From positions 109,707,837 through 109,771,836 of the forward strand of contig OX328125.1 of assembly GCA_946811695.1 (NCBI GenBank): a DNA stretch of 64,000 nt, read 5' to 3'. Below the pieces are notes generated by a model. It did not search any database. It worked only from the letters and a program-made list of their open reading frames with translations, and had not been told where the DNA came from. Origin of the DNA: Gonocerus acuteangulatus (Eukaryota; Arthropoda; Insecta; Hemiptera; Coreidae). The translations under genes were made by a program, and so were the position numbers. Shown here in pieces: positions 1 to 64,000 of the stretch (positions are counted from its first letter, which is position 1; the number at the start of each line of letters is the position of its first letter).

Positions 1-115
1 TATATTCCACATATTTTTGATCAGCTAAGTATATTAATTTTTTTGGATATATGTAGCGTAGGTCATAAAAAATAGTACCTACTTATTTTTCTCTTTTGCA
101 TTGTTTCATTCTATT

Positions 116-306
116 ACTGCCATACATGTTTCCTGGCCTCCATGCCACTTCCTCAGGGGCCAATAAATCTAGCATATATGGTCCTATTGCCACGCATATT
201 AAGACTGGTCTGAGAGTCCTAATATTGGTGGCGAGCAGACAATACATGCGGGTATTTAATTGCCCCTGAGGAGGTGACATGGAGGCCACGAAACATGTAG
301 GGCAGT
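116..306. repeat. Short foldback/MITE-like hairpin with hammerhead-like arms
   Basis: The ends are inverted copies of about 45 bp (116-160 against 262-306, few mismatches). Each arm, read outward, has CTGAGGA followed 17 bases later by GAAAC and then ATGTA, an arrangement like a hammerhead ribozyme core. Such motifs are known in Penelope-like retroelement terminal repeats. No coding capacity. Confidence 0.6.
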
Positions 307-309
307 TAT

Positions 310-966
310 GGAATAAAGTGGTACAAACGAGAAAAATAAGTAAAATTTTTTTCTAAGAAAATTTGTGGAAACAGGGAAATTCATAATTGACTTGTTGGTT
401 TAAAACATTATTCATCAGCTCAATGAACAGGGTGTATAAATTAAAAATGTGTGCAACATTTTCTTTCTATAACCTTATCATAAATAATGTAATAAATACA
501 TCAAAAAATATACATATAAATGAGGACTTAAACATTTATAAAATATTTCTGGTATTTTAATACTGGAGTGTTATAATACAATTATTTGTAGTTTACAATA
601 ATTTAGATAAATTCATATACATAGACATATATTTATGTAAATAGATTTGATTCTTCTTTTTATACAACCTTTGTACAACATAAACATCCATTATTTTATT
701 TGACTATACATCAGCATTTATAATATAAGCCTTAAAAAGCTCGGTTGAATAAGCGCATTACATTGTAGCTAATTCAACAATTAGCAACAATGAAAGCAAT
801 TATTGCATAATAATAATAGTTTCTTAGTTGGAAGGGAAGATTTTTTAAAATGTCTGAACATCAATTATCAAAATATGGCATCATTCAAAACATTATAACT
901 ATCATAAGTAAAAATAAATAAAAAGTCATAAGGTATGTAATCAAGATAATTCATCAGTAAAACAAC
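310..966. other. AT-rich intergenic DNA, no gene seen
   Basis: Only simple AT-rich sequence. No long ORF, splice-bounded exon or recognisable repeat was found. Confidence 0.5.
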
Positions 967-1353
967 ATATCAGGGCCTTGGAAGAGAAAGGGCGAATCGA
1001 AATAATCAATTTTTTTTTTATTTTATTTTCTGAGCCAGAATGATGTAGATAACACGACGTGTCGCTTTCTTTCTCTGGTTCGCCTTTAGTTCTTTCACAG
1101 TTTCAAGTTGAAGTGAATAGCACCAACATCTATGGAAAATTCAATGTCCGATTTCAAGGACGAATACCGGGACAGAAATTCTCCTCTTAGCATTTTGTTA
1201 CCCATAAATCAATCGTAAAAATTATAATTGAAGCATTGAATTTCATATGCCTACTATTTCAATCAAATTTATGAATCAGCATTCCATAGAGTAAACATTC
1301 GCCTTGCTATCCTGAATTCATGGTTCGCCCTTTCTCCTCCAAGGTCCTGATAT
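967..1353. repeat. MITE with about 31-bp terminal inverted repeats
   Basis: The left end TATCAGGGCCTTGGAAGAG and the right end are inverted copies over about 31 bp, with GGGCGAA in both arms. The 387-bp interior is non-coding. Confidence 0.65.
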
Positions 1354-1735
1354 TGAATGAGTAGCATAAAAAATTTGATTTAAAATCTTTATACAATTTA
1401 TCTGTTTACCAGCTTCTTCTGTTTCAATTTTGCTGGTTAACAAAATACAAGTTCTCATTTTTTTTCATAAAGTTTTGATCTTATATCCCATTTTGCACTT
1501 ATTTTAAAGACAATTTTGTATTCATGATTTCAAATGATACTTTTTTCAATCAACTAATACCGATTTAAACAGCAAAAGGCCAGTAAATAAAAATACTCTT
1601 CTGTACATAATAAAACATTTTGTTGTGTATAACTTTCTACTGCCATGTACTCTTCGGGCCTGACATTGCCCTAATTTTTAGAGGTTTAATCCCCTAGCGT
1701 AGTTAAATTATCAAAATATTCCACTAGATATGCGC

Positions 1736-2126
1736 CAAGTAGCTGTGAAACGTGCAGAGAATAAAAATTATATTTCAAACAGAAGAGTGTTACTAGATAC
1801 TGACCCTCTGCCAGTCTCTCCGAATGATAACTCAGATTCGACTAGCTGGACGTCGCCACACAAAATTATTTTATAACTCCCATAAATATACTTACATAGC
1901 ATCTGAGCCATGTCTGCAATGTAGAGCTGACACCAATACAGTATTACATATTTTACTCAACTGCCCAATCCCCCAGTGTTTAAGATTAAAATATATCCCA
2001 ATGATTTGCAGAGGAACTGAGCAAGACAAACTTATAACTCTACTTTCTGGAGAAAATGAACAACTAGATAATCTATTAACATTTATAGACAAAAGTTTGC
2101 AGTTCAGGAGATTATTATCAATATAG
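1736..2126 (+). pseudogene. LINE ORF2 C-terminal fragment (Cys/His knuckle region)
   Basis: The frame ending at 2126 encodes the tail seen after the RT/RNase H region of Jockey/I/R1-type retrotransposons. It has a basic stretch with LAGRRHT, then CLQCRADTNTVLHILLNCP, the usual C-x2-C...H-x4-C knuckle with the HILLNCP signature, and a helical tail. No endonuclease or RT lies upstream, so this is a 5'-truncated or decayed copy. The ATG at 1824 is internal to the old ORF and not a real start. Confidence 0.6.
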
Positions 2127-2896
2127 TTTTATCATTTATTTCGTAACCATAGGATTTTTTATCTTAAATCTTAGGACTCATGTCCCTTAGGAATCATTTT
2201 ACAATTGACAAAATTAATATAAAATATTAAATTCGCTAACAGCTGTTTGAATGTTACTTTTATTTTGGTTGAATTTAAGGCGTGTCAAAGAATGTTACTT
2301 TATTGATTCTTGAGACCTTATTGGCCTTTTCTTCATTTATGTGAAATCTAAATAATTTAGCCAAGGTCTTTAATAAGTGGTAGTAGGAGGAGGAACAACT
2401 TTATTGTACAAAAAGTTTGGTTGCCCAACTAAATTGGGTTGCTCCGTTAACTCAACTCAATTGTTGAGTAATAGTTCAGTCATTACCCTTCTTCTTAGAT
2501 GGAATATGTTTCTAATTTTCCTAAAATCCTCTTCCAATAAGTTGATATGTTTTTAAGACAGTCTTCAGTAAGAACGTTCTGTTATTTAATTAGTATTCAG
2601 TTTGTTTTTAAGGTAATTTATCAAAATCTTTCCAGAATTCAAATCTATAAAATTTTATCACAATATTTGTTTCATAAAATTGTTATTTTGTAGGAAAAAG
2701 AAGTTGCCAGGGTGTTTAAGGAAAAAGAAAGGTTAAGACCTTCCGTTTTATTCTCGAGTACTTACCTACCTAGCTTCGAATCACAGCATGACAAGGTGGA
2801 ATGGAGCCGTAGTTTCAGATAGATGCCATTGTGTTTTATTCATACAAAGTCAGACAATGTTATTGTCATGAAAGGTTCAAGTGTATTTCTCTGTTA
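2127..2896. other. Intergenic DNA, no gene seen
   Basis: AT-rich sequence without a long ORF. No structure that I can name. Confidence 0.45.
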
Positions 2897-3550
2897 AGCC
2901 ACAGTCACACTAGGCTGCTTAGTAGCCACTGGTAAATATTGCCATCAGCCAGTGGATCTTTAGGGTTTACATTATAATTAAAATCCACTGGTAGAGTTCC
3001 TGTCATGTCATCTATTGATATGAGTCATGACATTCTGAGACGTGTATTAAATGTTGGAGATAGAGAGTTGTGTGACCAGATGTTGAAATGGAAGAAATGG
3101 CCAAGGTGGATTATATCCTGAGTATTAAGAAGAAACGATCTGGGAGCATCTGCAAGACTTTTTAGGGAGCTAAAATTGGAAGATCCATCATCTGATGCAA
3201 ACATTTTATGAACGTCAGTTCCCGAATTTGAAGTGTTATTTGAATTTGTGACATCGCTTATTCAGAAAAAACCACCACGACCACATGCCGCCAGGTGATT
3301 CCAAGCAAAATAAAACTTGAAATTACTTTACAGTATCTAGCAACTGGAGACAGTTTCAAGTCTTTGGCCTAGCTGTTATGAGTTCTTCATTACTCAATTT
3401 CAGTCTTCGTGGCTGTCAGTTGAGGGTAGGCAGCACTAAAAAACTAAACAGGTTCAACTTCTGATTGTGTCTAGTAAAAACTAGCCCACTGGCATTCACC
3501 AGCGGCTGGCATTACCAGCGGCTGCTTAACAGCCTAATGTGACCACAGCT
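2897..3550 (+). mobile_element. PIF/Harbinger-like transposon relic
   Basis: The ends are imperfect inverted repeats of about 60 bp (2897-2955 and 3487-3550): AGCCACAGTCACACTAGGCT on the left matches the reverse complement of the right end. The interior (about 3010-3400) reads, with stops, as the N-terminal part of a Harbinger transposase: KWPRW...LRRNDLGASARLFRELKLEDP, then LIQKK and IKLEITLQYLATGDSFKSLA, which matches the family's 'RL..TLR.LATGES..SL' block. The DDE region is absent, so it is non-autonomous. A clean target-site duplication was not found. Confidence 0.7.
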
Positions 3551-4340
3551 ATAGGATTTAAATTAATCCATGAATAATACACACGCTGGTATACATCATC
3601 AGCGGCTATTTCCAACTCCCTATTCTTTAGAGAAATTAACGTTGGAATTAGCTCTGTGATTAAAAACCCAAGTAATCTAATTAGAAAGTCACACAAACCC
3701 CATCCCAGTGAGTTCCTAATTGAGTTTTAATTCAATACAATTTATGTATCTTAAATCTAAATAATTTAATTTCAAAGTAATTATTTGTTGGCTTAAGATT
3801 TCCTCTTGCTTTGGACCTTGTGTCAGTAAGTACAGAATTGACAATTGAAGCATCTGGCCTAAATAAATCAGAATAAACATATATTAGACATGAAATATAT
3901 TTTAATTAAACCTGTCAAGCTCTCTAAATTATTCATTAGTTAAATAGTCTATTAAATTATAATGATTGTTGGTTAGGCAGTGTTTATTAGAAATAACTAA
4001 TAAAAAAATAGATAAAAATAAATTATTTATTGATGGGCCGCAAGTGGCGAATAGCAAACTATTTAGTCTATATGGAAACATCAGTTTTGGACAAAATGAT
4101 AATATTAATAAATAAATTATAATAAATTATCATTGCATACAAAAAATAAATATAATTTGGGAAAAAGTAGCAAATAAATTTAAATAACAATAATAGAAAA
4201 AATAAATAAATATAAAATAAGGAAATACATTTTTTTTTACAAAAATGAAAGAGTAAAAATGTTTATTATTTAGTTAAATTTTGTAAAATATATACGTTTA
4301 GTTTTAAGTGTTTAAATATCTGATTCAAATAATGGCCACC
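3551..4340. other. AT-rich intergenic DNA, no gene seen
   Basis: Runs of ATAA and AATAAA-like sequence, with nothing codable. Confidence 0.45.
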
Positions 4341-4349
4341 GTCGGTCAA

Positions 4350-4470
4350 AAGTTCTGTAAGGTCATGGGTATATGTAATTGTTCTCTTCTTCGACAATCT
4401 GTAAGTATATGTCTTATAGTAAGCAGTTTGATACATTTTCTGCAAATTGGTGCGTCTTGTTTAGTCATTG
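4350..4470 (-). pseudogene. LINE ORF2 C-terminal fragment
   Basis: The minus strand reads DAPICRKCIKLLTIRHILTD followed by C, the C-x2-C-x8-H-x4-C knuckle found after the RT of insect Jockey/I-type LINEs. It lies outside any ATG-initiated ORF. Nothing upstream or downstream extends it convincingly, so it is a short relic. Confidence 0.5.
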
Positions 4471-5508
4471 TGGGGAAAATAAACTAAACCTAACATAATG
4501 AACATTTTTAAATAATAGAGAGTTTCAATCTTGAGATAACTCTTCGAATACATTAGCAGCGAGGAGGAGTCGAGTAGATCTTTACAATAAATAGATCTGT
4601 AATTCTAAAGTTTCATGAAACTGTATGTGCACCAACCTATGATTATCTATCGATCGGTTTCATGAAACTTGAGTTTTACGAAACCAGTTTCTTCAGTGTG
4701 CACTGGGCCTAAATAATGTATTAAAAATCATTAGCAAATTACTATATTTATAATATATGGTAGCATAATATGCTATTCAGCGATAGCTTTATTTTTTATC
4801 ACAATTTTATTTAATTCTTTGTAAATATAGTTTAATTTTATTTACTTATTTCATTTTTCCCCCTTCTCCGCCTACATGTGATATAAGATTTAAAAACTAA
4901 TCTGATTCAATTCGTTTTGCCAGTAAAATGTTTTTGGAGTGAATGGTTTAATCACTCCACCGAGCACTGCCTTTATCAGAACACGATATAATTATTATAA
5001 TACTTGCAAAAGCTGTGAAGCATTACAAATAAATAATAATAATTGCCATTACTACATTCGATTGGTCAAGTAATGTCAATTACAATTACGTCTGAATGTA
5101 ATTTTATTTTAATTCAATTACATTTTCTACGCTTTGGTTAAACCAAACCTGAGTCTAAAAGGATCCATTGAAGAGCTCACCTTGAAAACTTGTTGGACGT
5201 GATGAATAAAGAGCAAAATTAGGGAGCACTACTCAATTCCTACAAGAATCATTCACAAGGAGAACGCAGGAGTTTTCTGTCTCTGATTTCACAGGACTTA
5301 CTAGCGAGGGAAGGAATAAAATTGACAAGAAATATGTTTGATGTTGCTTTCATATATAAAGATAAAATCACTGACATCTCGTGGAACATACATTGATTGC
5401 AGAAGTAGAATATTGTTCACTATTCTAATACATATTTACTTAGATCTAAGTCAGCTTCTAAATAGTCTTCATTCATTATAAATTTACAAACATAGATATA
5501 ACTTGGAA
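4471..5508. other. Intergenic / 3' flank of the minus-strand coiled-coil gene
   Basis: Between about 4610 and 4700 the GTTTCATGAAACT motif occurs twice, inverted, near CACTGGGCCT; this looks like a small MITE end. The rest is AT-rich and non-coding. The 3' UTR of the gene at 5509-6246 probably extends into this interval. Confidence 0.4.
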
Positions 5509-6246
5509 TTAAGCAAATGATTGATCAAGCGACATAGCAATTTTATTTCCTTTTTCGACCCAGTTTTTCAGCCGACCTCTCAATTCTTCGAGTGATTTAG
5601 ACTTGGCTTTGTTTATCCGCTTATATTTGACATCCTTTGGTTTGGTGACCGACCTGTGATTGCTCATCACCCTGTTGTAGGTAGTTACAGGACTAGACGG
5701 TTCCTTCCCATTGTCGCTGTCCAATCTCTCAAAACTACCACTGAGGTCCTTCAGCTTGGGCCTGTGTCTCTGCGTAGACTCCTCTTCTGTGTTCTTCCCT
5801 CCGCCTTCTCCGTCCCCGTCACCATCCTCTTCGACGCTGTAGACTGTCTCTAGGACTTCGGGTCGTCGTAGCAAGCATGTGCTTCTCCTCAACATCGAGT
5901 ACTTGTTGCAGTTCGGAGCTTCTAGTGCATCGGATACGCTTCTGATGACCGTGATTCCGTTGTGTCCGGGGATGGTGTCCTCGTCTTCGAGAATCACTGC
6001 GCTGTCACTGTCGTTCAAGGAGTCTAGATTCGTTTCGTCCGAGAGTTCGAGTCCGGCATCGCTCAGTCTGTTCTGAAGTTGCTTGATGATCTTCTGCTGC
6101 TTTGCAATGAGCACTTCTCGATGTGTGAGCATCAGCCCGATGTCCCTCTGTTTTCGGCACAATCTCGCTTCGAACAGCAGCAGTTGTGTTGATAGTTTTC
6201 GAAGCTGCTCATTCCTCTCATGATTTACTCGTTGTATATTCTCTTC
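5509..6246 (-). CDS. Terminal exon of a host coiled-coil protein
   Basis: Reading leftwards, a good splice acceptor (CTTCTTCCTTCTGTTTAG) at 6247-6264 is followed by an open frame to a TAA at 5509-5511. The exon starts in phase 0 with EENIQRVNHERNEQL and continues as a long heptad-rich coiled coil to about LQNRL. A Ser/Asp/Glu-rich stretch with GDGDGEGGG follows, then a basic C-terminus ending SLDQSFA. Codon use is more GC-rich than the flanks, as expected for a conserved host gene. The previous exon is at 8310-8445 with matching phase. There is no start codon here: TTG at 6160-6162 is internal. I do not recognise the family; a cytoskeletal or centrosomal coiled-coil protein is possible. Confidence 0.75.
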   Translation of the reverse strand, partial: EENIQRVNHERNEQLRKLSTQLLLFEARLCRKQRDIGLMLTHREVLIAKQQKIIKQLQNRLSDAGLELSDETNLDSLNDSDSAVILEDEDTIPGHNGITVIRSVSDALEAPNCNKYSMLRRSTCLLRRPEVLETVYSVEEDGDGDGEGGGKNTEEESTQRHRPKLKDLSGSFERLDSDNGKEPSSPVTTYNRVMSNHRSVTKPKDVKYKRINKAKSKSLEELRGRLKNWVEKGNKIAMSLDQSFA

Positions 6247-6830
6247 CTAAACAGAAGGAAGAAGAAGAATTAGAAGTGTTTCTATTACTTTTGTCTAAAA
6301 TTTAAACTCATGGAAACTATAAAATCTAAGTTAGCTCTGGCATATTTCTTCTAGTCCAGACGTAAGTGATTCAATTCTTATTTTAATATTACTTTATATG
6401 ATTCCTTGGGCCTTGATTTATACTTCTTTGAGCGTTTAATATTCTAATCTCTATACAATAATATGTAGTGAAATTTTCCATAGAAATGGGTTCAATTTAA
6501 ATAATGTATCAAGAAATATCTTACCACTTCTTAATAATATAAAATGCTAACTTAACAAAAATGTCTTCAATCTAAAATCAAGAAGGCGTCTCCCCCCGAG
6601 TAGATCGTCGGTTTTTTGTGAGATAATAAAAGCCTGTTCCTGTTTTGCTTATAGTGTATGCCTGAAGTGTTTGTGCAAGTAGGAAGTTTTTGAAGATCAA
6701 GAGGACATAATTTGGATGTATGACATAACCTTTGAACAACGCCTGTGGATGTAAGGTAATTTATGTTTCATAGTGTACATTTTATATTGTTTTGTGGTAG
6801 TAAGATTTTTATAGCTTGACATGATTCATA

Positions 6831-7511
6831 TATTTGGTAAAAGTGAAGTTTCACGCCCTCAAAACTGATTTCTTTCAAATTTTGCACAATAACGTATTTT
6901 GATGCACTAAACACGAATACGTTAAAAAAACCTTCGCATTTAACTAGGAAAGAAGTTATTAAGCACTAAAGTTCACTGTTATGTGGGTTATGAGAGCTAA
7001 TGTAAACAACTAAATTTGAGACGAGTTTAAGGCATACATGACTTTAAGGCATAAATGACGACTTTAAGGCATAAATGACGACTTTAAAGCATACATGCTA
7101 TGCGTTTCCGCTCGCTCAAGAAGATAACAATTGACTGGGGTTTTGTTATCTTCTTGCGCGAGCGTAGCGAGCGGAAACGCATAGCACGTATGCCCTTAAG
7201 CGACAGGTGACGACGGGTGAGGATGCCCTTAAAATTGACAATATTTTTGAATAAATGGTTTCTGAACATTTCAAATGAGAGTTCTCTGTTTCCCAATGTT
7301 ATATATCTGCGCATGCGCGTGTTTACAAATACGCTGTTGACGCCTAGTTTTATAACCTTCCTAACAGTGAACTTTAGTGCTTAATAACTTCTTTCCTAGT
7401 TAAAAGCGAAGGTTTTTTTTTTCAACGTATTCGTGTTTAGTCATCAAAATACATTGTTGTGAAAAGTGTTAAAGAAATCGGTTTTGAGGGCGTGGTCACT
7501 TTTACCATATA
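6831..7511. repeat. Long-TIR foldback element
   Basis: The outer arms (about 6831-7000 and 7340-7511) are imperfect inverted repeats sharing GTGAAGTTTCACGCCCTC, AATACGT and GAAAGAAGTTATTAAGCACT. The centre holds a second, tighter palindrome (7086-7195). Fragments of the same arm recur at 37905-38105 and 38603-38830, so this is a dispersed family. It is non-coding, probably a non-autonomous DNA element. Confidence 0.75.
7086..7195. repeat. Nested palindrome inside the foldback
   Basis: CATGCTATGCGTTTCCGCTC and AAGAAGATAACAA appear again inverted after a short spacer. The GCGTTTCCG / CTCGCTCAAG motif is shared with the separate foldback at 8561-8752. Confidence 0.65.
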
Positions 7512-7954
7512 TTTAGAGTTATTGTTTTAACAATAACTCTAAATTTGTATATGAAACTCATCACGATTCGTTTTAATAAATAAATTGAATTTAATTTTAT
7601 TATAAAAATGTCGATCATATAAAATAATTAATATATTAATATATATCATAAAAACTGAATGATAACCTCTACTTATGAATGAGATTATCTACCAATCTAT
7701 TATTTTTCTTTTATTAAATCACTGTAAAATACACAGGATGGTATGGCGTCATTCCGTCTCAAATCAACACACTTCTAAGACAATTTTTCCCTCACCATCT
7801 CAGATTATGATGAAATTTGGCACCATTTTTATCAATAAATATTAATATAAAACCCCATTACCATAGCAAATGTTTATTTTAACAAGAGAAAATGAATGAA
7901 ACGTTTCAGGTAATAAAGGAAATTTAGACCCACAAAACATGGGCGTACATAAGG

Positions 7955-8180
7955 GGGGGGGGGTTGCAGCCCCCCCGAAATTTTGATTTGTTCGGTAAAA
8001 ATTTCATAAAATCCTTAAAAATAAATTAAATAAGATCATTTAATTCATAAAACATATACTGTTTTGGGTGCAATAGCGTTTAAGGTGGCTAAAACTCTTC
8101 CAAGATCTAAATTGTTAGTATTCCGTACACCGGAAATGGCCCCCCCGAAATTTTTCCAGCCCCCTCCGAAATTATTTTTT
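7955..8180. repeat. Repeat with G/C homopolymer blocks (transposon end-like)
   Basis: GGGGGGGGGGTTGCAGCCCC is followed by CCCGAAATTTT, and further right CCCCCCGAAATTTTTCCAGC and CCTCCGAAATTA repeat the theme. Such C-tract/GAAATTTT ends are common at insect DNA-transposon termini. No transposase was found, and the 60-residue ORF here is not credible. Confidence 0.35.
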
Positions 8181-8309
8181 ATAAAGGCCTATGCCACAAA
8201 AAACTTGAAACTCAATTCTCTAAAGAATGAACAGATGGAAATGTAAAAATTTGACTAATGTAATACTAGAATACTACTGTTTGTATTGAACTCATTGTTG
8301 CCAACCGAC

Positions 8310-8445
8310 CTGCTGCTTATATCTCCTCCTCCAAGCTAGGAGTTGGTAAGACTGGAGCCTGTGTCGTTCTCGAAGATCCCTGATCACTCGCCTTGCTTCC
8401 TCTAAGCTGTGCACTCCTTCTTCGCTGTCCTCTTCTTCGCTTTTC
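8310..8445 (-). CDS. Internal exon of the host coiled-coil protein
   Basis: On the minus strand a strong acceptor (TTGCTTTGTGTTTCAG) precedes GAAAAGCGAAG..., and the exon ends CAG|GTCGGT at 8310. After one base completing a split codon, the open frame reads KSEEEDSEEGVHSLEEARRV, then a charged coiled coil ending WRRRYKQQ. The exon ends in phase 0 and the exon at 5509-6246 begins in phase 0, so the coiled coil runs on across the junction. The frame differs from the ATG-initiated 61-residue ORF (8317-8502), which is a shadow. Earlier exons must lie further right or outside the window; I did not find them. Confidence 0.65.
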
Positions 8446-8560
8446 CTGAAACACAAAGCAATGGCTATAAGCTATCTCGGTACTTTTACTATAAGGTATC
8501 AATATGGCGACCTGTTATTCAGACCACTTATGGCACCCAGACCATGTATTAATATTATCA

Positions 8561-8752
8561 ACAAGTTGGATTGACTAGAGTTTCGATATATCCTTGAGCG
8601 AGCGTAAACACATAGCAATTATGCCATTAACATAAGTCCTTTTAATTTCCTAGATTACAAAACATTAGCAATTATGTTGTAATAATTGCTATGCGTTTCC
8701 GGTCACTACGTTCGCTCAAGGTTATATCGAAACTGTAGTTAATCCAACTCGT
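8561..8752. repeat. Foldback hairpin
   Basis: GTTGGATTGACTAGAGTTTC followed by GATATA and CTTGAGCGAGCG on the left is inverted at 8700-8752. A partial third copy of the arm follows at 8774-8795. Its CGCTCAAG / GCGTTTCCG core is shared with 7086-7195. Confidence 0.6.
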
Positions 8753-9110
8753 TGGTAATATTGATCACTGGTTTATATCGAAACTGTAGTTAAACCTTTC
8801 TTGGTGTCAAATATTGCGTTGCTGCACAAATGCAATTGCATCTTTTTCGGTTGTTGGTAAATTCCAAAGACCGTGGAGAGAATAGCACAAAGGACACGAA
8901 TTGACTCTAAAAACAAACAACACTCACAACTCACTGAAACAATAAATTTTAAAGGAGACGAATTTAAGAGCGAGGCACACAAAACAATGAAGACTAGAGC
9001 GGGAAAGAGAACAACCAATGAAATTGCTCAAAAGATCAACCAATAGAAATGCTAGTTGTTCTCTTTTCCGCTCTTATATTGGAGATAACCTCATAATAAC
9101 CTGTCATTTC

Positions 9111-9175
9111 ATGATCCGGATCACTGGGCGTGAGCCTGAACGGGAGCCGGTTCTCGAGATCTGTCCAACTAATAC
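9111..9175 (+). CDS. Possible first coding exon (speculative)
   Basis: ATG at 9111 opens a GC-rich stretch that reads MIRITGREPEREPVLEICPT and ends at a strong donor, AC|GTAAGT, at 9175. A CCAAT box lies about 75 bases upstream (9037-9041) next to a TTATATT. Base composition is unlike the AT-rich flanks. No partner exon was found and no family is recognised. It could also be an unrelated GC-rich repeat end. Confidence 0.25.
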
Positions 9176-9420
9176 GTAAGTACCGCTATCTCTTCAAAAC
9201 CTTTCTTTATTTAATAAACATAAGTTATATGAATCACTTCATGTACAACATTTTACTGGCTGGACAATTGTTACATTTTTTATTTACATTTGTCAAATTA
9301 CTGGAACATCAATAATCAATAATTTTGATTAACGGGAAGATTGACAAACAATTTAGACTGTTTATCGAGTTTGTGAAATATTCGTCACTTTCTTTACCCA
9401 TCTAAAAATGTAAATAATAG

Positions 9421-9628
9421 AAGGAGGGTCGGTGGCCGTGAGTGCTAAGGCGTATGCACTCCGTGCATAAGGTGGTGGGTTCGATTCTCACTAGGGGTGA
9501 TGGCTTTTCTTAAGAAAAAATAAAATGCATCAGCTCTGTCCTGGCTAGAAAAGGGTAGTCGCCTATAGGTAACCCATCCTAAAATTCTGGTTTCATTATA
9601 TTGGACGTTAAAATTTAAATAAACAAAT
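9421..9628 (+). mobile_element. tRNA-derived SINE, full-length-like copy
   Basis: The head has A-box-like GGTGGCCGTGAGTGCTAAGG and B-box-like GGTGGGTTCGATTCTCAC. The body has GGTGATGGCTTTTCTTAAGA, CCTGGCTAGAAAAGGG and GTAACCCATCCTAAAATTC. The tail is GGACGTTAAAATTTAAATAA. This is the reference layout for the family in this window. Confidence 0.8.
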
Positions 9629-9640
9629 AATTGGAGGAAA

Positions 9641-10371
9641 ATATAGAAAATAGTTTGAAATTTCAGTACTCCATACATAGAGAGTAGAGATGGGCGATCT
9701 GAATCGATCTTAAATATAGAAAATAGTTTGAAATTTCAGTACTCCATACATAGAGAGTAGAGATGGGCGATCTGAATCGATCTTAAATATAGAAAATAGT
9801 TTGAAATTTCAGTACTCCATACATAGAGAGTAGAGATGGGCGATCTGAATCGATCTTAAATATAGAAAATAGTTTGAAATTTCAGTACTCCATACATAGA
9901 GAGTAGAGATGGGCGATCTGAATCGATCTTAAATATAGAAAATAGTTTGAAATTTCAGTACTCCATACATAGAGAGTAGAGATGGGCGATCTGAATCGAT
10001 CTTAAATATAGAAAATAGTTTGAAATTTCAGTACTCCATACATAGAGAGTAGAGATGGGCGATCTGAATCGATCTTAAATATAGAAAATAGTTTGAAATT
10101 TCAGTACTCCATACATAGAGAGTAGAGATGGGCGATCTGAATCGATCTTAAATATAGAAAATAGTTTGAAATTTCAGTACTCCATACATAGAGAGTAGAG
10201 ATGGGCGATCTGAATCGATCTTAAATATAGAAAATAGTTTGAAATTTCAGTACTCCATACATAGAGAGTAGAGATGGGCGATCTGAATCGATCTTAAATA
10301 TAGAAAATAGTTTGAAATTTCAGTACTCCATACATAGAGAGTAGAGATGGGCGATCTGAATCGATCTTAAA
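9641..10371 (+). repeat. Satellite, 73-bp unit, 10 copies
   Basis: The unit contains GAGATGGGCGATCTGAATCG and GAAATTTCAGTACTCC. TGGGCGATCT recurs at 9691, 9764, 9837 and so on to 10348, an exact 73-bp step. Copies are nearly identical. The array starts at the tail of the SINE copy and ends in an A-run at 10369-10378. Confidence 0.95.
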
Positions 10372-10564
10372 AAAAAAACGACCTTTTTAACAGGATACAT
10401 CGATTTTTGAATCTATCTCTAAGGGCCAATTTTTGCATGAATCGATCTTTAATGGCCGATTTTTTAAAAAATCTGTCTATCAAGAAGACTGAAAAATAAA
10501 GTGTTTTTTTTTTTTTTTATTTCAAATACTTAATCTCACCTCTTGTTACTCAATGTCATTTCTA

Positions 10565-10750
10565 TTATTTATTTATTTAAATTTTTACGTCCACTATTAT
10601 TAACTACGAATTTTAGGACGGGTTATCTATAGGTTACCACCCTTTTCTATCCAGGATAGGGCTGATGCCTTCTCTTTTTTTTAATGAAAATCCACCACGC
10701 CAGGATCGAACCCACGACCCTTGGTACAGAGTGTTAAGTGCTCAAGCCAG
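10565..10750 (-). mobile_element. tRNA-derived SINE copy
   Basis: Reverse-orientation copy: TTTAAATTTTTACGTCCA tail, GGACGGGTTATCTATAGG, CAGGATAGGGCTGATGCC, then the B box inverted as GATCGAACCCACGACC. The head is damaged. Confidence 0.75.
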
Positions 10751-11484
10751 TACTGCAGAGCCCAAGTAGTTTTTCCCCAATTCCAGCCATAATTGCAGTT
10801 ATATTCCTACAGAACTCGGCATTCGTTGTGGTCATCTAAAGAGAAAAATGTTTTGATAAAATAAAATAACTCGGTTTATTAGTAGGGACCTAAATTACTA
10901 ATTTGCTCATATCGGCCGTAATTTCTATTGTATTGTATAGAAACTTAGTACAAGTCGTGGGTATCTAATAAGAAAGAAGTGTTGCAAAAAATAACTAAAT
11001 CGCTCTATCGGAAAGGAGGGAGTTAATTTGTATTATGCTAACTAGAATTCTCCCGCCAAAAGTAGCTTGCCAAAGCAGTCACCAAGAGGGCCTTTGTTAT
11101 AATATGACTTTATGTGGGCTGTAGAGTTCTGACTTCTACCACTAGGAGAGCTTTATTATTGTATCCCGTTCCTTTTATTATTCATCAAGATAGACAGACG
11201 AAAATGTGAAGTTTTTTGTAAAGTTCCAGGCATACACAGAACTTTGGAAGGAATTGAATTACAAAATTAATAATTGAAACAGTTGCTCATTACAAACGTA
11301 AAAGAGCAGAACTGTTTATGTTTTGATTTTTTTATAGAGGTTACTTTAAGCAAACAAATTATTCAGGAATGCACTCGACACTACCTACATTCTGAGGAAA
11401 GTGCTTAGTTATGCAGCTCCTACGTGTCGGACGTTTTTTTTTACATATTTTTTTGGTGATATTACGGCTGTTAATAATTCAATA
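10751..11484. other. Intergenic DNA, no gene seen
   Basis: A segment at about 11355-11440 (ATTCAGGAATGCA ... GTGCTTAGTT ... GCAGCTCCT) recurs at about 56640-56720, so it is an unnamed dispersed repeat. Nothing coding. Confidence 0.45.
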
Positions 11485-11633
11485 GATACAAGACGTCCTA
11501 ACCTATTGCACCACTAATATGACTTCCAGAAGGCTAAATATTTTCATGATAGAGTATTTTTAGGTTACCTCTCAAGTGGTCAAACTCCGAAATCCATACC
11601 GCTGGGAGCACTTTTCAACATTTTATCTTACGG

Positions 11634-11820
11634 ATAGGTGGCCGTGAGTGCTAAGGCGTGCCCAAGGTCGTGGATTCGACTCCCACTAGGGGTGGTGGCT
11701 TTTCTTTAGAAAAAAGTAAAGGCATCAGCCCTTTCCTGGCTAGAAAAGAGCGGGAACCTATAGCTAACCCCTCCCAAAATTCGTTGTCAATAATAAATGG
11801 ACGTTAAAATTTAAATATCT
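11634..11820 (+). mobile_element. tRNA-derived SINE copy, head with internal deletion
   Basis: AGGTGGCCGTGAGTGCTAAG, GGTCGTGGATTCGACTCCCA, GGCATCAGCCCTTTCCTGGC and GGACGTTAAAATTTAAAT are present. The segment between the A and B boxes is shortened. Confidence 0.75.
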
Positions 11821-11912
11821 CACTATAACCTTCAAAAATTCGTTTACTATTAATTGAGTCAGCTGTTTAAAATACATATAAAATAGCAAAATAATTTATG
11901 TTTATTTTTTAC

Positions 11913-12473
11913 AGGGATATCATCCCTAATAGGGATACTCCCAAGGGTAGTAACCTAATAGGGATATCATCCCTAATAGGGATACTCCCAAGGGTAGTAA
12001 CCTAATAGGGATATCATCCCTAATAGGGATACTCCCAAGGGTAGTAACCTAATAGGGATATCATCCCTAATAGGGATACTCCCAAGGGTAGTAACCTAAT
12101 AGGGATATCATCCCTAATAGGGATACTCCCAAGGGTAGTAACCTAATAGGGATATCATCCCTAATAGGGATACTCCCAAGGGTAGTAACCTAATAGGGAT
12201 ATCATCCCTAATAGGGATACTCCCAAGGGTAGTAACCTAATAGGGATATCATCCCTAATAGGGATACTCCCAAGGGTAGTAACCTAATAGGGATATCATC
12301 CCTAATAGGGATACTCCCAAGGGTAGTAACCTAATAGGGATATCATCCCTAATAGGGATACTCCCAAGGGTAGTAACCTAATAGGGATATCATCCCTAAT
12401 AGGGATACTCCCAAGGGTAGTAACCTAATAGGGATATCATCCCTAATAGGGATACTCCCAAGGGTAGTAACCT
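11913..12473 (+). repeat. Satellite, 47-bp unit, about 12 copies
   Basis: AGGGATATCATCCCT starts each unit (11913, 11960, ...; 47-bp step) and CCCAAGGGTAGTAACC ends it. Copies are essentially identical. Each unit contains the palindrome AGGGATatCATCCCT. The single-copy counterpart sits at 14268-14310 and 16988-17030 in the sister blocks. Confidence 0.95.
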
Positions 12474-12994
12474 GTTGATAAATCGTACCAAAGCTGTGTT
12501 ATCTATAATAAAATATTAAAATTCAAATAAATGAATATTTTGTATTTTATTTATAACTAATCATATGACTACTAGCGCTATCTGGTAGTAGTGAGAAAAA
12601 CTATCGTAAATGCACGAGGTTATGTTTCACATAAAAACGAAAAAACTATTAAAATAAACGACCTATGAAGGTAATTCAGTTTTGATAAAAATGCAATGAT
12701 CCATGAGCTTCAACTGATTGTATAAAACACACTCGATTGAAATATATTTATGATAAAAATTGGTAAAATAAAGATTAAACTCTCGCTAGTATTCTTGTAT
12801 ATTAAGTAATAACTTTATATTTTTTTGGGTTCCGTTATGTCAGGATTTTCACCTACACCTAGGGCGGAAGTCGACTACTACGATCTGATCGCAGTAGTCC
12901 GAACAGTCCAGGTGTCCTAAATACTTAAGGGCTCGGGCATCGATATCTGACCTAGAGTGGGAGGCGATCTACTTTTTTAAAACAGTATATAATA

Positions 12995-13282
12995 AAAGTT
13001 GAAGCCTAAAATCGGCCATGCCAGTGTGACAAAAAGCGCGCGAAAAGTTGAATTTTTGAATATTATTGTAAACAAACAATAACATTAAACGAATTTATGT
13101 GTCGTATTCGTATAAATTGACATTTATATATATGTATAAATATAAATCAATAAGAAAATGATATATATATTCGTTCAAATTCATTGTTTGATTACGATCA
13201 TATTCAGATTCAAATTTTCGCGCGTCACTACTGGTACTTTTGTCACACTGGCATGGCCGATTTCAGACCTACACTTTTTTAG
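12995..13282. repeat. MITE with about 37-bp terminal inverted repeats
   Basis: ATCGGCCATGCCAGTGTGAC occurs near 13012 and inverted near 13240-13263, with the pairing continuing outward (AAAAGTTGAAGCCTAAA / AAAAAAGTGTAGGTCTGAA). Present only in copy 1 of the 2.7-kb block, so it inserted after the copies separated. Confidence 0.75.
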
Positions 13283-14827
13283 CATTGGGAGATAGATAAC
13301 ACTCCCTCCACTATCTACTAACTCAATGTAGTTAATAATAATAATTATTAAACAGTGTATCATTGGCTCTGTTAAACAAAGAACGATCTGTCGAAGTGTA
13401 TTTATCGTTTTGCCGGGCAATATGGTTGTAAGAAATTACAGATTTATCGCTCGGTAAATTGAGTGAAGAAACTGAATTATTCATTATAAATCAAATGTTT
13501 TGAGAAAATGTCAATATCAAAGACATTTCCTTTTTATTTAGGTTTTTTGTACCTCATACGGTCATAACTCCCAAAGTAATTCATAACAGAGACCTTTCCA
13601 ACGCTTCAAGAGATTTTCAATATAATGTTCTATAATTTCTTGGAAATTTTAAATTAATTACTGAGGAAAATAGCAATACGTATAAAAAATAGACCAAAAA
13701 CACACATTTCTTATTATATTCTTTTCCTAACTTAAAATGCATTTAGGTCCTTCATGCTCTTAGAAAAATATCCTGATTTTATAATATTACAGACCACTAA
13801 ATTACGTTCTAATCGGTGTGACAATGTTTGCATAATAATTTGTAATTGATGTTTTAATGAAAATATTAACAATTTTCAAATTGTTGAAACCCCCCCCCCC
13901 CCCGCCCTCAAAAAAAAAAGAAATAAATATTTGAAATATTTTTAGAGAAATATGGATGGCCTCAGGACATTTTAACATTCAATCTATCAACTTTTTTGGG
14001 GGGTTATAAGTTAATTAAATATCCCCATGAATGTTGAAGTAAATCGAACGTTATTGGATCACGCTTAAAATGACGATTAATGTGAACTTTTAGGTAGTCA
14101 GTTCCTCCTCTCAAGTGGTCAAACTCCGAAATCCATATCGCTGGGGGCACTTTTCAACATTTTATCTTACAATATCCTTTATAAATTCATTTACTACTAG
14201 TTGAGTCAGATGTTTACAATAGATATAAAATAGAAAAATAATTTGTTTATTTTTTGTACTAGAAGGGGAATCATCATCGATATCCTGGCTGGAATGGGTG
14301 GTAACCTGTAGAAAAATCGTTACAAAATTTAGTTATGTATAGAGAATTTTAAAATTCAAATAAATGAATATTTTGTATTTTATTTATAACTAATCATTTG
14401 ACTACTAGCGCTATCTGGTAGTAGTGAGGAAAACTATCGTAAATGCATGAGGTTATGTTTCACATAAAAAAGGAAAAAAACTATTAAAATAAACGACCTA
14501 TGAAGGTAATTCAGTTTTGATAAAAATTCAATGATCTATGAGCTTCAACTGATGGTATAAAACTCACTCGATTGAGATATATTTATGATAAAAATTGATA
14601 AACTAAAGATTAAACTCTCGCTAGTATTCTTGTATATTAAGTAACAACTCTATAATTTTTTGGGCTTCGATATGTTAGGATTTTCACCTACACCTAGGGC
14701 GGAAGTCGACTACTACGATCTAATCGCAGTGGTCCGAACAGTCCAGGTGTCCTAAATACTTAAGGGCTCGGCAACGATACCTGCCCGAGAGTGGGAGGCG
14801 ATCTCCTTTTTTTTCAAACCAGTATAG

Positions 14828-15006
14828 GGAGACCCGGTAGCCGTGAGCGTTAAGGCGTGAGCACTTTAGCACTCCGTGCCAAAGGTCGTGGGTTCGATTC
14901 ATACTGGGGGTGGTGGCTTTTCTTTCGAGAAAAGAAAAGGTATCAGCTCTATCCTGGCTAGAAAAGGGTGGTAACCTGTAGATAACCCGTCCTAAAATTC
15001 CTGGTT
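14828..15006 (+). mobile_element. tRNA-derived SINE copy
   Basis: GACCCGGTAGCCGTGAGCGT head, GGTCGTGGGTTCGATTCATA B box, CTATCCTGGCTAGAAAAGGG body. The tail is short and joins TAATAATAATTATT. Inserted before the block was duplicated, because copy 3 has it at the same site. Confidence 0.8.
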
Positions 15007-16398
15007 AATAATAATAATTATTAAACAGTGCATCGTTGGCTCTGTTAAACAAAGAACGATCTGTCGAAGTGTATTTATCGTTTTGCCGGGCGATATGGTT
15101 GTAAGAAATTACAGATTTATCGCTCGGTAAATTGAGTGAAGAAACTGAATTATTCATTATAAATCAAATGTTTTGAGAAAATGTCAATATCAAAGACATT
15201 TCCTTTTTATTTAGGTTTTTTGTACCTCATACGGTCATAACTCCCAAAGTAATTCATAACCTTTCCAAGGCTTCAAGAGATTTTCAATATAATGTTCTAT
15301 AATTTCTTGGAAATTTTAAATTAATTACTGAGGAAAATAGCAATACGTATAAAAAATAGACCAAAAACACACATTTCTTATTATATTCTTTTCCTAACGT
15401 AAAATGCATTTAGGTCCTTCATGCTCTTAGAAAAATATCTGGATATCTTGATTTTATAATATTACAGACCACTAAATTCCGTTCTAATCGGTGTGACAAT
15501 GTTTGCATAATAATTTGTAATTGATGTTTTAACGAAAATATTAACAATTTTCAAATTGTTGCATACCCCCCCCCCCCCCCCCCCAAAAAAAAGAAATAAA
15601 TATTTGAAATATTTTTAAAGAAATATGGACGGCCTCAGGAAATTTTAACATTCAATCTATCAACTTTTTTGGGGGGTTATAAGTTAATTAAATATCCCCA
15701 TGAATGTTGAAGTAAATCGAACGTTATTGGATCACGCTTAAAATGACGATTAATGTGAACTTTTAGGTAGTCAGTTCCGTTCATTAGATCATGAGATACG
15801 CAATGTCAAACTGTCTTTTTGAACACTTTCCAAAGCCGCTTTCTTATTTCAAATTGGGTGAAAATTCGGGAAAAATCCTGAAACCGTCCTAACTGACTGA
15901 TTTTCAGTCTGTAAAATGATTTTGAAAGCTTGAATTTTTCAGTATTTTGTGGGAAATTATTTCAAATATGTTTAGCGTATCGTTTGGACAAGCAATTTCA
16001 ATATAAACATATTGCTGAACGTAGGTAGGTAATGCACAGTTTTAGGCTTATATATTTCCACATCGAAGTAACCCTACGATGTGGGAGTTTATTGTTTGTT
16101 CTGCACATCCCATGCATTTTTATGTATTTTAATTGCAACTGTTACAGTTTTTTTTGCAAAATTTGTCGTTTTAACAATAATTTATAATAAAAGTTCGTAC
16201 GTTCATTATTTTTTTTTTTTACTTTTAATGGAAATTATTCATTTTAGTTTGTCGTTTCATCTATTCAATAATAATTAACTGAATAAATAAATAAATACTT
16301 ATTCAACAAAAATTAGTTGAATAATGAGCCAATTCTGTTAATTAAATAATAAAAAATAAATCAGTGGATGAATAACTAATTCAATGATTACATTATAT

Positions 16399-16490
16399 CC
16401 GTGCCTATGGTCGTGGGTTCGATTCCCACTAGGGGTGGTGGCTTTTCCTTAAAAAAAAAGAAATGGCATCAACCGTATCCTGTCTATAAA
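16399..16490 (+). mobile_element. Partial SINE (B box to body)
   Basis: GTCGTGGGTTCGATTCCCAC and GGGGTGGTGGCTTTTCCTTA remain. The A-box head and the tail are missing. The same truncated copy recurs at 20214 and 21181. Confidence 0.6.
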
Positions 16491-16561
16491 ATGAACAAAC
16501 TAAAGTGAATAATTATATTGTATTCATATTTATATTAAAAAAAAAAAATAAAAAAAATAAG

Positions 16562-16614
16562 AGAGAACAGGCATCAGCCCTATCCTGGCTTGACAAGGGT
16601 AATAACCTGTAGAT

Positions 16615-16686
<72 letters not shown>

Positions 16687-16740
16687 AAAGCCAACAGGCG
16701 AGTGTTTAGGCCTTAACACTCGCGGCCACCAGGCCTCCAA
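16562..16740. repeat. Two opposed SINE pieces around a 62-base poly-T
   Basis: 16562-16618 is plus-strand SINE body (GGCATCAGCCCTATCCTGGC ... AACCTGTAGATAGG). Then a T-homopolymer runs over about 16619-16680. 16682-16740 is a SINE head in the opposite orientation (AAAGAAAAGCCAACAGG ... GGCCACCAGGCCTCC). The poly-T is probably an expanded A-tract of a minus-strand SINE. Confidence 0.6.
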
Positions 16741-17547
16741 ACAGATACAAGACGTCCTAACCTATTGTGCCACTAATATGACTTCCAGAAGGCTAAATAT
16801 TTTCATGATAGAGTATTTTTAGGTTACCTCTCAAGTGGTCAAACTCCGAAATCCATATCGCTGGGGGCACTTTTCAACATTTTATCTTACAATATCCTTT
16901 ATAAATTCATTTACTACTAGTTGAGTCAGATGTTTACAATAGATATAAAATAGAAAAATAATTTGTTTATTTTTTGTACTAGAAGGGGAATCATCATCGA
17001 TATCCTGGCTGGAATGGGTGGTAACCTGTAGAAAAATCGTTACAAAATTTAGTTATGTATAGAGAATTTTAAAATTCAAATAAATGAATATTTTGTATTT
17101 TATTTATAACTAATCATTTGACTACTAGCGCTATCTGGTAGTAGTGAGGAAAACTATCGTAAATGCATGAGGTTATGTTTCACATAAAAAAGGAAAAAAA
17201 CTATTAAAATAAACGACCTATGAAGGTAATTCAGTTTTGATAAAAATTCAATGATCTATGAGCTTCAACTGATGGTATAAAACTCACTCGATTGAGATAT
17301 ATTTATGATAAAAATTGATAAACTAAAGATTAAACTCTCGCTAGTATTCTTGTATATTAAGTAACAACTCTATAATTTTTTGGGCTTCGATATGTTAGGA
17401 TTTTCACCTACACCTAGGGCGGAAGTCGACTACTACGATCTAATCGCAGTGGTCCGAACAGTCCAGGTGTCCTAAATACTTAAGGGCTCGGCAACGATAC
17501 CTGCCCGAGAGTGGGAGGCGATCTCCTTTTTTTTCAAACCAGTATAG

Positions 17548-17726
17548 GGAGACCCGGTAGCCGTGAGCGTTAAGGCGTGAGCACTTTAGCACTCCGTGCC
17601 AAAGGTCGTGGGTTCGATTCATACTGGGGGTGGTGGCTTTTCTTTCGAGAAAAGAAAAGGTATCAGCTCTATCCTGGCTAGAAAAGGGTGGTAACCTGTA
17701 GATAACCCGTCCTAAAATTCCTGGTT
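17548..17726 (+). mobile_element. tRNA-derived SINE copy (duplicate of 14828-15006)
   Basis: Identical over its length to the SINE at 14828-15006, carried by the block duplication and not an independent insertion. Confidence 0.8.
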
Positions 17727-18577
17727 AATAATAATAATTATTAAACAGTGCATCGTTGGCTCTGTTAAACAAAGAACGATCTGTCGAAGTGTATTTATCG
17801 TTTTGCCGGGCGATATGGTTGTAAGAAATTACAGATTTATCGCTCGGTAAATTGAGTGAAGAAACTGAATTATTCATTATAAATCAAATGTTTTGAGAAA
17901 ATGTCAATATCAAAGACATTTCCTTTTTATTTAGGTTTTTTGTACCTCATACGGTCATAACTCCCAAAGTAATTCATAACCTTTCCAAGGCTTCAAGAGA
18001 TTTTCAATATAATGTTCTATAATTTCTTGGAAATTTTAAATTAATTACTGAGGAAAATAGCAATACGTATAAAAAATAGACCAAAAACACACATTTCTTA
18101 TTATATTCTTTTCCTAACGTAAAATGCATTTAGGTCCTTCATGCTCTTAGAAAAATATCTGGATATCTTGATTTTATAATATTACAGACCACTAAATTCC
18201 GTTCTAATCGGTGTGACAATGTTTGCATAATAATTTGTAATTGATGTTTTAACGAAAATATTAACAATTTTCAAATTGTTGCATACCCCCCCCCCCCCCC
18301 CCCCAAAAAAAAAGAAATAAATATTTGAAATATTTTTAAAGAAATATGGACGGCCTCAGGAAATTTTAACATTCAATCTATCAACTTTTTTGGGGGGTTA
18401 TAAGTTAATTAAATATCCCCATGAATGTTGAAGTAAATCGAACGTTATTGGATCACGCTTAAAATGACGATTAATGTGAACTTTTAGGTAGTCACTTCCG
18501 TTCATTAGATCATGAGATACGCAATGTCAAACTGTCTTTTTGAACACTTTCCAAAGCCGCTTTCTTATTTCAAATTG

Positions 18578-19578
18578 AGAACAGCTGTGCGCGTTTGTTT
18601 GAAAGTTAGTGGAAAAAAGTTGTCTTCGGTTTTCTTGATATAATTAGGATAACGAAGACTTATTTACCCAGATTTTTGTGCAAGAGTGCAATAAGTGACC
18701 TGTGGTAAGCCAGAACTCAATTAATTATATTTTAGTAACCCACCAAAGGTAAATATTTGACATAATGAATCCACAGTTGAAGCTAACCTCCAATGTTCAA
18801 GTCCCAATAACCAAGAATGTCTCTGTTCAATCTCATTGTAGTGATAATGTAACAATCCCTGGGGAATCATTATGCCCTAGCGAGAATGCTATTGTTCTAA
18901 ATACTGTAAAAGGATTAAAACAGGATGATTATATGCAAAGTTTGCTTGATATTGTTGAACCTAAATCTGTTAAATTTATCTCCTATATTTCAAGAGGTAG
19001 ATTTTGTGTTCACTTAAGCAATAAAATTGAAGTTGATAGATTGATTGACGAACATCCTTTTGTATCTATTGGTGATCATGAAATACCAATAAAACGTCTT
19101 CTTGAGCCATCAAAAAGGGTTATTGTTTCTAATGTTTTCCCTGCAATACCTAACGAAGCTATCGAAGATGCCTTGAAGAGGTTAGGTGTTGGCATAGTAA
19201 CGCCTGTCCAGTGTTTGAAAGCTAGTCTTCAAGATCCACGCTTAGCTCATGTGCTTAGCCATAGGAGACAGCTGTTCATTAATCCTGAACATAGCAACAT
19301 GTTACCTTCCTCTTTGGTTATAAGAGTGAAAGAATTTTCTTGGAAAATATATTTGACTACAGAACGCATCAGCTGTTTTATTTGCAAAGGCAATCATTTA
19401 GCTGCCGTGTGTCCAGTTCAACGTAAAGTTAATATTGAAATCAGTGAACCTGATCATATTAACGTCGATGGAAGAATAAAAATTGCACATAAAAGATGCA
19501 CAAAATTCACTGAAATAACTAAAGAGACAAATACTATAAGAGCCCACTTGCGAGGCTCCTAAAATAAAATAAAATAAA
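18578..19578 (+). mobile_element. ORF1-only LINE-like retroelement with target-site duplication
   Basis: Flanked by the 13-bp direct repeat TTATTTCAAATTG (18565-18577 and 19579-19591), which is single-copy in the uninterrupted sister block near 15845. The 1001-bp insert has a GC-richer 5' leader (AGAACAGCTGTGCGCGTTTG), one complete ORF (18765-19562) and an (AAAAT)n tail directly after the stop codon. There is no reverse transcriptase, so it depended on another element for mobility. Confidence 0.85.
18765..19562 (+). CDS. LINE ORF1-type nucleic-acid-binding protein, 265 residues
   Basis: Intact frame from ATG at 18765 to TAA. The middle (about residues 60-150) looks like the RRM-like region of insect LINE ORF1/'X-element' nucleic-acid-binding proteins (KFISYISRGRFCVHLSNK ... 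RVIVSNVFPAIPNEAIEDAL ... GIVTPVQ). A single CCHC zinc knuckle follows near residue 204 (CFICKGNHLAAVC: C-x2-C-x4-H-x4-C). Known ORF1 proteins of this type coat the retrotransposon RNA and usually carry two or three knuckles and an ORF2 downstream; here one knuckle is seen and ORF2 is absent. The stop is followed at once by the A-rich tail. The lack of stops suggests a recent insertion. A domesticated gene is less likely given the flanking duplication. Confidence 0.75.
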   Translation: MNPQLKLTSNVQVPITKNVSVQSHCSDNVTIPGESLCPSENAIVLNTVKGLKQDDYMQSLLDIVEPKSVKFISYISRGRFCVHLSNKIEVDRLIDEHPFVSIGDHEIPIKRLLEPSKRVIVSNVFPAIPNEAIEDALKRLGVGIVTPVQCLKASLQDPRLAHVLSHRRQLFINPEHSNMLPSSLVIRVKEFSWKIYLTTERISCFICKGNHLAAVCPVQRKVNIEISEPDHINVDGRIKIAHKRCTKFTEITKETNTIRAHLRGS

Positions 19579-20213
19579 TTATTTCAAATTGGGTGAAAAT
19601 TCGGGAAAAATCCTGAAGCCGTCCTAACGGACTGATTTTCAATCTGTAAAATGATTTTGAAAGCTTGAATTTTTCAGTCTTTTGTGGAAAATTATTTCAA
19701 ATATGTTTAGCGTATCGTTTGGACAAGCAATTTCAATATAAACATATTGCTGAACGTAGGTAGGTAATGCACAGTTTTAGGCTTATATATTTCCACATCG
19801 AAGTAACCCTACGATGTGGGAGTTTATTGTTTGTTCTGCACATCCCATGCATTTTTATGTATTTTAATTGCAACTGTTAACAGTTTTTTTGCAAAATTTG
19901 TCGTTTTAACAATAATTTATAATAAAAGTTCGTACGTTCATTATTTTTTTTTTTTTTACTTTTAATGGAAATTATTTATTTTAGTTTGTTGTTTCAAGTA
20001 CCACATTATTTTTAATGTATAAAAATAATATCTGAGGAATGAAAAATAATTACTTATTCATTAAATAACAAAAAAACATTCAATAATCAACTGAATAAAT
20101 AAATAAATACTTATTCAACAAAAATTAGTTGAATAATGAGCCAATTCTGTTAATTAAATAATAAAAAATAAATCAGTGGATGAATAACTAATTCAATGAT
20201 TACATTATATCCG

Positions 20214-20372
20214 TGCCTATGGTCGTGGGTTCGATTCCCACTAGGGGTGGTGGCTTTTCCTTAAAAAAAAAAGAAATTGCATCAACCGTATCCTGGCTAT
20301 AAAAGGGTGGTAACCTGTAGATAACCCGTCCTAAAATTCGTTGTCAATAATAAATGGACGTTGAAATTTAAA
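20214..20372 (+). mobile_element. Partial SINE, head missing
   Basis: GTCGTGGGTTCGATTCCCAC, GGGTGGTAACCTGTAGATAA and GGACGTTGAAATTTAAATAA are present. The A-box region is missing. Confidence 0.7.
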
Positions 20373-20454
20373 TAAATAACTATTCAATAAAAATTTATCT
20401 GAATGATTAGGTTTTGGAAAAAATATTTATTGTGTAATGGCCTAGTCGGGTTTA

Positions 20455-20680
20455 TACAGGGAACAGGGAACGAATTTAACTGACAAAAGTAGTTTCCTTT
20501 ACGTTTGACAAAAATTCTTTAGTCAGAGGCCGAAAAACTTAATTTCTTTGGGCTTTGACTAATATTTCATGTCAGACCTGAGGATTGACAAGTTTCAAGG
20601 TTTGTCTATAACATACAGATCATTCCTTGATGAGCAGAAGAAAGATTTAAAGAGATCAGAACAAATAAATGGTTTCATAA
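20455..20680 (+). repeat. Dispersed repeat (inverted copy at 51590-51720)
   Basis: AGTCAGAGGCCGAAAAACTT, ACAGATCATTCCTTGATGAG and GAAGAAAGATTTAAAGA recur in reverse orientation at 51590-51720. A shorter relative lies at 39510-39620 (TTAGTCAAAGGCCGAAAT). Confidence 0.55.
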
Positions 20681-20681
20681 A

Positions 20682-20893
20682 ATTTATTTAAATTTTAACG
20701 TCCATTATTATTAACTATGAATTTTAGGACGGGTTATCTACAGGTTACCACCCTTTTCTAGCCAGGATAGGGCTGATGCCGTCTCTTTTTTTTAAAGAAA
20801 AGCCGCCACCCCATAGTGGGAATCGAACCCACGACCTTTGGCACGGAGTGTTAAGTGCTCACGACTTAACCCTCACGGCCATCAGGCCTCCTA
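20682..20893 (-). mobile_element. tRNA-derived SINE copy
   Basis: Tail TTTAAATTTTAACGTCCATT, body GGACGGGTTATCTACAGG and CAGGATAGGGCTGATGCC, inverted B box GTGGGAATCGAACCCACGAC, and end GGCCATCAGGCCTCC. Confidence 0.8.
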
Positions 20894-20904
20894 TTTTATT
20901 AATG

Positions 20905-21390
20905 AATAATCATCATGTATTTTAATTGCAACTGTTACAGTTTTTTTTGCAAAATTTGAATAAAAGTTCGTACGATTATTATAATTTTTTTTTTTTTTTT
21001 TTACTTTTAATGGAAATTATTCATTTTAGTTTGTCGTTTCATCTATTCAATAATAATTAACTGAATAAATAAATAAATACTTATTCAACAAAAATTAGTT
21101 GAATAATGAGCCAATTCTGTTAATTAAATAATAAAAAATAAATCAGTGGATGAATAACTAATTCAATGATTACATTATATCCGTGCCTATGGTCGTGGGT
21201 TCGATTCCCACTAGGGGTGGTGGCTTTTCCTTAAAAAAAAAAGAAATGGCATCAACCGTATCCTGGCTATAAAATGAACAAACTAAAGTGAATAATTATA
21301 TTGTATTCATATTTATATTAAAAAAAAATAAGAGAGAACAGGCATCAGCCCTATCCTGGCTTGACAAGGGTAATAACCTGTAGATAACAG

Positions 21391-21452
<62 letters not shown>

Positions 21453-22060
21453 CTATAATAAAATATTAAAATTCAAAAAAATGAATATTTTGTATTTTAT
21501 TTATAACTAATCATATGACTATTAGCGCTATCTGGTAGTAGTGAGGAAAACTATCGTAAATGCACGAGGTTATGTTTCACATAAAAAAGGAAAAAAACTA
21601 TTAAAATAAACGACCTATGAAGGTAATTCAGCTTTAATAAAAATGCAATGATCCATGAGCTCCAACTAATTGTATAAAACACACTCGATTGAGATAGATT
21701 TATGATAAAAATTGATAAACTAAAGATTAAACTCTCGCTAGTATTCTTGTAGATTAAGTAAAAACTTTAACATTTTTTGGTTCCGTTTGTTGGTGATTTT
21801 TTCCTACACCTAGGGCGGAAGTTGATTACTACGATCTGATCGCAGTAGTCCGAACAGTCCAGGTGTTCTAAATTCTTAATGGCTCGATCTACATAGATTG
21901 AACAATATTTCATTAGCTCCGTTACACAAAGGACGGTCTGTCGATGTGGCTTTATCGCTTTGCCAGGCAGGTTGTATGAAATTTCAGATTTATTGCTCGG
22001 TAAATTGAGTGAAGAATCTGAATTTTCACAAAAAATCTTTTTAAACGTAATGATGTTTTG
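20905..22060 (+). repeat. Rearranged fragments of the 2.7-kb block
   Basis: 20905-21390 repeats the 3' part of copies 2 and 3 (TTTAATTGCAACTGTTACAG ... CCGTATCCTGGCTATAAAAT), with a partial SINE at 21181-21290 and an opposed SINE stub. A T-homopolymer of nearly 60 bases follows (21393-21450). 21451-22060 repeats the 5' part (CTATTAGCGCTATCTGGTAG, TTCCTACACCTAGGGCGG, TTGCCAGGCAGGTTGT), more diverged than copies 2 and 3. Confidence 0.7.
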
Positions 22061-22128
22061 ATAACAAGAGTACGTGAATTCCGTCTTGCTTGTTGAATGT
22101 ATTATTCTTTAAATAAATTATGAACTGG

Positions 22129-22349
22129 AGGCCCGGTGGCCGTGAGAGTTAAGGCGTGAGCACTTAACAACACTCCGTGCCAAAGGGTCGTGGGTTCGAT
22201 TCCCACTAGAGGTGGTGGCTTTTCTTTAGAAAAGAGAAAAGGCATCAGCCCTATCCTGGCTAGAAAAGGGTCGTAACCTGTAGATAACCCGTCCTAAAAT
22301 TCATAGTTAATAATAAATGGACGTTAAAATTTAAATAAATAAATTATGA
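22129..22349 (+). mobile_element. tRNA-derived SINE copy, full length
   Basis: GGAGGCCCGGTGGCCGTGAG start, A-box-like GTGGCCGTGAGAGTTAAGGC, B box GGGTCGTGGGTTCGATTCCC, and GTTAATAATAAATGGACG tail ending in AAATAAATAAA. One of the best-preserved copies. Confidence 0.85.
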
Positions 22350-23480
22350 ACTATATTGCTCACGCGTCCTATGTTATTGTTACAGACCGACACGACGATT
22401 CTTGGATCGCTGGCCGCCGCGATAAAAATCGCGTTCTAAGCCTGAAAAACATTTTTGCAATGTCTCACTGAATCTATGTATGTTATTCCGGCCTAACACA
22501 CATACATCCTGTAAAAGAGACCTTTCTATTAAATGTCTGACCAGCTGCAACATCGTCATTATCAGAGCGCGTTTCCATAATTCTGAAGTTACAGCTTTTG
22601 ATGATGGGTGCTGATGTCTGTGGTTGGTTTGCTGGTCGCTGGTTAAGGGGTAACATAGTCCCATCAAAATCAAAGACATTTTCTTGAATTTATAAATCTT
22701 AACTCCCCGTAAAAATTTGCAAAGTCTCATAAGTTTAAATCAAAAACATTCTTGAACAGAATATTAAAATTTAATATTTTTTAAATAAAAAGCAAAAAAA
22801 AAAAAATTTATACAAAAAATGAACAAGAAAATATCGGGTAAATGTACCATTAGTAGACACAGTTAAGGAAATTTCTGCAGTTTTTTCTTGTTTAATTTTA
22901 ATAGTCAGGAGGTTTATTATAGCTCCAAAGCACGCAAAAATGTTTTCCCTTTATAAACATAAGCATAAAAATGTTGATTATACCGTTTTTCTATTTTTAG
23001 TTTTAATTTCCCTCAACATAGAATTTAGAAATAGAAAAAAAATTGCATTTGTGAATCTTTCACATTACATAGTGGAGGTTATCATCTCTTAATACAAAAA
23101 TATACAAAAAATTATCATGTCTTTGTAAAAATACAAAAAAATATATATATAACCTTATCATAAATAAAAGTATCAAAAAGTAATTATCAGTTAATAAATA
23201 ACAATCCTCTAATCCAAAACTAACAAAGATTTTTAAACTAAATGTTTTTAATTATTACTTTGCTACTTCATTTACTATTACATTACATGGATGCTTATAA
23301 AATAATTTTTCATTCGCCTCAATTTATTTATTTAGTTTTATTATTTTTAATTGGTGTATAGCACTTAATTTCTGTAATATATATTTATTTATTTAGTTTT
23401 ATTCATTCATAAAGTTCACATAATTCCTAAGTTAGCTATTTATACCAATAACTCAATCATTTATAACATAATCTCTTATT
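22350..23480. other. Intergenic DNA; one unconvincing ORF
   Basis: A 116-residue minus-strand ORF (22380-22730) has a more balanced composition than its surroundings but no motif I recognise and no splice evidence. The rest is AT-rich. Confidence 0.35.
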
Positions 23481-23484
23481 TTTA

Positions 23485-23943
23485 ATGAGTTGATAAAGTT
23501 AAGTCGCCACCCAGATAAATATCTAAATCTGAGTATTTTTCTATTATTTTAGATAGATATTCTAATAATTCAGCAACATAGTCCAACTGTAGATTAGATC
23601 TTTGATAGTAACATCCAACTATAATTGATCGAGACCTATTTGATACTTTAGAAATAAGCTAGAACCTAGAATCATCTATTAGTTTATAATTATATGATGA
23701 ATCTATAAACATTGGCAGAGCTCCACTTGCCCTGTCTCGAGTCTTATCTTCAACAGCATTCCTAGATACTATCTTATACCCTTGCAAAATATAAACATCT
23801 TTTGGAGGCTCCACGAGCCACGTTTCTATTGTGCATATTATGTTTGATTGCCTTATTTCATTTAGTGAAGTTTGGACTAGATTTAGAACATTTCCAAAGC
23901 CCTGACAATTCCAGAATATAACGCCAGAGCTTCTTGATTGCTA
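23485..23943 (-). pseudogene. LINE endonuclease (EEP/APE-like) domain fragment
   Basis: The minus strand reads IFWNCQGFGNVLNLVQTSLN, then a TIETWL block (usually TETWL), later GCYYQRS and YLGGDLTLST, where the canonical endonuclease has GGDFN. These are the ordered landmarks of the exonuclease-endonuclease-phosphatase nuclease that nicks target DNA in non-LTR retrotransposons. At least one stop interrupts it. It follows the ORF1 fragments on the same strand, so ORF1-EN order is kept. The reverse transcriptase is missing. Confidence 0.6.
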
Positions 23944-24357
23944 TGTGATGTTCGGGGTTTCTGAATCATTTGAACCAGTATTTTCCTCTGAAAATTCCCG
24001 CTCTTTAATATTTCCCTTTTCTATCTTTTTTACTTTTATAATGTTTTTTGTTTGTGATTTATTTATTTTTGATTTATTTATTTTCGTCTTTCTTCCATCA
24101 CTCGCTTTTCTAGATAAAGCATTATCTTTGCTACTGCGTACATTGGACACACAAGGCGTAACTATATTCTGTAAGACACCTGATAGAGCTTCTGAAGTAG
24201 TATATACTTTATTATCTATGAACAATTTGTCGTATATAAGTTTAGCCGGCATATTTAGGGATCTAGCTTTTTTTAAATAAGGAACGAGAATTTTCCGACT
24301 ATTTCTGGTTTCTCTTGTAAAATCAGGTGATATAATTATTCTTGTTTTGGCAAGCAT
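23941..24357 (-). pseudogene. LINE ORF1 C-terminal fragment
   Basis: Reads MLAKTRIIISPDFTRETRNS, then RKILVPYLKKARSLN and KLIYDKLFIDNKVYT, the pattern of the ORF1 C-terminal domain in insect non-LTR elements (basic DFT.E.R..R..L.P.LK.AR followed by Y.KL.I...Y). It ends in a basic KSKINKSQ region. Flanked by the EN fragment downstream and coiled coil upstream. Confidence 0.55.
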
Positions 24358-24517
24358 TTTAATCGATTGGAGTATTTTCCTTTTTAGACTAGCAGTTGTT
24401 AATCTTAATAGAATCGGTCGATTTTTTAAACTATCTTTTTTCCCTATTGGCTTTATAAAATCTATTTCAGAATCATTTATTTTAATTTTTCAGCAAAAAC
24501 CTTTGTAATATAATTCT

Positions 24518-24785
24518 TTAAAGAGTCAAAATTTTCTCCAGGATGTTGTAAATAATGAGATTTTTCTCCCGTTTGTATAATTCAAGTTTAAGCTCCCAGT
24601 TTTTTAAGTTATTTTCCAACATTTTGTATTTTTCCTCCAAGGTATTGATTTTTGTAAGAATGTTCGAGAACTCCTTGTTCATTAAGGTGGTTTGCTCTTT
24701 AATTTGTTCAACATTAGAAGAAGCGTTATTCAACTCTGATTTAATTATAACTAATTGATTACTAGTTTCCTGTGTATTACAAGAA
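24518..24785 (-). pseudogene. LINE ORF1 coiled-coil N-terminal fragment
   Basis: The open frame begins upstream of the ATG (QETSNQLVIIKSELNNASS) and continues through MNKEFSNILTKINTLEEKYK and ENNLKNWELKLEL, a heptad coiled coil as in L1-type ORF1 trimers. Frameshifts separate it from 23941-24357. Confidence 0.55.
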
Positions 24786-24893
24786 TATAGGATGTGCTAA
24801 AGTTAACGATAATTTTGAAGATGATCCCACAATCTTAAAGAGTTTCATTTTCTATTTATTAAAAAGAAAAAAATATATTTTCTTTTAGTATAA

Positions 24894-25565
24894 ATGAGTA
24901 ACAAATATAAAATTAAGATTTATCATAAAGATTTATCAAAAAATGAGAATATGTTCCCATATCCTTTGAGATGTATTATCGTCGGTTCTAGTGGTTCTGG
25001 GAAGACAACATTACTAGAAAATTTCATTTATAATAAAAACTGGATAAAATATGATTATTTGTATGTATGTAGTAAATCTTTAGAACAAGAAGTGTATCAA
25101 ACAATGCAAGAATTATTCTCTAACGTTTCAGATGAACTCGATGAAGAAATTGCATTCTTTTATAGCGAAATCGAAGAAATACCTAATGTTGATGAATGTA
25201 AAGAAAATAGTTTAATTATTTTCGATGATTGTGTTTTAGAAAATCAAGATAAAATTAAGGAATATTTTGTGAGAGGTCGACATAAAAACATTTCATGTTT
25301 CTATCTAAATCAATGTTATTCTAGATTAGATAGGCAATTTATAAGGAATAATGTAAATTTTTTATGTGTTTTTAAACAATCAGATCATTACATGGATTTA
25401 TTATTTAAAGATTTTACTGGAACTGATTTTGAGACAAAACAAAAATTTAAAGAATTTTGTAATGATTGTTGGAATCATGATTTCGGATTTATATCTATAA
25501 ACTTAAATAAAAAGAAGAGTAATGGTAAGTATATGTTTAAATTTGAGAAGACTTTAGAACATTAA
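24894..25565 (+). CDS. A32/FtsK-HerA-type DNA packaging ATPase, 223 residues
   Basis: In Mavericks, adenovirus-like and nucleocytoplasmic large DNA viruses this ATPase drives genome packaging into the capsid. Here the Walker A motif GSSGSGKTTLL is at residues 31-41, Walker B LIIFDDC at 107-113, and the RGRHKNISCFYLNQ segment (about 127-140) holds the conserved Arg-His and the sensor Gln. The length is close to the usual 200-270. The frame is intact. The start is preceded by TTTTAGTATAAATG. It lies 46 bases upstream of the PLA2-domain gene on the same strand. Confidence 0.85.
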   Translation: MSNKYKIKIYHKDLSKNENMFPYPLRCIIVGSSGSGKTTLLENFIYNKNWIKYDYLYVCSKSLEQEVYQTMQELFSNVSDELDEEIAFFYSEIEEIPNVDECKENSLIIFDDCVLENQDKIKEYFVRGRHKNISCFYLNQCYSRLDRQFIRNNVNFLCVFKQSDHYMDLLFKDFTGTDFETKQKFKEFCNDCWNHDFGFISINLNKKKSNGKYMFKFEKTLEH

Positions 25566-25611
25566 TCATTTAGACCACTTTAACTCACTTTAACTTTTTT
25601 GAGCTTTATAA

Positions 25612-26074
25612 ATGGAGAGTAATACATCATTTGAAAAAGCGAAAGAAATTAAAAAAATAGAAAATGATTTAATTAAAAAATTTAAAAATGCACGACAGCA
25701 AAGAATAATCGAAGAAAATTCTAAAACTAAAGAATATGCTCCAATAACTGGAGCTATCGAAAAGCTTAATGAAACCATGACTCATGTAGATCAGGGAATA
25801 CAACATTTATTAGAACAAAATAAAACTTTAATTACAGATGTTATTCCATTTACTAAAAGTATCGCAGAAATGGAAATCCCACCGTCTTCTGAGTCATCGT
25901 TTGATGAGGATATGTATACTCCAGCGGGGAAAAGCACACCATTTCCAAAGAAAGTAAAATTTGTTCCAATGGAAAAAGTTATAGAAGATTCATCAGAGAC
26001 AGAATTAAGTGAAGATAGTTTAAATGAATCAAAAAGTTCTAGAAAATCAGATTCTTCATCATCTAGTAATATTA
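25612..26074 (+). pseudogene. PLA2-domain virion-type protein, N-terminal part (cut by insertion)
   Basis: First about 154 codons of a gene that continues at 26910. It has a basic coiled-coil N-terminus (MESNTSFEKAKEIKKIENDL), a second helix around ITGAIEKLNETMTHVDQG, then a Ser/Glu-rich linker. The annotatable ORF runs to 26199 only by reading into the inserted GT-rich DNA; the residues after 26074 (VYVCIRARVYTHVRV) are not viral. The start context GCTTTATAAATGG matches the other genes here. The 8-bp TAATATTA at 26067-26074 is repeated at 26902-26909. Confidence 0.7.
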
Positions 26075-26909
26075 TAGTTTATGTATGTATACGTGCACGG
26101 GTATATACACATGTGCGGGTGCGTATGTATGTACATATGTGGTTGTATGATTGTATGAACGTGGGCGTATGTGTATATACGTGTGCTAGTTTAATTTAGA
26201 ATTGGCATTATTATAAATTTTGTTATGTAGTATAGTTTTAGTATTAATATTGCTTACATTAGCATTATTTTTAGTACAAATAGTTGTATTAGTTATGTTT
26301 AGTTTTTATTAGTTACTTAGTTTGTATTAGTTAGTTAGTGTTTTACTAAAAAAAAAAAAAAAAAAAATGATATATAAAAAAATTACAAAAGAGGAAAAAA
26401 AATATATATACATAAAAAAATATATATGTATTAAAAAATATAACAAATAAAATTATACATAAAGGAAAAAACAAACAAAAAAAATAATAAATAAAAAATA
26501 AAAATAAATAAATAAATAAAAAATATGAAAAATAAATAAATAAAAAACTATACAAGAGGGGGAAAAATAAATATGTAAATATTAATATGGTTATGTAGAC
26601 TATTATTTGTTATGTAGTATATTATTTGTATTGATAGTGCTATAGTGTATATTAGTATTACTTTTAGTACAAATAGTTCCATTACCTAGTAAGTTAGTAG
26701 TAAGCAATGATATTAGTTGAAAAAGAAAATTGAATACAAGTTATAAAAAAAAAAAAAAACAGTTCATTGTCATGCACTGTCCTAAACACAAATTACTAAC
26801 CCTTTCACGACATATACACGACTCTCTAACATTACACTTCAGGGCAGTGAGGACCTAGATGTTTTCTGCCCTTAAACACCCAATCCATCCATCCATCCAT
26901 CTAATATTA
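26075..26909. mobile_element. 835-bp insertion with 8-bp target-site duplication
   Basis: TAATATTA flanks the insert (26067-26074 and 26902-26909). 835 bp leaves a remainder of 1 after division by 3, exactly the frame difference between the two gene parts. The interior is GT/GTAT microsatellite-like at the left (26080-26190), AT-rich in the middle, and carries a GGGCAGTGAGGACCTAGATG stretch before a (CCAT)n end. A simple-repeat tail suggests retroposition; the 8-bp duplication would also fit a DNA transposon. No inverted ends were seen. Confidence 0.65.
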
Positions 26910-27841
26910 GTCCAATTATAGGTCCTATTGGAGCAACATATTTACCAAAACTAACTGATAGACATTATGGAATTACTTACGATGAAAAGCAATCATTTTT
27001 TAAAATCGGAAGGAATAAAGTTGACATAGATTGAAATGATTTAATTATTGCTGGGAAAAAATATATTGGAACAAAAGGATTGTGGGTTTTATTAACACAA
27101 AATTATGAACACTTATTCAATAAAGAAGGTAAAGAATTATATTCGCCAGAAGAATTTAATACGTATAAAGAAATTCTAATTAATAGTAGGGCTTTATATG
27201 AAAAAAAAACAAACTCATCAACAAAGAGACCAAAAGTTCCACAATCAAAAAAATATAAATATTTATTAAAACCGGTATATGAAGAAATGAAATCTTCTGT
27301 TTCAGGAAAAGGGATTGTTAATTATAATCAACATTCTGTTACATATATAAATAATTTAAATGAATTAATTTCAAGATTGAATTTAATATTATCATCTGAA
27401 TTAGCAGGAGATAATAATTTCCATAATGAAAAGGTTGGAATAATTAGATTTTTGACAAATCTTTTAGAAAAAAATGTCGATGATAAAAAAGGAACTGAAT
27501 ATCTCATAAGAATCGTTAATGCTCTTCCACATAAGATAATTAAAGATGAAACTATCGGATCTGGATTATTTAACAAAATTTTAAATAATATACCAATGCC
27601 TGAAATGCATCTTCCAGGTGGCTATAATTATTGTGGACCTTTTACAAAATTAGATGAAAGATTGGCCAGAGGTGATCAACCGATTAATAAATTAGATGCA
27701 TCTTGTCAAGATCACGATATACATTATAGAGATCATGAAGGAGTTTCAGACAGACATATCACAGATAAAATTTTAGAAAACAAAGCATGGGAAAGAGTAA
27801 TCTCAGTTAATAAATACAGAAATAATCATGACTTCTTATAA
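26910..27841 (+). pseudogene. PLA2-domain virion-type protein, C-terminal part
   Basis: The frame is open across the junction except for a TGA at 27032-27034, where relatives have Gly in a D-G-N/D-D-like context. The first part (SPIIGPIGATYLPKLTDRHY ... GTKGLWVLL) resembles the conserved domain of unknown function seen in arthropod Maverick proteins. The C-terminus is a parvovirus-VP1-like phospholipase A2: YNYCGPFTKLD as calcium-binding loop and CQDHDIHYRDH with the catalytic His-Asp and supporting Tyr (about 27629-27740). In parvoviruses this enzyme breaches endosomal membranes; the role here is inferred. Counting both parts and leaving out the insert, the gene is 465 codons including the stop. 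Confidence 0.75.
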
Positions 27842-28064
27842 GCCATATAAAATTTCTCTTACAGATAATCAAAAATCTAAAATCGCTAATTCTTTAAAAA
27901 AGAAAACGGATGCAACAATTCAAACAACAAAAGGTACATATAAAATTTTACTAACTCAAAGACAAATTAGTAATATTGAGAAAAACTCAAAAGATGGAAA
28001 GAATGTAAGTATCACTTTGACTTACAAACAGTTGAACTATAAAGATGAAACCAATAGAAGTTAA
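27828..28064 (+). CDS. Small basic protein, 78 residues, overlapping the PLA2 gene end
   Basis: The ATG at 27828 overlaps the last codons of the PLA2 gene (14-base overlap), suggesting co-expression. It has two similar segments, KISLTDNQKSKIANSLKKKT and KILLTQRQISNIEKNSKDGK, each an L/S-x-x-Q helix with basic residues. Proteins of this pattern follow the PLA2/DUF gene in related elements, as I recall; function unknown. The last residues (about NYKDETNRS) overlap the integrase remnant in another frame, so the true C-terminus may have been replaced by a deletion joint. Confidence 0.55.
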   Translation: MTSYKPYKISLTDNQKSKIANSLKKKTDATIQTTKGTYKILLTQRQISNIEKNSKDGKNVSITLTYKQLNYKDETNRS

Positions 28065-28482
28065 TAAGAAGAACAAAGAAAAAATATTAATGAATATTTA
28101 TAGCGTCAGCAGAGCAGACTTAGTCTGTGACAATGATAAGAATGTGAAAAATGAAAAACCGAAATTTAAATTAAATGATTATGTAAGGATAAGTAAATAT
28201 AAAGGAATATTTGAAAAAGGATATACACCTAACTGCTCTACTGAAGTTATCAAAATAAATAAAATAATAAATTCCATTCCTATTAATTATAAAATAAAAG
28301 ATTTAAATGAAGAAGAAATTGAAGGCAGATTTTATAAAGAAGAATTAATGAAAACAAAATATCCACGTGATTATTTAGTTGAAAAAGTTTTAAAGAAAAA
28401 AGGAGATAAGGTATATGTTAAATGGATAGGATTTGATAGTTCACATAATAGTTGGATAAATAAAAAAAATGTTGGAAATTAA
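28045..28482 (+). pseudogene. Retroviral-type integrase, C-terminal remnant with chromodomain
   Basis: Mavericks carry an rve-family DDE integrase with a C-terminal chromodomain. This 145-residue frame begins at the very end of the catalytic domain (MKPIEVNKKNKEKI, normally just after the last helix), continues with the SH3-like region (FKLNDYVRISKYKGIFEKGY, YTPNCSTEVIKI), and ends in a chromodomain (YLVEKVLKKKGDKVYVKWIG, then FDSSHNSWI with the aromatic cage Trp). The zinc-binding HHCC and the D, D-35-E catalytic residues are missing: only 14 bases separate the neighbouring gene's overlap from it. The ATG is internal and shared by chance. Confidence 0.75.
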
Positions 28483-28495
28483 GAATATAAACCAG

Positions 28496-28530
28496 ATGAA
28501 CTTTTTTAAATCCTACAAACATTTCAAAAG
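28496..28530 (-). promoter_or_regulatory. Stray copy of the shared upstream motif
   Basis: On the minus strand: ATGTTTGTAGGATTTAAAAA followed by AGTTCATC, close to the GCAGGATTTTAAAGA-TTCA block found before several genes here. It is not followed by a start codon in position, and may be left over from a deleted gene. Confidence 0.35.
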
Positions 28531-28531
28531 A

Positions 28532-28807
28532 TTAAATTTGTATAATATTATTATAAAATTTTTCACTTCTAGAAAGTAAATTGCATTTATTAAAACATAT
28601 AAAAAACATTTCTCTTATTAATATAAAAATTTGAATAACGATTCCCAATAAATTTAGAAAATATAACAACATTAATGTATATCTATAATAATTGGATAAT
28701 GTTACCGAACACAATGTATCTTTTGTTTCAAAAGAACCAGACGAACCGAATATATAATATTTACATTTTACAACTTGTGGAAATATTAATGGTTTGTGAT
28801 TAAACAT
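28532..28807 (-). pseudogene. Innexin homologue, C-terminal half (extracellular loop 2 and TM4)
   Basis: Innexins form invertebrate gap junctions and hemichannels: four membrane helices and two extracellular loops with two Cys each. This piece has FPQVVKCKYYIFGSSGSFET then KDTLCSV. The two Cys are 17 residues apart, as in innexin loop 2, and the KC..H/Y.(Y/F)G.SG(S/T) and LC.(V/L).L patterns fit. A hydrophobic helix follows (YTLMLLYFLNLLGIVIQIFI), as in TM4, with a short cytoplasmic tail. The other half lies 112 bp upstream on the same strand (28920-29417). The ATG at 28805-28807 is probably internal. Confidence 0.7.
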
Positions 28808-28818
28808 AATTTTTTCTG

Positions 28819-28875
28819 AATTGAATAACTCATCATAAATTTTATTGTCAATAATTTATGATGAGTTATTCAATT
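28819..28875. repeat. Hairpin between the two innexin halves
   Basis: AATTGAATAACTCATCATAA and its inverted copy enclose a loop of about 12 bases. It sits where the cytoplasmic loop and TM3 of the innexin should be encoded. It could be a tiny inverted-repeat element, or a stem-loop left by deletion. Confidence 0.6.
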
Positions 28876-28919
28876 AACTTTAAATAATATATTTAAAAAA
28901 TAAAAAACTCCTATAAAAA

Positions 28920-29417
28920 TTAATAAGAAAATACTGTCAAAATCATATAACTAATATAATATTTTTTATGATTTATTATTGGTAAGTCATTTTTTAAATC
29001 GATATGAGATAAACTTATATTATTAAATCTTTTCCAAAAAAAATCTGGTAATAATAAAAATAATCCTATAAAAAAATATATTACATGCATCCATGGATAA
29101 TATCTTATATATTTCAAATCATTTTTATTTTCATTCATAATACCTTTATCAGGTACTCGTAAAATATCTTTGTTTGATTTAGCAGTAAAATTATTTAATA
29201 CTATAAAAATTTCCCCAGATTCACATAAACTATTTGAAAATGGACTTAACTGATTTGAAATACATTCTAAACTTTGCTTTCTTAAAATAAATGGAAATCC
29301 TGATACAATAATAAATGTCAATCCTATTATATTAATGTATCCAAAATAATTTCCTTTTAAACTTTTTTCAAAATTTTTGTTAAAATGTTTGTAATGCTTA
29401 TCAAAAATTGATTGCAT
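28920..29417 (-). pseudogene. Innexin homologue, N-terminal half (TM1, loop 1, TM2)
   Basis: 165 residues from ATG at 29415-29417. A short cytoplasmic N-terminus, then TM1 (YINIIGLTFIIVSGFPFIL), loop 1 with ECI...LCES (12 residues between Cys, 13 in typical insect innexins), VP-x-x-GI before the second helix, and the family signature region YYPWMHVIYFFIGLFLLLPD ending FFWK. Innexins have YYQWV...PRxLWK at this point. A full innexin is about 360-400 residues; this one breaks after TM2. It runs opposite to the ATPase, PLA2 and polymerase genes and starts TTAATAAATGC, the same start context as the viral genes. Viral innexins are known from polydnaviruses of parasitoid wasps; one inside a Maverick is unexpected to me. 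Confidence 0.75.
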
Positions 29418-29429
29418 TTATTAAGAAAG

Positions 29430-29511
29430 AATTTTGATCAAATTGATAAACAGAGATTTAAAATAAAAATAATTAAATTTGAAAAGATATTTAAAAAAGA
29501 TTTTAACTAAT
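29430..29511 (+). pseudogene. Fragment paralogous to the small protein at 30457-30618
   Basis: One frame reads DQIDKQRFKIKIIKFEKIFK, nearly the same as LIDNQRFKMRIIEFEKIFKK in the 53-residue protein. The N-terminal part is gone; it ends TAATAA before ATGG. It looks like the tail end of a duplicated gene. Confidence 0.5.
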
Positions 29512-29535
29512 AAATGGAAAATCTAATAATCTAAT

Positions 29536-30135
29536 TTAACTTCTTGAATCTGAAACATGTTCAAGTAAATCATCTTCTGTACATTCTTTATTTGTTATTC
29601 TAAAATAATTTCCATGAAATTTTAATAATTCTGTAAATTGTGTGTTAAATCTTTCTTTCATTCTATTATAAAAGTTAATACTGTTAGGATCGATAAATAT
29701 TCTCAGTTCATAAAAATTTGGATGTTTTAATTTTATTTTATTTCGAACTTTATCTATATTTCGTACTTGACATCTAGAAACATAATAAGTATATTCACAT
29801 TCGTCATCATGTAACTTGAATAATATAAAACAATTTTGATAATCTTTATTTTCAGTTTCATATACAATATAGGGCTTTATTTGTTCTCGTGAATTTTTAT
29901 AAATTAAAATTTCTTTATCTTTCTCATTTATAATTTTATCTTTACTGCATAATTCTTCTTTCAATTTATATTCTCCTGTTTTTCTTATTGTTTTAATAAC
30001 ATTATAAACCCAATCTTGAAATGTTTCAGCTAAAGGCATTTTTGATTTCATAATTAAAGAATATAAACCTAATCCATTAATAAAAATAGTTGATTTCTCG
30101 TTACCTTTCAAAGGTAGCGATTCGCTACCTTTCAA
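29536..30135 (-). pseudogene. BRO-family protein, C-terminal part
   Basis: About 199 codons continuing the BRO-N fragment at 30140-30325 in another frame. It starts with the end of a BRO-N domain (GNEKSTIFINGLGLYSLIMK, then SKMPLAETFQDWVYNVI and IRKTGEY, which fit the 'E.GLY.L...S..P.A..F..WV...VLP.IRK.G.Y' pattern). A charged linker follows, then a C-terminal domain with YTYYVSRCQVRNIDKVRNKI and IDPNSINFYNRMKERF, which resembles the C-terminal domain of poxvirus/entomopoxvirus-type BRO relatives (DUF3627-like; from memory). BRO proteins bind DNA and act in baculovirus and large DNA virus infection. Confidence 0.65.
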
Positions 30136-30139
30136 TTCT

Positions 30140-30325
30140 TCAAAGGATTTTTTTATATTTTCCGTTTATAAACTTCTTGATTGTTTCTTTTGTATTTTTA
30201 TATTTTAATAATTCAGCGATATCTTTAGCCTTAAACCATGGATCGTTATTTTCATCTAGAATTATAAATATTTCTTTATTATCATAGTTAAGTTTGTTGT
30301 TGAGAATATTTAGCATGCTCTCCAT
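30140..30325 (-). pseudogene. BRO-family protein, N-terminal fragment
   Basis: From ATG at 30323-30325: IFIILDENNDPWFKAKDIAE then LLKYKNTKETI, the N-terminal strand-helix of the BRO-N DNA-binding domain (WF.A.DIA..L.Y.N...AI). The frame then shifts: offset to the next part is 190 bp, one more than a multiple of three. The joint lies in a short repeated sequence (ACCTTTCAA twice around 30102-30137), so a small local duplication probably broke the gene. Confidence 0.65.
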
Positions 30326-30366
30326 TTATTAGTACTGAAATCTTTAAAATCCTGCAAATGTTTCCC
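30323..30366 (-). promoter_or_regulatory. Shared upstream motif and TAATAAATG start (BRO gene)
   Basis: Read on the minus strand: AACATTTGCAGGATTTTAAA, then GATTTCAGTACTAATAAATG. The same block stands before the genes at 31551 and 32020. Confidence 0.65.
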
Positions 30367-30456
30367 CCATACCGAATCGGTATCCCGAACTTTTTAAACT
30401 TAATTTCTGATATATTTTGAAGAATTGGATATGAATAAAGATTTTTTAAATTATAA

Positions 30457-30618
30457 ATGAAGAAGTTAAGATTTAATGATCTTGTAACTATTTATGAAAT
30501 ACCTTATGAATGTAGAATTAATTTTAATTTAATTGATAATCAGAGGTTTAAAATGAGAATAATTGAGTTTGAAAAGATATTTAAAAAATATGTTAATAAA
30601 AATAATTCTAATAAATGA
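30457..30618 (+). CDS. Small protein, 53 residues, with a KLRF motif
   Basis: ATG at 30457 (context TTATAAATG) to TGA at 30616-30618, overlapping the next start at 30615. It begins MKKLRFNDLVTIYEIPYE and ends in a basic helix RIIEFEKIFKKYVNKNN. The K-[LV]-R-F-x-D-x-V-x-[IV]-Y/H pattern resembles RVxF protein-phosphatase-1 docking motifs; that reading is speculative. A second, truncated relative lies at 29430-29511. Confidence 0.5.
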   Translation: MKKLRFNDLVTIYEIPYECRINFNLIDNQRFKMRIIEFEKIFKKYVNKNNSNK

Positions 30619-30893
30619 TGGAAGAACTGAAAAGTAAGAACATTTCCGATTTGCGAAAAATCTGTAAAGAAAAAAACTATCAAGGTTATTCTAAACTGAG
30701 AAAGCAGGCATTAATCGATTTAATATTACAAAACATTAATGATAATTATAATGAAGAAAAATTAAGTAATAAAAATATTGGTGAATTAAGACGTTTAGGA
30801 AGTAAGTATAAAGTAAAAAATTATTACAATATGAAGAAATCTGTTTTAATTAACTTAATAGAAGAAAAAATGAAAGAATCTCAAGAAAAATAA
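30615..30893 (+). CDS. SAP/Rho-N-like repeat protein, 92 residues
   Basis: Two copies of a 35-residue helix-turn-helix-like motif: LKSKNISDLRKICKEKNYQG then YSKLRKQALIDLILQNI, and SNKNIGELRRLGSKYKVKNY then YNMKKSVLINLIEEKM. Such motifs (SAP, LEM, Rho-N family) usually bind DNA or RNA. The polymerase gene has two more copies at its N-terminus. It is followed by a broken repeat of its own second half (30957-31120), so the original gene may have been longer and run into the zinc-ribbon ORF at 31132. Confidence 0.6.
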   Translation: MMEELKSKNISDLRKICKEKNYQGYSKLRKQALIDLILQNINDNYNEEKLSNKNIGELRRLGSKYKVKNYYNMKKSVLINLIEEKMKESQEK

Positions 30894-31135
30894 AAAAGAA
30901 GAAAATTTAATTCAAGAAGATATGAATTTTGAAGAAGATATGGATTTTCATGATGAATTAAGTAATAAAAATATTAATGAATTAAGACGTTTAGGAAGTA
31001 AGTATAAAGTATAAAAATTATTACAACATGAAGAAATCTGTTCTAATTAACTTAATAAGAGAAAAAATGAAAGAATCTCAGAAAAATAAAAAAAGAAGAA
31101 AATTTAATTCAAGAAGATATGAATTTTGAAGAAAT
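30770..31135 (+). repeat. Local tandem duplication within the SAP-like gene
   Basis: TTAAGTAATAAAAATATT ... GAATTAAGACGTTTAGGAAG and GAAGAAATCTGTT...AACTTAATA recur about 190 bp apart. The second copy has stop codons and small indels. Confidence 0.7.
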
Positions 31136-31504
31136 ATATTTTCATGTTACAAATGTGGAAATAAAAGTGTATTAAATGATAGATGTTATTTCTGTGAGCC
31201 AGAAATCAAAAGCAAACATAATAAAAGATCATACAGACTTAATAGATTTCGTAAAAAATTATTGAATTTAATAGAAGATGGTAATGATAGAGGTAAAATT
31301 GAACAAATAAATATATATAATATATATAATATTTATAATAAATATAAATATTTGATCAAAAAGATTGCAGATTATTTAAAAATAATGAATAATATCGAAA
31401 TTAAGGAAACTAAGAGAGATGTAAAAATATGGAGTGAGTTTATTGATAAAATTGAAATGGAAAAACGATTTCGAGGGAATATTTTAAAACAGATGATCGT
31501 GTAA
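31132..31504 (+). pseudogene. Zinc-ribbon small protein, 5' end broken
   Basis: The frame is open from 31132 and lacks a start. CYKCGNKSVLNDRCYFC gives two Cys pairs (C-x2-C-x8-C-x2-C), followed by RSYRLNRFRKKLLNLIEDG and a helical tail with LIKKIADYLKIMNNIEI and VKIWSEFID. The gene at 31551-31895 has the same order and similar residues, so the two are paralogues. ATG-only prediction would place the start at 31262 and lose the zinc site. Confidence 0.55.
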
Positions 31505-31520
31505 AATTTTGCAAGATTTT

Positions 31521-31553
31521 GTAAGATTTTAAAAACTTCATTCCTAATAAATG
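31521..31553 (+). promoter_or_regulatory. Shared upstream motif and TAATAAATG start
   Basis: GTAAGATTTTAAAAACTTCA then TTCCTAATAAATG: a diverged instance of the shared block. The preceding TTTTGCAAGATTTTG looks like a half-duplicated copy. Confidence 0.55.
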
Positions 31554-31895
31554 GAGGAATTAAACCCTTTTAAATTTTGTCAAATCTGTTGTATGGAAAG
31601 TGTTTTAAATAACTGCTGTTATAATTGTTATCCACCAAAAAGAAATCCTCATAATAATTATAAATATAGAGAGAGATATTTTCATAAGTATATATTACAG
31701 TTAATAGTTAAATATGAAGATTTAATTAAAATTGAAGATTTATTTGATGTTTTTAATGAAAATTATAAAGGAAAAGCTTTACCATATACATTTTTTATTG
31801 CAAAGATAGCAGATTTATTAGAAATTAAACATAATATTCGTATACTTAACTCAGAAAGAAATAAGATGTTGTGGAATGAATTTTTAGAGATGTAA
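31551..31895 (+). CDS. Zinc-ribbon small protein, 114 residues
   Basis: Intact. FCQICCMESVLNNCCYNC carries the two Cys pairs (C-x2-C-x9-C-x2-C; exact pairing uncertain because of extra Cys). Then YRERYFHKYILQLIVKYEDL and a helix with FFIAKIADLLEIKHNIRI and MLWNEFLEM. Paralogue of 31132-31504. Function unknown; the zinc site plus a helical body would suit a transcription or replication accessory. Confidence 0.6.
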   Translation: MEELNPFKFCQICCMESVLNNCCYNCYPPKRNPHNNYKYRERYFHKYILQLIVKYEDLIKIEDLFDVFNENYKGKALPYTFFIAKIADLLEIKHNIRILNSERNKMLWNEFLEM

Positions 31896-31983
31896 CCATT
31901 TGAGATAATTGAAAAGAAAAAACAATTTAAAAAATATATTTTAAGTCAATTTTAATATATTTTTTATGATGGAAACATTTGCA

Positions 31984-32022
31984 GGATTTTCAGGATTTTA
32001 AAGACTTCATTTGTAATAAATG
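31984..32022 (+). promoter_or_regulatory. Shared upstream motif and TAATAAATG start (polymerase gene)
   Basis: CAGGATTTTAAAGACTTCAT then TTGTAATAAATG, preceded by AACATTTGCAGGATTTT. This is the best copy of the motif; the BRO gene's copy matches it over about 25 bases. Confidence 0.65.
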
Positions 32023-32514
32023 GAAACTCAACTGAGAAACCAAACTCTTAAACAACTTCGAGATTATTGCAAATCTCATAATATTGTAGGATATTATAAA
32101 TGTAATAAGAAAGATGATCTTATAAATCATATTCTTGAAGAGTTGGAAAAAAGGAAATTTATAAATGAATTCAACTTTGATTCTAGTTTGTTTTCTAAAC
32201 CAAAACCTGATAAAAACTTAAATTTATGGACGATGAAACAATTATGTGAATATTGTATATTGAAAAATATTAAAAAACATTGGCAATTTAATAAAAAAGC
32301 TGATTTAATAAATCTCATTACTGATGGTGAAGAAAGAAAAAATATGAGAAAAAAATTAATAAATCGAACTAAAAAAAGAGCTCTAAATCAATCCAAAAAA
32401 ACATCAATAAATGAATTCAATTTCCATCCAAGTTTATTTTCAAAATCTAAATCACCTAGAGAGAAACAAATAAAATGTGAAGATTGCAATAAATTTTATA
32501 AAAAAATCATATAA
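32020..32514 (+). pseudogene. SAP-like N-terminus of the family B polymerase gene
   Basis: Two SAP/Rho-N-like motifs (LRNQTLKQLRDYCKSHNIVG, KPDKNLNLWTMKQLCEYCIL) and a basic linker lead to KCEDCNKFY, the first half of a C2H2-like finger. The matching His pair (KEKHIESLAH) lies in the polymerase frame. The two frames meet in a run of seven A at 32500-32506: one base too many moves the reading frame by +1. So this ORF and the polymerase are probably one gene of about 1,300 codons whose frame was broken by a homopolymer indel. Programmed slippage is an alternative. Confidence 0.6.
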
Positions 32515-34943
32515 AGAGAAGCATATTGAATCTTTAGCACACAAGAAATTATTAATTAATGATGAACAAGAAATTCAGGAAATTGAAACAGCTTACGATT
32601 CAAGATTAAAAACATATCTGATTAAGAATACAAAAGATTATGTACTTCCACGAGTGTTTTTAGAAGATAAAAGAAATATAGTAATCAATAAAATATCAGA
32701 AGTTTCAAGAAAAATGGACTTGAAAGTTAATCTTAAATTCTTCCTTACCTTTCGAAGAGAAAAAGAATTTCAAGATTTTGCATTCAAAACACAAAATAAA
32801 ATCATATTACAATCTTCAGATCTAAATACATTTTATGATAATGCTATTCGGAAATTTATTAAAGAAATGGATGAGTTTATGGATAAAGGATCAGGATGGG
32901 TACTTGCAGGTATTGATAATTTAGAACTAAGAATTAAAAAATATAGCCCATTAAGAGGTTCTTCATATATTGATTTACCAGAAAAAATAAAAGCAAAACA
33001 AGCAATTATTAATGTGAAAAATAACGATAATAAGTGTTTTATGTGGTCTGTTCTTTCAGCAATTTATCCAGTAGATAAAGATCCTCAAAGAGTTACAAAA
33101 TATGAATCGGTTAAAGATAAATTAGATTTTAAGGGAATAAACTTTCCTGTTTCTTTTGCAGATATAAATAAATTTGAAAAACTAAACAATATATCTATAA
33201 ATGTTTATGGATATGAAGAATCTGTTCATCCTCTAAGAATTACTAAAAACAAATTAGATAAACATGTAAATTTGTTTTATATTAAGAATGAACAAAATGA
33301 TCATTATTGTTGGATTAAGGATCTCTCTAGGTTAATCAAAGAACAAGTAATAAATAAGAAAGTTAAAATTTATACATGTGAAAGATGTTTAACATATTAT
33401 TATTCATCTGAAAAATTAGAGGAACATGAGCTTGATTGTAAAAATAAAACAGCTGTTAAAATTGAAATGCCTAGGAAAGGTGAAACTTTACATTTCAAAA
33501 ACTATAACAGATCTTTAAAAGTCCCTTTCGTCATTTATGCAGATTTCGAATGTTTAACTAAGAAAATTGATACTTGTCAACCTGATCCATCTCAATCATA
33601 TACTATGAAATACCAAAAGCATGAGCCAAATAGTTTTTGTTATTATGTTAAATATGAAAATGATGATTATAAAGAACCTGTAGTATATAGAGGAGCCGAT
33701 TGTGTTGATAAATTTTTAGAAATGATTCGAGAGGAAGTTAAAGATATTCAGAAGATTTATAAGGATGTTAAACCATTAAAAATGGCTTTTGAAGAAGAAA
33801 AGCATTTTCAAAAATCTGATATTTGTCATATATGTGATAAAGATATAGAAGGAAAGAAAGTAAGAGATCATGATCATTTAAGTGGTAAATATAGAGGTCC
33901 AGCTCATGAAACTTGTAATTTGAATTATAAAAATCCTTCATTTGTTCCAGTATTTATCCGTAATTTGTCTGGTTATGATGCTCATCTATTTGTTAAAGCA
34001 ATGGGAAAATTTGAGGTAGATATTGATGTAATTCCAAATACAGAACAGAAATATATATCATTCAAACAAAAAGTTGGTGATTTGAATATACAATTTTTTG
34101 ATTCATTCAGATTTATGGCAACAAGCATAGATGCATTATCATCAAATTTAAGAAAACTGCCTGAAGAATTGAGAGAAAAAATTAAAAATCATCCTACTAA
34201 AATTCGAAAGCTAGAAGAATACAAATTCTTGAAATCTATGTTTAGGGAAACATCTAAATATTACAATGAAGAAAAATTAGATTTGATTACAAGAAAAGGT
34301 GTGTATCCTTATGATTATGTTGATTCAGAAGAAAGATTTGAAGAAACTGAATTACCTCCGATTAAAGACTTTTATAATAAGTTGAATGATTATAATATAT
34401 CCGAAAACGATTATAGACATGCACAAAAAGTATGGAAAAATTTTGAAATTAAAAACTTAGGACAGTATTCAGATTTATATGTTAAATCGGATGTATTAAT
34501 ATTAGCTGATATATTTGAAAACTTTAGAGATGTTTGTTTAAAAAACTATAATCTTGATCCAGCATGGTATTTCACAGCTCCTGAATTATCTTGGGATGCG
34601 ATGTTAAAAACAACTAAAATTGAGTTGGAGTTATTAAATGATTATGATAAGATTTTAATGTTGGAAAAAGGAATCAGAGGAGGAGTTTCACAATGTTATA
34701 ATAGATATGGAAAAGCAAATAATAAATATATGAAGAATTATGACAAGAATCAACCATCGAGTTACTTAATGTACTTGGATGCTAATAATTTATATGGTTG
34801 GGCTATGAGTCAATATTTACCTTATGAAGGATTCGAATGGTCAGATACAGAGATAGATGTAATGAATATACCAGATGATTCAGAGAAAGGATGTATTCTA
34901 GAGGTTGATCTTGAATATCCGAAAGAATTACATGATATTCATT
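32507..34943 (+). pseudogene. Protein-primed family B DNA polymerase, first part (exonuclease and motif A)
   Basis: Replicates the element from a terminal protein, as in Mavericks, adenoviruses and phi29-like phages. Residues counted from 32477: a Cys/His finger near 305-320 (CERCLTYYYSS...H), Exo I YADFEC at 354-359, a Cys/His insertion at 450-478 (CHICDKD ... DHDHLSGKYRGPAHETC), Exo II LSGYDAHLF near 497-505, Exo III YVKSDVLILADIF at 668-680, and motif A YLDANNLYGWAMSQYLP from 766. After 34943 the frame reads into inserted DNA and ends in nonsense at 35161. The gene continues at 35251 in the next frame. Confidence 0.85.
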
Positions 34944-35250
34944 GTTTGATGTTATTTTTCGTCGCTGGGATAGTATTTTTGGATGGAACGGCATTTTTCT
35001 CCAGCGGTGGTACTCCTCCTCACTTCTTCCTGGAATATTTTGATGGATTCATCTCCATCTTCTTCAGCCAGGTACTTGTTTCTTCCTCGGTGGTAGCCAA
35101 GGGAAGATCCCTTAACTTCTTCCCTTGGCTACCACTGAGGAAGAAACAAGTACCTGGCTGAAGAAGATGGAGATGAATCCATCGAAATATTCCATGAAGA
35201 AGTGAGGAGGAGTACCACCACTGGAGAAAAATGCCGTTCCATCCAAAAAT
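34944..35250. mobile_element. Foldback (long-TIR) insertion in the polymerase gene
   Basis: Arms 34975-35106 and 35118-35250 are nearly perfect inverted repeats of about 132 bp with an 11-bp spacer. The flanks repeat ATGATATTCATT (34932-34943 and 35249-35260; its first two bases may belong to the element). The step between the two copies is 317 bp. 31 bp at the left (34944-34974) have no partner at the right. A 9-10 bp duplication with long TIRs is typical of Mutator-like or Foldback elements; class assignment is inference. The minus-strand ORFs here (35020-35329) are artefacts of the palindrome. Confidence 0.85.
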
Positions 35251-36285
35251 GATATTCATTCTGATTTACCATTAGCTCCTGAGAATGGAATCCCAGGTAA
35301 TTCAAAATATGCAAAGCTATTAACAACATTATATGATAAAGAAAGGTATGTTATTCATTATAGAAATTTAAAGCAATGCTTGAATATGGGATTGAAATTA
35401 AAAAAGATTCATAGAGTATTGGAATTCAAACAATCAGCGTGGTTGAAAAAATATGTAGATCTCAACACTAAAAAGAGAACTCAAGCTGTGAATGATTTTG
35501 AGAAAGACTTTTACAAGTTGATGAATAATTCAGTGTTTGGTAAGACAATGGAAAATATAAGGAAAAGAATTAATGTAAAATTATGTAATGATTATGAGAA
35601 AGTTGAAAAATTAATAGCAAAACCAATTTTTAAAGGAAGAACTATTTTTGATGAAAATTTAACTGCTATTCATATGAATAAAACAAAAGTTTATTTTAAT
35701 AAACCTATATATGTTGGTATGAGTATATTGGATTTATCGAAGTATTTAATGTATGATTTCCATTATAACACTATGAAACCTAAATATGAAAATAATATTA
35801 AATTAATGTATATGGATACAGACAGTCTTATATATATGATTAAAACAGAAGATTTTTATGAAGACATGAAAGATATGATTGAGTTATTCGATACTTCAGA
35901 TTACCCTGTTGATAATAGATATAATATGCCTAGAATTAATAAGAAAGTATTAGGAAAAATGAAGGATGAAAATAATGGATTAATTATGGAAGAATTCATA
36001 GGGTTAAGATCTAAAATGTCTCACAAAAATGAAAGAGTAATATGTAAGAAATCGAAAGGTATTAAGACATGTGTTGTAAAAAATAAAATAACATTTGAAG
36101 ATTATAAAGATTGTTTATTCAATAAAAAAGATCATTTTAGAAGTGTGAATCTATTCAGAAGTTTCAAACATGAAATATATTCAGTTGAAGTTAATAAGAA
36201 AGCTTTATCAGCAGATGATGATAAACGATATATTTTAGAAGATGGAATCAATACTAGAGCATTAGGACATTATAAAAATGTTTAA
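35251..36285 (+). pseudogene. Protein-primed family B DNA polymerase, second part (motifs B and C)
   Basis: The open frame resumes directly at the second copy of the duplicated target site and runs to TAA at 36285, so the ATG at 35380 is not a start. It includes the motif B region (KKYVDLNTKKRTQAVNDFEK, then NNSVFGKTMEN at 35524) and motif C YMDTDSLIY (35809-35835) with both catalytic Asp, then the C-terminal thumb region (ILEDGINTRALGHY). Apart from the insertion and the A-run frameshift no stops were seen, so decay looks recent. Confidence 0.85.
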
Positions 36286-36350
36286 ATTGATTGTAATAAA
36301 GGTTTTTATAAAATTGATTAATTTTATTTGATAAATTTTATTTGTAATAA

Positions 36351-36680
36351 ATGGAAGCATTGAAAAAGATTCAGCTAGTTCGTCAATGTCAAAATATTCC
36401 AATAAAGAAACTATCAGAATTGAAATGTGGTCAATCTTATCCAATTAAAGAATTTAAAGAAATTTCAACAAAATATGGAAAACGAATAGTTGTTACTTTA
36501 AAACAAAAAGAAGATAAATTTCAAGTTTTTCTACCAGATAGATTTAATGATAAATTAAATAAAAAAGATATTCAACAATTAAATTCACAAAAACTATTTT
36601 TTGTTTACGATGGTTTAAAAGATATAAGTGGTGGTAAGTCAATGCATATTATTAACTTTCGAGAAAACAAAGATGTCTAA
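36351..36680 (+). CDS. Small OB-fold-like protein, 109 residues
   Basis: Start context TTTGTAATAAATGG as in the other genes. The alternating strands LKCGQSYPIKEFKEISTKYG, KRIVVTLKQKEDKFQVFLPD and KLFFVYDGLK look like a five-strand OB-fold, the shape of single-strand DNA-binding proteins. Position directly after the polymerase supports a replication role. No residue-level family match is claimed; OB-fold is an inference from pattern. Confidence 0.5.
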   Translation: MEALKKIQLVRQCQNIPIKKLSELKCGQSYPIKEFKEISTKYGKRIVVTLKQKEDKFQVFLPDRFNDKLNKKDIQQLNSQKLFFVYDGLKDISGGKSMHIINFRENKDV

Positions 36681-36789
36681 AACCGTTCAATCCGAGAAAA
36701 ATGAAAGTGATTAAATTAATTGTATAATATTTTTACTTTTTGAGGATAACCCATTTTTTATATATATATTTTTTTAATTTTGGATGTTT

Positions 36790-37060
36790 AGGGAAAAATC
36801 GTTAAAAACCCAGCGATCAGGTTTTTTCAGGAAAATGGGGTATTTGGAAATGCGCTCAGAAATTGAGAAGTTTTTTAGGATCCTGAAAAAATCTACAATC
36901 AGATGGATGATGGTATTTTTTAGAAACCTCCGCATTTTGAGGTAATTTTGGGGGTATTTTAGATACTATGTGTAGTGGGATTTGGAATTTTGTATTAAAA
37001 TCATCATAAACCCAGCGATCAGGTTTTTTCGGGGAAATGGGGTATTTTGGAAGTGCGCTC
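36790..37060 (+). repeat. Direct repeats at the element's right flank
   Basis: AACCCAGCGATCAGGTTTTT ... AAATGGGGTATTTGGAA ... TGCGCTC occurs at about 36807-36857 and again, with few changes, at 37008-37060. It may be subterminal DNA of the Maverick; no counterpart was found at the left end. Confidence 0.6.
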
Positions 37061-37093
37061 GTAACCCCCTTTTCCTTCTACTCTCGCCGCTCC

Positions 37094-37207
37094 ACTATGT
37101 TTTCACCCTTACTCAGTCTCATTTCTATTATTTAACTGAAGAAGAAATTTACTATGTTTTCACCCTTACTCAGTCTCATTTCTATTATTTAACTGAAGAA
37201 GAAATTT
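37094..37207 (+). repeat. 57-bp tandem duplication
   Basis: ACTATGTTTTCACCCTTACT starts two identical units at 37094 and 37151, followed by a third partial AC. The 83-residue ORF covering it repeats accordingly and is not credible. Confidence 0.85.
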
Positions 37208-37232
37208 ACAGAACAGTGTCCTATATCCAATA

Positions 37233-37732
37233 ACACTTTTATTGCAACAATACATTATACAACGACCCAATACCTTCCCTATCTCCAGCTTGGGGGAAGA
37301 AGGTAATATAGTAAAAAGTCCTACTCGCAGGAACTGCGTCATCTTAGCGCGGTTCCGTTCTTATCCCTAATGTTTGGAGAGATTTAAATAGAAACAGGTA
37401 TAATTTTGGTCAGACCTTTTATGAAATAATTTATGAGCACAAATAGATTAAGGTTGTAAGGGTACGTACCTCTACCTGACATAGAAAAATAACTCCCTGA
37501 CCTCCCTATGGAGGGATGGAGGAGCTGCACAAACAACCTTATAAGCGGGGTTACTCCCTATGAAGGGAGGAAGGAACCGCGCTAAAACTAGTTTTTCCCA
37601 AGAATGTTTGGATATATTCTTATATATTAAGGCATACATTCGAAGGCTTATCAAATTTATTACAAAAAGCGATTCTTGATTTTTGATAGAGAGATCTGAT
37701 TCAGAGAACTTGGTTCTTAAAAACGATAAGCA
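37233..37732. other. Intergenic DNA, no gene seen
   Basis: Contains two related GC-richer bits (GCGGTTCCGTTCTTATC at 37350, GGAACCGCGCTAAAAC at 37572), weakly inverted. No coding signal. Confidence 0.4.
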
Positions 37733-37897
37733 GGCCCCCGGCGTGAGTGCTAATGCCTCCGTGTCGCGGGTTCGATTCCCATTAAGGTTTGTGACTTTTC
37801 TTTAGAAAAAAGGGAAGGTATCAGCCCTTCCAGGCTAGACAAGGGGATAATCCGTCCTAAAATTCGTTGTCAAAAATAAATGGACGTTAACATTTAT
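37733..37897 (+). mobile_element. Degenerate SINE copy
   Basis: CCGGCGTGAGTGCTAATGCC, GTGTCGCGGGTTCGATTCCC, and AAAATAAATGGACGTTAACA remain, with deletions. Confidence 0.65.
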
Positions 37898-37904
37898 TTA
37901 TATT

Positions 37905-38105
37905 TGGTAAAAATGAAGTTTCACGCCCTCCAAACAGATTTCTTTCAAATTTTGCACAATAACGTATTTTGATGCACGAAACACGAATACGATAAAAAAA
38001 AAAACAAAAAAAAAAACGTCGGATTTAACTAGGAAAGAAGTTATTAAGCACTTAAGTGCACTGTTCTGCAGGTTATGCAGTTTCACGCCCTCCAAATCGG
38101 TTTGG
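37905..38105 (+). repeat. Fragment of the 6831-7511 foldback family
   Basis: GAAGTTTCACGCCCTC, CAATAACGTATTTTGATGCA and TAACTAGGAAAGAAGTTATT match the foldback arm. Another fragment is at 38603-38830. Confidence 0.7.
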
Positions 38106-38394
38106 ATTTGGTGAATTTTTACCTGATATTTTAACGTTCATTCTGGTTAACTAGGAATTAATAATACCGTTAAAATTTAAATAAAACTGACAATTTTAAC
38201 TGTCCTTTTTAGACAATTCGGCAGATATCAACTCTATCATATGTTTGTAGCCTAACCTATATGATAGCTAACGAAACATAATGTCTAGTACAGTAGGTCT
38301 AAGATAACATCCTGCCGAGGAGATCCTAGTCGTTTCGTTCTTGTCACATCTAGAAGTAAGTACGTTATTATCAATCCATTATACATTTCATGAG

Positions 38395-38600
38395 GGAGGC
38401 CCGGTGGCCGTGAGTGTTAAGGTGTGAGTACTTAACACTCAGTGCCAAGGGTCGTGGGTTCGATCCCCACTATAGGGAGGTGACATTTCTTTAGAAAAAA
38501 GAAAAATCATCATCTCTATCCTAGCTAGAAAAGGGTGGCAACCTATAGATAACCCGTCCTAAAATTCTGAGTTAATTATAATGGACGTTAAAATTTAATG
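38395..38600 (+). mobile_element. tRNA-derived SINE copy, full length
   Basis: GGCCCGGTGGCCGTGAGTGT, TCGTGGGTTCGATCCCCACT, and TAATGGACGTTAAAATTTAA. The tail joins another repeat fragment (38603). Confidence 0.8.
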
Positions 38601-38602
38601 TA

Positions 38603-38830
38603 AAAGTGAAGTTTCACGCCCTCAAAACTGATTTCTTTCAAATTTTGTACAATAACGTATTTTGATGCACTAAACACGAATACGTAAAAAAAAAAACCTT
38701 CGGATTTAACTAGGAAAGAAGTTATTAAGCACTTAAGTTCACTGTTAGCAGGTTATGAGAGCTAATGTAAACAACTAAATTTGTGACGACTTTAAGGCAT
38801 ACATGACTTTAAGGCATAAATGACTGGTTA
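38603..38830 (+). repeat. Fragment of the 6831-7511 foldback family
   Basis: Same arm as at 6840-7080, including GACGACTTTAAGGCATACAT. It is followed at once by a minus-strand SINE. Confidence 0.7.
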
Positions 38831-38986
38831 TCTATAGGTTACCACCCTTTTCTAGCCAGGATAGGGCTGTTGCCTTTTCTTTTTTTTCTAAAGAAAAGCC
38901 ACCAGCCCCTAGTGGGAATCGAACCCACGACCTTTGGCACGGAGTGCTAACGCCCTAACTCTCCCGGCCACGGGACCTCGAAATAT
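38825..38986 (-). mobile_element. SINE copy, tail missing
   Basis: Inverted body GGTTATCTATAGGTTACCAC, B box GGGAATCGAACCCACGACCT, head CTCCCGGCCACGGGACCTC. Confidence 0.75.
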
Positions 38987-38989
38987 TTT

Positions 38990-40230
38990 ATTTGTGTTTA
39001 TATTTTATTTAAAGAATATTAGAGTCTACAGGTTCAAAACCCAAGGGCGCACTAAAGATTTTTTCTTCTAGTGCTGCCGTTCGAGGGTTGGATTTGGGGT
39101 CCCAGATCGTCCCTAGGCTCACCCAGCCTTTAATTAATTTAATTAATAATGGGTACCTTGGGTGCTAATGACTCTAGCAGTCGAAGCAGCCAAGGGGAAA
39201 ATCAGGCGGCCGGAGCATAGTATTGACCAAACTGTCTCCCTAGTGTGCCGTATGGTCAAGAATCAGATACCTCTACAGTATCTGCCCCTCTGGGCCCTTG
39301 TGGCCTGTAACGGGACTGATTTTTTAGAGTCTACAATAAATTTCATTTTGCATTCTGTTACAAGTAGCTTGCCCACGTCTCAGTTGTCCCCAGTTGTCAG
39401 CAGAATGCCTTGTTTGTTTAGGAAGGATGTTTAAAATTACAGTCGAAATCTGACCGCGTCTGCCAGTCGACTAGGCAAAGCCCGATACTGAGTATTTTAC
39501 TTTCGACGTTTTGACTGGTAAATTAGAAACATAAAGGTTTGACTAAATATACTTTAGTCAAAGGCCGAAATTGGAATTTATATCGGGGTCCGCCGAAAGG
39601 CTTTGGTCAAACCTAGATTAGTCGTCCGTTCAATGTTTTGAGGGAATTGTAGTCAATGCTGAACATATCGCACTACTATTTCTAAAGTGACACAACTCAA
39701 AAAAACATTGAACTGAAAATGTATCATTCTTGCCTATGAAGGGGGAATAGCATTAAGGCAGGAAGAGGCACCAAAGTTCCCTCTGGTGTACAAGCTCTGT
39801 TTGATGGTTGATAAAGAGATATTTACCATGTTTTTCAAAGTAAAAAAAACAAAAAAAACACCGTTTTTTGAGTTGTGACACTTTAGAAATACTATTGCAA
39901 TATGTGGCAATAGGAAAAACTAGATTTTTACCGTTCCGATCATACTAGACGAATCTTTAGCTCTTTATTATCGATGATACATAATAGGTACATCATCCGG
40001 TTAATGATTATTGTGCAAAATAATTGGAGAATCCGCACATAGATCCCTTAATTTCCTTCTGGACTTAATATCACAAAAGTGCCAATACTCAAGAGAACAC
40101 AAGCTAGGTGGCAGCAACTATCAAGAAAATCACTTGGCTCTCTTTACCACCCACAATATTCCTGTATCGAACTAATGTTTTTTTTTTTTTCAAAAATGTC
40201 ACTTAGAACCCTTGACTTCTGGGGCCCTCA
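38990..40230. other. Intergenic DNA with repeat pieces
   Basis: 39190-39300 (GCGGCCGGAGCATAGTA, CAGATACCTCT) recurs at 41665-41740, a likely LINE or retroelement piece. 39670-39905 forms a hairpin, with TTTCTAAAGTGACACAACTC on the left inverted on the right. No gene. Confidence 0.45.

Positions 40231-40231
<1 letters not shown>

Positions 40232-40296
<65 letters not shown>
40232..40296. repeat. (TA)n microsatellite
   Basis: About 32 TA units. Other long TA runs are at 42203-42244, 42266-42310, 44938-44984, 47680-47731, 50897-50941, 51152-51193, 55795-55822 and 59411-59465. Confidence 0.95.
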
Positions 40297-40299
<3 letters not shown>

Positions 40300-40303
<4 letters not shown>

Positions 40304-40640
40304 CACGTGGCTGTCTGTTCTTTATACAAATTCACACCGTTTGACCGGTTTTGACCAAACTTGGCACACAGGTAGATCTTGATCCGGGGAGTGACGTAGG
40401 CTAAGTCAAAAACGTCTACCAGCTGTCTGCCTGTATGATTGTTCCTTATACAAATCCACAACGTTTGACCGACTTTGGCCAAACTTTGCACACAGGTAGG
40501 TCTTGATACGGGAAGTGTCATAGGCTAGGCCAAAAACGTCTACCAGCTGTCTGTCTGTATGATTGCTCCTTATATAAATCCACACAGTTTGACGGATTTT
40601 GATCAAACTTTGCACACAGGTATATCTTAGGATCTTAGGA
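40300..40640 (+). repeat. Tandem repeat, 124-bp unit, about 3 copies
   Basis: GTTTGACC starts at 40339, 40463 and (diverged) 40587. Each unit has TTGGCACACAGGTAG-like and AAAACGTCTACCAGCTGTCTG blocks. A single related unit is at 55828-55990. It starts right after a (TA)n run in both places, so the TA run is part of the mobile unit or its target. Confidence 0.8.
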
Positions 40641-40815
40641 GTCTCGATAGTTCGAAACTAAGAACCCGAACAGTTACAGATTTGCGTCATTAGATTACAA
40701 TAAAACTTATTTAGTTTCTAAATTATTTTGGCTTTTCAAGATGCAGAAAGTAGTTGTGGCATGACACGCCGGGTAACAGCTAGTATATCCTAAAGTACCC
40801 GTTCTCTGCTTGTAG

Positions 40816-41070
40816 ATGCCTCGGCAATGGGTTCCTTACTTCACGGTAGCCCTACTCGGCGGTACAGCTTCTGGAGTGATCGGCCTAGCCGTCGTGAGAG
40901 CTGTGTCTAACTACATGGACCAAAGAGACCCAGCTCGCAGATCAGCACCTATGCCACTCCCAGACTTCACGGCCAAGCTTGAAGACTACTACAACGACAC
41001 GAAGCCTTTAGCTGTACAGGAATTCAATACTACACCAGATGACTACTACAAAGCTACTGTCAATCAATAA
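40816..41070 (+). CDS. Small single-pass membrane protein, 84 residues (host exon)
   Basis: The ATG follows a splice-acceptor-like TTCTCTGCTTGTAG directly, and the in-frame TAG just upstream fixes the start, so the 5' UTR is probably on another exon. MPRQWVPYFTVALLGGTASG then VIGLAVVRAVSNYMDQRD gives a short basic N-terminus and one membrane helix (about residues 8-31), followed by a Pro-rich stretch and an acidic, Tyr-rich tail with two DYY motifs. An AATAAA polyadenylation signal sits at about 41106. GC content and codon choice are higher than in the flanking DNA. The size and layout recall small inner-mitochondrial-membrane proteins; I do not recognise the family. Confidence 0.65.
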   Translation: MPRQWVPYFTVALLGGTASGVIGLAVVRAVSNYMDQRDPARRSAPMPLPDFTAKLEDYYNDTKPLAVQEFNTTPDDYYKATVNQ

Positions 41071-41151
41071 CTTCAAGCAATCATACAGAATCAAAAATTA
41101 TCAAAAATAAATTAGCAATTATTAAATAGGTTCTTTTATATATTTTTTTTG

Positions 41152-41385
41152 TTAGTAATCGTAGTATTTATTTCTGTTAATATCAAACCTAACCTTGGCT
41201 CTTTGCAGCTGGTTACATTCCGCTAAAATATGATCCACGGTATGTACACCACCACAATGATTACACGTTGGACGATGCCTACCGACAAGATGACGGCCAT
41301 GTGTTATATGTGTGTGTCCAGTACGCAGCCTTGTAATCGAGCTGGCGTACAGAGTGCGCCAGCTATTCGAGATAGCCAGCATTTC
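41152..41385 (-). pseudogene. LINE ORF2 C-terminal fragment
   Basis: The minus strand reads SSITRLRTGHTHITHGRHLV then CNHCGGVHTVDHILAECNQL: the basic 'RLRTGHT.LTH' block and the C-x2-C...H-x4-C knuckle of I/Jockey/R1-type LINE ORF2 tails. It stops at 41152. The RT is absent. Confidence 0.7.
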
Positions 41386-41930
41386 GTCTTGTAAGTTATT
41401 ACCGGGAAACCCTACAGCCCACAGACCTCAGGCATTCCAAGGAAAACCCTACCAGGCCTACTGTGGCGATTGGTGTTCTACCCTTTCACGGACTGTAAAC
41501 CGTTTGAACAGCTTGCTGGTGCACGGATGCACCGAAATTCAGAAGAATATGTTTTGAAGAATCTTCATTTCAGCTCATGAATGAACATTTGCAGTCCAGG
41601 GCAAGCATTCCGTCACTTGCTTCCTATAAAAAATCTCTGATTTATGGGTACGTGCAAGGGGGAATATCAGGCGGCCGGAGCATAGTACTGACCACACGAT
41701 CTCCCTAGTCATGAATCAGATACCTCTGATTCATGACCATAGGGTGGCCATATTATTCCTTTTTCCGAGGACGATAATAAAATTGCTGCTGGTGCACGTA
41801 GCTTTTTTGGGGGCCTGGTAAAGTCTCCTAATGGATATATTTAGTTTTTATTCTTAATACATCTCTCATGATTATATCTATCTATCTATATATATATATA
41901 TATATAAAATTATTATTCAACTGACCCTTT
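41386..41930. other. Intergenic DNA with a repeated piece
   Basis: 41665-41740 matches 39190-39300; a short hairpin (ATGAATCAGATACCTCTGAT / TCATGAC) lies at 41712-41742. No gene. Confidence 0.4.
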
Positions 41931-41935
41931 TCTTA

Positions 41936-42201
41936 ATCTTCGTATTTTCGTGCTAGGTGGAAAGTCAAAAACTTCACCACACAGTTTCACCAACTTTATT
42001 ACGTCCCTACATGTTTCACACCTTTTTGGTGTGACTATAAAACTTACAGCCTCAACCTGAGGAGGGTAACCTTCCACCAGTATGGCCACGTCTAGACTGA
42101 TCATGGTCTGAAAGAATCCAATATGGCGAAATATAATCAGCTGATCGATAATCATTATGTCAAGTTTTTATTATTTGACCTTCCGCCTAGCACGAAAAAA
42201 C

Positions 42202-42208
<7 letters not shown>
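41936..42208. repeat. Small MITE with about 28-bp TIRs, beside (TA)n
   Basis: CGTATTTTCGTGCTAGGTGG followed by AAAGTCAAA on the left is inverted at 42176-42208 (TTTGACCTTCCGCCTAGCAC, GAAAAAACG). A further CGTATTTTCGTGC lies between the two TA runs at 42250. The ORFs over the TA runs (YIYIYI) are not genes. Confidence 0.6.
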
Positions 42209-42249
<41 letters not shown>

Positions 42250-42261
42250 CGTATTTTCGTG

Positions 42262-42323
<62 letters not shown>

Positions 42324-42772
42324 ATGTGCACGTGCGTAATTTTTCGGAGGACAGATAAGCAATCTTTTAGAATGTTGCCGCAATACACGTTTGCGCCAAA
42401 ATGGTCTTCACTTCTGTGTATACTATTGGATATGCCTGGCAGTATTGCAGGTTAGCATACCAGTAGCGCCGTTTAAAAGGCTTGAAGCCCCTCAGCCTGA
42501 AACAAGTACCTGATGTCAGTCCTATCGGAATAATTATTAGAAATAAATAAAATAATTTTTATAGATCTTTATTTACTCAATATCATTGGTAATGTTTGGG
42601 TTCAATCAAAAGTAAATAGTCAGTAGCAGTTCAGATTGTGCATTCATATCGTTTAAATTACATTTTCGTGATAAAAATGACACCTCCAGAGAAAAATCTT
42701 CCAGAATAATCAAAATTGTGGTTTACAAAGAAAAGTTTTTTTTCCAGCCAATTCCTGGCTATATTAGTCGGA

Positions 42773-42935
42773 GAGCTGGTAACGCACGTTTCATGAAGTG
42801 TTTCATGAGCCTTAAAAATTTGCTATAATGGTCAAATTTTGCTTGGGTAGATAAGAAGGTACATAAGAAGGAATAGTGCAAACAAATATTGCCTAAAAAT
42901 AGTGTTTTATTGAGAAGCCAACTCAATAAAACACA
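42773..42935 (+). repeat. Fragment of the 48310-49213 foldback family
   Basis: GAGAGCTGGTAACGCACGTT, CATGAAGTGTTTCATG and TTTTATTGAGAAGCCAAC match the foldback arm. Confidence 0.7.
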
Positions 42936-42955
42936 CAACAAATGCGCTTAGGCAG

Positions 42956-43130
42956 TATGCGTTACTAAGACGATAACAGAACTGCTGTCACCGTACTGTA
43001 TGCGTTACTAAGACGATAACAGAACTGCTGGTACCGTACTGTATGCGTTACTAAGACGATAACAGAACTGCTGGTAACGTACTGTATGCGTTACTAAGAC
43101 GATAACAGAACTGCTGTTACCGTACTGTAT
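42956..43130 (+). repeat. Tandem repeat, 43-bp unit, 4 copies
   Basis: TATGCGTTACTAAGACGATA starts units at 42956, 42999, 43042 and 43085. A diverged single unit lies inverted at about 46644-46680 (GGTAACAGCTGTTCTTTATC). Confidence 0.85.
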
Positions 43131-43139
43131 GTATTTCAT

Positions 43140-43640
43140 AGTATTATTTTTAATTGCGGTTAATCTCAAATATGATGGCTGTCCTTGAATTACTAGAAAT
43201 AAACTGTCCCTCATAGAGTTTACGCTATGAGGAACAAAATCACCATTTTAATTCAGGTCCATTTCAAATTGTCCCCCATAGAGTTTTCCTGGTGATGGCC
43301 AATCCGAGGTAATAATATCCCGAACCCTTGCACATCCTCCTCACCCATCAGCATCCCCAGTCACAGAACTTCCTGATAATGCTCGCAAAAATAATGGGTG
43401 TTTCCAAATGACATCTAAGAAACATGGGATAACGGGTTATATCTAGGTTATTTGTTTGTTGACACCAGTCCGGAGCGCCCCAGTGTCAAGAAATATCATA
43501 CTTTGAATACTTATCAATTCATGTATAACATATAGTACGACGGGAACCGTGCTATAATAAACTTAATTTTGATGATATATTATTTAACACAATAAAATAA
43601 CTACTTATCTGCCGTGACGAAGCACGGGGATTCAGCTAGT
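43140..43640 (-). repeat. Unnamed dispersed element, inverted relative at 45640-46620
   Basis: Shares, inverted, GCACGGTTCCCGTC, CCGTGCTTCGTCACGGCAGA, AAGGGTTCCGGATATTATTA-like and CTATGAGGGACAGTTTATTT-like blocks with 45640-46620. The end carries the palindrome CCGTGACGAAGCACGG. Confidence 0.6.
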
Positions 43641-43649
43641 TTTCTAATA

Positions 43650-44571
43650 CAGTGGGACATGGATAATTCGAACTTCGATAATTCGAAATCGTCTTTAATT
43701 CGAATATTTCTCTCGGTCCCTAGAATTTAGGGAATAAACCATGTAAAAAAATCGTGGTTAATTCGAATAAAATTTTGGATAATTCGAATTTTTTACGAGC
43801 CTGTGCCTCCAATGGGAAGTGGACAAAGAGACGGTCGGTCTTAGATCTTGTGAAAATATTCTCCCCTCGGGTAAGAAGGATAATAAGATACGAATGTAGG
43901 GGTTCCGGGACAAGAAGCGCGGCGGTCTCATAGTCTAGTTCTTAGACTCTAGGAGTTCTGCAAAGTGGTGGGTCGCGCTTCCTCCCTTCCAGGGGTTGTT
44001 ATAGTTCCATCCTATCGTTTTATCTTAGAATTCGTTCACACTAATCTTCATTTCTTATTCAGTTATAAGTCCTAGATATGTTGTGTTGTTTGTGCCTTGA
44101 ATTTCCGGTGTACAGTGCAGTTCAGTGAATTGTTGATTTAATATGTGGTAGCATAGAAGTTATAAAACTTTAACGTTGTCAGAGAAAATAGCAGCGATTA
44201 GTGAAGTTAAACAAGGAATAAGGAAAAAATCTGAAATTGCCAAGAACTTTTAAATTCCTCCCAACTCTTTACTAACTTACCTGAAAAATAAAGAAAAAAT
44301 TCTTGCCCATGAAAATGACTTTTTATTCAAAACAATAGACTTTTATATTTAAATTCTGGATAAATTATTTATTAATTATGTACGTAATCATCAATTCATG
44401 AAATGTTGTTTTTCTTTAATTAAAATGTATTTTTTTTTAATTAAAAAATGTGAAAATATGAAGTTCGATTTTGTAGCTCTTTATTTTCGAAAACTTTTGT
44501 AATTCGAATTTTGGTTAATTCGAACTTTTTTATCGGTCCCTAGGAGTTCGAATTATACAAGTTCGTTACTG
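43650..44571 (+). mobile_element. pogo/Tigger-like (Tc1/mariner superfamily) transposon relic
   Basis: Flanked by TA at 43648-43649 and 44572-44573. The left end CAGTGGGACATGGATAATTC and the inverted right end (CAGTAACGAACTTGTATAAT) with several TAATTCGAA copies match Tigger ends. Inside (44166-44325) one frame reads KTLTLSEKIAAISEVKQGIR, KKSEIAKNF-stop-IPPNSLLTYL, KNKEKIL: the CENP-B/Tigger N-terminal helix-turn-helix, with a stop where Gly is usual. The DDE part is deleted. Confidence 0.8.
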
Positions 44572-44936
44572 TATTGCTTCAAATCATTGCGAACTTCATG
44601 AATAGCCTATTTGAAACTTAGACCATCCATGTCGTTCAGAATAATGAATAATGAATAATGAATAAATTTGATATTTCATTCTGAATAATGAATAATTTTT
44701 CATTCATTATTCAGTGAATCAATGAATAACGTAAATTTATATTTTTATTCATTATTGAATAAAAATGATTTATTGAATGAACATTTTTATTGAATAAAAA
44801 TAATTTATTTGAATGAAAATTTTTATTGAATACAAATTATTTATTTGATTGAGATTTTTCGTTAAATACATCAAATGTTTTCTTTCTTTTAATGGAAACT
44901 ATATATTTGAGTGATACTGTTTACTGAATATATATA

Positions 44937-44989
<53 letters not shown>

Positions 44990-45640
44990 CAGTCAATGAA
45001 TAACTGAATAAATGAATGAATTCTTATTCAATAAAAATTTATTGAATAATGATCCAACCCTGTTATTCATAGAATAAAAAATTATTCAATGTATGAATAA
45101 CGTAATCAATGAATAAATTATTATTCAATAAAAATTTATTTGAATGATCATTGAATAAAAAATTTATTGAATAATGCCCAACTCTGTTATGTACTTAAGA
45201 TCCACCGAAACCCAGCTGAAATGGCTAATGTGGATTGGTGACCTGGATAAATATGAAAGGCAGTTCTTTACCTCTCCTTGATGGATATACATCCTTACAT
45301 ACACTCCGCCATTTTTCTTACTCTCTTTCTAGGAACAATTTGTAAAACTGAGCGGGGCAATTTATCATGGAATATTTCTTACAAAATCCGAGGCGGTCTA
45401 GATAATATATACCTAATCTATTCAACATTAATCTTCACTAGAATTAGGAGGCTGATATACAAGCAGCTTTTAGTTTTATTCATTTATACTTATTTAACTC
45501 TTAAACCCTTATTTTAGTAATTATATATACAGGGTTAGTAGTAAGTCGGCTCAAATCCTTCGTGATGTCATAGTTTTGGTAAAAAAAAAAAAAAAATTAA
45601 GCCTATATTGCCTTATCCAAAAGTAACCCGCTTTCAATGT
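44572..45640. other. AT-rich DNA with (GAATAATGAATAA)-type simple repeats
   Basis: 44640-45180 is dominated by ATTGAATAA / TTATTCATT permutations around a (TA)n run (44938-44984). No gene. Confidence 0.6.
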
Positions 45641-45647
45641 ATTTAAT

Positions 45648-45773
45648 ACTAGCTGAATACCCGTGCTTCGTCACGGCAGATAAGTAGTTACTAGCTGAAT
45701 ACCCGTGCTTCGTCACGGCAGATAAGTAGTTACTAGCTGAATACCCGTGCTTCGTCACGGCAGATAAGTAGTT
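45648..45773 (+). repeat. 42-bp tandem repeat, 3 copies, with CCGTG...CACGG hairpin
   Basis: ACTAGCTGAATACCCGTGCT begins units at 45648, 45690 and 45732; each contains the palindrome CCGTGCTTCGTCACGG. One inverted unit is at 43598-43640. This type of end hairpin is widespread in arthropod retroelement and DNA-element termini. Confidence 0.85.
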
Positions 45774-46867
45774 ATTTTGTTGCGTTAAATAATGTTTCAT
45801 TAAAATTACGTTACTATACAATTCTGTGCAGTTTATTACAGCACGGTTCCCGTCATACTATATTTTATTCAATGGGCGTTAAAATTTAAAAGTTTATGTT
45901 TCCAAGAAGTCATATGGTAACACCCAATATATTTACGAGCATTACCAAGGTTATAGGCGAGGAGGCTGTGCAAGGGTTCCGGATATTATTACCTCGCCTG
46001 GAAAACCTAAGGATATGCCATACATCACGGTTTGACCGGGACTGTCCCGGTATTTTGCAATTGTTTCGGTGTCCAGCGCCCGGTTTTATCAATGTCCTGG
46101 AAATGGCTGTAAGATGTAAAAAGTAATGAATACATGTTTATAAGAATCTTTTTTAAATCGGTTACTTTTCTACAATTAACATTTTTACTACTGCTCACAG
46201 TGTCAAAGAAATGAGAAGTAATCTAACTGCAAAACGCTGGAACTACATGCACAGCGCTGCCAGCTGCCAGACACTACTATTTGGCTGAGAGATTGTTTTA
46301 AGAAAATCAAGTAGCAAAAAAAGTTCCCTTCTTATTTTTAAGGTTTGGGTAGACTAACAGTTTAGGATTCCCCCTTCCCGTTAGTTGCTAGGCTTAAAAC
46401 TCACCAACCATTTTGCTTATAATTTGTACTCTTTTTAACCCCCCCCCCCTGGTATGCCCATCCCATATTAATGTGTCTCGGTTTAACTCTCCAAAAATAT
46501 GGCAAGCCTATCTGACGGGGACAGGCAGAAAAGAAACGCAATTAAAACTCTATGAGGGACAGTTAATATCTAGTAATTCAAGGACTGCCATCATAGTTGA
46601 AATTAACCTCAATTAGAAATAAAACTATGAGATAGATAATGTAAGGTAACAGCTGTTCTTTATCGTCCTAGCAACGCAGGCTTCCTAGGCTTGCCTGCTC
46701 TAACCAACTCAAACTTTAAACCCCCCTAAAAATGCTTAAAAATACGAATATCAAAAAATCCTTTCTTAGCGAACGCCTACGTTATATAGGGAGTGTCCAT
46801 GCAAAATTTCAAAATTTTCTGTCGAGCGGTTTGGGCTGGGCGTTAATAGATGAGTGAGTGAGTGAGT

Positions 46868-47609
46868 GGTATTTGACAAATATATAGTAGATTTTAGGTT
46901 TTTTTTTTTTTTTTTTTATAAAACGTCACTGTTGCTTAAGTTTTAGGTTTTTTCACAATTTCTAGCATTTTACCTGGGAGTTTTTATTGTTTTTGTATTT
47001 AAGACATTCAGAATAAACTATTAATTTATTAGTAGCTATTCCAGCAAGTTATACTAAAAACATCTCTGTTTATTAAGCTACACAAAAAGGTATAATAGTC
47101 GGGGAAAATGTTTATAATTCTTAGAAAAAGAAAGTGTGACAAACACATAAGCAGGAGGTAATTTAAGTTCCACTTAACAGAATAAAACTTGCTGACAGCT
47201 GAAGAGCAATATTATTAAAAGCAAATTAAGGTGAAGATTGCGATGGTTTAATAATAGTAGTCACATTAAAAAAAAAAAACACTTTAATTTTATAATAAAT
47301 TATTCTTAATAACTTTTTGACTTTTTTTTTTTTAAAAATTTCTTAAATTTTTTTTTTATAATGCATTTTTATTTAGACTCACTATCTCTTCTCTGTTTTT
47401 ATGATTTTTTTTTTGTTTTTTTCCTTTTTAACGGCGCATCAACTATTTGGGTATTAGCGCCATATAAGTTTTTTTCTAGGAATTCTTAAATACAAACACA
47501 ATAAAAACTTCCAGCTCAAATGCTAGAAATAAAAAAAAAAAAAAAAAACCTAAAACTTAAGCAACAGTGACTTTTTATAAAAAAAAAAAAACCTAAAATA
47601 TCAAATACC
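46868..47609. repeat. Foldback element with about 90-bp TIRs
   Basis: ATTTTAGGTTTT...AACGTCACTGTTGCTTAAGT and TTTCTAGCATTT on the left are inverted at 47515-47600. The outermost GGTATTTGA pairs with TCAAATACC at 47601-47609, with an 18-bp unpaired interruption on the left. Non-coding. Confidence 0.7.
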
Positions 47610-47677
47610 TTGGAAACGGGTAATATTTTGATAAGGCAATATGGGCTTTAAATTGTTTGTTTTGACCAAAACTATCA

Positions 47678-47734
<57 letters not shown>

Positions 47735-48309
47735 TCGTGGATATTGTGATACAACCGTCCTGAAAATTCTTTAGTCGTGATGGAAGTGACGAATAATAAA
47801 ATCTACTGATCTACCGGGAGATAGAAATAAACTGAAAAACACTAAAAATCCATTAAGGCCCATTTTCATGAAAAAATAACGATAGAGAATGGAGAATATG
47901 AGAATGGATTGCTTATATATTGCTAGAATATACTCTGAAATCGGAAAATCGATTCTTGTTGGAGCTGCGAACACACAACACCGTGTATGGGTTGAATGCT
48001 GTGGTATTTATCAAACAGTACACACCTCATAAAGCCAGTCTTTGATCTGTACCGCCGAGGTTTGACGGCTATATCCAATTACTAGGGACAGGATTTTTAG
48101 CATAAAATGAGCAAATTAGATTTTTCAAGCAATTAGAGGTATTTTTAGGTTTTTATTTAAAAATCCATTATAGGTTTTTTTAGGTGATAAATATGTTTGA
48201 CTAGGTTCAAAATTAAATTAAACCAATTATTATTAATCATTAATATCATCATGTATATATTTGCGATAGTGACATAATAATAAACAACAAATAACATTAT
48301 TTTATATAG

Positions 48310-49213
48310 ACCGAGAGTTGGCAACGCACATTTCATGAAGTGTTTTATGCACCTTGAAATTTTGCTATAATATACCTCTTAGGTAGATAAGAAGGTAAGG
48401 ATGTGTTTCCTGGACATACCTTGGTGCACCAGGTACTGCGCATAGGGGAAAGGTGCAAAACAATATTGTCCGAAAATAGAGTTTTATTCAGAAGCCAACT
48501 ATTAATAATGAAAAAAATGGCAAATTAGGCAATTTTCAAATTAATAATAAATTAGGCAGGCACTTTTAAGGGAGTTAAAATGATAATAATAATAAAAAAA
48601 AAAACTAAGTACCTAGTTTTTATTTTTAATATTAAATGAAGTGCTTTATTCACGCTGCGATTTAAACAGCGTCTTCAGTAAACATATTTGAAAATAATTA
48701 CAAGAGGGCAGACACTATTGTGGGGTATAATTATCAGGAAACATAAAAATAAATGTTGAATATGATAGACTGCAATACACTGCGCGTAACCGTAAGAGTG
48801 AATGACAGCACCGCGCAGTTGTGGTTATTCTCTGCGCTCTCATTGGTTTTTGCTCATATGATCTTGTACAGCTGTTCCGGTTTAAATGGCAGCGCGAATA
48901 AAACTCTCATTTAATATGAGAATGAAAACAATTAAGTTTTTTTTTTTACGTGTTATACTTCTTAAAAGTGCCTGCCATATTTATTAATCATTGTAAAATT
49001 GTCTTAATTTCACATTAAAGATAGTTGGCTTCTGATTAAAACTCTATTTCTTGGAAATATTGTTTTGCACCTTTCCCCTATGCGCAGTACTTGGTGTTCC
49101 AAGGTATGTCCAGGAAACACATATATACCTTCCTATCTACCTAAGAGGTATATTATAGCAAAATTTCAAGGTGCATAAAACACTTCATGAAAAGTGCGTT
49201 GCCAGCTCTCAGA
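48310..49213. repeat. Foldback element with about 190-bp TIRs
   Basis: CCGAGAGTTGGCAACGCACA, TACCTCTTAGGTAGATAAGA, GGGGAAAGGTGCAAAACAAT and GAGTTTTATTCAGAAGCC on the left are inverted at 49020-49213. A second inverted pair, GGCAGGCACTTTTAAG / CTTAAAAGTGCCTGCC, lies inside (48553 and 48960). A fragment is at 42773-42935. Confidence 0.75.
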
Positions 49214-49932
49214 CTAATAGAATGGTATATTGAGACGGAAAACAAAAATGAGGAAATAAAAAACAAACGAAAATATCAGTTATTTAAAAAAAATAAACAG
49301 TCCAAATATTCATCTAAATATTTATTTAAAAAACAGAGTGAATGAAATCTATAAATAAAATATACATTAATAAAAAAAACAAAACAAATAAAAACAGACA
49401 ACAAAACAATTAAAATAAATATGTCAAGGGGATTTTTAAGTTTCTCGGCGGAAGAGTTCCAATTTCTAAGGAACATCAAGAAGAATTTTACAGCCTATTG
49501 AAAGGTACTTAAAAACAAACTATTAAACAGAACAGAACCTCCCTGAATAGAACTGACAATAACCTAACTTTAACTCTGTAACCTACCTATACACCTAAAG
49601 AGGTTTAAACAGGGGAGAACACACATTCATACGAACGCAAAGAATAAACAAATAGAAAAATTCTCAAACAGAATTTTCTTTGTATTTTTGTTGTGCTTTT
49701 TAAAGATTTGGTAATCCCATCGTTGTTTAGGTGATTTTAGGACATAGCATCCTGAATAGGTTTTTTAAGGTTCTTCCAAATTTTCATGAATAATACTACA
49801 TGACGCGAATCATATAAATAACTAATCATTATCATGTTTAGGAGAAAGGGGAAAAATAGGTGATAACCTAAGAATCCGGTCCCTACTAATTACAAGCAGG
49901 ATGTATTCTATCCTTTCCTATACCTTCACATC
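49214..49932. other. Intergenic DNA, no gene seen
   Basis: AT-rich. A 67-residue minus-strand ORF (49276-49479) has a hydrophobic stretch but no other support. Confidence 0.4.
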
Positions 49933-49944
49933 TATATGAACAGT

Positions 49945-50892
49945 AGGTTCCTGTCTTAGCCCCACCCTCTTCAATATATACATCAACGACATACCTCAAT
50001 CTAAAGACACAAATCTCTCTCTGTTTGCCGACGACACAGCCATATACACTAGCTCATTCAGGATAGACACCATAACAAACAGACTACAAAATACCTACAA
50101 GAAAATCAACAAATTCTGCAAAAAATGGAAAATTAAAATTAATCTCGCTAAAAGAGACGCCATTATCTTCACAAAAAGACGCCCAAATATCCCAAGCAAA
50201 CTCTATCTTGTAAACCACAGTATTTCATGGACAGAGCACATTAAGTATTTAGGAGTGACTTTAGATAGAGGCCTAACATTCACAAAACACATAAACAATA
50301 AAACCGAAGCTGCTAAAAATCTACTTTATAAAATTTATCCTTATTTTAATAGAAATTCAAAACTAAATCCGCAAAATAAAATGATTATCCACAAGAGTGT
50401 CATCCGCCCCGTCCTTTGTTATGCCTGCCCAGTATGGGGCTGCGCATCGACAACAAACTACAAAAAACTACAAATTATACAAAACTGCTGCCTCCGAATA
50501 ATCAACAATTATCCAAGATACACAAAGATCACACACATGGACGAAGAACTAGAAATAGCTACAATAACAGACTACATATACAAACTTACTGACAAGTTTT
50601 TTGGACAAGTAACACATTCCATTAATCCACACATAGCAAACATAGGTGACTACGACAAAAAATCACTAACTAGATACCTACACAGACGAACTAAACACAT
50701 TTTACTTGACAGGCACAATGTAATGTAATTCAACTTAGTATTTAAAATGTTCTGGGTTTTTTTGAAATTTTTCCCAAAAAATTACAAAACTATAAAAATC
50801 AAATAATTTGCTATAAATTAGCAAGAACATGTTTATTGTACATGTTATAAACACTTATGTATGATACTATGTAAATATTGTAAATAAAGCTT

Positions 50893-50937
<45 letters not shown>
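49945..50937 (+). mobile_element. 5'-truncated LINE with 12-bp target-site duplication
   Basis: TATATGAACAGT flanks it (49933-49944 and 50938-50949). The insert holds the RT C-terminal half and ends AATAAAGC followed by TTATATA... as the 3' simple-repeat tail. The right copy overlaps the (TA)n tail, so its first bases are ambiguous. Confidence 0.75.
49946..50728 (+). pseudogene. Non-LTR reverse transcriptase, C-terminal part
   Basis: The open frame begins at the truncation point without ATG: GSCLSPTLFNIYINDIP, then LFADDTAIYT with the FADD catalytic motif, the thumb (WKIKINLAKRDAIIFTKRRP, IKYLGVTLDRGLTFTKHINN), and the C-terminal region with VIRPVLCYACPVWG and LQIIQNCCLRIINNYP. This is Jockey/CR1-type. 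The frame is intact for 260 codons up to TAA, so the insertion is young; everything upstream of RT motif 4 is missing. Confidence 0.85.
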
Positions 50938-50945
<8 letters not shown>

Positions 50946-50949
50946 CAGT

Positions 50950-51149
50950 CAATGTTAGGAATCACATACTCCTGCGCCAATTTTGGTGAGCATTGTGCTT
51001 GTGTAGGTACGTTTTAGTTCACTGGATTGAAGTTTTTTTCCCAGGCCAAGTATTAATATAGAGAATAAATATTTTTTATTAAAATCATAATATCCATTTC
51101 TCCATACATAACATAGCTTAATTAAGGGTTATTTACTAGTTACCACTTG

Positions 51150-51210
<61 letters not shown>

Positions 51211-51356
51211 TTCCAAAAACAAGGACTTATGTACAATTTTAACGTAATTAACGTAGACATATTTTTTATTGAGTAAGAAAATAATAAAATTCTAATTATG
51301 CCATAATAAAATTAAAAAAAAAAACAGTTTTTGAGCAATCCTTTTTAATTTTTAAA
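50950..51356. other. Intergenic DNA with a (TA)n(GA)n run
   Basis: (TA)n at 51152-51193 is followed by (GA)8. No gene. Confidence 0.6.
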
Positions 51357-51555
51357 CGGAGGCCCGGTGGCCATGAGCACTTAACACTCCGTGCTAAAGG
51401 TCGTGGGTTCGATTCCCACTACCTGGGTGGTGGCTTATCTTTAGAAACAATAAAAGGCATCAGCCCTATCCTGGCTAGAAAAGGGTGGTGACCTATAGAG
51501 AGCTCGTCCCAAAATTCTCAGTTAATAATAATGGACGTTAAAATTTAAATAAATT
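51357..51555 (+). mobile_element. tRNA-derived SINE copy
   Basis: ACGGAGGCCCGGTGGCCATG head with a shortened A-box region, B box GGTCGTGGGTTCGATTCCCA, CCTATCCTGGCTAGAAAAGG, tail GGACGTTAAAATTTAAATAA. A lone SINE tail is at 51713-51775. Confidence 0.8.
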
Positions 51556-51589
51556 CTATGAAACTATTTATTTGTTCTGATATCTTTAA

Positions 51590-51720
51590 ATCTTTCTTCT
51601 GCTCAGCAAGGAATGATCTGTATGTTATAGCCAAACCTCGAAGCTCCTAGGTTTGACTTCTCAATCCTCAGATGATGAGGAAATGAACTTTTTCGGACTC
51701 TGAATAAAGAATAAAGATAA
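51590..51720 (-). repeat. Inverted copy of the 20455-20680 repeat
   Basis: TCTTTAAATCTTTCTTCTGC, AAGGAATGATCTGTATGTTA and CTTTTTCGGACTCTGA match in reverse. Confidence 0.55.
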
Positions 51721-51820
51721 CCCGTCCTTCGTAAAATTCGTAGTTAATAATAATGGACGTTTAACTTTAAATAAATCATTTTTAATCTTTGTGTTTATTT
51801 ATTAAAAACAAATTAAAAAT

Positions 51821-53434
51821 TATATAACTGGCGTATAAGGCGGAAGGTCAATAAAATATCGTCACACACTTTTACACTTTTATTCATCTTCCCCGTATAA
51901 GGCGGAAGGTCAATAAAATATCGTCACACACTTTTACACTTTTATTCATCTTCCCCGTATAAGGCGGAAGGTCAATAAAATATCGTCACACACTTTTACA
52001 CTTTTATTCATCTTCCCCGTATAAGGCGGAAGGTCAATAAAATATCGTCACACACTTTTACACTTTTATTCATCTTCCCCGTATAAGGCGGAAGGTCAAT
52101 AAAATATCGTCACACACTTTTACACTTTTATTCATCTTCCCCGTATAAGGCGGAAGGTCAATAAAATATCGTCACACACTTTTACACTTTTATTCATCTT
52201 CCCCGTATAAGGCGGAAGGTCAATAAAATATCGTCACACACTTTTACACTTTTATTCATCTTCCCCGTATAAGGCGGAAGGTCAATAAAATATCGTCACA
52301 CACTTTTACACTTTTATTCATCTTCCCCGTATAAGGCGGAAGGTCAATAAAATATCGTCACACACTTTTACACTTTTATTCATCTTCCCCGTATAAGGCG
52401 GAAGGTCAATAAAATATCGTCACACACTTTTACACTTTTATTCATCTTCCCCGTATAAGGCGGAACGTCAATAAAATATCGTCACACACTTTTACACTTT
52501 TATTCATCTTCCCCGTATAAGGCGGAAGGTCAATAAAATATCGTCACACACTTTTACACTTTTATTCATCTTCCCCGTATAAGGCGGAAGGTCAATAAAA
52601 TATCGTCACACACTTTTACACTTTTATTCATCTTCCCCGTATAAGGCGGAAGGACAATAAAATATCGTCACACACTTTTACACTTTTATTCATCTTCCCC
52701 GTATAAGGCGGAAGGTCAATAAAATATCGTCACACACTTTTACACTTTTATTCATCTTCCCCGTATAAGGCGGAAGGTCAATAAAATATCGTCACACACT
52801 TTTACACTTTTATTCATCTTCCCCGTATAAGGCGGAAGGTCAATAAAATATCGTCACACACTTTTACACTTTTATTCATCTTCCCCGTATAAGGCGGAAG
52901 GTCAATAAAATATCGTCACACACTTTTACACTTTTATTCATCTTCCCCGTGTAAGGCGGAAGGTCAATAAAATATCGTCACACACTTTTACACTTTTATT
53001 CATCTTCCCCGTATAAGGCGGAAGATCAATAAAATATCGTCACACACTTTTACACTTTTATTCATCTTCCCCGTATAAGGCGGAAGGTCAATAAAATATC
53101 GTCACACACTTTTACACTTTTATTCATCTTCCCCGTATAAGGCGGAAGGTCAATAAAATATCGTCACACACTTTTACACTTTTATTCATCTTCCCCGTAT
53201 AAGGCGGAAGGTCAATAAAATATCGTCACACACTTTTACACTTTTATTCATCTTCCCCGTATAAGGCGGAAGGTCAATAAAATATCGTCACACACTTTTA
53301 CACTTTTATTCATCTTCCCCGTATAAGGCGGAAGGTCAATAAAATATCGTCACACACTTTTATTTATCTTCCCACTATTCTATAAGTGTGTGACGATATT
53401 TTATTGACCTTCCGCCTTATTCGCCAGTTATATA
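51821..53434. mobile_element. MITE with TIRs, expanded internally into a satellite
   Basis: The left end TATATAACTGGCGTATAAGG then CGGAAGGTCAATAAAATATC and GTCACACACTT is inverted at 53385-53434 (AGTGTGTGACGATATT ... CGCCAGTTATA), about 47 bp. Between them lies the 62-bp satellite, whose monomer contains most of the left TIR. Confidence 0.85.
51832..53373 (+). repeat. Satellite, 62-bp unit, about 25 copies
   Basis: CGTATAAGGCGGAAGGTCAA starts each unit (51832, 51894, ...). Copies are near-identical; scattered single changes (GGAACG at about 52463, GGACAAT at about 52654, GTGTAAG at about 52949, GAAGATC at about 53024) can serve as landmarks. Confidence 0.95.
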
Positions 53435-54103
53435 TATATATTTGAGCTACGGGTCATTTAATGAATAATTAAAAATGATTTATTTAAATTTAAACGTCCA
53501 TTATTATTAACTGCGAATTTATTATTAACTATCTATGTGTGTGCGTATAAATATTTATCTTCTTGTCAAGAGAGGTCAAGTGCCAGACACGCGTCGACAA
53601 ATAAAGCAATCATATAAAAAGAAGATTAAAACAATTTGTTTACTTATAAAGCCTTTAAAAAAAGAATAACCTATTGATATTTATATAATATTTTTTTCTC
53701 ATCTTTTGGGCTATTAAGCCGGGCTATCTACAAGTTCCCACCCTTTAATAATGCCAAAGGCACGTGGTTTTCCTTAGCTATCAACCACCGCAGTGCCAAA
53801 CACGCTCCGTTCGTTGATCTACTATAACCGGTGTGTTCTCCGTAGAGATGGCCGTTGGCAATGAAATATTTTCGGAGAGATGGCCGACCGAGGTTGGACA
53901 CAGAGCTATAATGTTTTAGAATTGTAGTTAGCCGGCGGCGATGACTCCCAGCTCCGGTCCTCGTTTTTCAATTACACAATCTCCCGTTTGCACAAATCAA
54001 TATTTGTAATCAAGTTATGTCCTCTGATGGAGTCTTTTGTTCTTGTTATCCCCTTCATTGTTGGGTGTTATCTCCATAAGGAGGAAAACCACTTATGACG
54101 TGT
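53435..54103. other. Intergenic DNA with SINE scraps
   Basis: Short minus-strand SINE-tail pieces at 53480-53530 and 53705-53750. A GC-richer patch (53750-53960) has no open frame that I could support. Confidence 0.4.
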
Positions 54104-54333
54104 AAGGGGGCACGTACATTGGTCCCGGTCCGATCTGATCCGATAGCCACCGACTGTCGGAAGAAAAACAAAAACAATCATCTCAATGGAAGTGCCTACA
54201 TTGGTCCCGATCCGATCCGATCCAATGGCTACCGATTCTTGGCCGTTCAAACTTGTTTCTTTCTAGAAAATTTCGGACCGTCGGTCAACCTACATATTGT
54301 GTTTCAAAAATGTCTACAGCCAACATCTTAACC

Positions 54334-54400
<67 letters not shown>

Positions 54401-54885
54401 ATGCTAATAAAATTTAGAACAACTTTATCTAGTCGCATTATTGTTGTTTGTTTCCCTTGTTTATTAAATTACGCGGAAAGATGTTTATAACCTTCTAGCA
54501 AGCGTTCTTATAAATAATTTAAAAAAAAAAAAATGAATGCTAATGCTTCTCCTCTCATAGTGTTCCAGTTAAAAATTAACTGTTACACTAAGATTGTTTT
54601 ATTTTTTCGTGACTGATATACTTCCAGAAGATTGATTGGCCTCTCAACTCCTCCTTCATACCTCCAACATTCAACCTAATCGGTTTCTATGCTTATTAGG
54701 TAGTATTTCTTAAATTAATCACTCATTTTCACTTCACTACGAGGTCATTACTGACGAGCTGTGACTAGATCGGATCGGATCAGGTCGGGACCAATGTAGG
54801 CACTCACGTCGGCCGCTGCCGGTCAAACGAAATCTGATTGGATCGGATCGGGAGAAATACGGGTCCGATGTAGGTGCAGCCTAAG
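54104..54885. repeat. Element with GATC-rich inverted ends
   Basis: GGGGGCACGTACATTGGTCC then CGGTCCGATCTGATCCGATA at the left, with a second similar block at 54185-54235. Both are inverted at the right (54765-54885: GATCGGATCGGATCAGGTCG, GGTCCGATGTAGGTGC). Each end thus carries two head-to-tail copies of one motif. The interior has a T-homopolymer of over 60 bases (54331-54395). Confidence 0.65.
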
Positions 54886-55789
54886 GCATTTAAAAAAAAA
54901 AAAATAATTACTTCGGAAATGGAAAAGGTCCGTCACGCAGGAACTGCATAACTAAGTTCTTTCCTCAACAATGTGGTAGATTTATGTAAAATTACTAAAA
55001 AATATGAACAATGGCTTTTGTTAAATATTTGGACTACTTATTCTATTAAAAAAAAAACTCATATTTCCGCTTTATTTTTATTTCCTCATACTTATTTATT
55101 TATTACCTAATCAATATACTATTCTATATAATAATGTTATTTTTTGTTTAGTTTTATGTCACTATTATAAAGATATGCATATTAATTTATTAACGATAAA
55201 TAAATCATAATTATTAATGATTATTTATAACAGGTTGAACCTATGTTTTGAACCTGTTAAAACATTTTTATCACCTAAAACACATATAATGGATTTTTAA
55301 TTAAAAAAATTATATGGTTCAAGAGAGCAAAAAAAAAAAATGTTTTTTTATTCACATGCGAGTTTTTGTGAATTCTCTTTGAGAGTTTCGATCCTAACAA
55401 GTTGAGTTTAGAGAGCCATGCTGCTGACAGATAGAAGCGAGATACTTCCAGTGACAGAATCACTAGACCAGCCACAGGTCTAGTGACACATCACGGGAAA
55501 ATACCTTCATTAAAGGGGAAATGCGGGAATTCATCAAAAGCCAATTAGCATCTCTTGTTTGGGTCATCACTCCAACAGAGGTAGCCTATTTTGAAAATTT
55601 TATGATGCTAAATTCACATGTAGCGGAGCGTTCAAGGAATATAAAAAGTAAATTTATTTGTTTCGTTAACGTTTAACAAATTATGTTTTTTCACTTTTAT
55701 TTTTTTAAAACGTACCCTTGTACCCTTTATTAACGCCGAAGTAATGTAGCTATTGAGCTTGCACTCATGTAGGAGAGAGTTAATACTAG

Positions 55790-55826
<37 letters not shown>

Positions 55827-57320
55827 CAAGTGTTTGTCTGTTTGTCCGTTTATCTGTTTGTTTCTTTGTTCCTTACAGAAATCTACACCGTTTGACCATT
55901 TTGACCAAACTTGGCACACAGGTAGGTCTTGATTATGGAAATCTCCTAGGCTAGGTCAGTCAAAATAGTCAAATTTCAAAATTTGGTCAAAAGGTCAAAC
56001 GTTTTGTTGAAAAAAAAATTGGCTACACTGAACCATTCAGATTCTGACGGCCATTTTGAATCGACAGTCATTTTGAATAATGTATAAAATTTATTTGTTG
56101 ATGTTCTTGATAATTAGAATAACTCGAACTCATTGATGACTTTACATTAATAAATAATCATGTAATGCAGTTTATTTCAATTTTATGTCGACAGTCACTG
56201 TCTAACTAAGGAGCGCTGGCCTTTCTTTGATAAGAGCTATCTACTCGCAAGCTGTGCTGCTGGCCTCTGGCTGCTGTTTTATGAATTACTATGGTGCTGG
56301 CCTCTGCTGTCTACTTTATGAATTACATAACAGATATTAACAAATTCACCTACTTGATATAACACCACAGATATAAACTCTCTCCTACTTGTTTTACAGC
56401 CCTGTTGAAGACTTGAAATTCAAGCCGAAACGTCAGCTAACAATAAAACTCATTTTCCTATTAAAAATCTAGTTTTATTACCGAAGGAACCCTGACAAAT
56501 TCTACCTTCATAACATGAACGGTCAACGGTCTTCTCAGCACCAAAAATGTGAAGCGTTTGTGTATTTATTAAGTAGTATACCTGTATTACCTCGCATAAT
56601 TTTTTTTAAATACGTTTATGCAGGTTATTTAAAGCAGATAATTCAGGAATGCAACATACACTGCCCCCTTGTGTGGAATGTGCTTAGTTGAGCAGCTCCT
56701 GCGTGACGGACTTTCTTTTTCATTATAGGTTCTTCAATTGCCTAGGTCATTAGCATTTTATCCAGAACATGGGTCCAGTAATGAACCACTGAGTCAATCT
56801 GGCCCCCATTGTTATTACTAGAAGATAAAAAGATGAAAAATTTATTTCAATCAGTAGAAGTTCTGAAACTGGATGATGTATTTCACTGATAAGAGTAAAT
56901 TGGAAGGTTTTCCGCCTTGAACCTTCATGGAAAGGTTAGCTTTTCAATATAATTTCGTTATCTATCAGGCTTTAAAAGGCTCTAATCATTCAATCAACAA
57001 GAAACTTCACCCAATGAAAGTTGTTGGCTTCAATAAAGTCCGGACTTCAAACATTTTCCATTAACGCTGCTTCCTGGGAAACTTGTGTACGTCTCTAGGC
57101 ATTATCTAATATTGATATTTTCCAAAAATTCAATTATTGTATTTTTGTTCCCTCTATCGGTCCATCTTCGGACCAACCTAAGATTGCTTCTCAGGAGGCG
57201 GCTGTTTAATATAACTCTCCTGTTAAAGACCTCTTTCGTTCTGCTTTGAGCCAACAGCCAAAATTCTATATAAATGGAACATGCTTTACCCACTAATTTT
57301 TTCAGCAAGTCACTGTTTGC
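54886..57320. other. Intergenic DNA with repeat pieces
   Basis: Includes a TA-run unit (55795-55990) related to 40300-40640, a hammerhead-like motif at 56400-56432, and a copy of the 11355-11440 repeat at 56640-56720. No convincing gene. Confidence 0.45.
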
Positions 57321-57480
57321 TCTTATTTGGCTGCTTAAACAACTTGAACAAACTTTTATATTTCTGGGAGATCTAAACGCACATAGCACTCTTTGGAATT
57401 CCAATTAAACTGAAACCAAAGGACGAATTCTGGGAATTATTCTAGTAATAAATGACTTGATCCAACTTCACGACAACACA
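57321..57480 (+). pseudogene. LINE endonuclease fragment
   Basis: One frame reads WLLKQLEQTFIFLGDLNAHS, TLWNSN-stop-TETKGRILGI and LVINDLIQLHD. GDLNAHS.LW with RGRIL...DL..L is the catalytic core of APE-like LINE endonucleases (usually GDFNAH). Stops show it is dead. The ORFs around it on the minus strand are shadows. Confidence 0.6.
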
Positions 57481-57885
57481 ACAAGACATTTATGCCGACG
57501 CATGGGTGAACCTTAATATCTCATTTGTCCTTGACTTCGTTAAAACCCCTTTCCAAGCGTTCCACTCCAAATTGTCTTACCATCCTAATCCCGAAGGTCT
57601 ATCCTTATCTTCCCAATCCCATCCAGATAATACACTCAGGCGGCTAAAGAGACAGTGGCCCCGAGACAATTTACTTCCTGATCTCTTCATGATCATTAAA
57701 ATAATTATTGAGACACCTCCGGAAGTGCTAATAATGGTTGGCTTCTTCCATATTTTGCATCTTTTTTTTATTTTATTTTACTTTTGCCAGTTTTGCCAAC
57801 TTGTACATAACAAATATCTGCATCGTCATACTTGATCATTGTACAGATGTATCTGTACAGGTTTAAAAAAAAAAAAAAAATACCT
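57481..57885. other. LINE-derived or intergenic DNA
   Basis: Probably a continuation of the degraded LINE (a 109-residue ORF at 57506-57835 has LDFVKTPFQAFHSKLS). It ends in an A-run at 57865-57880, possibly the LINE's poly-A. Confidence 0.35.
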
Positions 57886-57889
57886 TCCT

Positions 57890-58888
57890 TCGGTTTAACA
57901 ACTTTCAATAATCTGAAATATATATTTAATCAGCTGAAATACCTTTGTCTGCTGAACAACCTTCGATCAGCTGAAATACCTTCCGTATGCTGAACAACCT
58001 ACTATCAAACGAAATACCTTCGTCTGCCGAACAACCATCGATCAACTGAAATACCTTCGTCGGCTGGACAACCTACTATCAGCTTAAATATCTTCCGTAT
58101 GCCGAACAACCTTCGATCAGCTCAAATACCTTCCGTATGCTGAACAACCTCCTGTCAGCTTAAATATCTTCCGTCTGCTGAATAACATTCGATCAGCTGA
58201 AATACCTTCGTTTGCTGAACAACCTACTATCGGCTGAAATTCCTTCCGTATGCTGAACAACCTACTATCAGCTGAAATACCTTCCGTCTGTGTAACAACC
58301 TTCGATCATCTGAAATATCTCTAATCAGCTGAAATACCTTCGTCTGCCGAACAACCTTCGATCAGCTGAAATACCTTCCGTATGCTGGTCAACCTACTAT
58401 CAGCTAAAATACCTGCCGTTTGTTTAACAACCTTCGATCAGCTGAAATACATTCCGTATGCTGAACAACCTACTATCAGCTAAAATACCTGCCGTTTGTT
58501 TAACAACCTTCGATCAGCTGAAATACATTCCGTATGCTGAACAACCTACTATCAGCTAAAATACCTGCCGTTTGTTTAACAACCTATGATCAGCTGAAAT
58601 ACATTCCGTATGCTGAAATACCTTCCGTATGCTGAACAACCTTCGAACAGCTGAAATACCTTCTTCTGCTGAACAACCTTTGATCAGCTGAAATACTTTC
58701 CGTATGCTGAGCAACCTACTTTCAGACGAAATACCTTCGTCTGCTGAACAACCATCGATCAACTGAAATACCTTCCGTGTGCTGAACAACCTCCTGTCAG
58801 CTTAAATATCTTCCGTCTGCTGAACAACCTTCGATCAGCGGAAATACCTTCGTTTGCTGAACAACTCTCTATCGGCTGAAATTCCTGC
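57890..58888 (+). repeat. Degenerate minisatellite, about 37-bp unit, about 26 copies
   Basis: Two half-motifs alternate: (C)AGCTGAAATACCTTC then TGCTGAACAACC. Each varies (TTCGATCAG / TACTATCAG; CGTCTGC / CGTATGC), which makes a mixed two-type array. Confidence 0.85.
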
Positions 58889-59412
58889 TATAATTTCTTG
58901 ACAATTATTGTTTTGGCCCTATTTTCGACTCTCATATCCATTCCACTCTTGCGTTAAGTTTTCAGGCTGTTATTTCAAGGCTAAAGCAGGTTTCGTGCTA
59001 AAATCAGGCAATGTGAATTGATTGACTTTCCAATTCTGGATAACTTTATACCTATTTGGCACGAGCCTATTTTAGTATGTCAGCCGTACAGTGTCACGAG
59101 ACGTACGACGGATTACCGTGATAGTTCCAATGAAGGCATAGAATAGCTCGCGTGACTCTCCCATATACTTCACGTGACCAGGCCTTATCTTAAGTGCTAT
59201 TATCAGTGTGCTTCTGTTATCAGGAAGAATGGATCTAGGCTATTACTCAGGTTGAGTTGTCAACTCTCTGATAGAACATGCAGTCAATAAAGAAATCATT
59301 GTACTATCTTTGTCATTATATTCACAATTTTCTTAAATTTCCGACGGAGAAGTGTTACTTAGCACCGGTGATGGTACTTTGGCATCGTGATATATATACA
59401 TATATATATATG

Positions 59413-59470
<58 letters not shown>

Positions 59471-59870
59471 TATCCTATAAGTAATGTCAGTCGGGTTTTA
59501 ATGGCGTAATATAATGTATCGAATAAAATCAATGAAACACGTTCAAATTTAGTATTTATCATCTTGTTATTTATCAGTTAACAATCCTGAAAACAAATTT
59601 TGAATGATTTTCTAAAAAAATCATTTGATTTCTGAATTAAAGAAAACTTACGCCTCGTTTTTTATTCGATTGAATGAATTCATGTTCCTGTCGCTGAATG
59701 AGTTTTGGGGACCTGCAGAATCTGTGCCGAACATTTTTTTGGGGCAAAATTCGCGGACAAAAATTATATCGCTTACATTTTGGAGTTAGTATGCTTGCAG
59801 GTATTTTTATATAGATTCTCTGACGTAGGAAAACGAATATAACCATTTGCAATATATTAGGTTTAACCAC
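58889..59870. other. Intergenic DNA with a (TA)n run
   Basis: The TA run is at 59411-59465. A 77-residue minus-strand ORF (59637-59870) has no recognisable feature. No gene. Confidence 0.45.
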
Positions 59871-60071
59871 GGAGGCCCGGTGGCCGTGAGCGTTAAGGCG
59901 TGAGCACTTAACACTCCGTGCTAAAGGTCGTGGGTTCGATTCCCACTAGGGGTGGTGGCTTTTCTTTGGAAAAAAGATTAGGCATCAGCCCTACTGGCTA
60001 CAAAAGGGTGGTAACCTGTAGACAACCCGTCCTCAAATTCGTAGTTAATAATAAATGGACGTTAAAATTTT
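59871..60071 (+). mobile_element. tRNA-derived SINE copy, full length
   Basis: GGAGGCCCGGTGGCCGTGAG, GCGTTAAGGCGTGAGCACTT, GGTCGTGGGTTCGATTCCCA and AATAAATGGACGTTAAAATT. With 22129-22349, the best-preserved copy in the window. Confidence 0.85.
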
Positions 60072-60640
60072 ATAATAATTAGTTTTAACCGTTTTTAACA
60101 AGAATTGATAGAACTGCTTTTCAGTTTGGTTATTCAGAAAAGATTCATTTAGTTAAAACCTGTTCCAGACGTTTGACATTCAACTATTCTAAGATATCTA
60201 AAATTTGGTTGGCGTTTAGAGGTTAGAATGTATTTGAAAAAAAATGTTAATAGACATAAAACCAAAGACATAGGATCTTGATGTATTTTCAAAAATATCT
60301 CGAAAACGGCTGGAAAAATGTGGTTTATGTAAAGTGACCATTCAAAACCTTACTAAATTGTCTACAAAAATAGTTCTGATGTAATATTCGATTGGGCGAT
60401 GTCAATCGAAGAAGATTGTGTTTAAAATATCAAGAATGTTAGTTTTGTGTGAAGAAAGGGTTATGCCTCCGATTAACTCACTTATCAAATGGTTGTTTTG
60501 TGTTTTAAATTTCATTTAAAGGTAAAATGAATATTTTAGTAGAACAAAATAAAGGAAATGAGAATCATATCAGTATTTAGGAACTTGAAATACTACCAGT
60601 TTCCTGTCTTAAATCTTCCTTCTCTTATATTTTTCACGAA

Positions 60641-63600
60641 ATATCAAACCCTACCAAAATCTGCTACTATTCCTTTACTAATGGTGCTAGGGATGTCAAA
60701 CCCTACCAAAATCTGCTACTATTCCTTTACTAATGGTGCTAGGAATGTCAAACCCTACCAAAATCTGCTACTATTCCTTTACTAATGGTGCTAGGAATAT
60801 CAAACCCTACCAAAATCTGCTACTATTCCTTTACTAATGGTGCTAGAAATGTCAAACCCTACCAAAATCTGCTACTATTCCTTTACTAATGGTGCTAGGA
60901 ATGTCAAACCCTACCAAAATCTGCTACTATTCCTTTACTAATGGTGCTAGGAATATCAAACCCTACCAAAATCTGCTACTATTCCTTTACTAATGGTGCT
61001 AGAAATGTCAAACCCTACCAAAATCTGCTACTATTCCTTTACTAATGGTGCTAGGAATGTCAAACCCTACCAAAATCTGCTACTATTCCTTTACTAATGG
61101 TGCTAGGAATGTCAAACCTTACCAAAATCTGCTACTATTCCTTTACTAATGGTGCTAGGAATATCAAACCCTACCAAAATCTGCTACTATTCCTTTACTA
61201 ATGGTGCTAGGAATGTCGAACCCTACCAAAATCTGCTACTATTCCTTTACTAATGGTGCTAGGGATGTCAAACCCTACCAAAATCTACTACTATTCCTTT
61301 ACTAATGGTGCTAGGGATGTCAAACCCTACCAAAATCTGCTACTATTCCTTTTCTAATGGTGCTAGGAATGTCAAACCCTACCAAAATCTGCTACTATTC
61401 CATTACTAATGGTGCTAGGAATGTCAAACCCTACCAAAATCTGCTACTATTCCTTTACTAATGGTGCTAGGAATATCAAACCCTACCAAAATCTGCTACT
61501 ATTCCTTTACTAATGGTGCTAGGAATATCAAACCCTACCAAAATCTGCTACTATTCCTTTACTAATGGTGCTAGGGATGTCAAACCCTACCAAAATCTAC
61601 TACTATTCCTTTACTAATGGTGCTAGGGATGTCAAACCCTACCAAAATCTGCTACTATTCCTTTACTAATGGTGCTAGGAATGTCAAACCCTACCAAAAT
61701 CTGCTACTATTCCTTTACTAATGGTGCTAGGAATGTCAAAACCTACCAAAATCTGCTACTATTCCTTTACTAATGGTGCTAGGAATATCAAACCCTACCA
61801 AAATCTGCTACTATTCCTTTACTAATGGTGCTAGGAATGTCGAACCCTACCAAAATCTGCTACTATTCCTTTACTAATGGTGCTAGGGATGTCAAACCCT
61901 ACCAAAATCTGCTACTATTCCTTTACTAATGGTGCTAGGGATGTCAAACCCTACCAAAATCTGCTACTATTCCTTTTCTAATGGTGCTAGGAATGTCAAA
62001 CCCTACCAAAATCTGCTACTATTCCATTACTAATGGTGCTAGGAATGTCAAACCCTACCAAAATCTGCTACTATTCCTTTACTAATGGTGCTAGGAATAT
62101 CAAACCCTACCAAAATCTGCTACTATTCCTTTACTAATGGTGCTAGGAATATCAAACCCTACCAAAATCTGCTACTATTCCTTTACTAATGGTGCTAGGG
62201 ATGTCAAACACTACCAAAATCTGCTACTATTCCTTTACTAATGGTGCTAGGGATGTCAAACCCTACCAAAATCTGCTACTATTCCTTTACTAATGGTGCT
62301 AGGGATGTCAAACCCTACCAAAATCTGCTACTATTCCTTTACTAATGGTGCTAGGAATATCAAACCCTACCAAAATCTGCTACTATTCCTTTACTAATGG
62401 TGCTAGGAATATCAAACCCTACCAAAATCTGCTACTATTCCTTTACTAATGGTGCTAGGAATGTCAAACCCTACCAAAATCTGCTACTATTCCTTTACTA
62501 ATGGTGCTAGGAATGTCAAACCCTACCAAAATCTGCTACTATTCCTTTACTAATGGTGCTAGGAATGTCAAAACCTACCAAAATCTGCTACTATTCCTTT
62601 ACTAATGGTGCTAGGAATGTCAAACCCTACCAAAATCTGCTACTATTCCTTTACTAATGGTGCTAGGAATATCAAACCCTACCAAAATCTGCTACTATTC
62701 CTTTACTAATGGTGCTAGGAATATCAAACCCTACCAAAATCTGCTACTATTCCTTTACTAATGGTGCTAGGAATATGAAACCCTACCAAAATCTGCTACT
62801 ATTCCTTTACTAATGGGTCTAGGAATATCAAACCCTACCAAAATCTGCTACTATTCCTTTACTAATGGTGCTAGGGATGTCAAACCCTACCAAAATCTGC
62901 TACTATTCCTTTACTAATGGTGCTAGGAATATCAAACCCTACCAAAATCTGCTACTATTCCTTTACTAATGGTGCTAGGAATGTCAAACCCTACCAAAAT
63001 CTGCTACTATTCCTTTACTAATGGTGCTAGGAATATCAAACCCTACCAAAATCTGCTACTATTCCTTTACTAATGGTGCTAGGAATGTCAGACCTTACCA
63101 AACTCTGCTACTATTCCTTTACTAATGGTGCTAGGAATGTCAGACCCTACCAAAATCTGCTACTATTCCTTTACTAATGGTGCTAGGAATATCAAACCCT
63201 ACCAAAATCTGCTACTATTCCTTTACTAATGGTGCTAGGAATATCAAACCCTACCAAAATCTGCTACTATTCCTTTACTAATGGTGCTAGGAATATCAAA
63301 CCCTACCAAAATCTGCTACTATTCCTTTACTAATGGTGCTAGGAATGTCAGACCCTACCAAAATCTGCTACTATTCCTTTACTAATGGTGCTAGGAATAT
63401 CAAACCCTACCAAAATCTGCTACTATTCCTTTACTAATGGTGCTAGGAATATGAAACCCTACCAAATTCTGCTACTATTCCTTTACTAATGGTGCTAGGA
63501 ATATCAAACCCTACCAAAATCTGCTACTATTCCTTTACTAATGGTGCTAGGAATGTCGAACCCTACCAAAATCTGCTACTATTCCTTTACTAGTGGAGCT

Positions 63601-63660
63601 AGGAATGTCAAACCCTACCAAAATCTGCTACTATTCCTTTACTAATGGTGCTAGGAATAT
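60641..63660 (+). repeat. Satellite, 52-bp unit, about 58 copies, with 12-mer higher-order repeat
   Basis: Unit: TCAAACCCTACCAAAATCTG, CTACTATTCCTTTACTAATG, GTGCTAGGAAT. Monomers differ mainly at GGAATGTC / GGAATATC / GGGATGTC. Rare variants repeat at a spacing of 624 bp (12 x 52): CCTTTTCTA at 61348 and 61972, ATGTCGAAC near 61213 and 61837. It ends abruptly at 63660 before GAACGGACC. Confidence 0.95.
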
Positions 63661-63736
63661 GAACGGACCGCTTCTGCTTTTGATATTATTTACATTGGTT
63701 ATCATTTCCTGGTAGATAAGAAACTAACTAACTAAC

Positions 63737-64000
63737 TGTTGACCGCTACAGTCCTTGTAGGACCAGGGCCTCTGCCACCATCCTGCTCCATTCCAGGCGG
63801 TTTGCTGCTAGGTTCCTCCCATTTCAGATCCCTAGCGTCCGCAAGTCCTCCTCCTGGTCATCAAGCCACCTCCGTCTTGGTCGGCCTCTCTTTCTTTTGC
63901 CCCCGGGTGCCCTAACCACCGTAGTCTACCTTTCTTGATGACATAGAGGATGTCAGGCTCGCCATACATTTCTGTAAGTTCGTCATTGCTTCTGATCCTC
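63737..64000 (-). pseudogene. LINE reverse-transcriptase tail, running out of the window
   Basis: The minus strand reads RIRSNDELTEMYGEPDILYV, IKKGRLRWLGH, then after a frame change KRKRGRPRRRWLDDQEEDLR and LEWSRMVAEAL. R(I/T)N.EL...Y.EPDI...IK..RLRWLGH...R..GRP..RW.D...DL is the C-terminal signature of an RT family common in insects. A small deletion after WLGH and a stop show decay. The element continues to the right of the window. Confidence 0.65.

Follow-up and report, generated by a model that had tools for sequence, protein, structure and literature searches.

The window, a 64,000-nt stretch of genomic DNA from Gonocerus acuteangulatus, contains a decayed Maverick element and, within its span, an innexin gene broken into three pieces on the minus strand. 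The features of the element are as follows (the probable polymerase was recognised from motifs read by eye).

24877-37082, no strand assigned: decayed Maverick, approximate span, set by how far DNA similarity to copies on C1 extends
24894-25565, plus: packaging ATPase of the poxvirus A32 type (PF04665, 1.2e-12)
27035-27841, plus: gene with a phospholipase A2-like (PLA2-like) domain (PF08398, 2.1e-11)
27828-28064, plus: small conserved ORF belonging to the element (matched by tblastn in L026, L027, L029, L049 and L053)
28036-28482, plus: integrase C-terminal remnant (86% identity to the integrase of C1:169)
28532-28855, minus: innexin 3' piece, with extracellular loop 2, TM4 and a short tail (PF00876, 31.7 bits)
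28819-28875, no strand assigned: hairpin of 57 nt, an inverted duplication seen in the window copy only
28873-28950, minus: innexin TM3 stretch in another frame, from alignment to an uninterrupted copy (no Pfam match alone)
28920-29417, minus: innexin 5' piece, with TM1, extracellular loop 1, TM2 and the cytoplasmic loop (PF00876, 35.5 bits)
29415-29423, minus: TAATAAATG start signal of the innexin, shared with other gene starts of the element
29536-30325, minus: BRO gene interrupted by a frame break (PF02498 matched by each piece, PF12299 by one of them)
30615-30893, plus: Rho_N/SAP-like gene (PF07498, 5.7e-16)
31551-31895, plus: conserved gene, no function given (tblastn matches in L025-L027, L029, L049 and L050)
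32020-32514, plus: Rho_N/SAP-like gene (PF07498, 4.8e-07)
32477-36285, plus: probable family-B DNA polymerase, interrupted
36351-36680, plus: conserved gene with a TAATAAATG start, no function given (partial match in L025)

The element was placed among the Mavericks by two genes found with HMMs, the A32-type packaging ATPase and an rve integrase, both of which it shares with Mavericks/Polintons and adintoviruses; a probable PolB and a putative cysteine protease were recognised by eye. The integrase core of the C1:169 copy matched PF00665 (3e-13), while the window keeps the C-terminal part only, with a Chromo-like end that scored 22.3 bits, below the cut-off of 25.1. The interrupted ORF at 32477-36285 is what we take, from its motifs, to be the family-B polymerase, and it gave no polymerase family match in Pfam, in NCBIfam or, for its second piece, in PDB. 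The putative cysteine protease corresponds to ORFs with THWVSYY...CGHL in L053 and L026 and with a variant of it in L049, for which there was no Pfam protease match. A major capsid protein was not seen among the stretches read. No terminal inverted repeats were detected between 24000-25000 and 36200-38600 of the window; this is a decayed copy whose ends may have been lost, and the Maverick assignment therefore rests on the gene set.

The first-pass annotation had read two minus-strand ORFs, 28920-29417 (165 aa) and 28532-28807 (91 aa), as the halves of an innexin, and the profile search bore this out, since each translated piece exceeded the curated cut-off of Pfam PF00876 (Innexin), 25 bits. 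The 5' ORF scored 35.5 bits (E 8.7e-09), with residues 35-135 aligned to profile positions 20-116, and the 3' ORF scored 29.7 bits (E 4.9e-07) over positions 212-282, rising to 31.7 bits (1.2e-07; positions 200-282) when this piece was taken from stop to stop (28532-28855). The two pieces thus matched the profile separately and in order. The motifs described earlier were all recovered, namely the loop-1 Cys pair and YYPWM...PDFFWK in the 5' ORF and, in the 3' ORF, the FPQVVKC...LC block, whose two Cys are separated by 17 residues. The cytoplasmic loop and TM3, by contrast, had been called missing and are not: the loop forms the end of the 5' ORF, and TM3 lies in another frame at 28873-28950, where the stretch matches the uninterrupted copy from the same genome, being too short to match a Pfam family alone. 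The four hydrophobic segments of the window innexin are distributed over three pieces. The innexin signature is YYQW(V), with a proline in TM2. The Maverick protein has YYPWM, i.e., P for the Q of YYQWV, with the proline and WK kept; in an alignment of 38 rows, in which it stood with 37 proteins of insects or crustaceans retrieved with Inx2, the 5' ORF's C52 and C65, YYxW, TM2 proline and WK were all invariant.

A common start context had also been noted. The innexin start and BRO do share it; the second innexin ORF, the ATG of which is internal to the gene, does not. Six of the window element's 10 gene starts, including that of the innexin, have this context, TAATAAATG, versus 4 of 499 other ATGs taken from both strands (Fisher p 1.8e-9); the start of the PLA2-like gene, an uncertain TTG, was scored as a miss among the ten. 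The gene starts that carry it lie at 29417, 30325, 30615, 31551, 32020 and 36351. Over the whole window, 15 matches were observed against 3.8 expected, and the five copies whose alignment reaches the start have an identical innexin start context. TAATAAATG resembles poxvirus late promoters, TAAATG. A GCAGGATTTTAAA-like element stands upstream of TAATAAATG in some genes, and similar repeats were seen by eye at a junction that has no innexin.

The assembly from which the window was taken (1.1 Gb) was searched with the uninterrupted 282-aa protein of one copy, yielding 18 matches, of which 15 fell at ten Maverick-innexin loci and 3 were weak ones to host innexins. Other Maverick genes were present near the innexin in nine of the ten loci within the stretches examined, and the tenth, C9:93.02, has innexin fragments only. 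The check for related elements that the first-pass annotation had proposed revealed the innexin between integrase and BRO in six loci (the window, C1:91, C1:139, C1:169, C26 and C31:104), one of these with an uninterrupted frame. At C1:165 the integrase is present and a BRO match absent, at C15:16 BRO is present and an integrase match absent, and the C5:10 locus is rearranged.

The uninterrupted frame comprises 282 codons and scored 70.7 bits against PF00876. Its product has hydropathy peaks at residues 27-45, 109-127, 151-169 and 237-255, and Cys 52 and 65 together with Cys 206 and 224 provide two cysteines in each extracellular loop; these four peaks and the two Cys pairs indicated an innexin topology. 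Within the window the gene is flanked, as claimed at first, by Maverick genes, the integrase remnant on one side and BRO on the other. Since it begins with the element's own start signal and recurs at multiple Maverick loci, we regard it as a captured gene of the element rather than neighbouring host DNA, and that it belongs to the Maverick is, in our judgement, almost certain.

The other copies differ by a few percent, whereas the innexin remnants at C5:10 and C9:93 are about 60% identical to the uninterrupted protein; this points to a gene of greater age than those other copies. C26 was also considered as an older copy, having 77% protein identity, and was rejected, as its DNA combines low divergence with frame breaks.

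The damage to the window element is ordinary decay of an insertion. A 57-nt hairpin had been reported at the gap between the ORFs, and it is indeed present at 28819-28875, with a 23-bp stem and an 11-nt loop; the 131-nt stretch around it gave a folding z of -5.78, and no Rfam match was obtained in window positions 24000-38000. In a six-copy alignment, both the hairpin and the TM3 frameshift were private to the window copy and absent in the five others. The BRO gene beside this innexin is likewise split, and the integrase has lost its catalytic part. As to damage elsewhere, an inverted repeat at 34970-35255 (138-nt arms, 96% complementary, 10-nt spacer) interrupts the probable polymerase gene. 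Little remains of the integrase in two innexin-bearing copies, the window element and C1:139 (L027 5310-5354); the extent of the loss differs between them.

A large group of sister elements does without the gene. Integrase and BRO relatives were scored for 150 of 477 and 144 of 229 candidates, respectively, and 120 of the 150 integrase matches had a BRO among these within 5 kb, the other 30 being uninformative. In 118 of the 120 pairs the two genes lie 15-25 bp apart, leaving no room for an innexin, and the remaining two pairs, with gaps of 1051 and 1340 bp, both bear one. At the sister locus L053, for example, integrase and BRO are adjacent with nothing in between. In two near relatives, similarity to the window stops at 28517 (C5:134.2) and 28510 (C31:66.2) and resumes at 29444. 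They lack window positions 28518-29443 and 28511-29443, respectively, i.e., the innexin and about 15-25 bases on each side, in place of which stand short unrelated spacers. By eye these spacers are alike, in opposite orientation, and so the two loci probably share one event. Trees of the flanking genes, from which rows covering less than half of the region were omitted, did not separate gain of the innexin from its loss.

The Maverick innexin matched all six host innexins tried, at 20-28% identity (best E 2.7e-18 in a set of eight sequences), the matches covering about residues 30-265 of 282 in four of them and shorter spans in the other two. It has in common with insect innexins (Inx2 and others) the four hydrophobic segments, two Cys per extracellular loop, YYxW and the TM2 proline, and it differs in this low identity, in having YYPWM for YYQWV and in a loop and tail shorter than those of Inx2. 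In a tree with host innexins, its terminal branch measured 5.72 changes per column and had no supported neighbour, and the tree names no donor. A divergent host innexin at C15:42.93 Mb (L010, L012, L016 and L021) has YYPW for YYQW, like the Maverick protein; grouping the two gave a p-AU of 0.501, which does not reject the grouping and is no evidence of kinship. Host Inx2 is closest to hemipteran sequences among the named proteins compared (Panstrongylus, 90.5%; Triatoma, 90.0%; Apolygus, 89.1%), and four further proteins are nearer to it, at 92-97%. Viral contigs yielded no relative when scanned with either innexin piece, with the C-terminus of the integrase or with an alignment of Inx2; the Inx2 scan used two N-terminal patterns, one of which (MFDVFGS) is absent from the Maverick protein. 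Phages gave no match to the 5' piece, and PHROGs and NCBIfam gave no innexin match.

Innexins carried by viruses are known from two other settings, and the analogy with wasp vinnexins drawn in the first-pass annotation proved apt, with the nimavirus innexins of crustaceans as further published cases. Vinnexins are described as innexin genes of ichnoviruses, e.g., Campoletis sonorensis ichnovirus, that have no introns (PMC7016691, PMC4553618). Functional gap junctions are attributed to them, and two of them, when expressed in caterpillars, are reported to have depolarised hemocytes, slowed development and weakened encapsulation (PMC8402728). The Maverick gene resembles them, as they are described, in being an intronless innexin in an insect virus, whereas vinnexins are delivered by the wasp and strongly similar to insect innexins (PMC7016691) and the Maverick protein is only 20-28% identical to those of its host. 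Among nimaviruses, an innexin is recorded in the endogenous Nimav-1_LVa (g155; PMC7016691), and the innexins of majaniviruses are described as forming their own clade (PMC10871703). Here the likeness is to an integrating arthropod DNA virus with copies in the host genome, again by description; the nimavirus genome is given as about 280 kb and its innexin as having four exons (PMC7016691), in contrast to the single frame and far smaller element seen here. PMC4553618, in its passages on innexin and on maverick, treats the two separately. An innexin or other gap-junction gene was not found for Mavericks/Polintons or adintoviruses in searches of an open-access library.

Innexins form hemichannels and gap junctions. 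We propose that a Maverick lineage took an innexin from an animal, the direction of transfer being the probable one, and kept it as its own gene between integrase and BRO. The compact four-helix protein would be made in infected cells during replication of the element and would travel to the cell membrane. There it may assemble into hemichannels or gap junctions, either by itself or together with host innexins, and would thereby alter the electrical and chemical coupling of infected cells with their neighbours. The likeliest benefit to the element would be blunted immune or death signals, or local spread. By analogy with vinnexins, it is likeliest that the Maverick protein changed the coupling of infected cells; the vinnexin precedent and the identity of the protein as an innexin both lead to this reading. 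To an element-borne innexin and channel action taken together we assign a probability of roughly 0.7. For the channel mechanism as such the odds look about even. Against the proposal as a whole we counted the YYPWM in place of the signature YYQWV, the interruption of nine of the ten innexin loci, the large sister group that manages without the gene, the lack of clear purifying selection among the copies and the failure of the viral-contig and protein database searches to find a relative outside this genome.

The main rival is a blocking subunit, in which the viral innexin would assemble with host innexins and close or trap the channels they form, uncoupling the cells without creating a new channel. 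The short cytoplasmic loop, the tail of about 27 residues past TM4 versus about 66-70 in host Inx2 and the changed YYQW signature are what such a subunit might look like. Both extracellular Cys pairs are nevertheless kept, so that loop docking or folding was presumably important, and vinnexins are said to form functional junctions (PMC8402728); we consider this alternative unlikely, though it deserves to be kept in mind.

It is less probable still that the innexin is passive cargo, acquired by accident and carried without use. Such cargo would account for the fact that most copies are broken and that a numerous sister group has none, and comparisons among the copies give no clear purifying selection. 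Private changes at codon positions 1, 2 and 3 sum to 22, 13 and 25 (C1:165 omitted), a count of low power for purifying selection, and dN/dS for the innexin, likewise of little power, was 0.25-1.86 in 15 pairs and 0.33-1.10 in four further pairs (both analyses omitted codons that contained gaps or stops). Among other genes of the element, the ATPase and PLA2-like genes gave 0.16-0.20, the integrase 0.45-0.51 and BRO 0.28-0.56, and constraint on the innexin looks weaker than that on the ATPase and PLA2-like genes. Against accidental carriage stand the placement of TAATAAATG, the element's own start signal, at the innexin, the uninterrupted frame that keeps the full set of innexin features at so low an identity to host innexins, by which past selection on the gene is indicated, and the older remnants at about 60% identity; taken together, these would call for a long time under selection.

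Lastly, that the product is some other four-helix viral membrane protein, innexin-like by chance, would suit the PDB sequence search (nothing for the 5' piece; for the 3' piece Innexin-6 at E 0.42, below an unrelated protein at E 0.39) and the protein database search, in which candidates were proteins sharing short exact words (21 for the 5' piece alone, none at E 10; 343 for both pieces joined by a run of X, none at E 1), yet the 70.7 bits of the uninterrupted copy against PF00876, the ordered match of both halves to the profile and the presence of all four Cys make it vanishingly improbable.

If the preferred reading of an element-borne, coupling-altering innexin is true, Mavericks join ichnoviruses and nimaviruses as innexin carriers, and innexins in several virus groups would indicate that arthropod DNA viruses have repeatedly been selected to control the coupling of cells. 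To our knowledge, the effects of Mavericks on infected animal cells are hardly known, and the innexin would be a concrete host-interaction gene for them. The presence in one genome of related elements with and without an innexin at the same place also raises the question of the gene's use, gain or loss. A bolder version, which we hold to be rather doubtful, is that insect Mavericks maintain a long-lived, virus-specific class of innexins, gained and lost as a cassette beside the integrase, which would rewire the coupling of infected cells, and that these Mavericks, in passing from one species to another, might even have supplied innexins to other viruses and insects.

Two further observations concern the elements at large. 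Among the copies (L025-L027, L049 and L050), BRO is more variable than the innexin, with 84-98% DNA identity to the window versus about 95-98%, and this difference suggests mosaic exchange of part of BRO. Moreover, at least 118 integrase-BRO pairs at a spacing of 15-25 bp, many with equal scores, and open integrase frames of 325 aa were recorded in this genome, and the Maverick burst is apparently very large and recent.
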